Counted from the first letter of the stretch, positions 1 to 48,776 are shown. The stretch: 48,776 bases of DNA from Candidatus Woesearchaeota archaeon (GCA_016187565.1 JACPJR010000021.1:1-48776); one strand, 5' to 3'. Translations and numbers: made by a program. The notes: a model not told the origin generated them from the sequence alone.

Positions 1-101
1 TAACAACATTGGTGCAGGACGAGGGAGGGTTCCTTAGGGGAAACCCGAGTAGCACAAAATTTCTGCTGAAATTTTGGGCGTCTGCACCTCTATTGTTGTT
101 A
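1..101. ncRNA. Putative structured RNA element (three-way junction)
   Basis: The stretch folds on paper into a closed structure. TAACAACA (1-8) pairs with TGTTGTTA (94-101); GGTGCAG-GAC (11-20) pairs with GTCTGCACC (80-88) with one bulge; inside are GGGTT/AACCC (27-31/42-46) and a perfect 9-bp hairpin CAAAATTTC-TGCT-GAAATTTTG (55-76). I do not recognise it as tRNA, 5S, SRP or RNase P RNA. It lies upstream of the rpl15e TATA box, so it is probably not part of that mRNA. The window edge cuts here, so the element may continue to the left. Strand cannot be decided. Confidence 0.4.
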
Positions 102-155
102 TTTTCAATTCAGGCGTTAGAAACAATTTTTGGATGAAGCCATTTTTTGCATAAG

Positions 156-166
156 CTTTATAAAAT
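156..166 (+). promoter_or_regulatory. TATA box for rpl15e
   Basis: CTTTATAAAAT matches the archaeal box A. With a normal 26-nt offset, transcription would begin near 187, giving an unusually long leader of about 125 nt before the rpl15e start. Most genes in this window have almost no leader. Confidence 0.5.
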
Positions 167-312
167 GTTCCCTACTCCACAAACAAAGATGCAGTGATAT
201 GCCGGAAATGTAGGTAACGGCTTACCTGAATCCGTGCATCGAGCATACGACGTATAAAAAAATAAGCAAGAAAACATAACTTCCCAGAAAGGGAGCAGAG
301 AAGGAGGCCAAC

Positions 313-909
313 ATGGGATTATACCAACAGGTACGAGAGCTGTGGAAACAGCCAAAAGCAAATCTTGGTGAGCTCTGGAGACAACGATTAATCCGGTGGA
401 GAAGAGAGCCTGCAACTATTCGTATTGAACATCCAACGAGGATAGATCGTGCGCGTTCTTTGGGATACAAAGCAAAGCAGGGAATCCTTGTGGTGAGACA
501 ACGACTTCTGAGAGGAGGCCATCAACGACCAACAATCCGATCTGGACGAAGGCCAAAACACTTTAGACGCCATATGGTCCTTGATAAGAGCTATCAGCGC
601 ATTGCAGAAGAGAGGGCTAATCAAAAATATCCTAACTGTGAAGTGCTTAACAGCTATCAGGTGGCAAAGGATGGTAAGTACTACTGGTATGAAATCATCC
701 TCCTTGACCGAAACCATCCAGGGATTCTTAGCGATCCACGTTTTTCATGGATCAATGAACCACAACATCGCGGAAGGGCTTTTCGAGGCTTAACAAGTTC
801 AGGAAGAAAAGGACGTGGTATCCGTGGAAGAAAGGGCAAGGGTGCTGAAAAAGTCAGACCAAGTAAAGCAGCCGCTTACCAACGGAAAGTAAACCACCAG
901 TTTAAGTAA
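313..909 (+). CDS. rpl15e: Large-subunit ribosomal protein eL15 (L15e)
   Basis: The 198-residue, very basic protein matches archaeal/eukaryotic L15e across its whole length (archaeal family about 194 residues). It opens with MGLYQQVRELWKQP, has the family segments SLGYKAKQGILVVR and GGHQRP near residues 50-75, and ends in a Gly/Lys/Arg-rich tail (SSGRKGRGIRGRKGKG) that would thread into 23S rRNA. A strong Shine-Dalgarno GGAGG (303-307) sits five bases before the ATG, so the start is firm. The gene is monocistronic, followed by a T-rich stretch. Its long leader could host regulation, but I see no known motif there. Confidence 0.96.
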   Translation: MGLYQQVRELWKQPKANLGELWRQRLIRWRREPATIRIEHPTRIDRARSLGYKAKQGILVVRQRLLRGGHQRPTIRSGRRPKHFRRHMVLDKSYQRIAEERANQKYPNCEVLNSYQVAKDGKYYWYEIILLDRNHPGILSDPRFSWINEPQHRGRAFRGLTSSGRKGRGIRGRKGKGAEKVRPSKAAAYQRKVNHQFK

Positions 910-910
910 A

Positions 911-952
911 TGATCTTTTTATTTCTCTTTTTTCTTTATTTGTTTCTTCTCT
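911..952 (+). terminator. T-rich terminator after rpl15e
   Basis: Several T-runs (TTTTT, TTTCTCTTTTTTCTTTATTTG) start right behind the rpl15e stop codon, as is typical of archaeal poly-U termination. No hairpin is needed or seen. Confidence 0.5.
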
Positions 953-1051
953 AACCATTTTACAGGCATAACAAATGTTTTTATATCCTGTCCTTCTTTA
1001 CGATAAAATTACTAGTATGAGTGTGACTTGCTATAAGTCAAATGTGTAAGC

Positions 1052-2212
1052 ATGGTGATTCCTATTGAAGATTTGACAAAAAAAGAGAGCTTTCCAGAAA
1101 ATAGGGTAATACAACCACTACAACCAGATCTACACCATCAAGAACCCCTTGATCCACGACATTTCTTTAGACTTCCTGATGGTTCTGTATTGAGAACGCT
1201 TCATGATTTACGGGAAAAACTGCCACGAATGGACGAGGCAACCTTTCGGTGGCACGTCAATGAGCACAAAAATGATTTTGCTTCATGGATTCAAGACATC
1301 TTTAAGCATGAAGACCTTGCACAGGCGATTTCTCATTGTCAGACAAAAGAGGCCATGATAACGGTGCTTGAAGCTCATGCAACACAACAACATCGTGATC
1401 TTCTTGTGCAACCATCAATTCATCAGCTTCAACAGCACATGCCTCCCCCCCCACCCGCTCCTCCACCTATTCCTTCACTAACTCCCTTACCACAAGCGGA
1501 TGAACATGATGAGGTTACCGAGCTCTTTACTCAGGAACAGAGCAATATAGACACACCGAGCACCGATTTCTTAAAGCTACGATTAGCGCAATACCAAGAG
1601 CGAAAAGAAGTACAGCAACGACAAGGAGAACAACATGCAACTCCGAAACATGTTCCTTCATTCCTTGAACCGCCTGCACCAAGAAAAAAGGCTATGACGT
1701 ACCATATCACCTTTGTACGTGACTTAAAGCGTGAGCTCCGTATCAAAGAAATGATCCTTGCACTTTTTGTTTATTTGCTGACCTTGTTCCTCATGCTCGT
1801 TACCAAGGGAAAAATTACTGAAGGTCTCTTGCTCAGCTATGGCTGGTATCTTTTTGCAGTATTTACGACCATCATATTAGTGATTCTTGCTACGATTAAC
1901 TGGGCAATTTACTTTGGTGTCCATAAAGCATACACGACAGAACATGAAAGCCTGTTTGCAATGTCACACACTGGACTAACCGTTGCCCTTTTCTCTGATG
2001 TGCTTATTTTAGTACCCGTAACCCTGTTTACCATCCTTGGTCCCATTACCGCAACCACATTTCAATCCAGCGTCATTATCATGCTCATCATGATTGTTGT
2101 TGTTTCTTTCGTGCTTATGGTTATCATCACCGATTCTACCTTCAATCGGTTGAAAAAACGATTAACACTACGTGAAGAGCTGGAAAACAGAAAGAATATT
2201 CTTGTCGGTTAA
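1052..2212 (+). CDS. DUF5752-like protein with four C-terminal membrane helices
   Basis: A 386-residue protein in three parts. Residues about 38-100 (FFRLPDGSVLRTLHDLREKL, then DEATFRWHVNEHKNDFASWI) resemble the DUF5752 domain common in DPANN and related archaea. Residues about 105-215 are a low-complexity Gln/Pro-rich linker with a polyproline run. Residues about 230-375 carry four hydrophobic helices followed by a basic tail. The soluble domain would therefore be tethered to the membrane. The function is unknown. A TATA-like TTTTTATATCC lies near 973. No Shine-Dalgarno precedes the ATG, and the start could shift by a few codons. Confidence 0.75.
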   Translation: MVIPIEDLTKKESFPENRVIQPLQPDLHHQEPLDPRHFFRLPDGSVLRTLHDLREKLPRMDEATFRWHVNEHKNDFASWIQDIFKHEDLAQAISHCQTKEAMITVLEAHATQQHRDLLVQPSIHQLQQHMPPPPPAPPPIPSLTPLPQADEHDEVTELFTQEQSNIDTPSTDFLKLRLAQYQERKEVQQRQGEQHATPKHVPSFLEPPAPRKKAMTYHITFVRDLKRELRIKEMILALFVYLLTLFLMLVTKGKITEGLLLSYGWYLFAVFTTIILVILATINWAIYFGVHKAYTTEHESLFAMSHTGLTVALFSDVLILVPVTLFTILGPITATTFQSSVIIMLIMIVVVSFVLMVIITDSTFNRLKKRLTLREELENRKNILVG

Positions 2213-2245
2213 AAGTTTGATTCTAAACATCCCATTCTTAGGACG

Positions 2246-2265
2246 CACGCCACGCCGATGGCGGC
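2246..2265. repeat. Copy 1 of a dispersed 20-nt GC-rich motif
   Basis: CACGCCACGCCGATGGCGGC recurs with 17 of 20 identities at 31224-31243. Both copies lie in gaps between convergent genes. The core CGCC-GAT-GGCG can fold as a tiny hairpin. It may be a terminator-associated or extragenic palindromic repeat. Confidence 0.55.
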
Positions 2266-2283
2266 GCTGTGATAGAATAAGGT

Positions 2284-2865
2284 TTACTTTGCACGGTTAC
2301 CTACTGCAGTAAGTGATTTCCTGAGTTTTTCTATTCGCTCGCTGTTCCGTTGATGTTTTTTGTTCAGTTCCTCAACAAGGCAGGTAAGATACCTTTGATC
2401 AACAAGGAGCTTTCCTTCTTTTGCGAGAAGCATTTCAAGGAAATCAGTCCCAATCATCTCTACCATCATTTTTGTTCCACAGGCAATAATTCCTGATTTC
2501 TTTAACCCGCAGGAAGAACAACAGGCCATGATACTTTTGGCAGCAGCAAGATCACGACATCTTACGTGGACAATCAATGGCTCAAATTTTACCCAGACCG
2601 GGTCTTCAGGAAGAGAAACCAATGCACGCTGAAGCTCAGCAAGCGTAACACCGCTATGACTCACCAATAACCAGACCGCTTCATGCTTTTTTCTGCTTGA
2701 AGGAAGGGCATACACCATACTTCTTCCTGCACAAGAACTAGTGGTAAAGTAATCACGGTGTTGATTGAATAAGGTAATGATCTCTTTGATTTCAGGATCA
2801 ACATCTCCTTTCTTACTTTTATCTTTCTTCTGTAAGACTCCCTGCTTATCACTATCAAAAGGCAT
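2284..2865 (-). CDS. taw3: tRNA wybutosine-pathway methyltransferase Taw3 (TYW3 family)
   Basis: The 193-residue protein matches TYW3/Taw3, which methylates the N4 position of the tricyclic wyosine precursor at G37 of tRNA-Phe using SAM. Visible family signatures are YFTTSSCAGR near residues 39-48, WVKFEPLIVHVRCRDL near 91-106, and a CGLKKSGI segment near 119-126. Those segments form the TYW3 core; the last 40 residues are a basic helix. A TATA-like CTATTTAAACG (2886-2897, minus) about 26 nt from the ATG indicates a nearly leaderless transcript. The Taw1/Taw2 partners are not in this window. Confidence 0.85.
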   Translation of the reverse strand: MPFDSDKQGVLQKKDKSKKGDVDPEIKEIITLFNQHRDYFTTSSCAGRSMVYALPSSRKKHEAVWLLVSHSGVTLAELQRALVSLPEDPVWVKFEPLIVHVRCRDLAAAKSIMACCSSCGLKKSGIIACGTKMMVEMIGTDFLEMLLAKEGKLLVDQRYLTCLVEELNKKHQRNSERIEKLRKSLTAVGNRAK

Positions 2866-2898
2866 GGAAAGGAGAAAGCAAGAGACGTTTAAATAGCT

Positions 2899-3744
2899 TC
2901 ACTTATTTATCCGTTTTTGATCAATAAAGGCCCGCATGGTCTCAACAAAATCTTGGGCTTCACGAGCATATCGATCATATTCTTCGCCAGAGATCTCTTT
3001 AATTTCACGATGGACAATCATCTTGGTGAGTTTGTAAAACTCTCGCATAGTATGGACATACCGTTCATGGAGCAATTTTTTCTTGACCATTTTCTCATGA
3101 AGGATATCTGCCACATGTTCTGGGCTTGGAGGAACCTCTCCCAAGCGCATTAAGGCTGCATGAGCAGCATCAATCACTGCCCAATAGAGATCAATGGTTG
3201 CCTGCAGGAGATGCCATTTTGAGTTGTGTAATGTTCTTGGAGCTCTCGTGAAATAAGTCCAAATACTTTCCTCGGATGGTCGCATTCTTCCTTGAAACAA
3301 CAGTAACTGGAGTGGATCAAAGAAACCAGTATCAATCAAGGCAACCCCTTCACGGAGGATATTAACCCCAATAGGATCTCCAGCTCTGATATATTCCCAG
3401 AAGCTTGTTAATTTCATAGTTGTGACATGAATCCTTATCGAGGTACGCAGTAAGGTCTTTTCCGTAATGATACGATAAGCCTCAACCATCTCAGCAGTAA
3501 GAATGATAGAGACATCATCAACAATAACTAACAGATCAATATCGCTCTGGGGAGAGGTTGTTCCCCTGGTCTGGCTACCAAAAAGAACAACAGCCTTTAA
3601 CATATTGCCAAATTCCTTATAGATCTTTTTGGTAAACTCTCGTGCCAACTGTAGATCTTCATGCTGATATCTCTGCTCAATTTGTTTCTTTCGCTCGTGG
3701 ATCCTGAAGTCCATAGAACAGTCCTCTCTCTTTTTGTTCATCAT
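2899..3744 (-). CDS. Nucleotidyltransferase (MNT)-HEPN fusion protein
   Basis: The 281-residue protein has an N-terminal polymerase-beta-type nucleotidyltransferase core: LFGSQTRG (GS at 56-57) followed by SDIDLLVIV (D68, D70), the GSx(n)DxD signature. The C-terminal half (about 165-275) is all-alpha and resembles HEPN domains; it contains AAHAALMRLGEVPPSPEHV, a pattern typical of HEPN proteins that accompany MNTs. Separate MNT and HEPN proteins commonly form antitoxin-toxin pairs in which the MNT modifies the HEPN RNase; here both are on one chain. No clear RX4-6H catalytic HEPN motif is evident, so toxicity is uncertain. An alternative ATG lies at residue 11. Confidence 0.75.
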   Translation of the reverse strand: MMNKKREDCSMDFRIHERKKQIEQRYQHEDLQLAREFTKKIYKEFGNMLKAVVLFGSQTRGTTSPQSDIDLLVIVDDVSIILTAEMVEAYRIITEKTLLRTSIRIHVTTMKLTSFWEYIRAGDPIGVNILREGVALIDTGFFDPLQLLLFQGRMRPSEESIWTYFTRAPRTLHNSKWHLLQATIDLYWAVIDAAHAALMRLGEVPPSPEHVADILHEKMVKKKLLHERYVHTMREFYKLTKMIVHREIKEISGEEYDRYAREAQDFVETMRAFIDQKRINK

Positions 3745-3870
3745 AACTCCAGCGAGCTTTATTAAGCTTTGTGACTATTCTCAAAGGGTAAATTGATGGA
3801 AGAACACTGAAGTCCCCGGAAAGCGAATGGTAAGCACTAGATTTTTAAATCTCAAAGATCTTACAGGGTT

Positions 3871-4314
3871 ATGCAACGCTACACGGTTATGAATAGCAAG
3901 GAAATCAAGGAACTGATGAAGGTTCTAGAAAAGGCTTATGGTTTCAGGGGAAAACTTGATTATGTTTCTCTGATGAATGAACATGAGCGAATTGTTTTAG
4001 TGAATAAAGAAGTTTTTAACGTAGAGCTTTCAAAACTGAAGATCGATGCTCTAGGGATGTATTTTGGTCAATATCATCATGGTACCTTACGCTTGAGCAT
4101 TGAAGGCAGTCAGTGTATTGGAGCACAGTGTACCCACCATATCGTCGAACTACAGAGTAAAGAAGTCGTGGATTGGATTCGAGGAAACGATATAGCCAAA
4201 GAAGCTCCTGAAGGATTTGTGCTCGTAAAGCATAATAACGACTTTTATGGGTGTGGTAAGGCAAAACAGAATGTTATTCTTAACTTCGTGCCAAAGGAAA
4301 GGAGGGTGAAATAG
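3871..4314 (+). CDS. PUA-like RNA-binding protein (RsmF C-terminal type)
   Basis: 147 residues. The second half (RLSIEGSQCIG near 75-85, VVDWIRGNDIA near 107-117, GFVLVKHNNDFYGCGKAKQN near 123-142, NFVPKERR at the end) follows the pattern of the PUA-like RNA-binding domain at the C terminus of RsmF/NSUN-type rRNA m5C methyltransferases. No methyltransferase domain is attached, so it is a stand-alone RNA-binding module, perhaps acting in trans in rRNA or tRNA modification (inference). A TATA-like ATTTTTAAATC near 3840-3850 places the transcript start at about this ATG, supporting leaderless translation; a second ATG lies six codons in. Its stop lies six bases from the convergent gene. Confidence 0.6.
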   Translation: MQRYTVMNSKEIKELMKVLEKAYGFRGKLDYVSLMNEHERIVLVNKEVFNVELSKLKIDALGMYFGQYHHGTLRLSIEGSQCIGAQCTHHIVELQSKEVVDWIRGNDIAKEAPEGFVLVKHNNDFYGCGKAKQNVILNFVPKERRVK

Positions 4315-4320
4315 AGTTCA

Positions 4321-6420
4321 TTATTGTGGTGTTACCAACGACGACAATGTTTGTCCTGCCCTTGCCATAACTGTTTGATAACGAACGCGTGCAGGTAAGG
4401 GGAATGATGCTGCATTTCTTTCATAGAACGCAGTCGTGTAATTTCTCAAGGCATGGAAACGATCAAGAGCTTCTCGATAATCTCCGGTCATGTCAGAAGA
4501 AGGTGTTTGCATCAGACGGGTATAGGCGTCAAGCGCACGGAGATGTGCAACGAGCCCAATCTGATGCTGTAAGCGAAGCTCAGGATAATTACTCTCTTCT
4601 CGCAGGTGAAGATCTTTGAGCTGTCCATCAAAATAATTACTGAGAAACTGTTCATTCTCACAAGTATAGGCAACATCGCTGCCAAATCGTGGATCATCAG
4701 TAAAGGCAATAACATCTGTATAAAGTATTCGAAGCGATTCAAGATTCTGTTCTAAAGTGTGTAAGCGTGCTTTTTGTGTTTGACAATGGGAACATTGGTT
4801 ATCTCGGTACATCTGCTCTGAGATTCCAGCAAGGCCATGTGCCTGTCTTAAGAGTCGTTGAATATGTTGTGTTGTTTGAATAGTATGCATATCAATCCCA
4901 TTTGCTTCACTGGATCCTGCAGGAGAAGATGGAAAAAAGGTCTCCAAGGGAAGCGTTAGGTAGTATTCGATGACCCGATTATAGCCTTGAATCATGCTGC
5001 ACATCTCTCTAGAGAACTGAGTTTTGTAGGCATCAGTTTTCTTTGCATCATATCCCAATTCCCTGTGAATGAACACTCCAAGGGCTTGATCAAAATCTGT
5101 AGGAGAAGCATTATGTGAACTCAATGATCGAAGGCGGCGAAAGATAAAATCAACAAGGCGATACTGTCGTTCAAGGACGACTTCCTCGACAGAAGGAAAA
5201 AAACATTCTGCTAAGAGTGCGTTCACCCTTTCTGCAACGCCTTCATAAAGAGGTCCATAGGTTTCATCTCTCATCAAGGTTTGCCAGGAAGCACGGGAAA
5301 GTCGATGATGGCCATTTGCTCCTAGAGCACTTATTGCGTGATTTGGCCAGTCACCCCATCTTACATCGATGGTAAATGGTCGCGGACCTAATGCCACAAT
5401 ACGATCATAACCCTCTGCATAGTCACGGGCATCAGCCTTCCATGTTCTTCCAGCAAGTGAAGGCGTAGGATCAGCACCGCTCCTAATACGATTCGCTTTT
5501 ACGCTTCGATAACGACCGCCGCCAAGGGCATCATTAATAACCCTTTCAACACCGATATTACTTCCTGGTTGTGAGTGATATGTTCGATGACCCATAGCAG
5601 CCACCCCAAGAATATCAGTAATAAAAACGTCATTCCATTCCAATGGTTTTGGTTCATGCGCCCCACTTCCTGACGGCAAATGATTAGGAAGTTGAGACCT
5701 AAGAAGCCCTGCAAGATGCGTAACAACCTTTTCGGTTATTTTTCTTGAAGTTTTAATACGGAGAACTGTTCCATCTAAAGGAGCATGCTTTTCATCAGAA
5801 CAACCATCAGCACAATGAATATCATAAGGCTCTCGCTTTCTTGTAAACATAGCCATATTTCGTGGAACGACTTGTCTGAGTTCAGTTACATAGTCAGCAT
5901 TAGATTGTGAAAAACGTTGGGGATACACAGGATGTACGTAAAAGAAGTCTCTACCAATTTTTTCAAGTGTTCTTAAATACGTTTGGTAAGAATCAGTAAA
6001 TCCTATGACTGCAGATGCGGAATTCCCAAAGTAATCAAGTGTTTGTTCAGCTCTTAATCCCCCTATGTCAAGCAGCTTATGACATAAATCATAAAAAGGA
6101 CCAACATGGGCAACCATACTCTCATCAAATGCAGTGACAAATGCAGCCTGTTCTTGTGGATCAAGTAACAGTATTTGATCGATACCATCAATCTCTTCGA
6201 GATGAACAGGGCCGTGCCTTGACTCTCTTCTTTGAGAACTATACGAAGCATCTAAGCGTCGTAAGGTACCAAGAATACCATCTGCAAGAGGTTTTGGGAG
6301 AGGATCTGCTAAGTGTTGTACAGATTCCAATGTTGCTCCTTCACCTAAAAAGCCTTCAAACATTAACTTAAGGAGATGTGGACTCGTTTCATGACTGTCT
6401 ACTATTGCCTCTTCTTGCAT
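4321..6420 (-). CDS. Orphan protein with a possible divergent RelA/SpoT-synthetase-like region
   Basis: 699 residues with no confidently recognised domain. The middle section reads like a degenerate RelA/SpoT nucleotidyltransferase: RIKTSRKITEKVV (221-233; compare the R-x-K-x-x-S-i-x-x-K motif), ITDILGVAAMG (267-277; compare D-L-x-G-I-R-I) and GYDRIVALGPRPFTIDVRW (337-355; compare N-G-Y-x-S-l-H and E-I-Q-I-R-T), then GANGHHRL (368-375; compare G-v-A-A-H-W). The Arg after D-x-x-G and the Glu of EIQIR are replaced (Asp352 in the latter), so activity is doubtful. The C-terminal 250 residues are helical, with a CSHC pair. The next gene upstream on the same strand (6629-8191) has an RSH-like HD domain, which raises the plausibility. 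A TATA-like AATTTAAATGA lies near 6463-6477 (minus). Confidence 0.5.
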   Translation of the reverse strand: MQEEAIVDSHETSPHLLKLMFEGFLGEGATLESVQHLADPLPKPLADGILGTLRRLDASYSSQRRESRHGPVHLEEIDGIDQILLLDPQEQAAFVTAFDESMVAHVGPFYDLCHKLLDIGGLRAEQTLDYFGNSASAVIGFTDSYQTYLRTLEKIGRDFFYVHPVYPQRFSQSNADYVTELRQVVPRNMAMFTRKREPYDIHCADGCSDEKHAPLDGTVLRIKTSRKITEKVVTHLAGLLRSQLPNHLPSGSGAHEPKPLEWNDVFITDILGVAAMGHRTYHSQPGSNIGVERVINDALGGGRYRSVKANRIRSGADPTPSLAGRTWKADARDYAEGYDRIVALGPRPFTIDVRWGDWPNHAISALGANGHHRLSRASWQTLMRDETYGPLYEGVAERVNALLAECFFPSVEEVVLERQYRLVDFIFRRLRSLSSHNASPTDFDQALGVFIHRELGYDAKKTDAYKTQFSREMCSMIQGYNRVIEYYLTLPLETFFPSSPAGSSEANGIDMHTIQTTQHIQRLLRQAHGLAGISEQMYRDNQCSHCQTQKARLHTLEQNLESLRILYTDVIAFTDDPRFGSDVAYTCENEQFLSNYFDGQLKDLHLREESNYPELRLQHQIGLVAHLRALDAYTRLMQTPSSDMTGDYREALDRFHALRNYTTAFYERNAASFPLPARVRYQTVMARAGQTLSSLVTPQ

Positions 6421-6628
6421 ATACTTTCACGTCATTCTCTTGTTTTGTTTCTGGAGTTTCTCATTTAAATTATTTACCTACACCTTTTGTAAACTGCTCG
6501 TGAGGCGCAAAAGATTACATATTTAAACATGCTGACAGATGGATGTCACAAATGTATGTTCTTGTTTGATATCAGTCAGGTAATCATGAATACTTCCCAA
6601 ACAATACTTCCCAAACTAATGGAAGAGC

Positions 6629-8191
6629 TTACTGTGAGGAATCATGAATATGACGGGCTTGGTCAGTGGTAAAGGTGAATTGGGGAACATACCAGTGATC
6701 ATCGCGGATTCTTTCAAGGATTCGGTAAAACGCGAGTGCCATTTTGTATCGCTGATGCCTTACCTCAACACGTGGAGGATTTCTCGCGAAATCAAGGGCA
6801 ATAACCGAAAATGCGCCGAGGATGCCATCAAAGTGATCGCCAAAATAACGATAGATCCCCATTCTTTCTGCAGTCTCTCCTTGAGTAGTAAGCCCATTGA
6901 GTCCACCCGCATCTTCATAGGCACTTAATGCATGTTGATACATTACCCTTCGTGGCCAGGACGTATGATTCTCCTCTCGCTTGAGGAATTGGTCTAAGGT
7001 GTCCAAACTTGCCTCCAAGAGTTCCCGATAATGGGGAATTTCTGATAATCGAGAAAAGTCACGTTGAATAACTGCTGCGCGAGCTTGATAACATCCCTTT
7101 GCTAGGCCTAAAAGGTAAATATTCTTAAAAAAATTAAAAAGTTGTCTCACTTCATCAAAAGCATCACCATTCGGCTGTCTACCCGTATAGGTTGTCCTCA
7201 TGGTTCGTGTATTTCGTGCACGGTCGATGAACTTAATCATTTGAGCATCACGGTGGATTGCAGGGGTATATTCCGTTGAAGGAAAAGAATAGACGTCAGA
7301 TGCAGATTCTCCCATCGCTAAACGGTGTTTTCCACTGTCAAAAAGTCTACCACCATAGGCAAAATAATTCATACTATGCGGAGCCGTTTCAAGGTCAACA
7401 ATTGGACCAATCTTTCGGATTTCGTCCCGTAATGCTGCTCTCTCACTATCTGAAAATTGAACACCATCTGCACGTATGCGGGGTGAATCTAAGCACCCCT
7501 CCAAACTGTTCATAAGAGTCTGTAACGTAGTATAAACAGAATGACGGGATTGCTGTTCATAGCGCTGTCGATCAGTCTCAGGAATTTTCCACCAATGCTG
7601 TGGGATAAGCTTGTTTCCACTCGGCTTCTCCCTCCATGCATAATGACCATCTCGTAACATTTGGTCACGGATAGTTGTTTTGGTCGTCTCTTCAGGGAAA
7701 TCATGATTTAAGCCACCCAAGAGAAGAGCAAGTTGAGCGGGCTGCGGTCTACCAGTATAGTCAACAATGCCCAAACGATATAATAGATGAAAAACCTCAA
7801 GGGGATGCCGGATGAAAAAAGAGGGTGAGGTCTTTAATTCTTTAAAGCCGTGTCCGACAATAGCACCACCAATACCATAGCGGAGAAGTTCAACCTCTGC
7901 AGGAGTATATCGCTGGTCAACACTAGGAGCTACTTCTTGTAAAATAGCCTCTGTTGCCCCAACAATAGAATCGCTACATAAAAAATAAGGAAGTGTCTCA
8001 TCAAAAGCAATATATTTAGAAAAAAACTCGGTTTCATGGGGAGTACCTTCTGCTACGACAAAAGACGGTCTACGACCATATTGTCGCTCAGCTTCAGTCA
8101 AAATAGCCCTTATATGGGTATCTATCGTCGGAAGATGCAGACTTCCGTAAGATTCTCTTTCCTTATCAGCAATAGTTGTTTGAGGAGACAT
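6629..8191 (-). CDS. RSH-like HD-domain hydrolase (SpoT/MESH1-type motif set), paralogue A
   Basis: 520 residues. It shows the ordered metal-binding motifs of RelA/SpoT-homologue HD hydrolases: RHPLEVFHLL (H129; compare Y-x-x-H-P-x-x-V-A), LNHDFPEETTKT (H163, D164, E167, E168; compare L-L-H-D-x-x-E-D-T) and IKFIDRARNTRTM (D323, N327; compare K-L-A-D-R-L-H-N-M-R-T-L). The gap between the second and third motifs is about 90 residues longer than in bacterial Rel. A paralogue lies at 13697-15292 with a matching C terminus (YEDAGGLNGLTTQGET here). If active it would hydrolyse (p)ppGpp or a similar phosphorylated nucleotide. The TATA box GATTTATAAGG (8217-8227, minus) implies its own near-leaderless transcript. 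Confidence 0.55.
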   Translation of the reverse strand: MSPQTTIADKERESYGSLHLPTIDTHIRAILTEAERQYGRRPSFVVAEGTPHETEFFSKYIAFDETLPYFLCSDSIVGATEAILQEVAPSVDQRYTPAEVELLRYGIGGAIVGHGFKELKTSPSFFIRHPLEVFHLLYRLGIVDYTGRPQPAQLALLLGGLNHDFPEETTKTTIRDQMLRDGHYAWREKPSGNKLIPQHWWKIPETDRQRYEQQSRHSVYTTLQTLMNSLEGCLDSPRIRADGVQFSDSERAALRDEIRKIGPIVDLETAPHSMNYFAYGGRLFDSGKHRLAMGESASDVYSFPSTEYTPAIHRDAQMIKFIDRARNTRTMRTTYTGRQPNGDAFDEVRQLFNFFKNIYLLGLAKGCYQARAAVIQRDFSRLSEIPHYRELLEASLDTLDQFLKREENHTSWPRRVMYQHALSAYEDAGGLNGLTTQGETAERMGIYRYFGDHFDGILGAFSVIALDFARNPPRVEVRHQRYKMALAFYRILERIRDDHWYVPQFTFTTDQARHIHDSSQ

Positions 8192-8230
8192 AAAGAAAGG
8201 CGCAGAAATAAGTGCTCCTTATAAATCTAC

Positions 8231-8710
8231 TCACTTTTTGGTGCTAAAATTCCAGTGCTTGTCTCCTACAAAGTGAAGATTACGGATGATCTTTCCTTCG
8301 GTGATGTTTTGAAATTCCTGCCATGCGTACAGTGCTTTGCCAATTGCCAATGGTCTACCATGATTTTGATCAATGATAGTTACCATATCGTCCTTTACGA
8401 TAGCTGCATCCGCTGTAGTAATGCCTGGTCGCATAATATCTGCACCATTCGCAACAAACTTCACCGCACCCATATCTATGGTTACGGTCTTCAAGAAATT
8501 GCTCTGCAAGACGAGTTTAAGGCTCGGAATCAGTTCTCCCTGTAGCCAAAAAAAAGCCACATTGCCATCAATAAAAAGATAGGTGTCTCCGATTAATTCG
8601 ATAACAACATTCTTGTCGTATTTATCAAAAAAATCTTGGAGTCCATAACGTGTTGTAAGAAGCGTTTGCAATTCTTTGAGTTCTTTTTTTCGCAAACGAA
8701 GACGTTTCAT
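8231..8710 (-). CDS. PUA-domain protein, MCT-1/Tma20-like
   Basis: 159 residues. The C-terminal 80 residues form a PUA domain: VTIDMGAVKFVANGADIMRP near 74-93, GITTADAAIVKDDMV near 96-110, RPLAIGKAL near 118-126. The N-terminal half resembles the pre-PUA domain of MCT-1/Tma20 and archaeal relatives (COG2016 type), which bind the small ribosomal subunit or tRNA during initiation or recycling. The ATG overlaps the TGA of the preceding DUF371 gene as ATGA, so the two are translationally coupled. The promoter of the next gene overlaps the end of this one. Confidence 0.75.
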   Translation of the reverse strand: MKRLRLRKKELKELQTLLTTRYGLQDFFDKYDKNVVIELIGDTYLFIDGNVAFFWLQGELIPSLKLVLQSNFLKTVTIDMGAVKFVANGADIMRPGITTADAAIVKDDMVTIIDQNHGRPLAIGKALYAWQEFQNITEGKIIRNLHFVGDKHWNFSTKK

Positions 8711-9102
8711 AATGGAACAATCCTCACCGTCATTTTCGCAGTTGCATTCTGGAGTTTTTCTACGAACGCTCTCTTCAGATCAATGGCAGCTTTGGTAGCA
8801 TGAATGGCAAATGTTCTCTCGGAGGTAAACGCACTTTTTCGAATGACCATTTCAGTAGGACTCGTAAAGGAAGCATGATACTCAGCATGTATCTCTTCCT
8901 CGATATCCTCAAGGGAAAGCATCAGTTTTATTTTCTGGAATGACACGGGAGGTAAATGAATGGGAAACTGAAAATTCGCACGAACGCCGATAATACACGT
9001 GCCTCGCACCGTCATCTCTCCTTCTTTGGTAAACTCAAAGGTCGTTGAATGTGTCGCACGGATATGGGGATGACCCCAACAGTGAAAGACCATCATGTTC
9101 AT
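8707..9102 (-). CDS. DUF371 family protein
   Basis: 131 residues matching the archaeal DUF371 family (COG2090): HCWGHPHIRATHSTTFEFTK near residues 7-26 and RGTCIIGVRANF near 33-44 are the family signatures. The function is unknown. The family is small and broadly conserved in archaea. It overlaps the PUA-protein gene by 4 nt, so the two form an operon and a role in RNA or translation is plausible by association. The start could also be the third or fourth Met codon (MVFHCWGH). Confidence 0.8.
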   Translation of the reverse strand: MNMMVFHCWGHPHIRATHSTTFEFTKEGEMTVRGTCIIGVRANFQFPIHLPPVSFQKIKLMLSLEDIEEEIHAEYHASFTSPTEMVIRKSAFTSERTFAIHATKAAIDLKRAFVEKLQNATAKMTVRIVPL

Positions 9103-9149
9103 AGACTATCTACCCTATGCGGACATCGTTCCCTACGCCTCTTGTTTGT

Positions 9150-9422
9150 TCAGCGAGGAAGCAAATCTTCGATAGGCCGTTTTTCTTTAGTCTTTGTTGA
9201 CTGCGGTGTTGATTGTTGTCCCTTCTCTGACTCTTTGGCGAGATCAACACCAAGATCTTGAAGTCCTTTAACATGCATCTGCATGAGTTGTTCCACAATC
9301 TGTAAGATTCGTAAGAGTTCTTGTCGCTCTTTTGCAAGGGTTGATAATGCACCTTTATGAAATCCAACTTGTTGCTCTTGACTTATCTCTGATGCTGACG
9401 CTGCTTTCTTATGCTCTACCAT
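9150..9422 (-). CDS. Small coiled-coil protein of unknown function
   Basis: A 90-residue charged, largely helical protein. Residues about 25-70 (TLAKERQELLRILQIVEQLM, then HVKGLQDLGVDL) have a heptad-like pattern; the tail is Ser/Gln/Lys-rich and probably disordered. I chose the ATG at 9422 because GGAGG (9428-9432, minus) sits five bases upstream of it, inside the longer version that would start at 9434. It is encoded divergently from HerA, whose promoter is about 75 bp beyond. No family is recognised. Confidence 0.5.
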   Translation of the reverse strand: MVEHKKAASASEISQEQQVGFHKGALSTLAKERQELLRILQIVEQLMQMHVKGLQDLGVDLAKESEKGQQSTPQSTKTKEKRPIEDLLPR

Positions 9423-9495
9423 TTTTTCCTCCATAACACCGGTTGATACTGATAAGGGTAAGTGTTACCATACGTACAAGGAAAAATAACCCGCT

Positions 9496-9506
9496 CTATT
9501 TAAAAG
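9496..9506 (+). promoter_or_regulatory. TATA box for herA-like gene
   Basis: CTATTTAAAAG. Its position puts the transcript start near 9527, downstream of the TTG at 9443 and upstream of the ATG at 9551. It therefore supports 9551 as the true start. Confidence 0.5.
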
Positions 9507-9550
9507 TATTCATAATAACTCTTATAAACACCATCTTCTTTCTTGTTTTC

Positions 9551-11584
9551 ATGATTCTGGGAAGGATTATTGGAAAAGTGACAACGACAAGTTTTCAGTT
9601 TCTGGTAGAGCAAGAAACAAAAAAACTCTCTTTTGTCCAAGTTCTTCATGAACATCATGGCGCAGTACTCTGTCAAGTCGCGGAACTTGTTCGTGATGCA
9701 GAAAAAACCATTGCGAGCTGTTTTATTCTTGGTTATGTGGATGAGCGTGGCAGAATCAAAGGGATCATGACCCCCTTTGAACCAGGAACAGAAGTGCTTA
9801 TTGCAGAAGACAAACTGATTCAGGCAATTATTACCTTGGGCAACAAACACTCTGGTGCTTATGTTGGCAAGCTTGAAGGTAAAGACATACCTGTCTTTCT
9901 TGATCTCAATAAACTGCTTACCAAACATGTTGCTGTACTTGCGAAAAGTGGTTCAGGCAAATCCTACATTGTGGGAACGCTTCTCGAAGAGATGATGGAA
10001 AAGAAGATACCATTACTCATTATTGACCCTCACGGCGAGTATGGAACCTTGCGCGAGCCAAATGAGAATAGTGAGGATAAGCTTCAGATGCATTCTTTTG
10101 GTATTACCCAGAAAGGCTATGAACAACAAGTCAAGGAATTTGGAGATCCTCAGCTTCTTGGTGATGTTACACCCCTACGACTGGATCAACATCTTACGCC
10201 AGAAGAACTACTTCATATACTCCCAACAAAACTCTCCAATAGCCAACGCTCACTCTTGTACAATGCCATGAAACAAGCCATTCCCTTGACGCTGACTAAT
10301 CTTCTCTTTGCACTTGAGCAGGAAGAAAGTAGCTTGAAATACACCCTCATCAGCGTCATTGATCAGGTACACAAAACAGGACTCTTTTCCCTCGACCCGA
10401 CACCATATCATGAACTCGTCCAGCCAGGAAGATGTTCGATTCTTAATATGAAAGGTACTCTCCCCGAATTTCAGGAGATCATTGCTTACAAGATACTCAA
10501 GGATCTTTTTGAAGAAAGAAAAAAGGAGAAGATCCCTCCATTTTTTACAGTTATCGAAGAGGCGCATGCCTTTATGCCAGAGCGGAGTTTTGGTGAGGCA
10601 AAATCTTCAAAAATATTACGCAGCATTGCCTCTGAAGGCAGAAAATTCGGCTTTGGATTATGCGTTATTTCTCAACGACCTGCCCGTATTGATAAAAATA
10701 TCTTAAGTCAATGTACCACACAGATTATTCTAAAGGTGACTAACCCTCAGGATTTACGCGCCATCATGAGCTCAGTTGAGGGTATTACTGTTGAATCAGA
10801 AGAAACCATTAAAAATCTGGCCATAGGCCAAGCCATGATTACCGGAATTGTTGATATGCCGTTAGTCATTGCGGTGCGACCTCGACGGACAAAACATGGT
10901 GGAGAGGCTATTGACATTCTTGAACCACAGGAAGAAACCTTTGCAGAAAAACTAGAGTCTTTTACGCAAAAAGAGTACCTACCCATCATCAAACCAAAGA
11001 TTACACCGAACGATCTTCTGCTCATGACCTCAGTTCCGCTCAGCATTCGTACGGTATTAGTCCCTGTACAGCTTTTTGTGTGCGAAGAAAAAGGGATGGA
11101 ATACCAACTGTTGGTAGAGATGATGAATGGAACAGTTCTCACCGACATAGAGCAAGATCCCCTTAAAGGAAAAAAACTTCCCCCCATTCACACATTAACA
11201 GCAACAGAGATGCAGATATTGAAAGAAGCATTTCACCTCAAAACATTTAGCTTTGCACAATTTCTGGAGACAACTGCTCATAAAACAGTAGCAAGGGAAC
11301 ATCTGACTTCACTCGTCAACAAACAGTTCCTTATTCTTCAGGGTGAGAACTATACGTTAAATGATGAGATTATCTTGACAAATCTTAGCATTCATCAACA
11401 GCGCTACAGTGTCCATTTCCAGCATATTTCGTACGATGAAAAACTCATGGCAACGCAGAACATTGCAGAAGTTATGGCAACACTTGCAAGGTTTACCACC
11501 ATTAAAGATCATCGAGACAGTTATCTTGTTCATTACCAGGCAACACCACAGCTGAAAAATAAAGCGTCCGTAGTTGTTGAATAG
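9551..11584 (+). CDS. herA: HerA-family hexameric DNA translocase ATPase
   Basis: 677 residues from the ATG at 9551 (MILGRIIGKVTTTSFQFLVE), where the HAS-barrel begins; an upstream extension to a TTG at 9443 would add a hydrophobic stretch not expected in HerA and is excluded by the promoter. The Walker A motif AKSGSGKS lies near residues 130-138, LLIIDPHGEYG just after, the Walker B-like VIEEAHAFMPER near 333, and the HerA/FtsK arginine region GRKFGFGLCVISQRP near 365. HerA works with the NurA nuclease in DNA end resection; NurA, Mre11 and Rad50 are not in this window. The C-terminal 200 residues are less conserved. Confidence 0.85.
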   Translation: MILGRIIGKVTTTSFQFLVEQETKKLSFVQVLHEHHGAVLCQVAELVRDAEKTIASCFILGYVDERGRIKGIMTPFEPGTEVLIAEDKLIQAIITLGNKHSGAYVGKLEGKDIPVFLDLNKLLTKHVAVLAKSGSGKSYIVGTLLEEMMEKKIPLLIIDPHGEYGTLREPNENSEDKLQMHSFGITQKGYEQQVKEFGDPQLLGDVTPLRLDQHLTPEELLHILPTKLSNSQRSLLYNAMKQAIPLTLTNLLFALEQEESSLKYTLISVIDQVHKTGLFSLDPTPYHELVQPGRCSILNMKGTLPEFQEIIAYKILKDLFEERKKEKIPPFFTVIEEAHAFMPERSFGEAKSSKILRSIASEGRKFGFGLCVISQRPARIDKNILSQCTTQIILKVTNPQDLRAIMSSVEGITVESEETIKNLAIGQAMITGIVDMPLVIAVRPRRTKHGGEAIDILEPQEETFAEKLESFTQKEYLPIIKPKITPNDLLLMTSVPLSIRTVLVPVQLFVCEEKGMEYQLLVEMMNGTVLTDIEQDPLKGKKLPPIHTLTATEMQILKEAFHLKTFSFAQFLETTAHKTVAREHLTSLVNKQFLILQGENYTLNDEIILTNLSIHQQRYSVHFQHISYDEKLMATQNIAEVMATLARFTTIKDHRDSYLVHYQATPQLKNKASVVVE

Positions 11585-11614
11585 GTACAAAAGTAGTTTA
11601 AACGAACAGAGGAA

Positions 11615-11626
11615 GGTTTTTATAGG
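11615..11626 (+). promoter_or_regulatory. TATA box for tRNA-Leu
   Basis: GGTTTTTATAGG is centred 26 nt upstream of the first tRNA nucleotide, as expected for transcription starting at or just before the mature 5' end. Confidence 0.6.
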
Positions 11627-11646
11627 AAGGTATATCCCTCATAATT

Positions 11647-11770
11647 GAGGGGATGCCGGAGTGGCCAAACGGGATGGACTCAAGTTCCTTGAGAAAGTTC
11701 TTCAAAACATATCAAGGATAAGTCATCCATTGGCTTAGTGCCTACTGGGGTTCGAATCCCCATCCCCTCA
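11647..11770 (+). tRNA. tRNA-Leu(CAA) with a canonical 37/38 intron
   Basis: The acceptor GAGGGGA (11647-11653) pairs with TCCCCTC (11763-11769), discriminator A. D-stem CCG/CGG, anticodon stem ATGGA/TCCAT, loop CTCAAG-[intron]-A, anticodon CAA at 34-36, variable arm TGGCTTAGTGCCTAC, T-arm TGGGG-TTCGAAT-CCCCA. Removing the intron leaves 84 nt. CCA is not encoded. Confidence 0.93.
11685..11724 (+). other. tRNA-Leu intron (40 nt, after position 37)
   Basis: The intron folds with a 7-bp stem, TCCTTGA (11686-11692) with TCAAGGA (11712-11718). Its 3' end AGTC pairs with exon GACT (30-33), giving a relaxed bulge-helix-bulge. EndA is encoded 0.4 kb downstream. Confidence 0.8.
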
Positions 11771-11966
11771 TTCATGTTCTTTTATTCAGCATAAAAACCC
11801 AGCATAAGGTTTATAAAACAATCATTATCCCCACGTAACCATCTGATCTCATAATTATAGTTACCTCATTTATCCATTAATTGTTAAAATTGGAAAAAGA
11901 TTTATATTCTCAACCTCTCTTCAAATAAAGAATGGACAAAATAGAGTATCCTACAGTGGATTAAAA
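11771..11966. other. Spacer between tRNA-Leu and a small ORF
   Basis: This spacer of about 200 nt is A/T-rich. It holds the endA-like fragment at 11836-11872 and a TATA-like GATTTATATTC near 11899-11909, which could drive the 39-residue ORF that follows. I see nothing else. Confidence 0.4.
11836..11872 (-). pseudogene. Possible fragment of the endA 3' end
   Basis: A 19-nt block AACCATCTGATCTCATAAT (11837-11855) is identical to 12157-12175 inside the 3' end of endA. Read on the minus strand, the fragment encodes YEIRWLR exactly as in EndA, and similarity fades on both sides (GGTAAC versus GGTGACGTTACC upstream). It is therefore a short relic or partial duplication. It could alternatively be a conserved short site copied for another reason. 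Confidence 0.4.
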
Positions 11967-12086
11967 ATGGTAAAATCAGACAATTTGAACGATGAAAAAG
12001 CAAAAATCGTTATCGATGAAATACGGAAATTCAAAGAATTAGTAAAGGGACACAAAAAGCTGCTTCATGCAATTGGTAAGCTATAA
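11967..12086 (+). CDS. Small basic/helical ORF of 39 residues
   Basis: The ORF reads MVKSDNLNDEKAKIVIDEIR followed by KFKELVKGHKKLLHAIGKL, an amphipathic, lysine-rich helical peptide. A TATA-like element near 11899-11909 lies about 60 nt upstream. No Shine-Dalgarno is obvious. The composition looks coding (charged, regular helix pattern), but the length is at the limit of what can be argued from sequence alone. No function is recognised. Confidence 0.45.
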   Translation: MVKSDNLNDEKAKIVIDEIRKFKELVKGHKKLLHAIGKL

Positions 12087-12146
12087 GAGAGCTGAGAGAC
12101 CTCACTATCCTTGCTGTTCTTCATAGAGCAAAAAGATCCTCCCGTG

Positions 12147-12680
12147 TTATGGTCTCAACCATCTGATCTCATAATAGGTAACGTCACCTTCTTCATCAAC
12201 TACGCCGATGAGTAATCGCTTTCTCGTACTATGGGCAACTCTGTTTTTGGCAGAAAATTCATACCAAGTACTCGTTTCTGCTTCATGAACAGGATAAACA
12301 ATCCATCGTGCATGATCCTCTCCTGGTTTAACACCCCGATCATAGACACGGAAGTCTGCACCAAATTTCAATGCAGTCTTGACAATATAGCCCCTATTTC
12401 TGAGGTCTTTAAACACGCAATACCTTATCCAGAAATTAGGTTCATGCTTTTGTGCTTTTTTAAGGTAACGTTCAAAACTGAGTTCTTTACCACGACCATC
12501 AACAACGACAAGACGCTTCTTGTCCATAAGATAGAGCCCTTCAAGTAATGAAAGCTGTACTTTACCATCCTCAAGCAGAGAACCAAATCTACTTTGGTTG
12601 TACAATTCTCTTGCCTCATCTGAATTTTCAGTAATAACTCGTTCGTGGGTAAACAAGGTCGTAATGGTCGATTTAGACAT
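12147..12680 (-). CDS. endA: tRNA-splicing endonuclease EndA
   Basis: 177 residues, the size of homotetrameric EndA (179 in Methanocaldococcus jannaschii). The catalytic triad is visible at nearly the same positions: Y113 in FRVYDRG, H123 in EDHARWIVYPVHE, K154 in NRVAHSTRKRLLIG. The N-terminal domain (1-80) and the C-terminal nuclease fold (85-177) are both complete, and I see no large insertion of the broad-specificity type. It cleaves bulge-helix-bulge motifs. The window holds one tRNA with a canonical intron and one with two non-canonical introns. TATA CTATTTAAAGAGG (12700-12712, minus) gives a near-leaderless transcript. Confidence 0.93.
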   Translation of the reverse strand: MSKSTITTLFTHERVITENSDEARELYNQSRFGSLLEDGKVQLSLLEGLYLMDKKRLVVVDGRGKELSFERYLKKAQKHEPNFWIRYCVFKDLRNRGYIVKTALKFGADFRVYDRGVKPGEDHARWIVYPVHEAETSTWYEFSAKNRVAHSTRKRLLIGVVDEEGDVTYYEIRWLRP

Positions 12681-12765
12681 GCTAAATCATTAAAACGGCT
12701 CCTCTTTAAATAGTTTTGGGACAAAATCAAACAAGTGAACAAGAGGTGGAGAATTATGAAGCGAA

Positions 12766-12776
12766 CATTTATATAA
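12766..12776 (+). promoter_or_regulatory. TATA box for rnz
   Basis: CATTTATATAA, about 45 nt upstream of the RNase Z ATG. It leaves a roughly 20-nt leader that contains the GGGGAGGAGG Shine-Dalgarno just before the start. Confidence 0.5.
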
Positions 12777-12816
12777 CAAAAAGATAACAAGTTTACGCGA
12801 GAGGGGAGGAGGAAAA

Positions 12817-13710
12817 ATGCACATCACGTTTTTGGGCACGAGTTGTATGGTGCCAACCAAAGAACGGAATCATTCAGGGATCTTCTTAGAGTATGGTGCA
12901 GAAGGAATTCTCGTAGATTGTGGTGAAGGAATCCAACGCCAGATGAAGATAGCAGACATCAAACCAACGAAAGTTACCAAAATCCTCATCAGTCATTGGC
13001 ATGGTGATCATGTCCTTGGTATTCCAGGACTCATGCAGACCTTGGCATCATCAGAATATGGAAAAACCTTGCAGATCTATGGCCCTAAAGGAACAGAACA
13101 ACATATAGCGGCTATGTTCAAGGCATTTCTCTTTGACTGTAAAGTAGCGTTACAGGTTCATGAAGTGAACGAAGGAGTTATTATTGAACAGGATTCTTTT
13201 TCCGTTACTGCTTTACCGCTCAAACATGGTATTCCCTGTCTTGGTTTTCGATTCATAGAAGCTGATAAACGACGAATCAAAGTAGCTGCAGTGAGAAAGC
13301 TTGGCATTCCTGACGGTCCACTCTTAGGAAAACTCCAGGACAACAAGTCGATAACCTGGAAGGGAAAAACCTATTCGCCAGAAGAGCTTACCTATCTTGT
13401 CCCTGGGAAAAAAATTGCCTTTGTCATCGACACCGAATACTGCGCAAATGCCATTACCCTTGCCCAAGATGCAGATTTGCTTATCTGTGAGGCATCGTAT
13501 ACAAGCAACCTTGAAGAGAAAGCAAAGGAATACCATCATTTGACAGCCAAACAAGCAGGATTGATTGCAAATCGGGCAAATGTCAAAAAATTGATTTTAA
13601 CTCACTTCTCCCAACGGTATAAAACAACCCAAGAGATTGAAGAAGATGCCCGTGACGTTTTCACGAATGTTAGCTGTGCCTATGATTTCATGAAGGTCAA
13701 AACTGTTTAG
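12817..13710 (+). CDS. rnz: Ribonuclease Z (tRNA 3' endonuclease)
   Basis: 297 residues, the short RNase Z form. The metallo-beta-lactamase motif HWHGDH (H60, H62, D64, H65) and early GTSCMVPTKERN are typical. LPLKHGIPCLGFRF near 132-145 and FVIDTEYC near 205 supply further metal ligands and the HST-loop region. It removes 3' trailers from pre-tRNAs so that CCA can be added; neither tRNA gene here encodes CCA. The Shine-Dalgarno GGGGAGGAGG precedes the ATG. Its 3' end overlaps the convergent HD-protein gene by 14 nt. EndA is encoded divergently just upstream. Confidence 0.92.
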   Translation: MHITFLGTSCMVPTKERNHSGIFLEYGAEGILVDCGEGIQRQMKIADIKPTKVTKILISHWHGDHVLGIPGLMQTLASSEYGKTLQIYGPKGTEQHIAAMFKAFLFDCKVALQVHEVNEGVIIEQDSFSVTALPLKHGIPCLGFRFIEADKRRIKVAAVRKLGIPDGPLLGKLQDNKSITWKGKTYSPEELTYLVPGKKIAFVIDTEYCANAITLAQDADLLICEASYTSNLEEKAKEYHHLTAKQAGLIANRANVKKLILTHFSQRYKTTQEIEEDARDVFTNVSCAYDFMKVKTV

Positions 13711-15292
13711 AACGAAGGTGTGCAATGGTCACTTCTCGGGGGACATACAGACGGGGTCGATAAAACCTTTCTTCTTCAATTTTCTCTGCCATCCGCAAAA
13801 AGACAATGGCATCCTTGTACAACTGACGCGTGTTGCTTGTACTTGGGGTTTCTCGTGCAATGTCCCGTGCAAGGACAGCATATGCAACAACGCGTGCATC
13901 AAAATATCTGCCAATTCTGGCTTCAAGAGGACGCCACCAGGGAAAGAGTGTTTCGCCTGGGTCTGTTAATTGATCAAGACCACCTCGCGCTTCATACTCC
14001 CTCAGAGTGTGATGATAGACAGGACGCCGGACAAAGCCCAATAACCCAAGGTTACCAGAAGCAGAGGTTACAAATGCAGACAACGCCTCTTTTGTTACGC
14101 GAAGAAGCTCTCTATAGTATGGTCCTTCAGGATCCAGATCAACAATTGACTGGGCTTCAGTAGGAATACGAGGTGCATAGTGCTGCAATGCTTCGGTTAA
14201 AAAAACAAGATTCTTGAAACCATTGAGAACCTGGCGTGCTGGTGCAAAGGGTTTGATTTTATTTGCTCGTCGATGATCTTGAGCATCAGGGGGAGTATAG
14301 AGCTGAACTCCTGGAGGAAGACCATATCCCAAGAGTGTTGCTGTATTATCAGCCCTGTCTAAAGGCTTTGCCATCTGGGCCCGTTCAAAAACAAATGATG
14401 TGTAGCCTCTTCTATCTAAGGCATAGAGGTATTCTGGATCAACGTTATCTCCCTGAGCTAAGCCATCCCATCTCCGTGAGGTATTGTACAACCGCAAAAA
14501 GTAGGTAAAATAGTCAGCATGCCATGGCCGTGTCATTAGATCGAGCACATAGGGAAGGGCTTTTATCCCACGATTAACCTCTCGCATGGTCTGTAGGAGA
14601 GCTCGAGGAACCTCATGGGCGTCATAATCTTCATATCCACAATCCCTGTAAAATTCTGGATCTTCTTTAATATTGTCACGAAAATCTGAAGCAATAGCCT
14701 CGAGCCATTCTTGGATTAATTCCTTTGTCTGCCGCATATAGACTCGTTGCTCTGCTTCTGGAAGATCATGCAGACTTTTTCCTGGTTTTTCTCGAGAAAA
14801 ACGCTGCTTCATGACCTGTTTAACGTGATCCTCAACAACATCGTGCGTTTCAAGTACTGCAGTAGTTAACCAATCAGCTCCTTTTAAGGCAGACAATCTC
14901 CCTGTATCAAAGTGGTGCTGCGCATATAAAACACGAGCATCTGTTTTCCTGGTGTCCCATCCAGGACCGAGGATACCATAGAGCATGGCGAGCTGAAGCG
15001 CATCACGCTGCTGCCCACTATACTGAAGTGGAGCATCCTGAAGCAATAGTGTTGTCAGTTCATCAAGAGATTCACGATAGACATCATTATCACCACGAAG
15101 TTCAAGAAAATTCAGTCTGCCAAGGACAACTGCTCCTTTTGATGTGCTTCCTCCATCTCCGGGATAGACAAGGCCCAGTCGATCAGTTTCCTGAAGAATA
15201 GCCGCAAAGCAACGATGGGTTGCACGAAGAGTTTCTAGACGATCCACGACACACATCTCCAACAAGTGCTGAACAGCAGGAATTGTGCTCAT
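13697..15292 (-). CDS. RSH-like HD-domain hydrolase, paralogue B
   Basis: 531 residues, paralogous to the product of 6629-8191. It has LETHDVVEDHVK (H150, D151, E154, D155), almost identical to the HDVVEDT signature of SpoT/RelA hydrolase domains, and KPLDRADNTATLL (D312, N316), matching the K-L-A-D-R-L-H-N-x-x-T-L motif. Upstream, YAQHHFDTGRL (H125/H126) may supply the first metal ligand. The C-terminal segment YEARGGLDQLTDPGET aligns with paralogue A. It probably hydrolyses a phosphorylated nucleotide; the substrate is unknown. TATA GTTTATATATTC (15307-15319, minus) lies just upstream. Confidence 0.55.
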   Translation of the reverse strand: MSTIPAVQHLLEMCVVDRLETLRATHRCFAAILQETDRLGLVYPGDGGSTSKGAVVLGRLNFLELRGDNDVYRESLDELTTLLLQDAPLQYSGQQRDALQLAMLYGILGPGWDTRKTDARVLYAQHHFDTGRLSALKGADWLTTAVLETHDVVEDHVKQVMKQRFSREKPGKSLHDLPEAEQRVYMRQTKELIQEWLEAIASDFRDNIKEDPEFYRDCGYEDYDAHEVPRALLQTMREVNRGIKALPYVLDLMTRPWHADYFTYFLRLYNTSRRWDGLAQGDNVDPEYLYALDRRGYTSFVFERAQMAKPLDRADNTATLLGYGLPPGVQLYTPPDAQDHRRANKIKPFAPARQVLNGFKNLVFLTEALQHYAPRIPTEAQSIVDLDPEGPYYRELLRVTKEALSAFVTSASGNLGLLGFVRRPVYHHTLREYEARGGLDQLTDPGETLFPWWRPLEARIGRYFDARVVAYAVLARDIARETPSTSNTRQLYKDAIVFLRMAEKIEEERFYRPRLYVPREVTIAHLRSKQF

Positions 15293-15380
15293 AAACTGTG
15301 GAGAATATATAAACCTTGTTACTTTTTAGTACTCAGTGTAAAAGAAAGAGAAAAAAAATAAAACAAAGAAAACAGGTTAG

Positions 15381-15941
15381 TTAACAATCCACTTCTAATT
15401 CACTGGTAGTCTCATTAACTGTTATGATACAGCCACCCAATAGTAATCTTTCTCCTTCGAACTCCCGAGCTACTACCCTTGTGCCAGCCGTAATACCGCT
15501 CTGTAACATGGGGTTGCAGTCTCTTTCAGGGTATCCGGAAACACACAACGATGTGGTATATACATATGTAGCATTAAGGAGGTTTGTAGCCTTAACTACA
15601 TCTGCATCAACAGTGGTCGCTTCAACCACTCCAGACTTAAGTACTTGAGTCTGTAAGAACCCTCCAACACCAGTGCCACCACAACCATTACCTTCAGGAT
15701 GGAAACAGCCACTGATAGCATCAATCGATTTTGTTTCTACTTGGTTTGTAGCCTTAACTACATTCGCTTCAACGTTTTTTGCTTCACAGATGTCATCCCC
15801 ATCACATGACGTTGCCTTTAGTTCTTTTTCTCCAAGTTCGACATTCTTCTTATATGCCTCACCGGTTGCACCTTTACTCGTGCATCCTGCAAGTAGCAGA
15901 ATTCCTACAACTAGTGCCAACAGTATCACGCCGCTTTTCAT
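15381..15941 (-). CDS. Predicted lipoprotein with internal repeats
   Basis: 186 residues. It begins with a hydrophobic signal and lipobox LLLAGC (C20), so it should be lipid-anchored outside the membrane. Two similar units follow: VEANVVKATNQVETKSIDAI with SGCFHPEG, and VDADVVKATNLLNATYVYTT with SLCVSGYPE. The short repeated strands suggest a beta-solenoid or stacked-sheet fold. Several Cys residues may form disulfides. No family is recognised. It lies alone, with an AT-dinucleotide run upstream in its promoter region. Confidence 0.65.
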   Translation of the reverse strand: MKSGVILLALVVGILLLAGCTSKGATGEAYKKNVELGEKELKATSCDGDDICEAKNVEANVVKATNQVETKSIDAISGCFHPEGNGCGGTGVGGFLQTQVLKSGVVEATTVDADVVKATNLLNATYVYTTSLCVSGYPERDCNPMLQSGITAGTRVVAREFEGERLLLGGCIITVNETTSELEVDC

Positions 15942-15993
15942 TATTTCACCTCATTCTTTCCAAAAAGGTATCTAAAGGTATATTAGTATAGGT

Positions 15994-16008
15994 TATATAT
16001 ATATATAT
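15994..16008. repeat. (TA)7 dinucleotide run
   Basis: TATATATATATATAT between the divergent lipoprotein and ATPase genes. It is a simple repeat prone to slippage and could tune either promoter. Confidence 0.6.
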
Positions 16009-16042
16009 CTCTCTTTTAGTTCAAAGAATTCTCTCAAGGCGT

Positions 16043-16077
16043 TTCATTTATATAGGTTGCTAACACAATCGCAACCT
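16043..16077. repeat. 35-bp direct repeat, left copy
   Basis: TTCATTTATATAGGTTGCTA followed by ACACAATCGCAACCT. It matches 17378-17412 with one mismatch. Inside is an inverted repeat AGGTTGC/GCAACCT. The copies bracket the ATPase gene. Confidence 0.8.
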
Positions 16078-16116
16078 TTATAAATAAGTAGGTATTTACC
16101 CACCTCTGACTTGACT

Positions 16117-17340
16117 ATGGACCAATCAACCATCATTACCATCTTGAAGCAATGGAATCTGTGGGAGAAAGAGATAGATGTCGGTATCAAAAGAGAAGCC
16201 TACATTCAACAGATATTTCCCTACATGGAAAGAAAAGAAATTGTCACCTTAAAGGGAGTGAGAAGGGCAGGTAAATCCACGCTCATTAAACAACTGATGA
16301 TCGAATTGATAAAACAAAAGAACGTTCACAAAAAACAGATCCTTTACCTTAATCTTGAAGATTATAATTTTGCCAATGATTTACGCCTTACACTTTTTGA
16401 TGAGGTTCTTACGGCATATAAAACCTATTCAGGGAACAACAAAAAAATCTTTTTTTTTATTGATGAAATCCAAAAAATACCTCACTGGGAGGAATGGATC
16501 AGAACAAAATATGATTTAGAAGAGAACATCAAATTTATCGTAACTGGTTCATCAGCATCCTTACTTTCAAAAGAGTTCTCAACACTGTTAACCGGAAGAA
16601 ATCTCTCCTTTGAGATCCAACCAATATCCTTCCAAGAGTTTCTCACGTTTGCACCAGATGCTTCACTTGAAGAGTATTTCTTGTATGGTGGTTTTCCTGA
16701 AGTGATATTGGAACCATCACCTGAAAAAAAGAGGTTCATTCTTCAACAGTACTTTGAAGACATTGTCCATAAAGACATTGTGGGAAGATATAACGTGAGA
16801 AACCCTAAACAGCTTCTTCAGATTGCACGCTATGTAGTAAGTACCTCTGGTTCAAAGGTAAGTATCAATAAACTTTCTCGTGTTTTTGGAATCTCGAAAG
16901 ATACCATTGCTGAGTATATTTCCTATATGATTGATTGTTATCTTCTCGGTGAAGTCAATTATTTTTCGTATTCAGCAAAAATCCGCCATGATGTCACCAA
17001 ACTGTCTAAACTCTATGCACTGGACAATGGGCTCATTAATGCCGTGAACATTAAATATTCACGAAACCTAGGTCAAATGTTTGAGAGCAGTACGTTTATA
17101 AAACTGCGAGGGTCATTTAAAGAGATCTACTATTGGTCAGAAATGACATCAGAGGTCGATTTTATTGTCAGTACCTTTGCCATTAATGTGACTTCAACCG
17201 ATAATATTCCTCAGAGAGAAATACAAGGATTAGAGGACTTCAAAAAAAAACACAAGCAATTTTCAGCAATCTTGGTTACCAAATCAACCACCAAAGAGCA
17301 CATGATTTCACTCCAAGATTTCCTTCTCAGGAGATTATAG
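16117..17340 (+). CDS. AAA-family ATPase with DUF4143 (AAA_14 type)
   Basis: 407 residues from the ATG at 16117 (MDQSTIITIL); a TTG two codons earlier is less likely. Walker A LKGVRRAGKS lies near residues 44-53, Walker B IFFFIDEIQKIPHWEEW near 110-125, the sensor segment FIVTGSSASLLSKE near 140, and a GGFPEV turn near 195. The C-terminal DUF4143 part ends with the nuclease-like IYYWSEMTSEVDFIV near 345-360. Such ATPases are patchily distributed and often mobile; their role is not settled. TTTATAAATA at 16077-16086 provides a near-leaderless promoter. The flanking 35-bp direct repeats suggest insertion or excision as a unit. Confidence 0.85.
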   Translation: MDQSTIITILKQWNLWEKEIDVGIKREAYIQQIFPYMERKEIVTLKGVRRAGKSTLIKQLMIELIKQKNVHKKQILYLNLEDYNFANDLRLTLFDEVLTAYKTYSGNNKKIFFFIDEIQKIPHWEEWIRTKYDLEENIKFIVTGSSASLLSKEFSTLLTGRNLSFEIQPISFQEFLTFAPDASLEEYFLYGGFPEVILEPSPEKKRFILQQYFEDIVHKDIVGRYNVRNPKQLLQIARYVVSTSGSKVSINKLSRVFGISKDTIAEYISYMIDCYLLGEVNYFSYSAKIRHDVTKLSKLYALDNGLINAVNIKYSRNLGQMFESSTFIKLRGSFKEIYYWSEMTSEVDFIVSTFAINVTSTDNIPQREIQGLEDFKKKHKQFSAILVTKSTTKEHMISLQDFLLRRL

Positions 17341-17377
17341 CTTCAGCAGAATAAATAATGGAAATACAATCAAATCG

Positions 17378-17412
17378 TTCATTTATATAGGTTGCCAACA
17401 CAATCGCAACCT
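17378..17412. repeat. 35-bp direct repeat, right copy, abutting the histone stop codon
   Basis: Same sequence as 16043-16077 except C for T at one position. Its last two bases are part of the histone stop codon (minus strand), so the repeat sits exactly at the 3' end of the histone gene, where its AGGTTGC/GCAACCT hairpin could act as a terminator. Confidence 0.8.
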
Positions 17413-17620
17413 ACTTTGCAGCGAGTTTAATATCGCCAGCCTTTACCGTTTTTCTGCCTGCGTGGACTGCCAACTTCACGGCATTTGTTGCAATCTCTTC
17501 TGCAATGTCCTCAACAACATTCTTTAAGGCCAGTTTTGCATTATCAGAAACACGTTCTGCACCGATGTTTTTTAAGATTTTCTCCATCGCTGCCAATGGA
17601 ATAAGGCGTTTTGACATCAT
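17411..17620 (-). CDS. Archaeal histone
   Basis: 69 residues, a minimal histone fold of the HMf/HTk type: LIPLAAMEKILKNIGAERVS (helix 1 and loop), DNAKLALKNVVEDIAEEIAT (helix 2), then AGRKTVKAGDIKLAAK (L2 loop with RKTVKAGD and helix 3). It dimerises and wraps DNA. GGAGGG precedes the ATG-ATG pair; the second Met is an equally good start. TATA-like AATTTAAATATT lies near 17673-17686 (minus). The stop codon touches the right direct repeat. Confidence 0.95.
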   Translation of the reverse strand: MMSKRLIPLAAMEKILKNIGAERVSDNAKLALKNVVEDIAEEIATNAVKLAVHAGRKTVKAGDIKLAAK

Positions 17621-17850
17621 GGATATCCCTCCGAATGCTCCTTCTGAGTATAGTAGTCTTAAATATCCTGCAATATTTAAATTTTTCGATCTTAGCGCTT
17701 TTTTTCTGGTTAAAGACCAAAAAAGAGCTTTTTTGGTTAAAAAAAGGATGATCTAAACGAGTAAAGGCACGAAAAGCCTATTTTATCCAAAAAAACGAAA
17801 AATATTTAAACCTTAATATCCTAAAATGAAGGAAAAGGGGTGTGTACACA

Positions 17851-18354
17851 ATGAAACTATCGACGAAATTAATTGAGTCAGTAATCGAAGAAGTTGCAGG
17901 AAAGGATGTTATTCCTCTGGTATTAAGTCTTCGCAACAAAAAAAATGTTTCTGAATTCTCTATTGCCGACACACTGGCATTGGATATCAATGCAACACGA
18001 AATATGCTCTATCGCTTGCAGAGCAATAATCTGGTAACCTTCACCCGTAAAAAAGACACCAAAAAGGGATGGTATATCTATTATTGGACCATGAACTTGG
18101 CTCAGCTGAAAACACTCTTCCATGATCTCAAAAGAAAAAAACTTAAAACACTGAAAGAACGCCTGCAACGTGAAGAGGGCAATGATTTCTTCTCCTGTGC
18201 AAACAGATGCCTCCGTTTAGATTTCCACAACGCCACTGAGTTTGAATTCAAATGCCCAGAGTGTGGCGAAATGATGCACCAAATGGAAAATAGTGCATTT
18301 CTTGATAGCTTGCGAGAAGATATCAAGAAGCTAGAGATAGACTTAACAGGGTAA
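17851..18354 (+). CDS. tfe: Transcription factor E, alpha subunit (TFE)
   Basis: 167 residues from the ATG at 17851; a GTG three codons upstream is possible. The N-terminal winged helix (1-90: VIPLVLSLRNKKNVSEFSIA, then ATRNMLYRLQSNNLVTF) is followed by a charged helix and a zinc ribbon with C116, C120, C135 and C138 (FFSCANRC, FKCPECGEMM). TFE stabilises the open promoter complex of archaeal RNA polymerase. TATA AATATTTAAA (17801-17810) gives a short leader with AAGGAAAAGGGG upstream. It is divergent from the histone gene, sharing the spacer. Confidence 0.92.
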   Translation: MKLSTKLIESVIEEVAGKDVIPLVLSLRNKKNVSEFSIADTLALDINATRNMLYRLQSNNLVTFTRKKDTKKGWYIYYWTMNLAQLKTLFHDLKRKKLKTLKERLQREEGNDFFSCANRCLRLDFHNATEFEFKCPECGEMMHQMENSAFLDSLREDIKKLEIDLTG

Positions 18355-18452
18355 TGATCAAGGTAGTTCGTTTCTTTTACCTCGTTTGTTCGCGAGTTAT
18401 TTCTGTGAGGTATAACCCTATCTTTGATGAGAGACCACTCGTTTTCCCGCTA

Positions 18453-18466
18453 AGTTTTTAAATACC
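18453..18466 (+). promoter_or_regulatory. TATA box for asparagine-synthase-like gene
   Basis: AGTTTTTAAATACC is centred about 26 nt before the GTG at 18485, indicating a leaderless mRNA starting with GTG. Confidence 0.5.
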
Positions 18467-18484
18467 CTTGAAAAATGGCCAACG

Positions 18485-19399
18485 GTGGTAGGAGTCTCAT
18501 CGGGAATAAGAAATTTGGAAGGTTTTGCACAGAATGATATATTCAATTCTTACAGGGGAAACACAGATCACCTTAATGAGAAACTTAGACAAGCTCTCAT
18601 AAATGATTTGAGACTCGACGCTACAGAACAAGTCGTTCATGTAGCATTAAGTGGAGGGATTGATTCCTCGCTTGTAGCAGGAATCCTAGGCATAGAATTA
18701 GGCAAAGATATATGGGCCTACACTGTATGCGATTATGAATCACCTGATATGGGTTATGCAAGACTAATGGTCGATTTCTTGAGAGAAAGGGGTGTGAAAG
18801 TCCATTGGACTGCAAAGCCATTGAGTCGTGAGGAACAGAAGATTGATTATGCATTGTTAGAAGAACAGTTAGGCATTGACCCAAAAACAGTCAGGGGTAG
18901 TAGAACCTGCTGGCAAATACTCTATGGCTGGTTAAACAGACTCATTTCTCCCCATGAAGGATTTAAGATAGTAACGGGTGATGCAGCAGATACTCTCATG
19001 GGATCTCATACTGTTCAGAAACCAACAAACGTAAATGAGCACCCTCATTATTTATTAGTTGAACCAACTGAAGACCGAGAAAGAGATTTGATAGCAGCTA
19101 TGAGATTAGGGGACAGAAAAGCTGCACTTCAATACTACAGATTAGTTGAAAGGACAGGTTTATTTGTTCAAGAGGAGAGGTATTCGAGATATTTTAGTTT
19201 TGAACCATGTAGTCCATTCTTCAGTAGAGAGGTGATGCTCGTTTCATTAGAATACGGCTTAGATGATCTGGTTGATGATACGGAAATAAAGAAACCGTTA
19301 AAATATATTTCTCGGACATACGGATATGTACCTCCTGAGATAATTCAACGCCCTAAATATGGTCTTGCTCTTTCAGTTATGCCTCAATGGGCGAGATGA
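18485..19399 (+). CDS. Stand-alone asparagine-synthase-type ATP-pyrophosphatase
   Basis: 304 residues. The PP-loop VALSGGIDSSLVAG (S56-S62) and IVTGDAADTLMGSH near 162-175 are the hallmarks of the asparagine synthetase C-terminal domain, which adenylates a carboxylate for amidation. No N-terminal glutaminase domain is present, so it would use free ammonia, a separate partner or another nucleophile. PKYGLALSV near the C terminus resembles the KxxLR-type end region of AsnB. The GTG at 18485 is favoured by the TATA spacing; no in-frame ATG lies upstream. The convergent neighbour is an orphan protein. The substrate is unknown. Confidence 0.75.
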   Translation: MVGVSSGIRNLEGFAQNDIFNSYRGNTDHLNEKLRQALINDLRLDATEQVVHVALSGGIDSSLVAGILGIELGKDIWAYTVCDYESPDMGYARLMVDFLRERGVKVHWTAKPLSREEQKIDYALLEEQLGIDPKTVRGSRTCWQILYGWLNRLISPHEGFKIVTGDAADTLMGSHTVQKPTNVNEHPHYLLVEPTEDRERDLIAAMRLGDRKAALQYYRLVERTGLFVQEERYSRYFSFEPCSPFFSREVMLVSLEYGLDDLVDDTEIKKPLKYISRTYGYVPPEIIQRPKYGLALSVMPQWAR

Positions 19400-19436
19400 T
19401 TACTTCATAGATTTCTAGAACTGAATAAGCGGAAAC

Positions 19437-20003
19437 TTACTTCAATGGAGCAAAGGCTCGTTGTAATCTTTCTGCATTTGGTTCTTGAATAGGCCTTCCC
19501 CATCGTTGCTCGAGTTCTGCTCGCTCTTCTAAAGAAGGACATCTATATACCTGATCTTCTCCATTAGGAGAAACAGAGATGTGTCTCTCTTGAATTTCAT
19601 GATCAAGCGTAAAATAACGGCTAGGTTGCGGTGATAACCGAAGTGATTGTTCGCTAGGGGCATTGGGAACAACAAGTACAGCTTGGTAATGGAGACCACT
19701 CTCTTTTTGATTTCCGTCATCTATAAGTCCTAAGGTAACATAAGAGCCCTTCCTTAATCCACTGTAAAATTGTTTTGCTAGGGAATCAGATGGTTCACGC
19801 ACATGGATGTAAACATCATCCCATACTACAAACGGCCCTTTATCTCTAGTAGGGTGTGGACCATCCAGAAGTTCAACATCTCGAAGAACCGTTCCTCTCT
19901 GCAAATGTCTCCACGGATGATGAATTTCCCGGCGTGGACGGTATTCTGCTCTATGGCTATGTGGATCATGTCCTGGTCCTTGGTAAAGATGGTGTTCTAT
20001 CAT
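19437..20003 (-). CDS. Orphan protein of unknown function
   Basis: 188 residues, rich in His, Arg, Pro and Asp, with no recognised domain. The N-terminal 40 residues are His/Arg-dense (HHLYQGPGHDPHSHRAEYRP). The middle looks like alternating beta strands (GPFVVWDDVYIHVREP, GSYVTLGLIDDGNQ, YQAVLVVPN), and the end is helical. TATA GCTTTATAAAG (20026-20036, minus) places the transcript start at the ATG (leaderless), which supports a real gene. It converges on the asparagine-synthase-like gene with a 37-nt gap, so the two are not an operon. Confidence 0.55.
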   Translation of the reverse strand: MIEHHLYQGPGHDPHSHRAEYRPRREIHHPWRHLQRGTVLRDVELLDGPHPTRDKGPFVVWDDVYIHVREPSDSLAKQFYSGLRKGSYVTLGLIDDGNQKESGLHYQAVLVVPNAPSEQSLRLSPQPSRYFTLDHEIQERHISVSPNGEDQVYRCPSLEERAELEQRWGRPIQEPNAERLQRAFAPLK

Positions 20004-20080
20004 AGTGCGCGAGATTTTGCTTCTCTTTATAAAGCTTGGCGTTCTGTCGAGATAAATCAGAACACCGTGAAATCATAAAC

Positions 20081-20090
20081 CTTTTATATC
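20081..20090 (+). promoter_or_regulatory. TATA box for tRNA-Ser
   Basis: CTTTTATATC is centred 27 nt upstream of the tRNA 5' end. Confidence 0.6.
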
Positions 20091-20127
20091 ATCGACCTTT
20101 CCAAGCTCGTACGCCGAGGTGGCACAA

Positions 20128-20164
20128 GAGAAATTGCTGACGTACGTCTGCGATTTCAGTGCAA
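20128..20164 (+). other. tRNA-Ser intron 1 in the D-loop (37 nt)
   Basis: A bulge-helix-bulge can be drawn. Exon GCAC (20122-20125) pairs with intron GTGC (20159-20162), with bulges AAG on the 5' side and AAT on the 3' side; GAAAT/ATTTC closes the intron stem. Cutting after the second bulge base joins ...GCACAA to TCTGG..., restoring a standard D-loop at position 15/16. Confidence 0.75.
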
Positions 20165-20218
20165 TCTGGTACTGCGCGGGATTGCTAATCCCGTGTCCTT
20201 CGGGACGTAGGGGTTCAA

Positions 20219-20250
20219 AAAATGCGCTTCCATGACGAAGTGATTGGAAA
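20219..20250 (+). other. tRNA-Ser intron 2 in the T-loop (32 nt; boundaries +/-1)
   Basis: The intron hairpin is CGCTTC (20225-20230) with GAAGTG (20237-20242). Exon TTC (20214-20216) can pair with GAA (20247-20249) next to the GGGG/CCCC T-stem, leaving bulges for cleavage. The repeated A residues leave the exact cut ambiguous by one base. Either choice removes 32 nt and gives a 7-nt T-loop. Confidence 0.7.
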
Positions 20251-20265
20251 TTCCCCTCCTCGGCG

Positions 20266-20271
20266 TTTTTT
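20266..20271 (+). terminator. Poly-T terminator of tRNA-Ser
   Basis: A TTTTTT run begins immediately after the discriminator base. The T-run then merges into the upstream region of the next gene. Confidence 0.5.
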
Positions 20272-20318
20272 CTCAATACCAAAAAAGTTTATAAATTGCT
20301 GAAATAATAAAGCCATGT

Positions 20319-21029
20319 ATGAAAAAAACACTCAAAAAAGTATGGACAAAAGAGACCATTATCTTAGCAAGCATATTCCTTGTTATTGTGTTAGTGTATC
20401 TTCTGATTAATAGGATCCCGAGTGTTCATGAAGCTCTCAACAATTTTAATCAGTTGTTAGTCGAAAAACTGGTTGCGTATGGCATTCTCGGTTCCTTTAT
20501 TATAAGCATTGTTGCAAATGCTTCGTTAATCCTCCAGATACCCTATTACCCAGCCATCATATTCCTTGGAAGTCAAGCACCTAATTTTGGCTATCTCCTC
20601 TTGCTGACGCTTGTTTCAGGTGTTGGTATGATGCTTGGCGAGATCATTTCTTACCTTATAGGAAGGGGTGCAATTTGGGTGATAAAAGCAGGAAAAGATA
20701 AACGAAGCTTTAGGCATATCCAAGAGGTCATTGCACATAAACCAAAATTAATCCCGTTTCTGATCTTCCTCTTTGCCTGTACACCATTACCAGACGATCT
20801 GATCATGATCCCTCTAGGGATGATAAACTATGACATCAAGAAGATAATACTTCCCTCATTGCTTGGTAAAACACTCTTAGCAGGGATCTTTGCATTCGGT
20901 GGCTTCTATGCGTATCAATTGTTTTCTCGTTTTATGCAAACCAACATTCTTGAAGGCTCATTCTTATTATTATTGTTTACGGTATTTGTGATAATAATCA
21001 TCTATAAAAATGAAGTAAGTTCTTCATAA
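20319..21029 (+). CDS. DedA/SNARE-associated (VTT-type) membrane protein
   Basis: 236 residues with about six hydrophobic segments. The DedA-family core is visible: the amphipathic entry near IPYYPAIIFLGSQAP, GVGMMLGEIISYLIGRG near 107-121, then FLFACTPLPDDLIMIPLGMI near 150-169, with the conserved Pro/Asp re-entrant loop. Such proteins act in lipid scrambling or undecaprenyl/polyprenyl phosphate recycling; the substrate here is not known. TATA GTTTATAAATTG (20286-20297) gives a leaderless start at this ATG. Confidence 0.8.
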   Translation: MKKTLKKVWTKETIILASIFLVIVLVYLLINRIPSVHEALNNFNQLLVEKLVAYGILGSFIISIVANASLILQIPYYPAIIFLGSQAPNFGYLLLLTLVSGVGMMLGEIISYLIGRGAIWVIKAGKDKRSFRHIQEVIAHKPKLIPFLIFLFACTPLPDDLIMIPLGMINYDIKKIILPSLLGKTLLAGIFAFGGFYAYQLFSRFMQTNILEGSFLLLLFTVFVIIIIYKNEVSSS

Positions 21030-21067
21030 TGAGATATCTTTATAAGATCATACATTATTTCTCAACC

Positions 21068-21463
21068 ATGATCGTTGATAGAACACAAGTAAGTCTCGAG
21101 GATGTTCTTTTTAGACTAGCGGCATTAGCACAACTCAGAGACAGTCCGCAAAGAGCAGACCGGAAACATGCCGATGCTGTTTTATATAACATAGTATTGC
21201 CAGGCTTACGAGCATTCGTTGAAGATGAAAGCCATGGTTTTGAGATAGAAGAGTTTCAGATCAGTGGTGATGTTGTATCGGCTCTGGCACATAACCATGA
21301 TCCTTCTAGTGAGATTCCTACGAGAGTAAATTATTTAGACACCTTTCAATACCTGTATGAAAGATTACTTGATTATAATCAGAACCAAGCAGCATGTAGA
21401 CTTGCTGAGTTAGGTGCACGAAGTTTGAGGAGATCTTATGTAAGTTCATCCCGTCTATTTTGA
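21068..21463 (+). CDS. Orphan protein of unknown function
   Basis: 131 residues from the ATG at 21068 (MIVDRTQVSLEDVLF). A longer version from 21029 would overlap the DedA stop, but TATA TCTTTATAAG (21036-21045) predicts a transcript start near 21066, so the inner ATG is preferred and leaderless. The product is acidic, helical and without known domains (VLFRLAALAQL, VVSALAHNHD, FQYLYERLLDYN). It converges on another orphan at 21499. Confidence 0.5.
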   Translation: MIVDRTQVSLEDVLFRLAALAQLRDSPQRADRKHADAVLYNIVLPGLRAFVEDESHGFEIEEFQISGDVVSALAHNHDPSSEIPTRVNYLDTFQYLYERLLDYNQNQAACRLAELGARSLRRSYVSSSRLF

Positions 21464-21498
21464 GCACCTCTCCAATGAAAATTATTGATGTTAAAACG

Positions 21499-22065
21499 TT
21501 AAAACCCTCGTAAGACATTATCGATCCAATGTGATTGAGGGGCTGCACGGCGCTGTTGCATAACCGTAGCGTAACCCATATACTCCTCGAGCAAGGCAAT
21601 ATCTGCCAATTCTTCGTTGACTTCTGGCCTGTATCCCTGTCGTAGTGCAGTGGCAAGATCCTCAGGCAGCGTGAACTCTTTCATCCTCAGTCCAGGAACC
21701 TGCATGCGTACATCATAGTCCCTTCGCAAACACTGGAAGAGCCCGAAAACCTCTGCTTCAGGAAGTCCAGAACAGGCAAGATCATATACCAGAAGGTCAA
21801 TAAAACTTTTCTTCATCTCACTGAATGCCCATGGAGTCGGAGAATGCACTAACGCAGCACGACGCCCAGGAAATTGGTGTATACCCTCAGGCATCCATCC
21901 ATCATAAGACCGTAGTATCTCAACAACAGTATACAATCGCTGCCAGACCCCGACAGGAAGAGGAAGTTGATCTCTTCTCGAAGAACTATGCCAATATTCG
22001 GCTTCTGTATCAGGAACACATGCTGCGAGGCGTTCAAGATCCAACGGTCGATAATGGTGATCCAT
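21499..22065 (-). CDS. Orphan protein of unknown function
   Basis: 188 residues, helical, rich in Arg, Leu and Gln, with no domain I recognise. Recognisable pieces include DLERLAACVPDTEAEYWHSS at the start and KKSFIDLLVYDLACSGLPEA in the middle. TATA CGTTTATATAGATT (about 22114-22127, minus) lies upstream and shares a spacer with the divergent AAA gene; a 9-bp inverted repeat (ACGTTTGTA at 22124-22132, TACAAACGT at 22218-22226) frames that spacer. Confidence 0.5.
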   Translation of the reverse strand: MDHHYRPLDLERLAACVPDTEAEYWHSSSRRDQLPLPVGVWQRLYTVVEILRSYDGWMPEGIHQFPGRRAALVHSPTPWAFSEMKKSFIDLLVYDLACSGLPEAEVFGLFQCLRRDYDVRMQVPGLRMKEFTLPEDLATALRQGYRPEVNEELADIALLEEYMGYATVMQQRRAAPQSHWIDNVLRGF

Positions 22066-22234
22066 GGATACGGGAGTAGCTCTAAAGAGTAACTCTAAAG
22101 AATAAGGAAGAAAATCTATATAAACGTTTGTACGAAGTGCTTTTGAGGATAACGTGGCAGTTAAAATGCCGAAACCATAAGGTATTTAAACCCCCTGCTT
22201 TTTAAAGTCGTCTGGAATACAAACGTGAAGAACG

Positions 22235-23410
22235 ATGACATGGTATCAGCAATTGGGCTTTGGCGATAACCCCTTGGACATCAGACCAAACACCAAGCTC
22301 GTTGGCCTCGAGGAAGAGGAGGATACCCTCACCAATCATATTTTGAAAGGAGAGATCTGTTTTCTGAATGGATTAACCGGATCAGGAAAAAGCAGCTTAT
22401 TGTTTAAAGTCCAAGAGCGGTTGAAGGACCATACCTTTATCTATCTTGATGCACAAGAATTACCTGAGGATTTTGATCTTGAAGAGGCCATTAAGGGTAA
22501 GCGCAGTTTCTTTGATCGTATTACCTTCAAAAAGTACCCGTCAAAACAACCCATTTTGCTGATCGATGAGTTCCAAGCTACTGACCCAAACTTAATTCTC
22601 CAAGCACGAGGAAAATGGGAGAGTAAAAACGAAAAAAAGATCCAAGCGATAGTTATTGCGCAGATCAACAAGATGCTGAGAAATGTCACTGATTCTTTCA
22701 AGGAGCGACTAGGAAATAGAATGATTGAGCTACCCATCTTAACCGACAAAGAAATGAGGGAAATTCTCACGCTTCGTTTAGAGCATCCAAAAGGCAAAAA
22801 AAATTATGTGAACAACTTAAGCGAAGATGCCCTTGATCTCCTGATACGATTGGCAGATGGAAACCCTCGAAAACTGTTAGAGTACGCTGATGCCATCTTT
22901 GATTTTCATTACCGAAAATTCGAAGATATCAATCCTTTCCTTAAGGAAGATTACTTAGTAACCTATTACGCAACAAAAGATATTCTCGAATCAAGAAATG
23001 TCCGCATTGGGATTGAGCCCAAGAAAACAGAAACAACTGCTCGAGTTGAGGAAGTAAAAGAAGTAAAATTAAAGGAAGAACCAGAAGTGTCAAAAGAGCA
23101 AGAACCAACGAAGGAATCTCTTATAGAAGAGTTGGAAAACGAGGAAGATACGGTTGATGAACCCATTACCGAAAATGTCTCTTTTAAAGATCTCTCTCCC
23201 CTTTCTCGCTCAGTTGTCGCTTTTTTAGCCGGGTCTGAGCCAGTAACAGCAGATGTCCTGGTAAAATACACCAATAGTTCGTTAGAACTCCTTTCAAAAT
23301 CCCTCTACTATCTCAGGAAGAAAGGTCTGGTAAAACGTATGGGTAAGAAAGGAAACAAAACGCTTTGGGATTTAAGTCCCCATGCCAAGCGCCTTCTTGT
23401 TAAGGAATAA
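22235..23410 (+). CDS. AAA ATPase with C-terminal winged helix
   Basis: 391 residues. The AAA module (about 1-250) has Walker A GLTGSGKSSLLFKVQ near 46-60, Walker B PILLIDEFQAT near 107-117, sensor IVIAQINKML near 137-146 and the lid LADGNPRKLLEYADAI near 205-220. An acidic, charged linker (about 265-315) leads to a winged-helix domain (SRSVVAFLAGSEPVTADVLV, then LYYLRKKGLVKRMGKKGN). The layout resembles Orc1/Cdc6 or ExeA-type DNA-binding ATPases but is divergent, so a role in DNA maintenance or regulation is inference. No in-frame start with a better context was seen. Confidence 0.75.
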   Translation: MTWYQQLGFGDNPLDIRPNTKLVGLEEEEDTLTNHILKGEICFLNGLTGSGKSSLLFKVQERLKDHTFIYLDAQELPEDFDLEEAIKGKRSFFDRITFKKYPSKQPILLIDEFQATDPNLILQARGKWESKNEKKIQAIVIAQINKMLRNVTDSFKERLGNRMIELPILTDKEMREILTLRLEHPKGKKNYVNNLSEDALDLLIRLADGNPRKLLEYADAIFDFHYRKFEDINPFLKEDYLVTYYATKDILESRNVRIGIEPKKTETTARVEEVKEVKLKEEPEVSKEQEPTKESLIEELENEEDTVDEPITENVSFKDLSPLSRSVVAFLAGSEPVTADVLVKYTNSSLELLSKSLYYLRKKGLVKRMGKKGNKTLWDLSPHAKRLLVKE

Positions 23411-23719
23411 ACCAACTCCGGGGAAAAAGAGGCGTAAAACCCCGGAGCTGATTAAAACTGCGACTATGAGTTAATGAAACTTTCTGAGTAGCTTAAGGAC
23501 ATCTTAAACCATGAAAAGGGCTCATTATCCTTCTTTTTCCCTGAAAGCCTACAAATACAACCCAAAATCCCCATATATTGTTAAGGGGTTTGTCTATAAA
23601 AGATTTATTTACTCGAATCCAGTAACAACAAGTCCCCCTCTGTCCAGATGCAAAGCACTTGTTCCAAAAGTATTAAATATCATAAGATGTTTCAAACACA
23701 ACACCAGAGGGGGTATGAA
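23411..23719. other. Spacer with a stop-proximal hairpin
   Basis: Just after the AAA gene stop, CTCCGGGG (23416-23423) and CCCCGGAG (23440-23447) form an 8-bp perfect stem with a 16-nt loop, without a T-run. The remaining 270 nt hold TATA-like elements (AAAGATTTATTTA near 23601, AAGTATTAAATATC near 23670) and no convincing gene. Confidence 0.5.
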
Positions 23720-24382
23720 ATGACAAAACTGATTATTTTTGATTTCTGGGGCACATTAGTGGAAAATGGAGTGTTTCCCAGCCCAACACAACAAGCCAGA
23801 AGTATACTCGGTGTCAGAATGAGCTTTGTGGATTTTGTGATACGCTTTGAAAAGGCCTTTATGCTCGATAAATTTCCGAATTTACGAGAAGCCTTCACCA
23901 AAGTATGTGAGGAGTTTGGCATTGAACCAAGCGAAGAACTCCTTGATGATCTCGTAGGCATGTGGAATAAAAATATGCTGCTGGCAAAGCCTTTTTCCGA
24001 GGTGGATGATACATTAGCCGAACTCCAAAAGACCTACACCTTAGCCATTATTTCGAATGCTGACTGTTTTTCTGTTGAACAGGTATTGGACAAGTATGGC
24101 TTACGAAAATATTTCAAAAGTATGCGATTTTCATACCAAGAGGGAATGCTTAAATTGAATCCAGAGCTCTTTAAACATGTCCTTAACGATACAAACATGA
24201 AGCCTGAAGATGCCATCATGGTAGGAGACAGCATCCATTCGGACATGCTTAGCGCCAAGCAGGTTGGCATTGCTGGGATTCTCGTTGACAGAAAAAATAA
24301 ACGCGAATTTGACTACAAAGTACAACGACTGGATATGCTTCCACAGGTGATCCAAGCGTATGATACAACGGCAACAGATTAA
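23720..24382 (+). CDS. HAD-superfamily hydrolase
   Basis: 220 residues from the ATG at 23720, chosen because GAGGGGG lies just upstream; an earlier ATG at 23648 would add residues unlike the family. Motif I is IIFDFWGTLVENG (nucleophile D8), motif II LAIISNADCF near 108-117, motif III KLNPELFKHVL near 142, and motif IV VGDSIHSDMLSAKQVGIAG near 165-183. The usual Asp at +2 of motif I is Trp (DFWGT), as in some HAD subfamilies, so phosphatase activity is likely but not certain. The 3' end overlaps the PurP-like gene by 23 nt, indicating coupled expression. Confidence 0.85.
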   Translation: MTKLIIFDFWGTLVENGVFPSPTQQARSILGVRMSFVDFVIRFEKAFMLDKFPNLREAFTKVCEEFGIEPSEELLDDLVGMWNKNMLLAKPFSEVDDTLAELQKTYTLAIISNADCFSVEQVLDKYGLRKYFKSMRFSYQEGMLKLNPELFKHVLNDTNMKPEDAIMVGDSIHSDMLSAKQVGIAGILVDRKNKREFDYKVQRLDMLPQVIQAYDTTATD

Positions 24383-25487
24383 GGAAATCCTCAAAGGATA
24401 CAACTCCAGTGCTATTACTATTGGTGTTCTTGGTGGTCATAGTGCCCTTGATGTCTGCAGAGGTGCAAAAGATCTTGGGTTTAAAACCCTCGCTGTCTGT
24501 CAACGAGGCAGAGAAAAAACCTATGCTTCTTATTACAAGACGCGTCGTGAAAAGGGCATTGTTGATGAGATTATTCTCGTAGACCATTTCAGAGATATTA
24601 CCAAGCCAGCAGTTCAGGAAAAGTTACGAAAGCTTAACACGGTCTTTATCCACAACCGTTATTTCTGGGTCTACTGCAATTTCCAGGATATTGAGAATAC
24701 GTTCCTTGTTCCTATTTATGGCACACGAACACTCTTAAAACTTGAAGAACGGGATGTTCCTAAAAATCAGTACTATCTCCTTGAAAAGTCAGGAATAAGA
24801 TACCCAAAACTGTTTGCCCAGGTAAAGGACATTGACCGTCTTGTTATCGTCAAGGTTGCTGAAGCGCAGCGTGGCTATGAACGTTCTTTCTTTTTCGCCC
24901 ATACACCAGAAGAATATGAACAGCGAGCAAAAGAGCTCCTCGCAAAAGGACAGATTACGCAAGATGGTCTTGCAAAAGCAGTCATTGAAGAATATATTGT
25001 CGGAGTGCAGGTAAACTTCAATTTCTTTTATACAACACTTCACGATGAATTAGAGCTTATGGGGATTGATACCAGAAGGCAGACAAACCTCGATGGATTG
25101 ATCCGCTTACCTGCTCCTGAACAACTCGAGGTGTTGAAGCACCTCACGCCCAAATACATTGAGGCAGGCCATATTGCCTGTACCATTAAAGAATCCCTTT
25201 TGGAACAGGCTTTTATAGTAGGAGAAAAATTCATTAAGACCTGTAAAAAAGAACATCCGCCAGGGATTATCGGGCCTTTTGCTCTCCAGGCATGTATTAC
25301 AGCAGGTCCACCCAAAGAAGAGATTGTTGTCTTTGACGTTAGTTTGAGAATCCCCGGAAGTCCTGGAACGATGTTTACACCTTATACGCAGTATTTGTAC
25401 GGACAATCCCTGAGTTATGGAAAACGGATTGCCATGGAGATAAAGGAAGCAAGAGACACAGGAAAATTACTGGATGTCTTAACCTAG
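24360..25487 (+). CDS. purP: PurP-family formate-AICAR ligase (or PurP-like paralogue)
   Basis: 375 residues, matching PurP (DUF1246 plus DUF1297 ATP-grasp). Signatures are TIGVLGGHSALDVCRGAKDL near 21-40, VPIYGTRTLLKLEERD near 120-136, LVIVKVAEAQRGYERSFF near 160-177, VQVNFNFFY near 215-223, LELMGIDTRRQTN near 228-241 and VFDVSLRIPGSPG near 328-340. PurP adds the formyl group to AICAR in archaeal purine synthesis. No other purine genes are in this window, so it may be a paralogue with another substrate. The Shine-Dalgarno AGGTGAT lies 8 nt upstream, inside the HAD gene. Confidence 0.8.
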   Translation: MIQRQQIKEILKGYNSSAITIGVLGGHSALDVCRGAKDLGFKTLAVCQRGREKTYASYYKTRREKGIVDEIILVDHFRDITKPAVQEKLRKLNTVFIHNRYFWVYCNFQDIENTFLVPIYGTRTLLKLEERDVPKNQYYLLEKSGIRYPKLFAQVKDIDRLVIVKVAEAQRGYERSFFFAHTPEEYEQRAKELLAKGQITQDGLAKAVIEEYIVGVQVNFNFFYTTLHDELELMGIDTRRQTNLDGLIRLPAPEQLEVLKHLTPKYIEAGHIACTIKESLLEQAFIVGEKFIKTCKKEHPPGIIGPFALQACITAGPPKEEIVVFDVSLRIPGSPGTMFTPYTQYLYGQSLSYGKRIAMEIKEARDTGKLLDVLT

Positions 25488-25501
25488 CATCTCAAGAGAA
25501 C

Positions 25502-25777
25502 ATGATCTCCGGAAAAAAAGCTGATGGAGCATTACTTGCAATCATTGCATTACTGGTTATTATCATTATTATTGTCGCTCGCGACCTCTTTATTCCACGC
25601 GAATGTAAAGAAGATGATGACTGCGCAGCGAACCAATACTGTGGGAGCGACTTTGAATGCCATGACATTCCCATTGTCAAGGAAAATAGTTTTATTGTTC
25701 CTGCACTGATTATTGCAATAGGACTGATTATAGCTGCTATTATCCTTCGATGGAACCGAAAATGGCCGAGTAGATAA
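25502..25777 (+). CDS. Small two-helix membrane protein with a Cys-rich loop
   Basis: 91 residues. A hydrophobic helix (about 9-26, LLAIIALLVIIIIIVA), an extracytoplasmic-looking loop with four Cys (C35, C41, C47, C53 in ECKEDDDCAANQYCGS and the following FEC), a second helix (about 64-82) and a basic tail. The spacing resembles small disulfide-bonded knots. It lies 14 nt after the PurP-like gene and 32 nt before the patatin gene, in the same direction, so it probably belongs to that operon. The function is unknown. Confidence 0.65.
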   Translation: MISGKKADGALLAIIALLVIIIIIVARDLFIPRECKEDDDCAANQYCGSDFECHDIPIVKENSFIVPALIIAIGLIIAAIILRWNRKWPSR

Positions 25778-25809
25778 AATTAGAAGAGAACTGATAAAAA
25801 AGAGGTCGT

Positions 25810-26799
25810 ATGAAACTAGGTCTTGCTCTCGGTGGAGGTTGTGTCAAAGGGGTTGCCCATATTGGGGTACTTAAAGTTCTTGAACGAGAACATATCCCTA
25901 TTCATGCTATTGCAGGTACCAGTATTGGCGCATTCATTGGAGCTCTGTATGCTTCCGGTCTTACTGCAGAGGAGATTGAACAGATTATTCTATCAACCCA
26001 TATTCAGGAATTGATCGATTTTACCATTCCGAAAAAAGGGTTTATTACAGGAAATAAGATTGAAAAGTATCTCACGACGGTAACCAAAGGAAAGAATTTT
26101 GCAGATCTGCAAATTCCTTTAGCAATCATTGCAACAGAACTACAGACAGGAAAAAAAGTAGTTTTCACTAAAGGAAATGTAGCTCATGCGATACGTGCCA
26201 GTATGAGTATTCCTGGTGTCTTTACGCCAGTGAAGCATAATGATATGCTCTTAGTGGATGGAGCATTTGTTGATCCTGTCCCTGTAGAAGTCGTTCGAGA
26301 ACTTGGTGCTACGGTTGTTATTGCAGTTGATGTAAGCCAACCTGCTGCAGAAATCAATTTGCCTAGCAAGAAGACAAATGAAGAGAATTCACTTATTCTC
26401 TCGCTTAAGAAGAACTTTGTGGATACTGAACGGGGGTACCTAAAAGAGTTTTTCAAAGCAAAAAAATATCCATTCCCTGGAATTATGTACCGAATTATCG
26501 ATTTTATTTTTGACCGTTTACTCACAACACCGAAGATAGTCAAGGTATTATGTAATCAACAAACCCCGGAAATTGTGATGGTCATGACTAACTCAATGGA
26601 CATTCTGGCTAATCAGTTGGCACAGGAAAAGTTAAAAACATCGAAGGTAGAGGTTCTTATCCATCCTAAACTTGAGGGAGTTGCATGGATTGAATTCGAT
26701 CGAAGCACGTATATCATCAAACAAGGGGAACGTGCAGCCGAAGAACAGTTGCCCAAGATCATTGCATTACTTAAAAACAAAAAAGCTAAACGTTTTTAA
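25810..26799 (+). CDS. Patatin-like phospholipase (RssA type)
   Basis: 329 residues. The oxyanion-hole motif LALGGGCVKGVAHIGVLKVL lies at 5-24, the nucleophile elbow AGTSIGAFIG has S38, and the catalytic Asp is D150 in LLVDGAFVDPVP. This is the Ser-Asp dyad of patatin-like esterases that cut acyl esters. The C-terminal 120 residues are less conserved and basic. In archaea, whose membrane lipids are ether-linked, the likely substrates are scavenged or host acyl lipids (inference). It may be expressed with the Cys-rich membrane protein upstream. Confidence 0.88.
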   Translation: MKLGLALGGGCVKGVAHIGVLKVLEREHIPIHAIAGTSIGAFIGALYASGLTAEEIEQIILSTHIQELIDFTIPKKGFITGNKIEKYLTTVTKGKNFADLQIPLAIIATELQTGKKVVFTKGNVAHAIRASMSIPGVFTPVKHNDMLLVDGAFVDPVPVEVVRELGATVVIAVDVSQPAAEINLPSKKTNEENSLILSLKKNFVDTERGYLKEFFKAKKYPFPGIMYRIIDFIFDRLLTTPKIVKVLCNQQTPEIVMVMTNSMDILANQLAQEKLKTSKVEVLIHPKLEGVAWIEFDRSTYIIKQGERAAEEQLPKIIALLKNKKAKRF

Positions 26800-26827
26800 A
26801 TTACCTCGGATTTCTGTGCAAAAGACA

Positions 26828-29800
26828 ATGGTTCAGCAAATGAGTAACTACGATTTCAAAGCAGTAGAAGAATCCGTGCTTTTGTTTTGGAAAACAAATA
26901 ACACCTATGCAAAGGCTAAGGCAAAGAACAAAGGGAAAAAGCCATTCTATTTCTTAGATGGACCTCCCTACACTTCAGGAAAAGTGCATATTGGAACTGC
27001 ATGGAATAAGAGCCTAAAGGATACCGTGCTTCGTTATAAACGGATGCAGGGATTTGATGTTTGGGATCGAGCAGGTTATGATATGCATGGCCTTCCTGTG
27101 GAGCATGCTACCGAAAAGAAGCTCAATATCCATGGTAAGGAAGCGATTCGTGCTTTTGGCGTAACCAAGTTCATTGGAGAGTGCAAAAAACTCTGTATTG
27201 AGAACATGGAAGCAATGAACCAAGACTTTGAACGGCTCGGGGTGTGGATGGACTTTACAAATGCGTACCAATCAATTACTCCCTCATTTATCGACGGAGA
27301 ATGGTGGCTGATTAAACGTGCGCATGAGACCGGAAGACTGTATGAAGGAGAACGAGCCATGACCTGGTGTGCTTCATGTGCCACGGCACTGGCAAAGCAT
27401 GAGCTTGAGTACAAGGACATTACCGATGATTCTATTTATCTCAAATTTAAAATAGCGGGAACCGAAAATGAGTACCTTCTTATCTGGACAACAACACCAT
27501 GGACTATTCCGTTAAACCTTGCGGTTGTTGTTCATCCTCAGTTTGATTATGTCAAATGTAAGGTCGGAAATGAAATCTGGATCGTTGCAAAAGAGCTCGC
27601 TGAGCGAGTGATAAAAACGACCATAGGAAAGGATTATGCTGTTGTTGAAGAGCTCAAAGGAAAAGATCTTGAAGGCATTGCTTATCTCCCTCCTTTTGCG
27701 GATCAGTTTCCTGAGATCAACGAAGCACGAAAAGAGCAACATAAAATATTTACGGTCCTCCTCTCTGATGAGTATGTAAACCTCGATGATGGTACCGGAC
27801 TGGTACACTTTGCACCGGGTTGTGGAGATGCTGACTATGAGCTCTGTGTTCGGCAAGGTATCCAGCCCTTTAATGTGATTGATGAACATGGCGTCTATCC
27901 TAAGGACCATCCCCTCTTTGGAGGCTTGGTTGCAAAAAAAGACGACAAGAACTTTATTGCATTGTTAGAAGAAAATGGTGCATTATTAGCCTGCACCAAA
28001 TGTAATCACAGTTATGCTCATTGCTGGCGTTGTAAAAAGCCTATTGTCTACAAGACAACAAGGCAGTGGTTCTTTAAGGTTGAGGACCTGAAAAAGCAGA
28101 TGATCCTTGAGAATAAAACTATCCGCTGGGTTCCTGAGGCGGCCTTTAATGCCTTTGAATCCTGGCTTCAGAATTTACGTGACAATTCTATTTCAAAGCA
28201 ACGTTTCTGGGGAACACCATTACCTATCTGGAGAAACGAAAATGATCCTAATGATTATCTGGTTGTTGGATCAAAAGCAGAGCTTGAATCATTGGCTGGA
28301 GTAACTATTGATGACCTCCATATTTCTACGGTAGATCAAATAACCATCCAAAAAAATGGTAAAACCTATCGAAGGATTCCTGATATTTTGGACGTATGGG
28401 TTGATGCAGGAACTGTTTCATGGAATTGTTTAGATTATCCTCACCAAGCAGAAAACCTTGAAAACCTCTTTCCTGCTGATTTTATTCTTGAAGGAAAAGA
28501 TCAAATTAGAGGATGGTTTAATCTGCTCATGGTAGCCTCGATGATTGCCTTTGGCAAGCCTTCCTTTACCCATGTCTATATGCATGGGTTTGTCCAAGAT
28601 GCACAGGGAAGAAAGATGTCAAAGTCATTGGGCAACTACATCCTTCCTCAGGAAGTTATCGATAAGTATGGTGCTGATACCTTCCGTTATTATACAATGG
28701 GAGGAGCAAATCCAGGTATTGATCTGAACTATAATTTTGAGGATATGCAATTTAAGCACAGAAATCTTTTGGTTCTTTGGAATCTCCAACGGTTTATCAT
28801 TGATCTGAGCATGCAGACAGGAACAAATCCTGCACCGCTTGTTATTGCAGAGGAAAATCTTTCTTTTGCTGAACAGTACATTCTCTCACGGATGAATAGC
28901 GCCATCAAAAACACGACAGAAAAATACGATAACTATTTCCTCAATGAAGTTCCTGGAGAAGTGGAAAACCTTTACCTTGACCTAAGCAGAATCTACATCC
29001 AGTTAATCCGCGAAAAGAGTGCTACTGGTTCTCCTGAAGAGAAAAAAGCTGTTCTCTGGACCTGTTATACCGTATTTTTAACCGTTCTCAAGCTTATGGC
29101 TGCAGTAACTCCTTTTATCACCGAACAAATCTATCAACAGTTGAGAGAGCGATATCACCTTAATGAAGAAAGTATCCATCTGCTTGAGTGGCCTGTAGTT
29201 ATGAAAGAACAACACCAGCCAGAACTCGAGGAACACATGAATGTGGTCCAGGGCATTGTTACTACAGGATTGCATATGCGCGAGAAAATGGGCATGAATG
29301 TACGATGGCCTTTGAAAGAAGTGATTATTGAAACCAGAGAGACAAAAGCATCAACTGCTATAGAAGCACTTCGAGAAATAATCATGACACAGCTCAATGT
29401 AAAGGCCATTACCGTCGAAGAATTACCTCCCTTTGTTACCTTAAAAGTGAGGGTCAATTATAAGGCCATAGCATCAGGGTTTGGTGATAAAACTCCCATG
29501 ATTCTTGCGAAACTCGTAGGAGAAAGTGAAAAGGCTTTACGCGACACCGTACTTACCAAAGGACAATATGCAGTTCGGCTTGACAATGAACGAATAACAT
29601 TGATGCAAGAACACTTTATTGTTGAACGGACCTACCCTGATACGCATGATGGACAGGAATGGACGCATGGTTTTATCTATCTGAATAAAGAACGGACTCA
29701 AGAGCTAGATGCAGAAGGGTATGCACGTGAAGTTATGCGACGGGTTCAGAATCTACGGAAAACAGCAGGCCTCGAAAAAAAAGATCGTATTCAGCTCGTC

Positions 29801-29989
29801 ATTGTTCTGCCACAGGAGCTTCAATCGTTGCTGAAATCTTGGGAGGATCCTATTGCTGAGAAGGTAGGTGCATCGTCACTAAAACTCGTGGAGAGTATTG
29901 AGGGTACAGAGAGTAGCTTTTCCAAAACAGAAAATATGACCATCAAAGGAAAAGCAATAACTATTGCATTCTCGCAAGAACAAGTATAA
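26828..29989 (+). CDS. ileS: Isoleucyl-tRNA synthetase
   Basis: 1,053 residues, full length for the archaeal/eukaryotic type. The class-I HIGH variant is PPYTSGKVHIGTAWNKS (HIGT near 54-57), and KMSKS lies in GRKMSKSLGNYI near 595-605. The CP1 editing domain contains LIWTTTPWTIPLNLAVVV near 218-235 and a Cys cluster CTKCNHSYAHCWRCK near 388-402. The anticodon-binding domain follows. TATA CGTTTTTAAATT (26791-26802) predicts a leaderless start at 26828 (MVQQMSNYDF); a second Met is four codons on. The frame stays open upstream into the patatin gene but that is chance. Confidence 0.95.
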   Translation: MVQQMSNYDFKAVEESVLLFWKTNNTYAKAKAKNKGKKPFYFLDGPPYTSGKVHIGTAWNKSLKDTVLRYKRMQGFDVWDRAGYDMHGLPVEHATEKKLNIHGKEAIRAFGVTKFIGECKKLCIENMEAMNQDFERLGVWMDFTNAYQSITPSFIDGEWWLIKRAHETGRLYEGERAMTWCASCATALAKHELEYKDITDDSIYLKFKIAGTENEYLLIWTTTPWTIPLNLAVVVHPQFDYVKCKVGNEIWIVAKELAERVIKTTIGKDYAVVEELKGKDLEGIAYLPPFADQFPEINEARKEQHKIFTVLLSDEYVNLDDGTGLVHFAPGCGDADYELCVRQGIQPFNVIDEHGVYPKDHPLFGGLVAKKDDKNFIALLEENGALLACTKCNHSYAHCWRCKKPIVYKTTRQWFFKVEDLKKQMILENKTIRWVPEAAFNAFESWLQNLRDNSISKQRFWGTPLPIWRNENDPNDYLVVGSKAELESLAGVTIDDLHISTVDQITIQKNGKTYRRIPDILDVWVDAGTVSWNCLDYPHQAENLENLFPADFILEGKDQIRGWFNLLMVASMIAFGKPSFTHVYMHGFVQDAQGRKMSKSLGNYILPQEVIDKYGADTFRYYTMGGANPGIDLNYNFEDMQFKHRNLLVLWNLQRFIIDLSMQTGTNPAPLVIAEENLSFAEQYILSRMNSAIKNTTEKYDNYFLNEVPGEVENLYLDLSRIYIQLIREKSATGSPEEKKAVLWTCYTVFLTVLKLMAAVTPFITEQIYQQLRERYHLNEESIHLLEWPVVMKEQHQPELEEHMNVVQGIVTTGLHMREKMGMNVRWPLKEVIIETRETKASTAIEALREIIMTQLNVKAITVEELPPFVTLKVRVNYKAIASGFGDKTPMILAKLVGESEKALRDTVLTKGQYAVRLDNERITLMQEHFIVERTYPDTHDGQEWTHGFIYLNKERTQELDAEGYAREVMRRVQNLRKTAGLEKKDRIQLVIVLPQELQSLLKSWEDPIAEKVGASSLKLVESIEGTESSFSKTENMTIKGKAITIAFSQEQV

Positions 29990-30062
29990 TGTTTTGAGCC
30001 AAAAGCAAACAAACGCCTTGATTTCCGAAACCTTTATAATTACCCTCATTCTGAAATGTGCT

Positions 30063-30581
30063 ATGCCACAGAAGATATCCATTGATACGCCTCTTTCTGA
30101 GTTAACGCTACGAAGGTATGAAAAACCCTATCATCTTGGCAAACGCGATCTGGTGAGAAAATTCTGCTTATCAGTGGGGTTGCTCCAACCAGGTGATTCT
30201 CGTGATGTTGTTGTTGATGTGTTGTATGTTCTCCTCGACGCAAAGAAACAAAAAAAGGAGTTAACTTGCGAGCAGATTACCAAAGAGGTTATTACCTTTC
30301 GCGAGCAGGAACATCTAGCCTTATGGGGGGTTGCTTCCTCAAATATCCGAAGACAACTCATGCGATTACGAAAACTCTTTTTAGTTGAAAAAGTAAAGAA
30401 CTACTACCGGATTACTGAATTCTCTAGCCTTAGTGAGACGTTTGAAGAAAAAGTACAAAAATTTCTCTTACCCTCTATCATCAATAGAGTAAAGGAATAT
30501 TACAAAACCCTTGATGATGCCTTTCCTGCAGAAGAAGTACAACAAGTAAGAGAGCAACAGGAACAAAAAACTCAGGTATAA
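30063..30581 (+). CDS. Putative winged-helix/HTH protein of unknown function
   Basis: 172 residues from the ATG at 30063 (MPQKISIDTPLSELTLRRYE). TATA CCTTTATAAT (30031-30040) is centred 26 nt upstream, so the mRNA is leaderless. The middle part has HTH-like helices (LTCEQITKEVITFREQEHLA and ASSNIRRQLMRLRKLFLVEK with a following YYRITEF wing). The last 40 residues form a charged helix. The family name is not recognised. It lies just before a methyltransferase gene with its own promoter. Confidence 0.6.
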   Translation: MPQKISIDTPLSELTLRRYEKPYHLGKRDLVRKFCLSVGLLQPGDSRDVVVDVLYVLLDAKKQKKELTCEQITKEVITFREQEHLALWGVASSNIRRQLMRLRKLFLVEKVKNYYRITEFSSLSETFEEKVQKFLLPSIINRVKEYYKTLDDAFPAEEVQQVREQQEQKTQV

Positions 30582-30613
30582 ATAGACAAATCGTTTTCTT
30601 CCATAGAGCAGGT

Positions 30614-31216
30614 ATGCCCATTACTGAGATGATATCCATGAATGTCTATGAACCCGCTGAAGATACTTTTCTTCTAGCAACGTATGTTAAACAATTTGCC
30701 CACGGAAATGTTTTGGATATGGGTACTGGTTCTGGCTATCTTGCCGAAATAGCAGCAAAAACCACAGAAAGCGTACTTGCCGTAGATAAGGATGCTGCGG
30801 TACTTTCGTATGCAAAAAAAACAATCAAGGCAAAGAATATAACCAATATTACATTCCTCTGTTCAGATTTGTTTGAACAACTACAACCACAACAATTTGA
30901 TGTTATTATCTTTAATCCTCCCTACCTGCCTGAAGACCCTGAAAACAGCGTAGCTAATCATCCTGCACTCTGTGGCGGAAAACACGGATATGAAACCATT
31001 CAACGATTTCTCAAACAAGCAAAATTCTTTCTCAAACCAACAGGAATTATTCTTTTACTTTTTAGTTCACTGACAACCAAAGAAGATGTCGATCGAATTT
31101 TGCAAAAACAAGGATATCATGTAGAAGAATTAGCACAGCAACGATTATTCTTTGAAGTGCTGTATGTGTATAAACTGAGCATGCACCAATTAAAAAAGGC
31201 AAAAAAGAAAACATAA
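30614..31216 (+). CDS. HemK2/Mtq2-type methyltransferase
   Basis: 200 residues. SAM-binding motif I VLDMGTGSGYLAEIA lies at 33-47, the acidic strand VLAVDKDAAVL at 54-64, and the catalytic FNPPYLPEDP at 100-109 (NPPY). The N terminus NVYEPAEDTFLLATYV is characteristic of the HemK2/Mtq2 group, which methylates the Gln of the GGQ motif in release factor aRF1 (known for the family). TATA GGTATAAATAG (30575-30585) puts the transcript start close to 30614; internal Met codons at 6 and 9 are alternatives. Confidence 0.85.
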   Translation: MPITEMISMNVYEPAEDTFLLATYVKQFAHGNVLDMGTGSGYLAEIAAKTTESVLAVDKDAAVLSYAKKTIKAKNITNITFLCSDLFEQLQPQQFDVIIFNPPYLPEDPENSVANHPALCGGKHGYETIQRFLKQAKFFLKPTGIILLLFSSLTTKEDVDRILQKQGYHVEELAQQRLFFEVLYVYKLSMHQLKKAKKKT

Positions 31217-31588
31217 CCCTACACACGCCACGCTAATGGCAGCTGACGGATTTGCTTAATGAGCAAATCCTACGCACACCCCGCAACTGGTTACGCTCAG
31301 TTGACACGCAAGGAAGAGCATGAAGCTCTTCGGCGCGGCTATTAAGGCAACACGAAGGCCGCGACGTGCAACTTCATGTTACACCCATTTGATCAAACTT
31401 TGGTAATTGGTAAACACGCGAAAATGCATGGCATTTTCGGTGTCCTGAAAATCCAACGGATTTTCATGAGTTTGTGGGCGTGCGACGAGTCGGGGGATGA
31501 CCCCATCGGGGTGGCGAGTAGGGCATGGCAAACGAAGTGTAGTCATGACCGTAGCACCGCCATAATTGGCTCGGTAAAAGTAAACGAC
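31217..31588. other. Hairpin-rich intergenic element, possibly a structured RNA or repeat cluster
   Basis: This 372-nt gap between convergent genes holds a dense series of stems: GGATTTGCT/AGCAAATCC (31248-31270), CAACTG/CAGTTG (31284-31303), GAAGAGC/GCTCTTC (31313-31331), CGCGGC/GCCGCG (31334-31363), ACAC-G-CGAAAATGC/GCATTTTCG-GTGT (31414-31443), TGAAAATCC/GGATTTTCA (31446-31466), CCCC/GGGG (31501-31511). It is more GC-rich than its surroundings. The left edge carries the dispersed 20-nt motif. I see no plausible protein and no known RNA signature. Confidence 0.6.
31224..31243. repeat. Copy 2 of the dispersed 20-nt GC-rich motif
   Basis: CACGCCACGCTAATGGCAGC, 17 of 20 identical to 2246-2265. 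It lies just behind the stop codon of the methyltransferase gene, in a convergent gap, as does copy 1. Confidence 0.55.
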
Positions 31589-34033
31589 TTACCTTATTGG
31601 TGGCGTCCAGCCAGGAAGATCTGTTCCTCGAGAGTTGTAATCATGCACTGGTCGTCGTACTCCTTTACTCAGGAGGACCTCAAAACCCGTTACCCATGGA
31701 TTGATACCTGGATCTAAAGCGTCTCTACATTGCGCTCCAATCTCTGCTGTTGTCGACGGATGTCCGAATTGAAGGTTGGTAAGCGCGGCTGAATAGGGCG
31801 GACTTTTTGCTAACTGCCGTGCTGCTTCATAGGAACGTACAAGAAGTTCTTGTTCAGTTGCAAAAACTCCATGAACCAATCCTAATTGATGAGCCCGTTC
31901 TGCAGAAACGCCGAGATGGATAACCTCCCGTGCACCTGACTCACTGATGAGCTCGTTTAATCGCCTCGCACCATTATACCCCATTAAAATACCCAATCCC
32001 TCTTCGGGTTGGACAAATGCTGGTCGATGGCCCCAGTCATTTCTTCCAAAGGCTTTATCATAGAACGCTCCGTGGTTGAATTGCATAAATCGAAGATCGA
32101 AAAAATAGGATACTTCAGCACCACCACCCCAGAGTTCTTTACCAGCAAAGACTGTTCGAATTGGCGCTTGTCGAAGCATTTCAAACGTTTCCACTCCATC
32201 CTGGGCAATTCTTCTTCGTCCTTCACTATCCATAGGTCTATACCCAACTGCAGGATCATACCACCCTACATTAAATGCATTGGCATCAGCTCCCATCATC
32301 TTGCCACCCTTTGGATAAAAGAGCATGGCACCAATAGTTCCATTTCGATACATTTCAATGGCATGTTCCACGATATGCCGAAACTGATCCATGGATTCTG
32401 GATTCCAGACATTTCCCCGTAAGGGATTATTAGCAAGAACCACAAGGACACGATCTCTTTGAGAAACCATAGTTTCAAAATACGCATACGAGGGTCTCAT
32501 CTCACCAGTACGAAGATCTCGTTCCTCAACTGGCGTGCCATTGAGATGTCCATAGCCAAGGAGGCTTCGCCAGCCACGGTGTTGCATCGTCATAAGGAGT
32601 GAAGGCGTACCAGTCCGAGGTCCTGTTTCTCCGCGGACATCATAGAGGCCTTCAGCAACCCATTCGTGGTTTTCACTGGCTGCTCGATCAGCAAGCGCAA
32701 CAAAACCATCAACACCACCATGTGCCAGAAAGCCATCAACGACTTCGACAAGTCCATGCTTGAATTTCAATCCAACTCTCGTGGAGGTATTCACCTGACC
32801 TGGCGTGCCAAACCCCTCTTGGATCATATCAAGACCGTAGAGAAGTACTGGGATAACATACCTCCTGAAGGTCTTTCCTCCGTCATCATCAGCATGCGCA
32901 ATATGTCGCAAAGCATCAACACTCTTAATTCTTCCTGCTGCATGATCAGCTGCTTCTGCGTGTGCATAGGAAGCAAAGGCACGAGCATCTATTCTTGGAA
33001 TAGGAACGTATTCAAAGGTATCCGGATTGAAAACAGCAACAGGTTTTCCGTGCTCCCACTTGAAGAATCCTTCACCGGTTCTACTCGCTGAACCTGTTTT
33101 TCTCTCGCTCTCAAGCCATTGTATCCAATCGGGATACGCAGCTCCTTCAGGTCCCTGATACCACGTACGAAGACGATCATGTTCAGGCAATGCAGCCCGC
33201 ATATGTCTTGCAGATTCAGTATAGGGCATATGACCGGTGTTATCTAAAACTTGAAATGGATTGGTAGTAAAATGACCCCAAACCCCTCCAAGACTAACAA
33301 TATCACGTCCTGATGCAACATAACAACTTGGACCTGCTGCCATTGCCTCAAATAAGGGATCGGTCAAAAAACCATGATGTTCCCGAGGAAGACGCATGGT
33401 ATTTTTCTCAAGAACCTGTGCTGCAAGCAACCATGCTACTCGATAGGTTAGTTCACTGGTCTCAGGGCCTTTCATGACATCAATGAGGGCATTGCCATGA
33501 AACGGAAAATAACCATGCACAACGGCAAACCGTTCACGAAAGCTTCGATCAGAAAAAAGCCCTGCAAGCTCGCTCGTCAAATGAGAAGAGGTATTCGAGA
33601 AAACAGCAACAAGTTGTCGAGGGTCTGCATACTCCTGAATACCAGAAAATACCTGACGCTTGATACCTTCGCGTTCTGTTGCAACCTCCCAGATAAGATG
33701 TTTATCGCTTAAGGTTTTATAGTCGGTTGTGGTTACTACTCTCCCTTGTAAGCGTTCTCGTAATGCTGAAAGTTCGTGTTGGCATAGCTCGGTGAGATCA
33801 CCTTTCACTGAGGTCATCTTTCGGAATGTAGCATCTAATGTGCTCTGTGCCCGTGCAAGAGCCTCTGCTGAAACATCATAGAGGGTTATCTCCCAAGGAG
33901 TTTTCTCAAGCAGAAGTTGGGCAAGTCCTGTTCCCATCGTTCCTGCACCAATAATAGCAACTCGTTGAATGCGCTCTATTTCACGAACAGCATCCTCAAG
34001 TGATCTATCCCCAAATGCAAAAGCAACGCCCAT
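31589..34033 (-). CDS. 3-hydroxyacyl-CoA dehydrogenase / enoyl-CoA hydratase fusion
   Basis: 814 residues from the ATG at 34033. The N-terminal NAD domain (RVAIIGAGTMGTGLAQLL near 23-40; VVHGYFPFHGNALIDVMKGP near 170-189 with the catalytic His) and the 3HCDH C-domain (HGFLTDPLFEAM near 224) come first. A C-terminal crotonase follows, with AMLFYPKGGKMMGADANAF near 567-585 and LWGGGAEVSYFFDLRF near 635-650, plus Glu in PEEGLGILMG. Together these do the hydration and dehydrogenation steps of beta-oxidation. The start is chosen because GGGAGAGGTGGG precedes it and the ATG begins one base after the thiolase stop. Confidence 0.88.
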   Translation of the reverse strand: MGVAFAFGDRSLEDAVREIERIQRVAIIGAGTMGTGLAQLLLEKTPWEITLYDVSAEALARAQSTLDATFRKMTSVKGDLTELCQHELSALRERLQGRVVTTTDYKTLSDKHLIWEVATEREGIKRQVFSGIQEYADPRQLVAVFSNTSSHLTSELAGLFSDRSFRERFAVVHGYFPFHGNALIDVMKGPETSELTYRVAWLLAAQVLEKNTMRLPREHHGFLTDPLFEAMAAGPSCYVASGRDIVSLGGVWGHFTTNPFQVLDNTGHMPYTESARHMRAALPEHDRLRTWYQGPEGAAYPDWIQWLESERKTGSASRTGEGFFKWEHGKPVAVFNPDTFEYVPIPRIDARAFASYAHAEAADHAAGRIKSVDALRHIAHADDDGGKTFRRYVIPVLLYGLDMIQEGFGTPGQVNTSTRVGLKFKHGLVEVVDGFLAHGGVDGFVALADRAASENHEWVAEGLYDVRGETGPRTGTPSLLMTMQHRGWRSLLGYGHLNGTPVEERDLRTGEMRPSYAYFETMVSQRDRVLVVLANNPLRGNVWNPESMDQFRHIVEHAIEMYRNGTIGAMLFYPKGGKMMGADANAFNVGWYDPAVGYRPMDSEGRRRIAQDGVETFEMLRQAPIRTVFAGKELWGGGAEVSYFFDLRFMQFNHGAFYDKAFGRNDWGHRPAFVQPEEGLGILMGYNGARRLNELISESGAREVIHLGVSAERAHQLGLVHGVFATEQELLVRSYEAARQLAKSPPYSAALTNLQFGHPSTTAEIGAQCRDALDPGINPWVTGFEVLLSKGVRRPVHDYNSRGTDLPGWTPPIR

Positions 34034-34034
34034 C

Positions 34035-35345
34035 TTACCCACCTCTCCCAGCAACTCGTTCATATAAAATTGCTGTTGCCTGACCCCCACCAATACAAGC
34101 TGTTGTTAGCATTCTCTCAGCGTTTTGCCGCAAACCTTCATAAACTGCATCGACCGAGAGACAAAGTCCGGTTGCTGCCAGGGGATGGCCCATGGCAATT
34201 GCTCCACCATTCGGATTTAGTTTGTTATCAGGTATCTGAAGTAATCGTTGTACTGCCATGACCTGGGGAGCAAAGGCTTCATTGATGTACACAAGATCAA
34301 TCTGCTCCATGCTACACCCGCTTTTATCAAGGAGCGCTCGGAAAGTTGAAACTGGAGCAAGACCCATTCTTTTTGGGTCACAGGTTCCTTCAGCATAACC
34401 AGCAATCTTATAGGCATAGGAAAGTCCTAAGCTGTCTGCATAGTTTCTTTCCATAAGGACCATAGCTGCACCAGCATCACTGATTTGTGAGGATGTTCCT
34501 GGAGTAAAGAGCTTCATTCCCGGAAGGGTTCGTTGTGCAGCAAGCATGGCTTTGGTAAGTGTTGTATTCACACCCTCATCCCGCCAGACAACAAGATGAT
34601 TCCCTTCACGATCAGTATAATCAACAGGTGCGATCCCTGCAAGATAAGCAGCAAGGTCAAATCTATCCAGCGAAGGCTCATGACGGTTCCATTGACGCTC
34701 TTGTGCATAACCAGCACGTCTATGACTTTCAAGCGCATATGCTTCAGTTTGCTCTCGGGTAAGCCCTGCTTCTTGCCCGACTAAATTTGCTGTTTGTGAC
34801 ATCCGCGTATCAAACGCAAGATGTTCTAAACTTAACCAGATAGCATCTCCAGAGCCGGTACTCACGATGCGTGCAGGAAATCGTTCCTTTGTTGCATTCG
34901 GAACACTTGGATGTTCAAAAGTCCACACATCCTGAACGGTTCGATTTGCTAAATTCGTCAATGGAGCTCGGGTCATATTCTCTCCGGCAACTGCAATAGC
35001 TGCCTGATCTCCAAGAAGAATATCTTTATACGCAGCAACAATTGCCTGAAATCCAGTGCCACAGATTTTTTGGACGCCATACGATGGAGCATCAGGAACT
35101 CTTAATCCGTGCGCAACATTAACCGTGTAGATCTGCTGAAAATCAGGATCTGGATAAATCTGCAGTCCCACAATAACCTTATCAATACTACCTTGCCATT
35201 CTCGAGGAGCTATGCCTGTTCGAATGAGTGCTTCAGTGCCAGCAAGGATGGCTAGCTCTTGTGCAGAAATATGTCGATAGTAACCACCATGTTTTCCAAT
35301 GGGCGTGCGTGCAGCGCCAACAACAACCACTTCCCTCTCACTCAT
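34035..35345 (-). CDS. Acetyl-CoA C-acyltransferase (thiolase)
   Basis: 436 residues from the ATG at 35345 (MSEREVVVVGAARTPIGKHG), selected by GGAGGAGG five bases upstream. The active-site Cys is C95 in VQKICGTGFQAI. The second-half motifs NPNGGAIAMGHPLAATG (His) and TTACIGGGQATAI (Cys) are intact. It cleaves 3-ketoacyl-CoA or condenses two acetyl-CoA. The fused dehydrogenase/hydratase gene follows directly (one base between stop and ATG), making a beta-oxidation-type operon. TATA GGTTTAAATAGA (35391-35402, minus) drives both. No acyl-CoA dehydrogenase or ligase is present here. Confidence 0.92.
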   Translation of the reverse strand: MSEREVVVVGAARTPIGKHGGYYRHISAQELAILAGTEALIRTGIAPREWQGSIDKVIVGLQIYPDPDFQQIYTVNVAHGLRVPDAPSYGVQKICGTGFQAIVAAYKDILLGDQAAIAVAGENMTRAPLTNLANRTVQDVWTFEHPSVPNATKERFPARIVSTGSGDAIWLSLEHLAFDTRMSQTANLVGQEAGLTREQTEAYALESHRRAGYAQERQWNRHEPSLDRFDLAAYLAGIAPVDYTDREGNHLVVWRDEGVNTTLTKAMLAAQRTLPGMKLFTPGTSSQISDAGAAMVLMERNYADSLGLSYAYKIAGYAEGTCDPKRMGLAPVSTFRALLDKSGCSMEQIDLVYINEAFAPQVMAVQRLLQIPDNKLNPNGGAIAMGHPLAATGLCLSVDAVYEGLRQNAERMLTTACIGGGQATAILYERVAGRGG

Positions 35346-35390
35346 AAGAACCTCCTCCATCGTGTTGCTGGATGTTATCTCCCAGGAGAT

Positions 35391-35402
35391 TCTATTTAAA
35401 CC
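35391..35402 (-). promoter_or_regulatory. TATA box for the thiolase operon
   Basis: GGTTTAAATAGA on the minus strand, about 50 nt before the thiolase ATG, giving a leader of about 25 nt that includes the GGAGGAGG site. Confidence 0.5.
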
Positions 35403-35470
35403 TTTTCTTTTTGTCGTCGATAATTTCGTCATCAATTGAGGACAAAACCAGATAAATAATCACAACACCT

Positions 35471-36076
35471 TCAAACCAGCCATAAGCCGTGCCACTTCAC
35501 CACAGTAACCTTTTCTCCAGGTTTTTTTTCAACAGGATTGCGAAGAGGTTCACTTTGATACGTTTCTGGATCAAGCGCCTCAAGCCGTGGTTTTACTTTG
35601 GTGATAGGTGTTGGATGCTTTGTAAGCAGAACTACCTCAGCTGCATAATCAAGGCTTACATTTTTGTTGCTTTGCAAATCAACTCCATGGATAAGTTTTC
35701 CAAGATGGGTTATTCTGATAACTTTTTCCTCAGCCGCAAGAACATCGCCTACCTGAAACAGAGGCAATTTGAGTAACACGGTTAAACGATAGATGTCTTT
35801 ACTCGTCTGTCGATCACGCGAATAAAGTGTTGGACTCATGCTCAATGTTCCACCAAATTGTTTTTGGATTGCTACGGCTAAGGTTTTGAGAAAAGTCTTT
35901 GACGTAAGGTAGAGATCAACTCCACCACGAACTACTTTTTCTTTTGTAATGTGTACTTGAGGATGTTGCATTACTTTCTGCCGGGCAAAGACAATAGCAT
36001 CAGGTGTAGCATGACGAAGTTGGAGAATTCCCTCAAAGTAATCCTGATGCCTTTCAGTAGTTTGCTTTTGTGTCAT
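35471..36076 (-). CDS. Nmd3-like protein lacking the N-terminal zinc ribbons
   Basis: 201 residues from the ATG at 36076 (MTQKQTTERHQDYFEGILQL). The sequence HQDYFEGILQLR, then KVVRGGVDLYLTSKTFLKTL near 52-71, FGGTLSMSPTLYSRDRQT near 81-98 and the beta-rich VGDVLAAEEKVIRI near 116 resemble the core of archaeal Nmd3, the ribosomal-subunit export adaptor homologue. The CxxC zinc ribbons normally at the N terminus are absent. TATA TTTTTATACTG (about 36096-36106, minus) fits a leaderless start at 36076, so the truncation looks native. Confidence 0.65.
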   Translation of the reverse strand: MTQKQTTERHQDYFEGILQLRHATPDAIVFARQKVMQHPQVHITKEKVVRGGVDLYLTSKTFLKTLAVAIQKQFGGTLSMSPTLYSRDRQTSKDIYRLTVLLKLPLFQVGDVLAAEEKVIRITHLGKLIHGVDLQSNKNVSLDYAAEVVLLTKHPTPITKVKPRLEALDPETYQSEPLRNPVEKKPGEKVTVVKWHGLWLV

Positions 36077-36149
36077 GCAAGAACTAAAATGAATGCAGTA
36101 TAAAAAGATTGTTATGCTTCTGATTATAGGTACTACAATCGTAGAGTAA

Positions 36150-38594
36150 TCAGTCAACACGCATTTTTATTGGTGTTGGTTTCCAATCGTAAACAGTTGT
36201 TGATGCTTCTGCTCTAATTTGTTGGGTTTCAATATTCCCTGCCATATCTGTGGCAACACAGAAGAACTCGTAATAGACTCCACGCTTTCCTACAATAGTT
36301 GTGTTTGTCTGTAGTGTACGGGTAAGTATCCGTTGATAGCCTTGGCCATCTGCAGCCATATACACATCAAATGATTCGATCTCTCCAATAGCATCGGTAC
36401 CATTCCAAGAAACACTAAAGTTTGATGAATACATTAACGGAGGGAGGGCATTCATGGTACATTTTGGTATTGAACTATCAATAATCGTAATGGTGTTATT
36501 TGTTGTCATAGGATCAAAAACATCAAAGCGGATAGTTGCATTGTTAAGAATAGTTGCTCCAGAAACCAATCCTTGCTTTGGCTTAATCTGGTAGAAAACA
36601 TGATCTGTTTTATTAATCCCCAAATAGATATTCTCGAGGAACCAGCGTAACGTATTGTTGTTTCTGTTCACGGTCCAGTTTTCCATGTAGGTCTCATTGA
36701 TAAAGATCGTTTCATTACCAAAGGTAATATTTTTCTGTCGGGTTTTGTTTTGCAGGTACAAGAGAATGGTTTGTCCATCATTGATAGCATAAAAGGTTCC
36801 ATTCCTTGCAACAACCTGAAGTGTTGAGAGGTTAAGTTTTTGATTGAGCTCGTCCAATAAGCCAACAGTTTTTGCTTCTGCAGTTCCTATATTCTCAAAA
36901 TCAATAGTGTATAAGAGTGTCTGATTCGGCAACGCATATTTCTCTGGAAGTACGGTCTTTTGATTCGGGTCAAAAGATCCTGAAGTGTTCTGCTCATGTG
37001 ATCCACACCCATCGAGATTTCCTCTCCACAGACATCTAGTCCAAAGGAAAATGCAGGTAGGTACAACGACGGTAACACACTTTAGATCTTTTTTTTGAAT
37101 ACATCCTATCATTCCTGCTTGTAAACAATCTTGGTATGTTTGCGAACAGGCTTCTGCTTCTTCAGGCGTAAGGCAAAACGTTCCCGTAACTTCCTCTCCT
37201 ACGGGGAACGTAGGATCAACGTTTACTTTATAATAAATCAGGTACGAGCCTCCTGGTTGGAGGGGAGGAATTTCCCATTGGAGAAAGGTTTGATAGGAAC
37301 TTTGATTAAAGAGGCTCTCGTTCTCTGGCAATGGCCATCCATCAGAGGTGTTAACAATTGTCTTTGGGTAAGGAGATGCATTCAGAAAAGTAAACCATGG
37401 CTCGAGTAATTCCGAACTATTGACTTTTGCTGTGGGGCTCACACCAATATTCTGTACCATAATAAAATAATCTGCATCTTGTCCAGGAACAGTCTGCGTT
37501 CCCACTTTTTCTACAGTAAACGTAGGGGGTGGAAGCTGTAAAAGCACTTCCATAACTAATTCTTTTTGTACCGTTTGATTTAATGCATCCTTCACCTGTA
37601 CCGTAAAGGTAAAATTACCGACACCTGCAGGCGTGCCGTTCAACATTCCATTCGGATAAAAGCCCATACCCTGGGGAATGGTACCGTTAATTATTGACCA
37701 GAGCAGTGGCTCTTTTCCAAAAAGGGCCTCAAACTGAAAGACAACATACTGATCTATTTGAGCGAATAATGGTGATGCAGTAGAGATTTGGAATTGCTTA
37801 CATTTTCCTGCTTGAGATGCATTAGCTATGGCACGAATCTCTTCATTACTTAACGCACGATCATAAATAGCGACTTCATCAATGACGCCATTGACATATC
37901 CAAGATTTTCAGCCTGTGCAATCGTTAATGGAGCATTAGCATTTGGCACTTCATAATCATGCATTTCCGATACGACCGGAAGACCATTGACAAAAACAGT
38001 CCAATTGTTTCCCATACGACGCATGGCTAAATGATACCATTCATTTAAGGTTGGACTAAAGGGAGCAAGAGCAAAAAATTGTGTTCCTGATACCCCACCA
38101 TTGATGTGAAATTCCAAAACTCCTCCCCCTAAAGCAAAGAACCATTTACGCCGAAATCCAGAACCTTCATCATTACCAATAAAAATATGACTTGGATGGC
38201 CCATGCTTCCTCCACCAGGCTCAAAAGATTTCATCCATAACTCTATAGTAAAATTATTTCGACCAAAGTACCACAAGTCACTATCACCCACAGAGACGTA
38301 ATCATTCCCTCCGTCAAACTGAAGCGCTTGACCAACCAATCCGGTAACATGTAAAGGTCCATTGACGAGGACACCTGAGTGAGAGCCAACAACATCGTCT
38401 GTTGTTGTACCATTTTGTTCATCAAAAGGCCACCACGCAACAATGCCTTCAGGAGAAGGTGTACAATTTGTTCCATTTACTCTCTGCATAGATGCACCAT
38501 TAGGTGATTGGAGCTGAGCAGCTACTGAGAACATAATTACTCCTGCAAGAATAAAAGCCCCTATTGAGAATACTATTGCCTTTGCCCCACGCAT
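36150..38594 (-). CDS. Secreted LamG/Ig-like surface protein
   Basis: 814 residues. A signal or anchor segment (AKAIVFSIGAFILAGVIMFS) opens the protein. A LamG/concanavalin-like domain spans about 45-260 (GIVAWWPFDEQNGTTTDD, ALQFDGGNDYVSVG, GVIDEVAIYDRALSNEEIRA). A putative Ig domain (LLWSIINGTIPQGMGFYPNG), DUF11-like beta domains with many N-x-S/T sites, and a final Ig-like region follow. No C-terminal membrane helix is visible, so it would be released or held by the N-terminal segment. It probably serves adhesion or binds glycans (inference). TATA-like GTTTAAATAGA lies near 38615-38625 (minus). Confidence 0.75.
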   Translation of the reverse strand: MRGAKAIVFSIGAFILAGVIMFSVAAQLQSPNGASMQRVNGTNCTPSPEGIVAWWPFDEQNGTTTDDVVGSHSGVLVNGPLHVTGLVGQALQFDGGNDYVSVGDSDLWYFGRNNFTIELWMKSFEPGGGSMGHPSHIFIGNDEGSGFRRKWFFALGGGVLEFHINGGVSGTQFFALAPFSPTLNEWYHLAMRRMGNNWTVFVNGLPVVSEMHDYEVPNANAPLTIAQAENLGYVNGVIDEVAIYDRALSNEEIRAIANASQAGKCKQFQISTASPLFAQIDQYVVFQFEALFGKEPLLWSIINGTIPQGMGFYPNGMLNGTPAGVGNFTFTVQVKDALNQTVQKELVMEVLLQLPPPTFTVEKVGTQTVPGQDADYFIMVQNIGVSPTAKVNSSELLEPWFTFLNASPYPKTIVNTSDGWPLPENESLFNQSSYQTFLQWEIPPLQPGGSYLIYYKVNVDPTFPVGEEVTGTFCLTPEEAEACSQTYQDCLQAGMIGCIQKKDLKCVTVVVPTCIFLWTRCLWRGNLDGCGSHEQNTSGSFDPNQKTVLPEKYALPNQTLLYTIDFENIGTAEAKTVGLLDELNQKLNLSTLQVVARNGTFYAINDGQTILLYLQNKTRQKNITFGNETIFINETYMENWTVNRNNNTLRWFLENIYLGINKTDHVFYQIKPKQGLVSGATILNNATIRFDVFDPMTTNNTITIIDSSIPKCTMNALPPLMYSSNFSVSWNGTDAIGEIESFDVYMAADGQGYQRILTRTLQTNTTIVGKRGVYYEFFCVATDMAGNIETQQIRAEASTTVYDWKPTPIKMRVD

Positions 38595-38668
38595 AGTTAT
38601 CTCAACGGATTTGATCTATTTAAACTTTTGGTTTTATCTTTCAGTAACTACCTAAATTAATCCACAAC

Positions 38669-38678
38669 GTTTATAAAG
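38669..38678 (+). promoter_or_regulatory. TATA box for signal peptidase gene
   Basis: GTTTATAAAG is centred 26 nt before the ATG at 38700, indicating a leaderless mRNA. Confidence 0.55.
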
Positions 38679-38699
38679 CATTGGGCTCTCCAACAAGAG

Positions 38700-39344
38700 A
38701 TGAAAAAGAGAAGGCTACAATCAGTAACAACGCTTCTCAAGAGGTTTTGGCACTTTCTTTGGTATGAAGATAGTTGGCTCAGTTGGATAGTGAATGTTAT
38801 TTTAGCATTTGTCATCATCAAATTCCTCGTTTATCCAGGATTAGGATTCCTTTTAGGGACGACCCATCCGATTGTGGCTGTTGTTTCGGGAAGTATGGAG
38901 CATGATGGTAGCTTTGATGATTGGTGGCACTCAAGTGCTCTTTGTGGTAATGATCTGTGTAGCCAAGAAGACTATTATATGCAGTATAGCATCACCAAAG
39001 AAGAGTTTCAAGAATTTCGGTTTCCCAATGGATTCAACAAAGGAGATATCATGGTACTTTTAGGGACACCAGCAAGATCTCTCGAGGCAGGAGACGTTAT
39101 TGTCTTTCAGAGCAAACGAACAGACCCAATCATCCACAGAATTATCAATGTCGATGGACAACAAGGAAAAGCCATTTTTCAGACAAAGGGGGATCATAAT
39201 CAACAGAGCATTGCTTCCTCATCTTTAGATGAAATTAACATCAGAGAAGAACAGATTATTGGAAGGGCTGTATTGAGAATTCCCTATCTCGGCTATATTA
39301 AAATATGGTTCGTTCAGTTATTAAATCCTAATGATACGAGGTGA
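38700..39344 (+). CDS. Signal peptidase I, archaeal Sec11-like
   Basis: 214 residues. One membrane helix (about 27-53) precedes the catalytic VVSGSMEHDG (S65). The region GDIMVLLGTPARSLEAGDVI follows, then TDPIIHRIINV (H146) and QTKGDHNQQS (D165). The Ser-His-Asp set is that of archaeal/ER signal peptidases rather than the bacterial Ser-Lys dyad. An insertion with two Cys (LCGNDLCSQEDYYMQY) lies between the Ser and His boxes. A C-terminal hydrophobic segment may be a second membrane helix. It would process the secreted proteins on both sides. Confidence 0.85.
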   Translation: MKKRRLQSVTTLLKRFWHFLWYEDSWLSWIVNVILAFVIIKFLVYPGLGFLLGTTHPIVAVVSGSMEHDGSFDDWWHSSALCGNDLCSQEDYYMQYSITKEEFQEFRFPNGFNKGDIMVLLGTPARSLEAGDVIVFQSKRTDPIIHRIINVDGQQGKAIFQTKGDHNQQSIASSSLDEINIREEQIIGRAVLRIPYLGYIKIWFVQLLNPNDTR

Positions 39345-39348
39345 TAGT

Positions 39349-39663
39349 ATGTTTTGCAAAAAATGTGGTGCAATTCTTATTCCAAAAAAAGAAGGCAATA
39401 AACGAGTCATGTCTTGCTCGTGTGGGTATAAAGAAACAGATCGTGATAAGATGAAAATTGTGGAGAAAACAAAAGAGAGTGCGTCCATTGAAGTTGTTCA
39501 TAAAGAAGATGATAGCCCTCATCCCTTAGTAGAGGTAACCTGCCCAAAATGTAAGCATGAGAAGGCTTATTTTTGGTCTCTCCAAACAAGGGCTGCAGAT
39601 GAACCAGAAACTAAATTCTATAAATGCGAGAAATGTAAGCATACCTGGCGAGACTATACCTAA
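39349..39663 (+). CDS. tfs: Transcription factor S (TFIIS/RpoM-like)
   Basis: 104 residues from the ATG at 39349, preceded by GAGGTGAT. The N-terminal ribbon has MFCKKCG (C3, C6) and SCSCGYKE (C23, C25). The C-terminal TFIIS ribbon has TCPKCKHEKAYFWSLQTRAA, the catalytic acidic pair DE in ADEPET, and FYKCEKCKHTWRDYT. It stimulates RNA cleavage by backtracked RNA polymerase. The ATG at 39331 overlaps the signal-peptidase stop region and is less likely. It follows the peptidase gene by four bases and is likely co-transcribed. Confidence 0.92.
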   Translation: MFCKKCGAILIPKKEGNKRVMSCSCGYKETDRDKMKIVEKTKESASIEVVHKEDDSPHPLVEVTCPKCKHEKAYFWSLQTRAADEPETKFYKCEKCKHTWRDYT

Positions 39664-39728
39664 GAGAGATAATACTCTTGTATCAACGCGCATAAAGAGA
39701 GAGAAAAAATAAAAAGCTTATTTGCAGA

Positions 39729-39920
39729 CTAATACCATTCTCTCCACTTGTCAGTCTTCTTCCACTTTTTCTGTTCCTGGAAACCAGGAATGTCGATAAA
39801 ATACTTGTTAAAACTGTTTACTCGTCGTCGAGAAGAAGTTCCTGGCACGAGATACTTTTGTGTGTTGCCTCTTTGGAGGTTAAAAGACTTAATACTTTTT
39901 TCTTTTATTCTTCCTGCCAT
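39729..39920 (-). CDS. Small basic protein of unknown function
   Basis: 63 residues, strongly basic (MAGRIKEKSIKSFNLQRGNT, then SSRRRVNSFNKYFID, ending KKWKKTDKWREWY). A good TATA-like element (GCATTATATACC on the minus strand, near 39955-39966) lies about 40 nt upstream, supporting a real gene. The composition suggests nucleic-acid or ribosome binding. It is not one of the small ribosomal proteins I can recognise. An Ala second residue and the basic start recall ribosome-associated peptides (inference). Confidence 0.5.
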   Translation of the reverse strand: MAGRIKEKSIKSFNLQRGNTQKYLVPGTSSRRRVNSFNKYFIDIPGFQEQKKWKKTDKWREWY

Positions 39921-40008
39921 AGTAACCTATGCCCCAATGTTTCTAGGGAGAGGGGGTATATAATGCTTTTACCGCAATAGTGCGGGCTTGTTCTACAAAT
40001 TCCCGTGT

Positions 40009-40176
40009 TTAGTGAGGAAAAGCCAGCAATAATTCATAAACACGATGATAGGATATTTGCTGAGTGATTCGTGTTTTTACCTTCTCATAGATCTGCTTAG
40101 CAGTTTGACCCTCCTTTTCACAAAGTACCATCACAATGCCGAAATCGATCTCTTCTCGGAGGATAGCTTGAATCAT
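40009..40176 (-). CDS. Small HTH-like protein (55 residues)
   Basis: The ORF reads MIQAILREEIDFGIVMVLCE, then KEGQTAKQIYEKVKTRIT, then QQISYHRVYELLLAFPH. The pattern helix - turn (EGQTAKQIYEKV) - helix (SYHRVYELL) looks like a small winged-helix or HTH module. TATA CTTTATATAGC (40198-40208, minus) lies about 26 nt before the ATG, so it is leaderless. It sits just behind the giant surface-protein gene on the same strand but has its own promoter. The function is unknown. Confidence 0.5.
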   Translation of the reverse strand: MIQAILREEIDFGIVMVLCEKEGQTAKQIYEKVKTRITQQISYHRVYELLLAFPH

Positions 40177-40214
40177 AGAACAAAAAAAGACATCGTGCTA
40201 TATAAAGATTGCTC

Positions 40215-43200
40215 CTATAGGTTCTGGTGATTATCAGATGCTTTTATCCGCTTTCGCCGCCAATACTTGATACCACCAACCGAGATGAGAAGGCCAATAA
40301 AAACAAACAACATCAAGAGGTCTCCTCGTGGAATGAAAAATGTCCATGGCTTATCAGATGCATCGCTTGTGTTGGTCAGATTAATGATAGTACGTGGAGT
40401 TTCTACAACTGGTTCCTTTGGTATAGAAATTGACTCTCCGACAACAACAGGCTGGGTGGTTAGTTCTTCAAGAGGAGTTTCCACACCAGTTTTCTCTTTT
40501 TTGTTTCCTCCGATAGCAAAATAACTAAATCCTGGTGAGTTACTTTCATACGTAACTATCGTGCTGTCTTCAGCTACTTTTATGGTTGGCAGGGCTACCC
40601 AATCAACGGTATAACGGTATAAGACTACGTCTTCAGAAGTTAGATTATTTGCATCCAACCATGTTTTTTCAACAGTAAATTGAAATTGTACATCATCGAG
40701 AGAGGTGCTATCCATGTTCATGGTTTCAATCTTAAGGTAGTAATACAATGACCCGGGAATGGTCTGATAAAGACCACTTGGTCGTTGAGTATATGCTGCA
40801 AGGCTTATTTCTGCATTTTCCATTACTTTTTTAGTGGTAAAAGAAATTTCTTTAACGCCCATCTCTTGATCAGTGATCCTCCAGACTACTTCAGCATTCT
40901 CATCAAGGATGTCCCATGCGCGCGATATCTTTGGCTCGAGGATAACTACAGGAACAACCAGATTACTACCTTGTTGCTCACCAACAGGGCAATCACCACA
41001 ATCTATAACACAAAGAGAACATGATTCGGTTCCATCACAACGAGCGTCACCACAATAACTAGCACTTGTTTGGCCTGAATTATTCACCCAAGTGGTATTA
41101 ACATTCCCTAGATGATCTACCGTAAGGATACTTAACGTATAAACCGTACTTGCCAATAAACCTGTTGCATTGTATCTATTGGTAGGCTGGTAAACAGTAG
41201 TCGCGAGACTACCATTCAAATAGAGAAGGCTATAATTATAATCGCCCGTTAGTGGATTGCTCCAGTTCCACGTTATCCACGACGAATCTTGGGCTTCTTT
41301 TCTCAACGTGCTAATACTTGCAGGCGCGGTGGTATCAACCGCTGTTGTAGTCGTATGGTTAACCCACGTTGAGTTGATATTACCACTATGATCCACGGTT
41401 CGTGTACTTAACGTGTAATTCGTATTGTTCAACAATCCTGTGGCAGTGTAATTGTGTAAGGTATAACTTATATTTACTACAAATGTGCCATTTACGTAAA
41501 GTTCAACATGGTTATAATCATTCTCAGAAGGATTAGTCCAATTCCACGTAATGCTGGCATCAGTTATAGAAACATTGGTGAGATTGCTTAATGTACTTGG
41601 TGATAGTGTATCAGGCACTGCATTGGTGCTGGCAGTATGATTCACTGCACTTTGATTAACATTGCCTGCATGATCTGCTGTTCTGATACTCACGGTATAA
41701 TTTGTCGTATTCGTTAAACTCGTCGCAACATAACTGGTCGTAGGTGTGCTGAGATTGGCTACCCAACTGCCGTTTAACCAAATCTCCGTATGGTTAAAAT
41801 CATTATTTGTTGGATTGCTCCAATTCCACTTAATCCAGGTTAAACTTGCATTTTCATGGGTGAGGTTAGCTATACTTCCTGGTGCAGTCGTATCTATTAT
41901 AAAAGTCCGATTTATGTCACCCCAAGCAATGTTTGCTGCATTGCCATCCAAACTCTCAGTATCATATGCTAAACAATTCCAGTGATACACACCATCGAGT
42001 AAGGAACTCAAATTCATGCTGACTGAAGAACTATTTCCGGAAATGTTGGTACTTGCGTTTTCTATGAACGTGCCACTGATGTTTGTATAGATAGTTATGT
42101 TGTAAAGATTAGCAGTCGGGTCAGTTACATTACAGGTAAGGGTTACATTTGGACTTGCAAAATACGTACCATCTGCCGGAGTAATAAGAGAGACAACAGG
42201 GTTACCATCAAGAACCTCAAAACTTCCTTGTACTTGTTGAATCTGTCCGTTGCTGTCGTTTGCAAGTAAAGTATATGTTACCGTTAAACTGTCAGAACTT
42301 GCAGATTTAGCATAGAGTGATTCATTGATCGCTAAAGAATAATTAGAACCTGTATTGGTAAGGTAACCTACTATTGTTTGCCCACTTGCTTGCGGTAAAA
42401 GAAACAGTTCTGTCGTGCTCTTATTTAACCATACTAACTGGATGCTATCTTCTGTATCAGGATCAGTAATTAAGGCCCACAAAGAAAGATTTTGATCGTC
42501 ATAGACCATACTTGTTGGTAAGGTTACATTTCGTATCAAGGGATAGCTACCTATTTTTTGGTTTGAAACCCGATACTCATCAAATAGCAATGTCCCTGTT
42601 GCATTTGCAACAGAGTTATCAATTACTCCGAGACTTACATGTTGAATTTCTTCATTGCTGAAATTAATGCCTGTCTGATTACAGAAGACCGTTCCATTTA
42701 ACCAGCAACTTATTCCTCCTGTTGCATTGTAAAAAAGCTCTACGGTATGCCAAGTGTTTGTATTCAGATGTTGTTTTGTTTGATTGCTACATCCTGTAAG
42801 GGTTCCTTGCGCTGGATCAGAAAAATAACCACAACCCAAACTCTCATTTTCGTCAAAGTATGCAAAGGCCTGTAAGTACGGTAGGGGTAAAGTGGCGTCC
42901 CATACACCCATGAAAATCCATGCATCAGTGGATCCGGAGGAGACTGAAACGTTTTGCGCATTGAGGTAGACTCTGCTATAAATATTACTCTTGGTTGTTC
43001 CATAGACATCATAGACCTCTACTCTTATTCGTGAACTATTCCCTGAATTTAACTTTGTCACATTTGCAAATTTCCTGCCCATATAAGCAAGACTTGCATC
43101 ACTCATGATGGTGAAGCTCCCTGCGCCTGATTGACAGACAGCGTCGTACCATTGCGTGTCCTCAATAGATGTACAATAGTTGGTTCCTGATTCGAAGGTA

Positions 43201-43790
43201 TCGTATATATAGCTTGTTCCTACAAAACCAGAAAAGGAGGTAACATTGAATTCAATGCTATTGTCGGTCTCGACAAAGGAAATATTGGTTCTCTTCCACT
43301 GATCACAACTAAGATTATTTTCATGCCATTCTTCATCAGGACATTTTAAGATCATTGAAATAGGAGCATATTTTGGCAAACGAACAGTTGCTGTAGTAAA
43401 ATTAAAATCACCACCAACATAGATCATATCGGTAGCAAACTGCTCATTATACCCAGTTTGTAGTTGCTGTAGTCCATAAGGGTTGTCAACATCAGTAAGA
43501 AAAAGATATCCTGATGACCCTGCAGCAGAAACAAACGAAACACTCAGATTGTATTTTCCGTCCTCACTCACCGAGAGGCTCTGTACTGAAATCGTACCCT
43601 GAAAATCATCGCGAAGATTTGATTCTAGGGCTGCAATAAGAGATCCTTTATCTTTATTGATAACAAAACCTGTTGGCATGCCCCCTGTCCAAAACATCCC
43701 CTTAATTTCAAAAAGATAGTAAACAGTTATAAAGAGAATAATTACCAAGAATAGTCGTAAACCCTTTCCCAGTTCCCTAGTTTTTGAAAT
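40215..43790 (-). CDS. Giant cell-surface protein: LamG-like, FN3 repeats, PGF-pre-PGF, C-terminal anchor
   Basis: About 1,191 residues if translation begins at the ATT codon 43790-43788. An N-terminal signal anchor (GLRLFLVIILFITVYYLF) is followed by a LamG-like region (about 185-400), three fibronectin-III-like repeats (about 630-900, each with an N-W-[ST]-NP pattern such as WKWNWSNPTNNDFNH), a Cys-rich knot CGDARCDGTESCSLCVIDCG near 910-936, a PGF-pre-PGF domain (about 957-1093) and a C-terminal membrane helix with RRKR. Dozens of N-x-S/T sites imply heavy glycosylation. The in-frame TTG at 43748 would cut the signal's basic end; ATT has GGGAGG seven bases upstream. Confidence 0.75.
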   Translation of the reverse strand: MSKTRELGKGLRLFLVIILFITVYYLFEIKGMFWTGGMPTGFVINKDKGSLIAALESNLRDDFQGTISVQSLSVSEDGKYNLSVSFVSAAGSSGYLFLTDVDNPYGLQQLQTGYNEQFATDMIYVGGDFNFTTATVRLPKYAPISMILKCPDEEWHENNLSCDQWKRTNISFVETDNSIEFNVTSFSGFVGTSYIYDTFESGTNYCTSIEDTQWYDAVCQSGAGSFTIMSDASLAYMGRKFANVTKLNSGNSSRIRVEVYDVYGTTKSNIYSRVYLNAQNVSVSSGSTDAWIFMGVWDATLPLPYLQAFAYFDENESLGCGYFSDPAQGTLTGCSNQTKQHLNTNTWHTVELFYNATGGISCWLNGTVFCNQTGINFSNEEIQHVSLGVIDNSVANATGTLLFDEYRVSNQKIGSYPLIRNVTLPTSMVYDDQNLSLWALITDPDTEDSIQLVWLNKSTTELFLLPQASGQTIVGYLTNTGSNYSLAINESLYAKSASSDSLTVTYTLLANDSNGQIQQVQGSFEVLDGNPVVSLITPADGTYFASPNVTLTCNVTDPTANLYNITIYTNISGTFIENASTNISGNSSSVSMNLSSLLDGVYHWNCLAYDTESLDGNAANIAWGDINRTFIIDTTAPGSIANLTHENASLTWIKWNWSNPTNNDFNHTEIWLNGSWVANLSTPTTSYVATSLTNTTNYTVSIRTADHAGNVNQSAVNHTASTNAVPDTLSPSTLSNLTNVSITDASITWNWTNPSENDYNHVELYVNGTFVVNISYTLHNYTATGLLNNTNYTLSTRTVDHSGNINSTWVNHTTTTAVDTTAPASISTLRKEAQDSSWITWNWSNPLTGDYNYSLLYLNGSLATTVYQPTNRYNATGLLASTVYTLSILTVDHLGNVNTTWVNNSGQTSASYCGDARCDGTESCSLCVIDCGDCPVGEQQGSNLVVPVVILEPKISRAWDILDENAEVVWRITDQEMGVKEISFTTKKVMENAEISLAAYTQRPSGLYQTIPGSLYYYLKIETMNMDSTSLDDVQFQFTVEKTWLDANNLTSEDVVLYRYTVDWVALPTIKVAEDSTIVTYESNSPGFSYFAIGGNKKEKTGVETPLEELTTQPVVVGESISIPKEPVVETPRTIINLTNTSDASDKPWTFFIPRGDLLMLFVFIGLLISVGGIKYWRRKRIKASDNHQNL

Positions 43791-43975
43791 AGTATTGCCT
43801 CCCTTCTCGATTTCTCAAGACGCAGTTTCCTATTTAAACTTTTCTTTGTCAAATGTGGTTACTTCGTAATTCGTAGAACAAAGAGCTGTCGAGAAAATCC
43901 AAGAATCTCCAACACATTTATATAAAAAGTTGTCTTAAGTGAGTAGTAAATCTAAATATTAGAGGGGGTATTGCT

Positions 43976-45415
43976 ATGAAAAAAATAGTGTGGTTGGTAG
44001 TCTTTCTCGCGTTCTTAACACCATTGCTCACTGTTTCTGCTACTGAAGTTTCGAGCTGTCGAACAATCTTTGAAGATAGCGTTCTTGTTACCAATATTAG
44101 CGCTAATCGCGATCCTTGTATTACTCTAGGTGCCAATGATATCACCTTTGATTGTCAGGGATATACAATCAATGGGAATGGAATTTACCAAGGAATCTAT
44201 GTTGATGGAAAGAATGGCGTTATCATCAAAAATTGCCGTCTTAACAATTTTGTTTCTGATTTAAAGCTAGTCAATGCCGACAATAACATCGTCGAAGATA
44301 ATATTTTCAATGACTTTTTTAGCGTAAGTTTAGGTGCAGATAACAATCTTGTACAACGGAATGCGTTTAATAAAGAGACGTGGCTTTATGGCGTATCCAA
44401 TACCTTTGATGGGAATACCTTTACCCTCGTCGATTCTAATAATGCTGCATTAAGTATCCATGCCGGGTACAATGTAGTTAAAAATAACGTGTTTGTCGGT
44501 AGTTCAGATGGATTTGGAATTGCTAATACCCAAAGTGCTACGTACAACCAGTACGTCAACAACACCATTACTAATTTTGCACAAGGCATTATTTTAGGAG
44601 GTTTTCTTCTCGGTGCAAACTACAACACTGTTGCAAACAACAGCTTACTTAATAATATGGAAGGAATTCAAGTCGCCGGTGGAGATCTGAACAGTATTAC
44701 GGGGAATGATATTAATTCCAGAAATTGGACTGAAGCAGACACAACGTATGAAGGATGGGGTGTTGATTTGGGCGGTTCACGAAATAATGTGCTGTGGGAT
44801 AACACCATCCATAACCAGAATAACCGTTTTGATGTCAACTTAAACTTGTACTGCTATCAAGGTGTTGAGAATACCTGGAATTTCAACATTACACCTACCT
44901 GTGAGGGAGATTGTGTCAAGCCAGACTGTAGTGAAGTCCTTGACAACCAGGGAGGGTGGTTTAATGGCGGTGCTGGCGCCTTAATGAATGGCATAGGTCA
45001 TGGACCAATGGCAGAAGTTACCGGCATAGTTCCTCGTGATGATCCGATCATTACTGCAGCCTGGCAGAGTATTAATTATCCTGATGCTATCAATGGAAAT
45101 GCTCATTATCACCTAGCAAGTAACAGCAGCAGTTATGTCTATTGGGAAGTCCATAGCTTGCTTAGCCGTTATGATGTCTATACCTGGAAGTTCGATCATC
45201 CGTGGAGCTCACAGATGAGTACTACCGCAAAATACATGATCAAACACAAGTATGGTTTAACAACCAAATACCTTGATCAGAGCACGCCAGGAGATCAATG
45301 GGTTTACTTAGGAAGATATACCTTTGACGACTCAGAATTACAGGGAGTAGCGATCTTCCCGAGTACCGGTGGGATTGTTGCAGCTGATGCAGTGAAGATT
45401 GTCAGCGTCAGTTAG
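43976..45415 (+). CDS. Secreted right-handed beta-helix (NosD-like) protein with golvesin-like C domain
   Basis: 479 residues. The signal peptide MKKIVWLVVFLAFLTPLLTV ends near residue 22. Residues about 40-290 are PbH1 repeats of the NosD type (GIYVDGKNGVIIKNCRLNNF, NNIVEDNIFND, YNVVKNNVFVGSS, NTVANNSLLNN). The last 120 residues (ITAAWQSINYPDAINGNAHY onward, ending VAADAVKIVS) resemble the golvesin/xanthan-lyase CBD-like domain. It probably binds or modifies surface polysaccharide. TATA CATTTATATAAA (43914-43925) and GAGGGGG (43962-43968) precede the ATG. Confidence 0.8.
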   Translation: MKKIVWLVVFLAFLTPLLTVSATEVSSCRTIFEDSVLVTNISANRDPCITLGANDITFDCQGYTINGNGIYQGIYVDGKNGVIIKNCRLNNFVSDLKLVNADNNIVEDNIFNDFFSVSLGADNNLVQRNAFNKETWLYGVSNTFDGNTFTLVDSNNAALSIHAGYNVVKNNVFVGSSDGFGIANTQSATYNQYVNNTITNFAQGIILGGFLLGANYNTVANNSLLNNMEGIQVAGGDLNSITGNDINSRNWTEADTTYEGWGVDLGGSRNNVLWDNTIHNQNNRFDVNLNLYCYQGVENTWNFNITPTCEGDCVKPDCSEVLDNQGGWFNGGAGALMNGIGHGPMAEVTGIVPRDDPIITAAWQSINYPDAINGNAHYHLASNSSSYVYWEVHSLLSRYDVYTWKFDHPWSSQMSTTAKYMIKHKYGLTTKYLDQSTPGDQWVYLGRYTFDDSELQGVAIFPSTGGIVAADAVKIVSVS

Positions 45416-45430
45416 ACCCATTTTAGTAAT

Positions 45431-45455
45431 AATTTTTGTAATTATTTTTTTCTCT
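45431..45455 (+). terminator. T-rich terminator after the beta-helix gene
   Basis: AATTTTTGTAATTATTTTTT begins about 15 nt behind the stop codon and fits archaeal U-tract termination. Confidence 0.45.
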
Positions 45456-45506
45456 TCACTGTTATCTGTTTTAATCTACAAGAATAAGTTTACATTATAA
45501 AGAGAG

Positions 45507-45647
45507 CTACTCAATAACCAACCCGCACCGTTGACAGTAGCGTTCGTTATCATGAAATATTATATCTTCTGATCCGCATTCCGGACACTCAGTGATTTTT
45601 GTTTCGCCTGCAATGCCCTGGAGTGGTTTTTCATCTGCCATAGCCAT
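45507..45647 (-). CDS. Mini zinc-ribbon protein resembling the TFB N terminus
   Basis: 46 residues (45 or 44 from later Met codons). ITECPECGSEDIIFHDNERY followed by CQRCGLVIE gives two CxxC knuckles (C21, C24, C38, C41) in the arrangement of the TFB/TFIIB zinc ribbon. No cyclin folds follow. TATA TTTTAAATATAAA (45693-45707, minus) lies upstream, so the gene is expressed alone. It could bind the RNA polymerase dock like TFB, or simply be a generic ribbon; I cannot separate these. Confidence 0.65.
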   Translation of the reverse strand: MAMADEKPLQGIAGETKITECPECGSEDIIFHDNERYCQRCGLVIE

Positions 45648-45751
45648 TACATTCACCCTGAGCTCACACATACCCCAAGAAGATTAAAAGAGGGTTTATA
45701 TTTAAAACTTTCTAAGAAACAGAAAAAAAGGAAAAAAGAAAAACACTGTGG

Positions 45752-46423
45752 CTAACTTAAGTGTTTCTCTATTTTTTTGACATGTCCCTTAGCAGCATCC
45801 TTCAAGGCATAACCATAGCTAATGCCAATGGCAACGGCAACAGCAATTGCAATGGCTCCTACAATGATGCGGAAGGTATCCTCAGCTAACGACACATCAA
45901 GGCCAGCTTGACGGAGTGCAATAACTGCGGTAAAGAAGATGATTAATACCTTCATAATGGATGTGGTCCACATCATATATTTTGACTTTTCGTGCTTGAG
46001 TTTTACCTCTAACCAGTGTGCCAGCATCAGACCAAAGAAGATGATCAAAATGGCCACGATAAGATTAGGGAACCAGATTGCAAATTCAACCAACCGTTCA
46101 GATAATACTCCTAAACTGGCAATTCGGGCAGCATCACCCAAAAATATGACGAAGATATACCACTTCGTAAGAGCTCCTAACAATCCAGAAATTTCCGTAT
46201 GCCCAACAGCTGTTTCCAATTCATACTGTTTGAGCAGTTTATCAAACTGCACTTTTTCTAATAATTTGTGCACCACATAACCAACTAATGATGCAACAAA
46301 ATAACCCACAATCGCAACGATAATAGCGCCAAGTAAACCCGGAATAAGCTCCACAAAGCGATTCCAAAGGCTCACCAATGGGTCTAACATATCAGTACCT
46401 GTGTTATAAAGATCTACAGCCAT
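45752..46423 (-). CDS. CmpX/MscS-related membrane protein (conserved TM-helix repeat)
   Basis: 223 residues with four hydrophobic helices: LIPGLLGAIIVAIVGYFVAS near 26-45, KWYIFVIFLG near 87, FPNLIVAILIIFFGLMLAHW near 118-137, and VGAIAIAVAVAIGISYGYAL near 188-207. Paired glycine-rich helices and the KLLEKVQFDKLLKQYELE linker match the conserved TM-helix family found at the N terminus of some MscS-type channels. The MscS beta-domain is absent. It may help sense membrane tension. GGGAGG precedes the ATG on the minus strand. Confidence 0.75.
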   Translation of the reverse strand: MAVDLYNTGTDMLDPLVSLWNRFVELIPGLLGAIIVAIVGYFVASLVGYVVHKLLEKVQFDKLLKQYELETAVGHTEISGLLGALTKWYIFVIFLGDAARIASLGVLSERLVEFAIWFPNLIVAILIIFFGLMLAHWLEVKLKHEKSKYMMWTTSIMKVLIIFFTAVIALRQAGLDVSLAEDTFRIIVGAIAIAVAVAIGISYGYALKDAAKGHVKKIEKHLS

Positions 46424-46607
46424 CGTTCTACACCTCCCTTTTTTACCCCTCTTCTCTGAGAGAAAATAATAACTCTTGAGTACTAGAGAATGCGTTCTTA
46501 TAAAAACTTATTCGAGTATTGAAGAGTAGCAAAAATTTCAACAACGTCTAGAAACGTTCCACGTGAATAAACGTATACTCAAAAACAGAATGATCTAAGA
46601 AAGGCAA

Positions 46608-48497
46608 CTACCACTTATAAGCCATGATGCGTTCAAGAACTTTCTCTTTGCCTTTCCAGTCCAATGCCTCAGCAAGTACTTCAGAAATTGTTTCAACAGG
46701 TATGATCTCAATTTTCTTGAGCATTGCTTCCTCAATGATAATATCAGCAATATTTGATTTTGGTACAATCACTTTCTTAATGCCTGCCTCAATAGCAGCC
46801 TCTACTTTTGAGGTGACGCCACCAACAGGCAAGACTTCTCCTCTCACGGATAAACTTCCGGTCATGGCATACATCTGTTTGACAGGGATTTTCTTCAAGG
46901 CAGAAATAATAGACGTTGCAACAGCAATGGATGCAGAATCACCTTCTACCCCCTCATACGTCTGGAGAAACTGGACATAGATATCACAGGTTTCTTTAAT
47001 ATCTTCTCCAAAGTACCGCTTGATAATTGCCGAGACATTTTTGATTGCTTCTTTGGCGATCTCCCCAAGCTTACCGGTTGCAATAATCTCCGATTCTTTG
47101 CCGCCAGCAGTTACCTCTGCTTCAATGGGCAATAAGATACCAGAAAATGCACTGCCACTGCCCATCACCGCTAAACCATTGACTCTACCAATTCGCTTTC
47201 CACTGATTAAGATAACATTATATTCTCTTTTGCGTTCAATGACTTTGTCAGCAAGTTGTTGTTCTAAGGTTCGGGCAAGTTTACGTGCACCACGGATATG
47301 GATCGGCTCAACAATCTTTGCACCCTCATCTTTTGCAAGGTCGCCTGCAGCTCTGACCAATCCTCCTAGTTCACGAAGACGAAGCGTCAGATGACCTTTT
47401 CTATTCGCCCGTCTCCGAGCCTCTTCAATAATGGTATCTACCGCTGCTTTACTAAAGTCAGGAATTTTTTTATCTTTTTTAATTTCTTGAGCAACAAAAA
47501 TCGCAATTTTATCACAGTTTTCTGGTGTATCTTCCATGGTTTCATTCATGTACACTTCATACCCATAACCACGGATACGTGATCGTAATGCAGGATGCAT
47601 GTTCTTAATAGTTTCAAAATTACCCGCAGCTACCATAATGAAGGAACATGGCACAGGATCTGTTCTCACCATGGCTCCTGCAGAGCGTTCACTCTGGCCA
47701 GTAATCGAATACTTTCCTTCTTGAAGTGCCGTCAATAACTCCTGTTGCGTGTGAGGCTGCAAGGTTGCAATCTCATCAACAAAAAGAACCCCCATGTGGG
47801 CTTTGTGGATCATGCCCGCTACTACTCGTTCATGAGCAGGCGTTCCTAGACCACCACTTTGGAACGGGTCATGAAGGATATCGCCGAGCAGAGCACCTGC
47901 ATGGGCACCTGTTGCATCCATAAAAAGCGCTTGTTTTCTCCGGTAGTTGTCCACGATCACTTTGGGTAACTTAATTTTTCCATTCATGCGCTTTCCAAGA
48001 TTAACAAACATAACAACCGCTGCGACAAAGACCATGCCACCAAGAAAAAATGCAGTAAACATGATAGAGGCTGCAGTGCTTCCCTCTTTTGCAGCATACT
48101 GTGAACGTATCCACCATGGTGCGAGCATGGCAAGAATGGCAAGGACAAGCATGATCATGTTCTGGGTTCTGAACAATCCCATGGTCTCCATCCGTGCTTT
48201 CATTATCAGATCTCTTCCCTTACCTGCAGGCACGGTCTTAATTAATGGTTGATTTTCATCATTAACATTAGGATAAGCAATAATATCGACAAGTTTTTCC
48301 TTTGGCAAGAGTTCTGCAAGACCTAAGCCAAGGAGAGATTTTCCTGTACCTGGCTCTCCAATTAACAAAACATGTCGTCGTTGCGATGCAGCTTTTGTAA
48401 TGACGGCAACTGCCTCATCTTGACCAAGCACTTGATCAATGATGCGCTTGGATACCGAAATTTCTTTAGTAGTCTTAAAAGGAGGAAGACGCTTCAT
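46608..48497 (-). CDS. lonB: Membrane-bound archaeal Lon protease (LonB)
   Basis: 629 residues. Walker A GEPGTGKS is at 47-54. Two membrane helices lie within the AAA module (about 113-131 and 143-167), the archaeal LonB hallmark. Walker B is [10 protein letters not shown] (D241, E242). The protease domain has S521 in EGDSAS and K564 in [10 protein letters not shown]. It is an ATP-dependent protease facing the cytoplasm that degrades misfolded and regulatory membrane or soluble proteins. TATA ACGTTTAAATAGG (48518-48530, minus) predicts a leaderless start at 48497. All catalytic residues are intact. Confidence 0.96.
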
Positions 48498-48776
48498 AGA
48501 GTCTTGAGAGTGGATCTCCTATTTAAACGTTATGAAATCATAAACTTTAGGCATAAAGTCGCTGCTATCTAAAAATCAGTTATTTGCTAGAGCTTATTCT
48601 CTTTTCTTTAAATGAGGCATTTTTTCAAGAATCAATTGTCAAATAGGCTTGCAACCACCACCGGTCATAGACACGGTGGCATGCTCGCTTCGCTCGGGTT
48701 GCTCGCCTATCCTACAAAATTTGTTAGTCTCACCTGACTCCTTCCTCTCCCCTTTTCACCATACTTCTGTTTCTTG
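48498..48776. other. Right-edge spacer with hairpin and 9-nt tandem repeat
   Basis: After the lonB promoter the stretch is A/T-rich until 48640. Then come CCACCG-(10 nt)-CGGTGG (48658-48679) and a three-unit 9-nt tandem repeat, GCTCGCTTC GCTCGGGTT GCTCGCCTA (48683-48709). The GC-rich block resembles the hairpin spacers at 1-101 and 31217-31588 in character. No gene is evident and the window ends here. Confidence 0.45.

Follow-up and report, generated by a model that had tools for sequence, protein, structure and literature searches.

A hypervariable archaeal locus that pairs an RSH-type HD protein with a probable, strongly diverged RelA/SpoT synthetase-like partner

Do two adjacent and very divergent genes of a Woesearchaeota archaeon divide RelA/SpoT (RSH) chemistry between two proteins, and what might such a pair be for? 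In RSH chemistry a synthetase moves pyrophosphate from ATP to a 3' hydroxyl, and an HD domain removes pyrophosphate. The genes lie in a stretch of 48,776 nucleotides (hereafter the window), which is contig 21 of an archaeal genome of 1.94 Mb in 35 contigs and carries archaeal markers (ribosomal protein L15e, TYW3, DUF371, an arCOG04150 PUA protein and tRNA endonuclease). A preliminary description had proposed that hydrolase-like and synthetase-like halves are encoded here separately, each with its own promoter. Both open reading frames are on the minus strand where it had placed them, gene X (P0001, 520 aa) at 6629..8191, first of the pair, and gene Y (P0002, 699 aa) at 4321..6420; all the motifs that it had quoted were found in the translations, and a reading of the sequence agrees with separate promoters, with TATA-like boxes upstream of both genes (TTTATAAG at ~34 nt and TTTAAATG at ~49 nt). 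The flanking genes are conserved. An arCOG04150 PUA protein gene (8231..8710, minus strand; Pfam PUA 4.8e-19, TIGR03684) lies 39 nt upstream of X, followed by a DUF371 gene (8707..9102, minus strand; Pfam 4.8e-30). On the other side, a gene for an RsmF-type PUA domain protein (3871..4314, plus strand; Pfam 6.5e-12) is convergent with Y and is the same neighbour in most loci examined.

Gene X contains, in order, the H...HDxxE[ED]...KxxDRxxN set of RSH-type HD hydrolases. The first metal-ligand histidine (H129, HPxxV) is encoded at 7805..7807, the HDxxEE motif (H163-D164..E167-E168; HDxxED in RSHs) at 7688..7705, and the KxxDRxxN motif (D323..N327) at 7211..7225, all on the minus strand. In an alignment of 15 X homologues obtained by profile search, H129, H163, D164, E167, Y276, K320, D323 and K356 are invariant and N327 is kept in at least 90%, so that every residue singled out by the preliminary description is invariant or nearly so. 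When X, its paralogue in the window and one homologue were compared by hhalign with canonical RSH HD domains, the probability reached 92 and the E value 6.5e-7; ELKTSPSFFIRHPLEV was correctly paired with QKRTSGEEFFIHPVKV, and a further collinear segment aligned at DRxxN. Canonical RSHs were also matched, at E values of ~1e-10 to 1e-6, by a profile built from seven HD proteins (both window paralogues and five proteins from other loci). By sequence, X is thus an RSH-type HD protein, with a predicted hydrolase activity.

The paralogue (531 aa; 13697..15292, minus strand) has no adjoining partner, is 28% identical to X (E = 4e-28) and keeps the H, HD, E, D and N residues. A two-sequence alignment had suggested that it lost the first histidine; we rejected this reading since the 15-sequence alignment places the histidine in YAQHHFD.

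Searches with X as a single query found no match in the phylum sample, and X had no match above the curated Pfam cut-off for HD_4. Its syntenic counterparts at loci L122 and L102 pass that cut-off of 27.2 bits (28.2 and 27.7 bits, respectively), and other syntenic X proteins match spoT_relA models at 2e-7 to 1.5e-10. A profile of both window paralogues matched two further genomes in the order, and the enlarged HD profile matched 69 of its 353 genomes, including HD proteins of ~400 aa that stand alone and canonical long RSHs with HD_4, RelA_SpoT, TGS and ACT. Predicted structures, by which the preliminary description had proposed to check both proteins, gave a good all-helical AlphaFold (AF2) model of X (pLDDT 78.6, pTM 0.86), with H129 at a helix start, HD beyond the following helix and D323/N327 within a long helix further on, a helix order that is that of HD proteins. 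Against this, Foldseek of the X model found no significant match and no RSH in the PDB, only chance all-helical matches, and the model of Y had no confidence (pLDDT 38.6); we left its secondary structure out of the evidence.

The identity of Y is best approached through related genomes. A DUF371 search located the corresponding neighbourhoods, ~80 of which were read, and these share one slot: DUF371, in some cases a PUA gene, X, Y, and then convergent RsmF-PUA and IF2 genes. An HD gene with a second gene occupies ~24 of 65 distinct loci, a count in which HD genes were tagged partly by motif and two doubly fetched loci were entered once; 21 of the 65 are empty, and the remainder hold single or unrecognised genes. 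Wherever both genes were recognised, the HD gene comes first. At six sister loci the Y gene is a RelA_SpoT protein by Pfam (65.4, 59.4, 59.0, 54.8, 41.2 and 38.1 bits vs a cut-off of 27), and a core profile built from these six Ys matched canonical RSHs at 5e-20 and also additional Ys; reversed-sequence decoys reached 0.18 at best. The Y partners are mostly 340–965 aa, and most toxSAS toxins are smaller, a point that counts against a toxSAS-like reading of the pair. Clear members of the gene-pair group are L147, L148 and L142, and the window is a remote member. The preliminary description's claim of adjacent hydrolase-like and separate, very diverged synthetase-like genes thereby gained its footing from synteny with loci where both halves can be recognised: adjacent synthetase and SAH genes are seen at the sister loci, and in the window the same arrangement hinges on what we infer Y to be.

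The window Y had no significant direct match to PF04607 or any other RelA_SpoT model. It does fall into a subfamily of five proteins, the other four of which are encoded beside the HD gene at this locus in G083, G220, G198 and G435: a profile built from these four partners matched it at E values of 7.7e-6 to 2e-5, where the best non-member stood at 0.14 and decoys at 0.1 or above. The G435 locus has the layout and sizes of the window (RsmF-PUA, 698 aa, HD protein of 531 aa). R221, K223, K231, D269 and D352 are invariant across the subfamily. R221-I-K223 (5752..5760, minus strand) is the counterpart of the GRxK ATP-site motif, D269 of ITDILGV (5614..5616, minus strand) that of the first catalytic Asp, and D352 of FTIDVRW (5365..5367, minus strand) is an Asp at the position of the catalytic Glu in ExQIR, with whose strand hhalign aligned it. 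The subfamily is collinear with the RelA_SpoT profile and beat all 150 column- or block-shuffled decoys in profile-profile comparison, by a small margin (28–29 vs at most 24; P-value 0.004). As for the synthetase motifs first proposed in Y, the RIKTSRK/DILGVAA region stood, with R221, K223 and D269 invariant in the subfamily, and the similarity to RelA_SpoT is weak; GYDRIV did not stand as the synthetase strand, for in the subfamily alignment the second catalytic acid falls on D352, within IDVRW, and the GYxSxH strand has no clear counterpart. A reading in which the catalytic Glu of the window protein had become Thr was dropped on the same alignment. Collectively, these results suggest that the window Y probably has a strongly diverged synthetase fold, a call that we keep at probable because the AlphaFold model of this remote member failed. 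The protein may be active, with an Asp standing in for the catalytic Glu.

We noted that the two genes differ sharply from their neighbours in rate of change. Among six genomes of one family, the median identity is 68% for DUF371, 78% for RsmF-PUA and 77% for IF2, vs 30% for X and 25% for Y; relatives that share 65–85% identity in the flanking genes share ~25–30% in the HD protein and its partner. Moreover, X and Y do not change together. Between G345 and G241, X is 84% identical and Y 34%; between G343 and G182, X is 54% identical and the Ys have no significant similarity; and between G345 and G344, Y is 39% identical and the Xs have no similarity. The locus is therefore fixed in position and hypervariable in content, and X and Y are exchanged independently.

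What would such a pair do? We think a toxin-antitoxin or defence module of SAS/SAH type more likely than a split stringent response that serves housekeeping, and that X and Y form a two-component RSH unit of this kind, resembling toxSAS/SAH, is a proposition to which we give even weight for and against. In the proposed arrangement, a SAH-like X stands first and a SAS-like Y of synthetase fold second, in the fixed slot between DUF371/PUA and RsmF-PUA/IF2 and under very fast diversification. Y, or an ancestor of Y, would use ATP to pyrophosphorylate a nucleotide or tRNA end at its 3' position, and X, as a metal-dependent HD hydrolase, would strip the pyrophosphate again. X would thus neutralise the product of Y instead of binding the toxin, and partners of this kind could therefore be swapped. 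A conflict module is suggested by coexistence with a strong, canonical-type RelA_SpoT gene in at least seven genomes, frequent absence, rapid divergence and the free exchange of partners. What the data show is the domain identity of X, that of Y in sister loci, the subfamily to which the window Y belongs, and a fixed, hypervariable locus with discordant exchange; the synthetase fold of the window Y, any catalytic activity, the substrate and the toxin-antitoxin or defence role we infer. An alarmone function for the pair is possible; the hypervariable swapping indicates toxin-antitoxin or defence at least as much. More tentatively, and less likely than not, the slot could be an archaeal conflict locus at which, across the order, lineage-specific writer (Y) and eraser (X) pairs, drawn from a large pool, are reshuffled independently, in an abortive-infection or symbiont-host/virus system that modifies a nucleotide or tRNA of the translation machinery.

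The toxSAS systems with a SAH antitoxin (faRel/aTfaRel, and the related FaRel2, PhRel2 and CapRel) likewise consist of adjacent, separate genes of synthetase type and RSH HD type; in the case of faRel, the flanking gene encodes a SAH antitoxin that works on the product and neutralises those of toxSAS enzymes promiscuously (PMC11782079). By contrast, the present pair is archaeal, sits in a fixed chromosomal slot and has the HD gene first, and its proteins are hypervariable, mostly larger and independently exchanged. Long RSHs (Rel/SpoT; HD_4, RelA_SpoT, TGS and ACT) have the same two catalytic domain types, but the pair consists of two genes, occupies a different locus and is far more divergent, and both can coexist; neither X nor Y had a Pfam match to TGS or ACT. 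The single-function SAHs and SASs catalogued by Atkinson et al. in 2011 (Mesh1, pbcSpo, divRel, RelQ) include a few archaeal genes (PMC3153485), and whereas those archaeal genes are solitary, the present ones are paired in a conserved neighbourhood. Three sister Ys matched the PADLOC candidate defence family PDC-S33 (E values of 3e-8 to 1e-6), a match that covers the shared RelA_SpoT core only and that the window proteins lack. In the open-licence papers searched, we came across no account of an archaeal RSH locus that is both paired and hypervariable.

The alternative that survives best is a housekeeping one, in which X and Y are a long RSH in two pieces that took over (p)ppGpp turnover after loss of the canonical enzyme. 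The HD and synthetase activities would be complementary, neither PF13328 nor PF04607 has a match in the window genome, where no canonical RSH was found, and genomes of family f33 have the pair together with RelA_SpoT matches that are only weak or borne by the locus. In these genomes the pair is therefore possibly the sole RSH system, and the lack of any other RSH match in the window genome leaves the explanation some weight. On the other hand, at least seven genomes (G067, G135, G080, G083, G220, G435 and G118) hold both the pair and a strong, canonical-type RelA_SpoT match elsewhere, the pair is missing from 21 of the 65 loci, and X and Y diverge much more quickly than the genes around them and are swapped one without the other. 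We consider this explanation unlikely, if still worth weighing. The preliminary description had taken canonical RSHs to be rare in archaea, which fails here: RelA_SpoT is above the Pfam cut-off in 167 of the 353 genomes of the order (~47%), mostly as long RSHs of 630–690 aa, and canonical RelA/SpoT was already known in DPANN from 41.7% of Woesearchaeota (PMC8407392). In two model archaea, (p)ppGpp was not detected (PMC8646023).

Alternatively, X might be the only enzyme, a MESH1-like phosphohydrolase, and the window Y a degenerate, non-catalytic subunit for regulation or targeting. The X ligands are all intact; in Y, the exchange of the catalytic Glu for Asp, the altered Gln and Arg positions in the window subfamily, and one subfamily copy that is truncated (442 aa, in-frame stops) are consistent with decay. 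Nevertheless, R221/K223, D269 and D352 are invariant among very divergent Y members, which argues that the active site is still under some selection, and we regard a purely accessory Y as rather improbable. Least probable is that X belongs to some other class of HD phosphohydrolase and that the window Y is an unrelated orphan at the locus by chance: neither protein matched Pfam, NCBIfam, PHROGs or PADLOC, nor, in direct searches, anything significant among PDB sequences or anything in phage records, viral contigs or genome contigs, and the X model gave no significant fold match, but X has KxxDRxxN and HDxxE[ED] and its hhalign similarity to the RSH HD domain, and Y groups with four syntenic partners at E ~1e-5, of which that in G435 is like the window in layout and length.

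If the two-component RSH reading is correct, archaeal RSH chemistry would extend beyond long RSHs gained by transfer and a handful of genes that stand alone, and one DPANN-type order would hold, besides its ordinary long RSHs, another RSH system that is split and changes far faster than its neighbours. It would also account for an orphan protein pair that no profile library names, and the expressible pairs offer a way of asking if pyrophosphorylation serves archaea as a weapon or immune effector.

Not all occupants of the slot belong to this group. Large genes in or near it at L104, L109, L111, L116 and L121 were set aside as apparently unrelated by sequence; they encode a VWA-type protein, a helicase, a DNA polymerase, an aminoacyl-tRNA synthetase and a secreted protein. 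We also observed that K/(K+R) is lower in X and Y than in the flanking genes, in 23 of the 23 pairs examined.

Across the archaeal order, 167 of the 353 genomes carry a RelA_SpoT match above the Pfam cut-off, and these matches are mainly long RSHs of 630–690 aa. Lone synthetase-like genes of ~370–380 aa were found in the chromosomal slot occupied by the X/Y pair at three other loci (L129, 3074–4180; L131, 5533–6657; L146, 6661–7809), with no HD gene recognised beside any of them. Relatives of the HD gene X form a conserved family of solo HD proteins (~400 aa; L013, 5531–6754, and L044–L061, in genome family f10), which are candidates for a family of small alarmone hydrolases in archaea. Most genomes with this solo protein also carry a canonical RSH, and a TatD-type hydrolase gene often lies near the solo HD gene.

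A copy of the synthetase-like gene Y of the window type is truncated to 442 aa, with in-frame stops, in genome G220 (L174, 3275–4603), and the adjoining HD gene is intact. Y alone is in decay at this locus. In family f33, a third gene of ~190–215 aa often follows Y (L145, L148, L099, L151, and L161); at L012, a DUF3419-like gene (279 aa) lies downstream of Y instead. The gene downstream of Y is possibly a third component.

Within the window, the ordinary Lys-rich archaeal genes are interrupted by scattered Lys-poor, Arg-rich ones, including the X/Y pair (4321–8191), the X paralogue (13697–15292), and, at 18485–19399, 19437–20003, 21029–21463, 21499–22065, and 31589–35435, a gene resembling asparagine synthase, a FadB-like/thiolase gene pair, and three orphan genes. 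This class might either be of foreign origin or belong to a pattern of two gene populations that extends across the genome; most of its members have low GC3.
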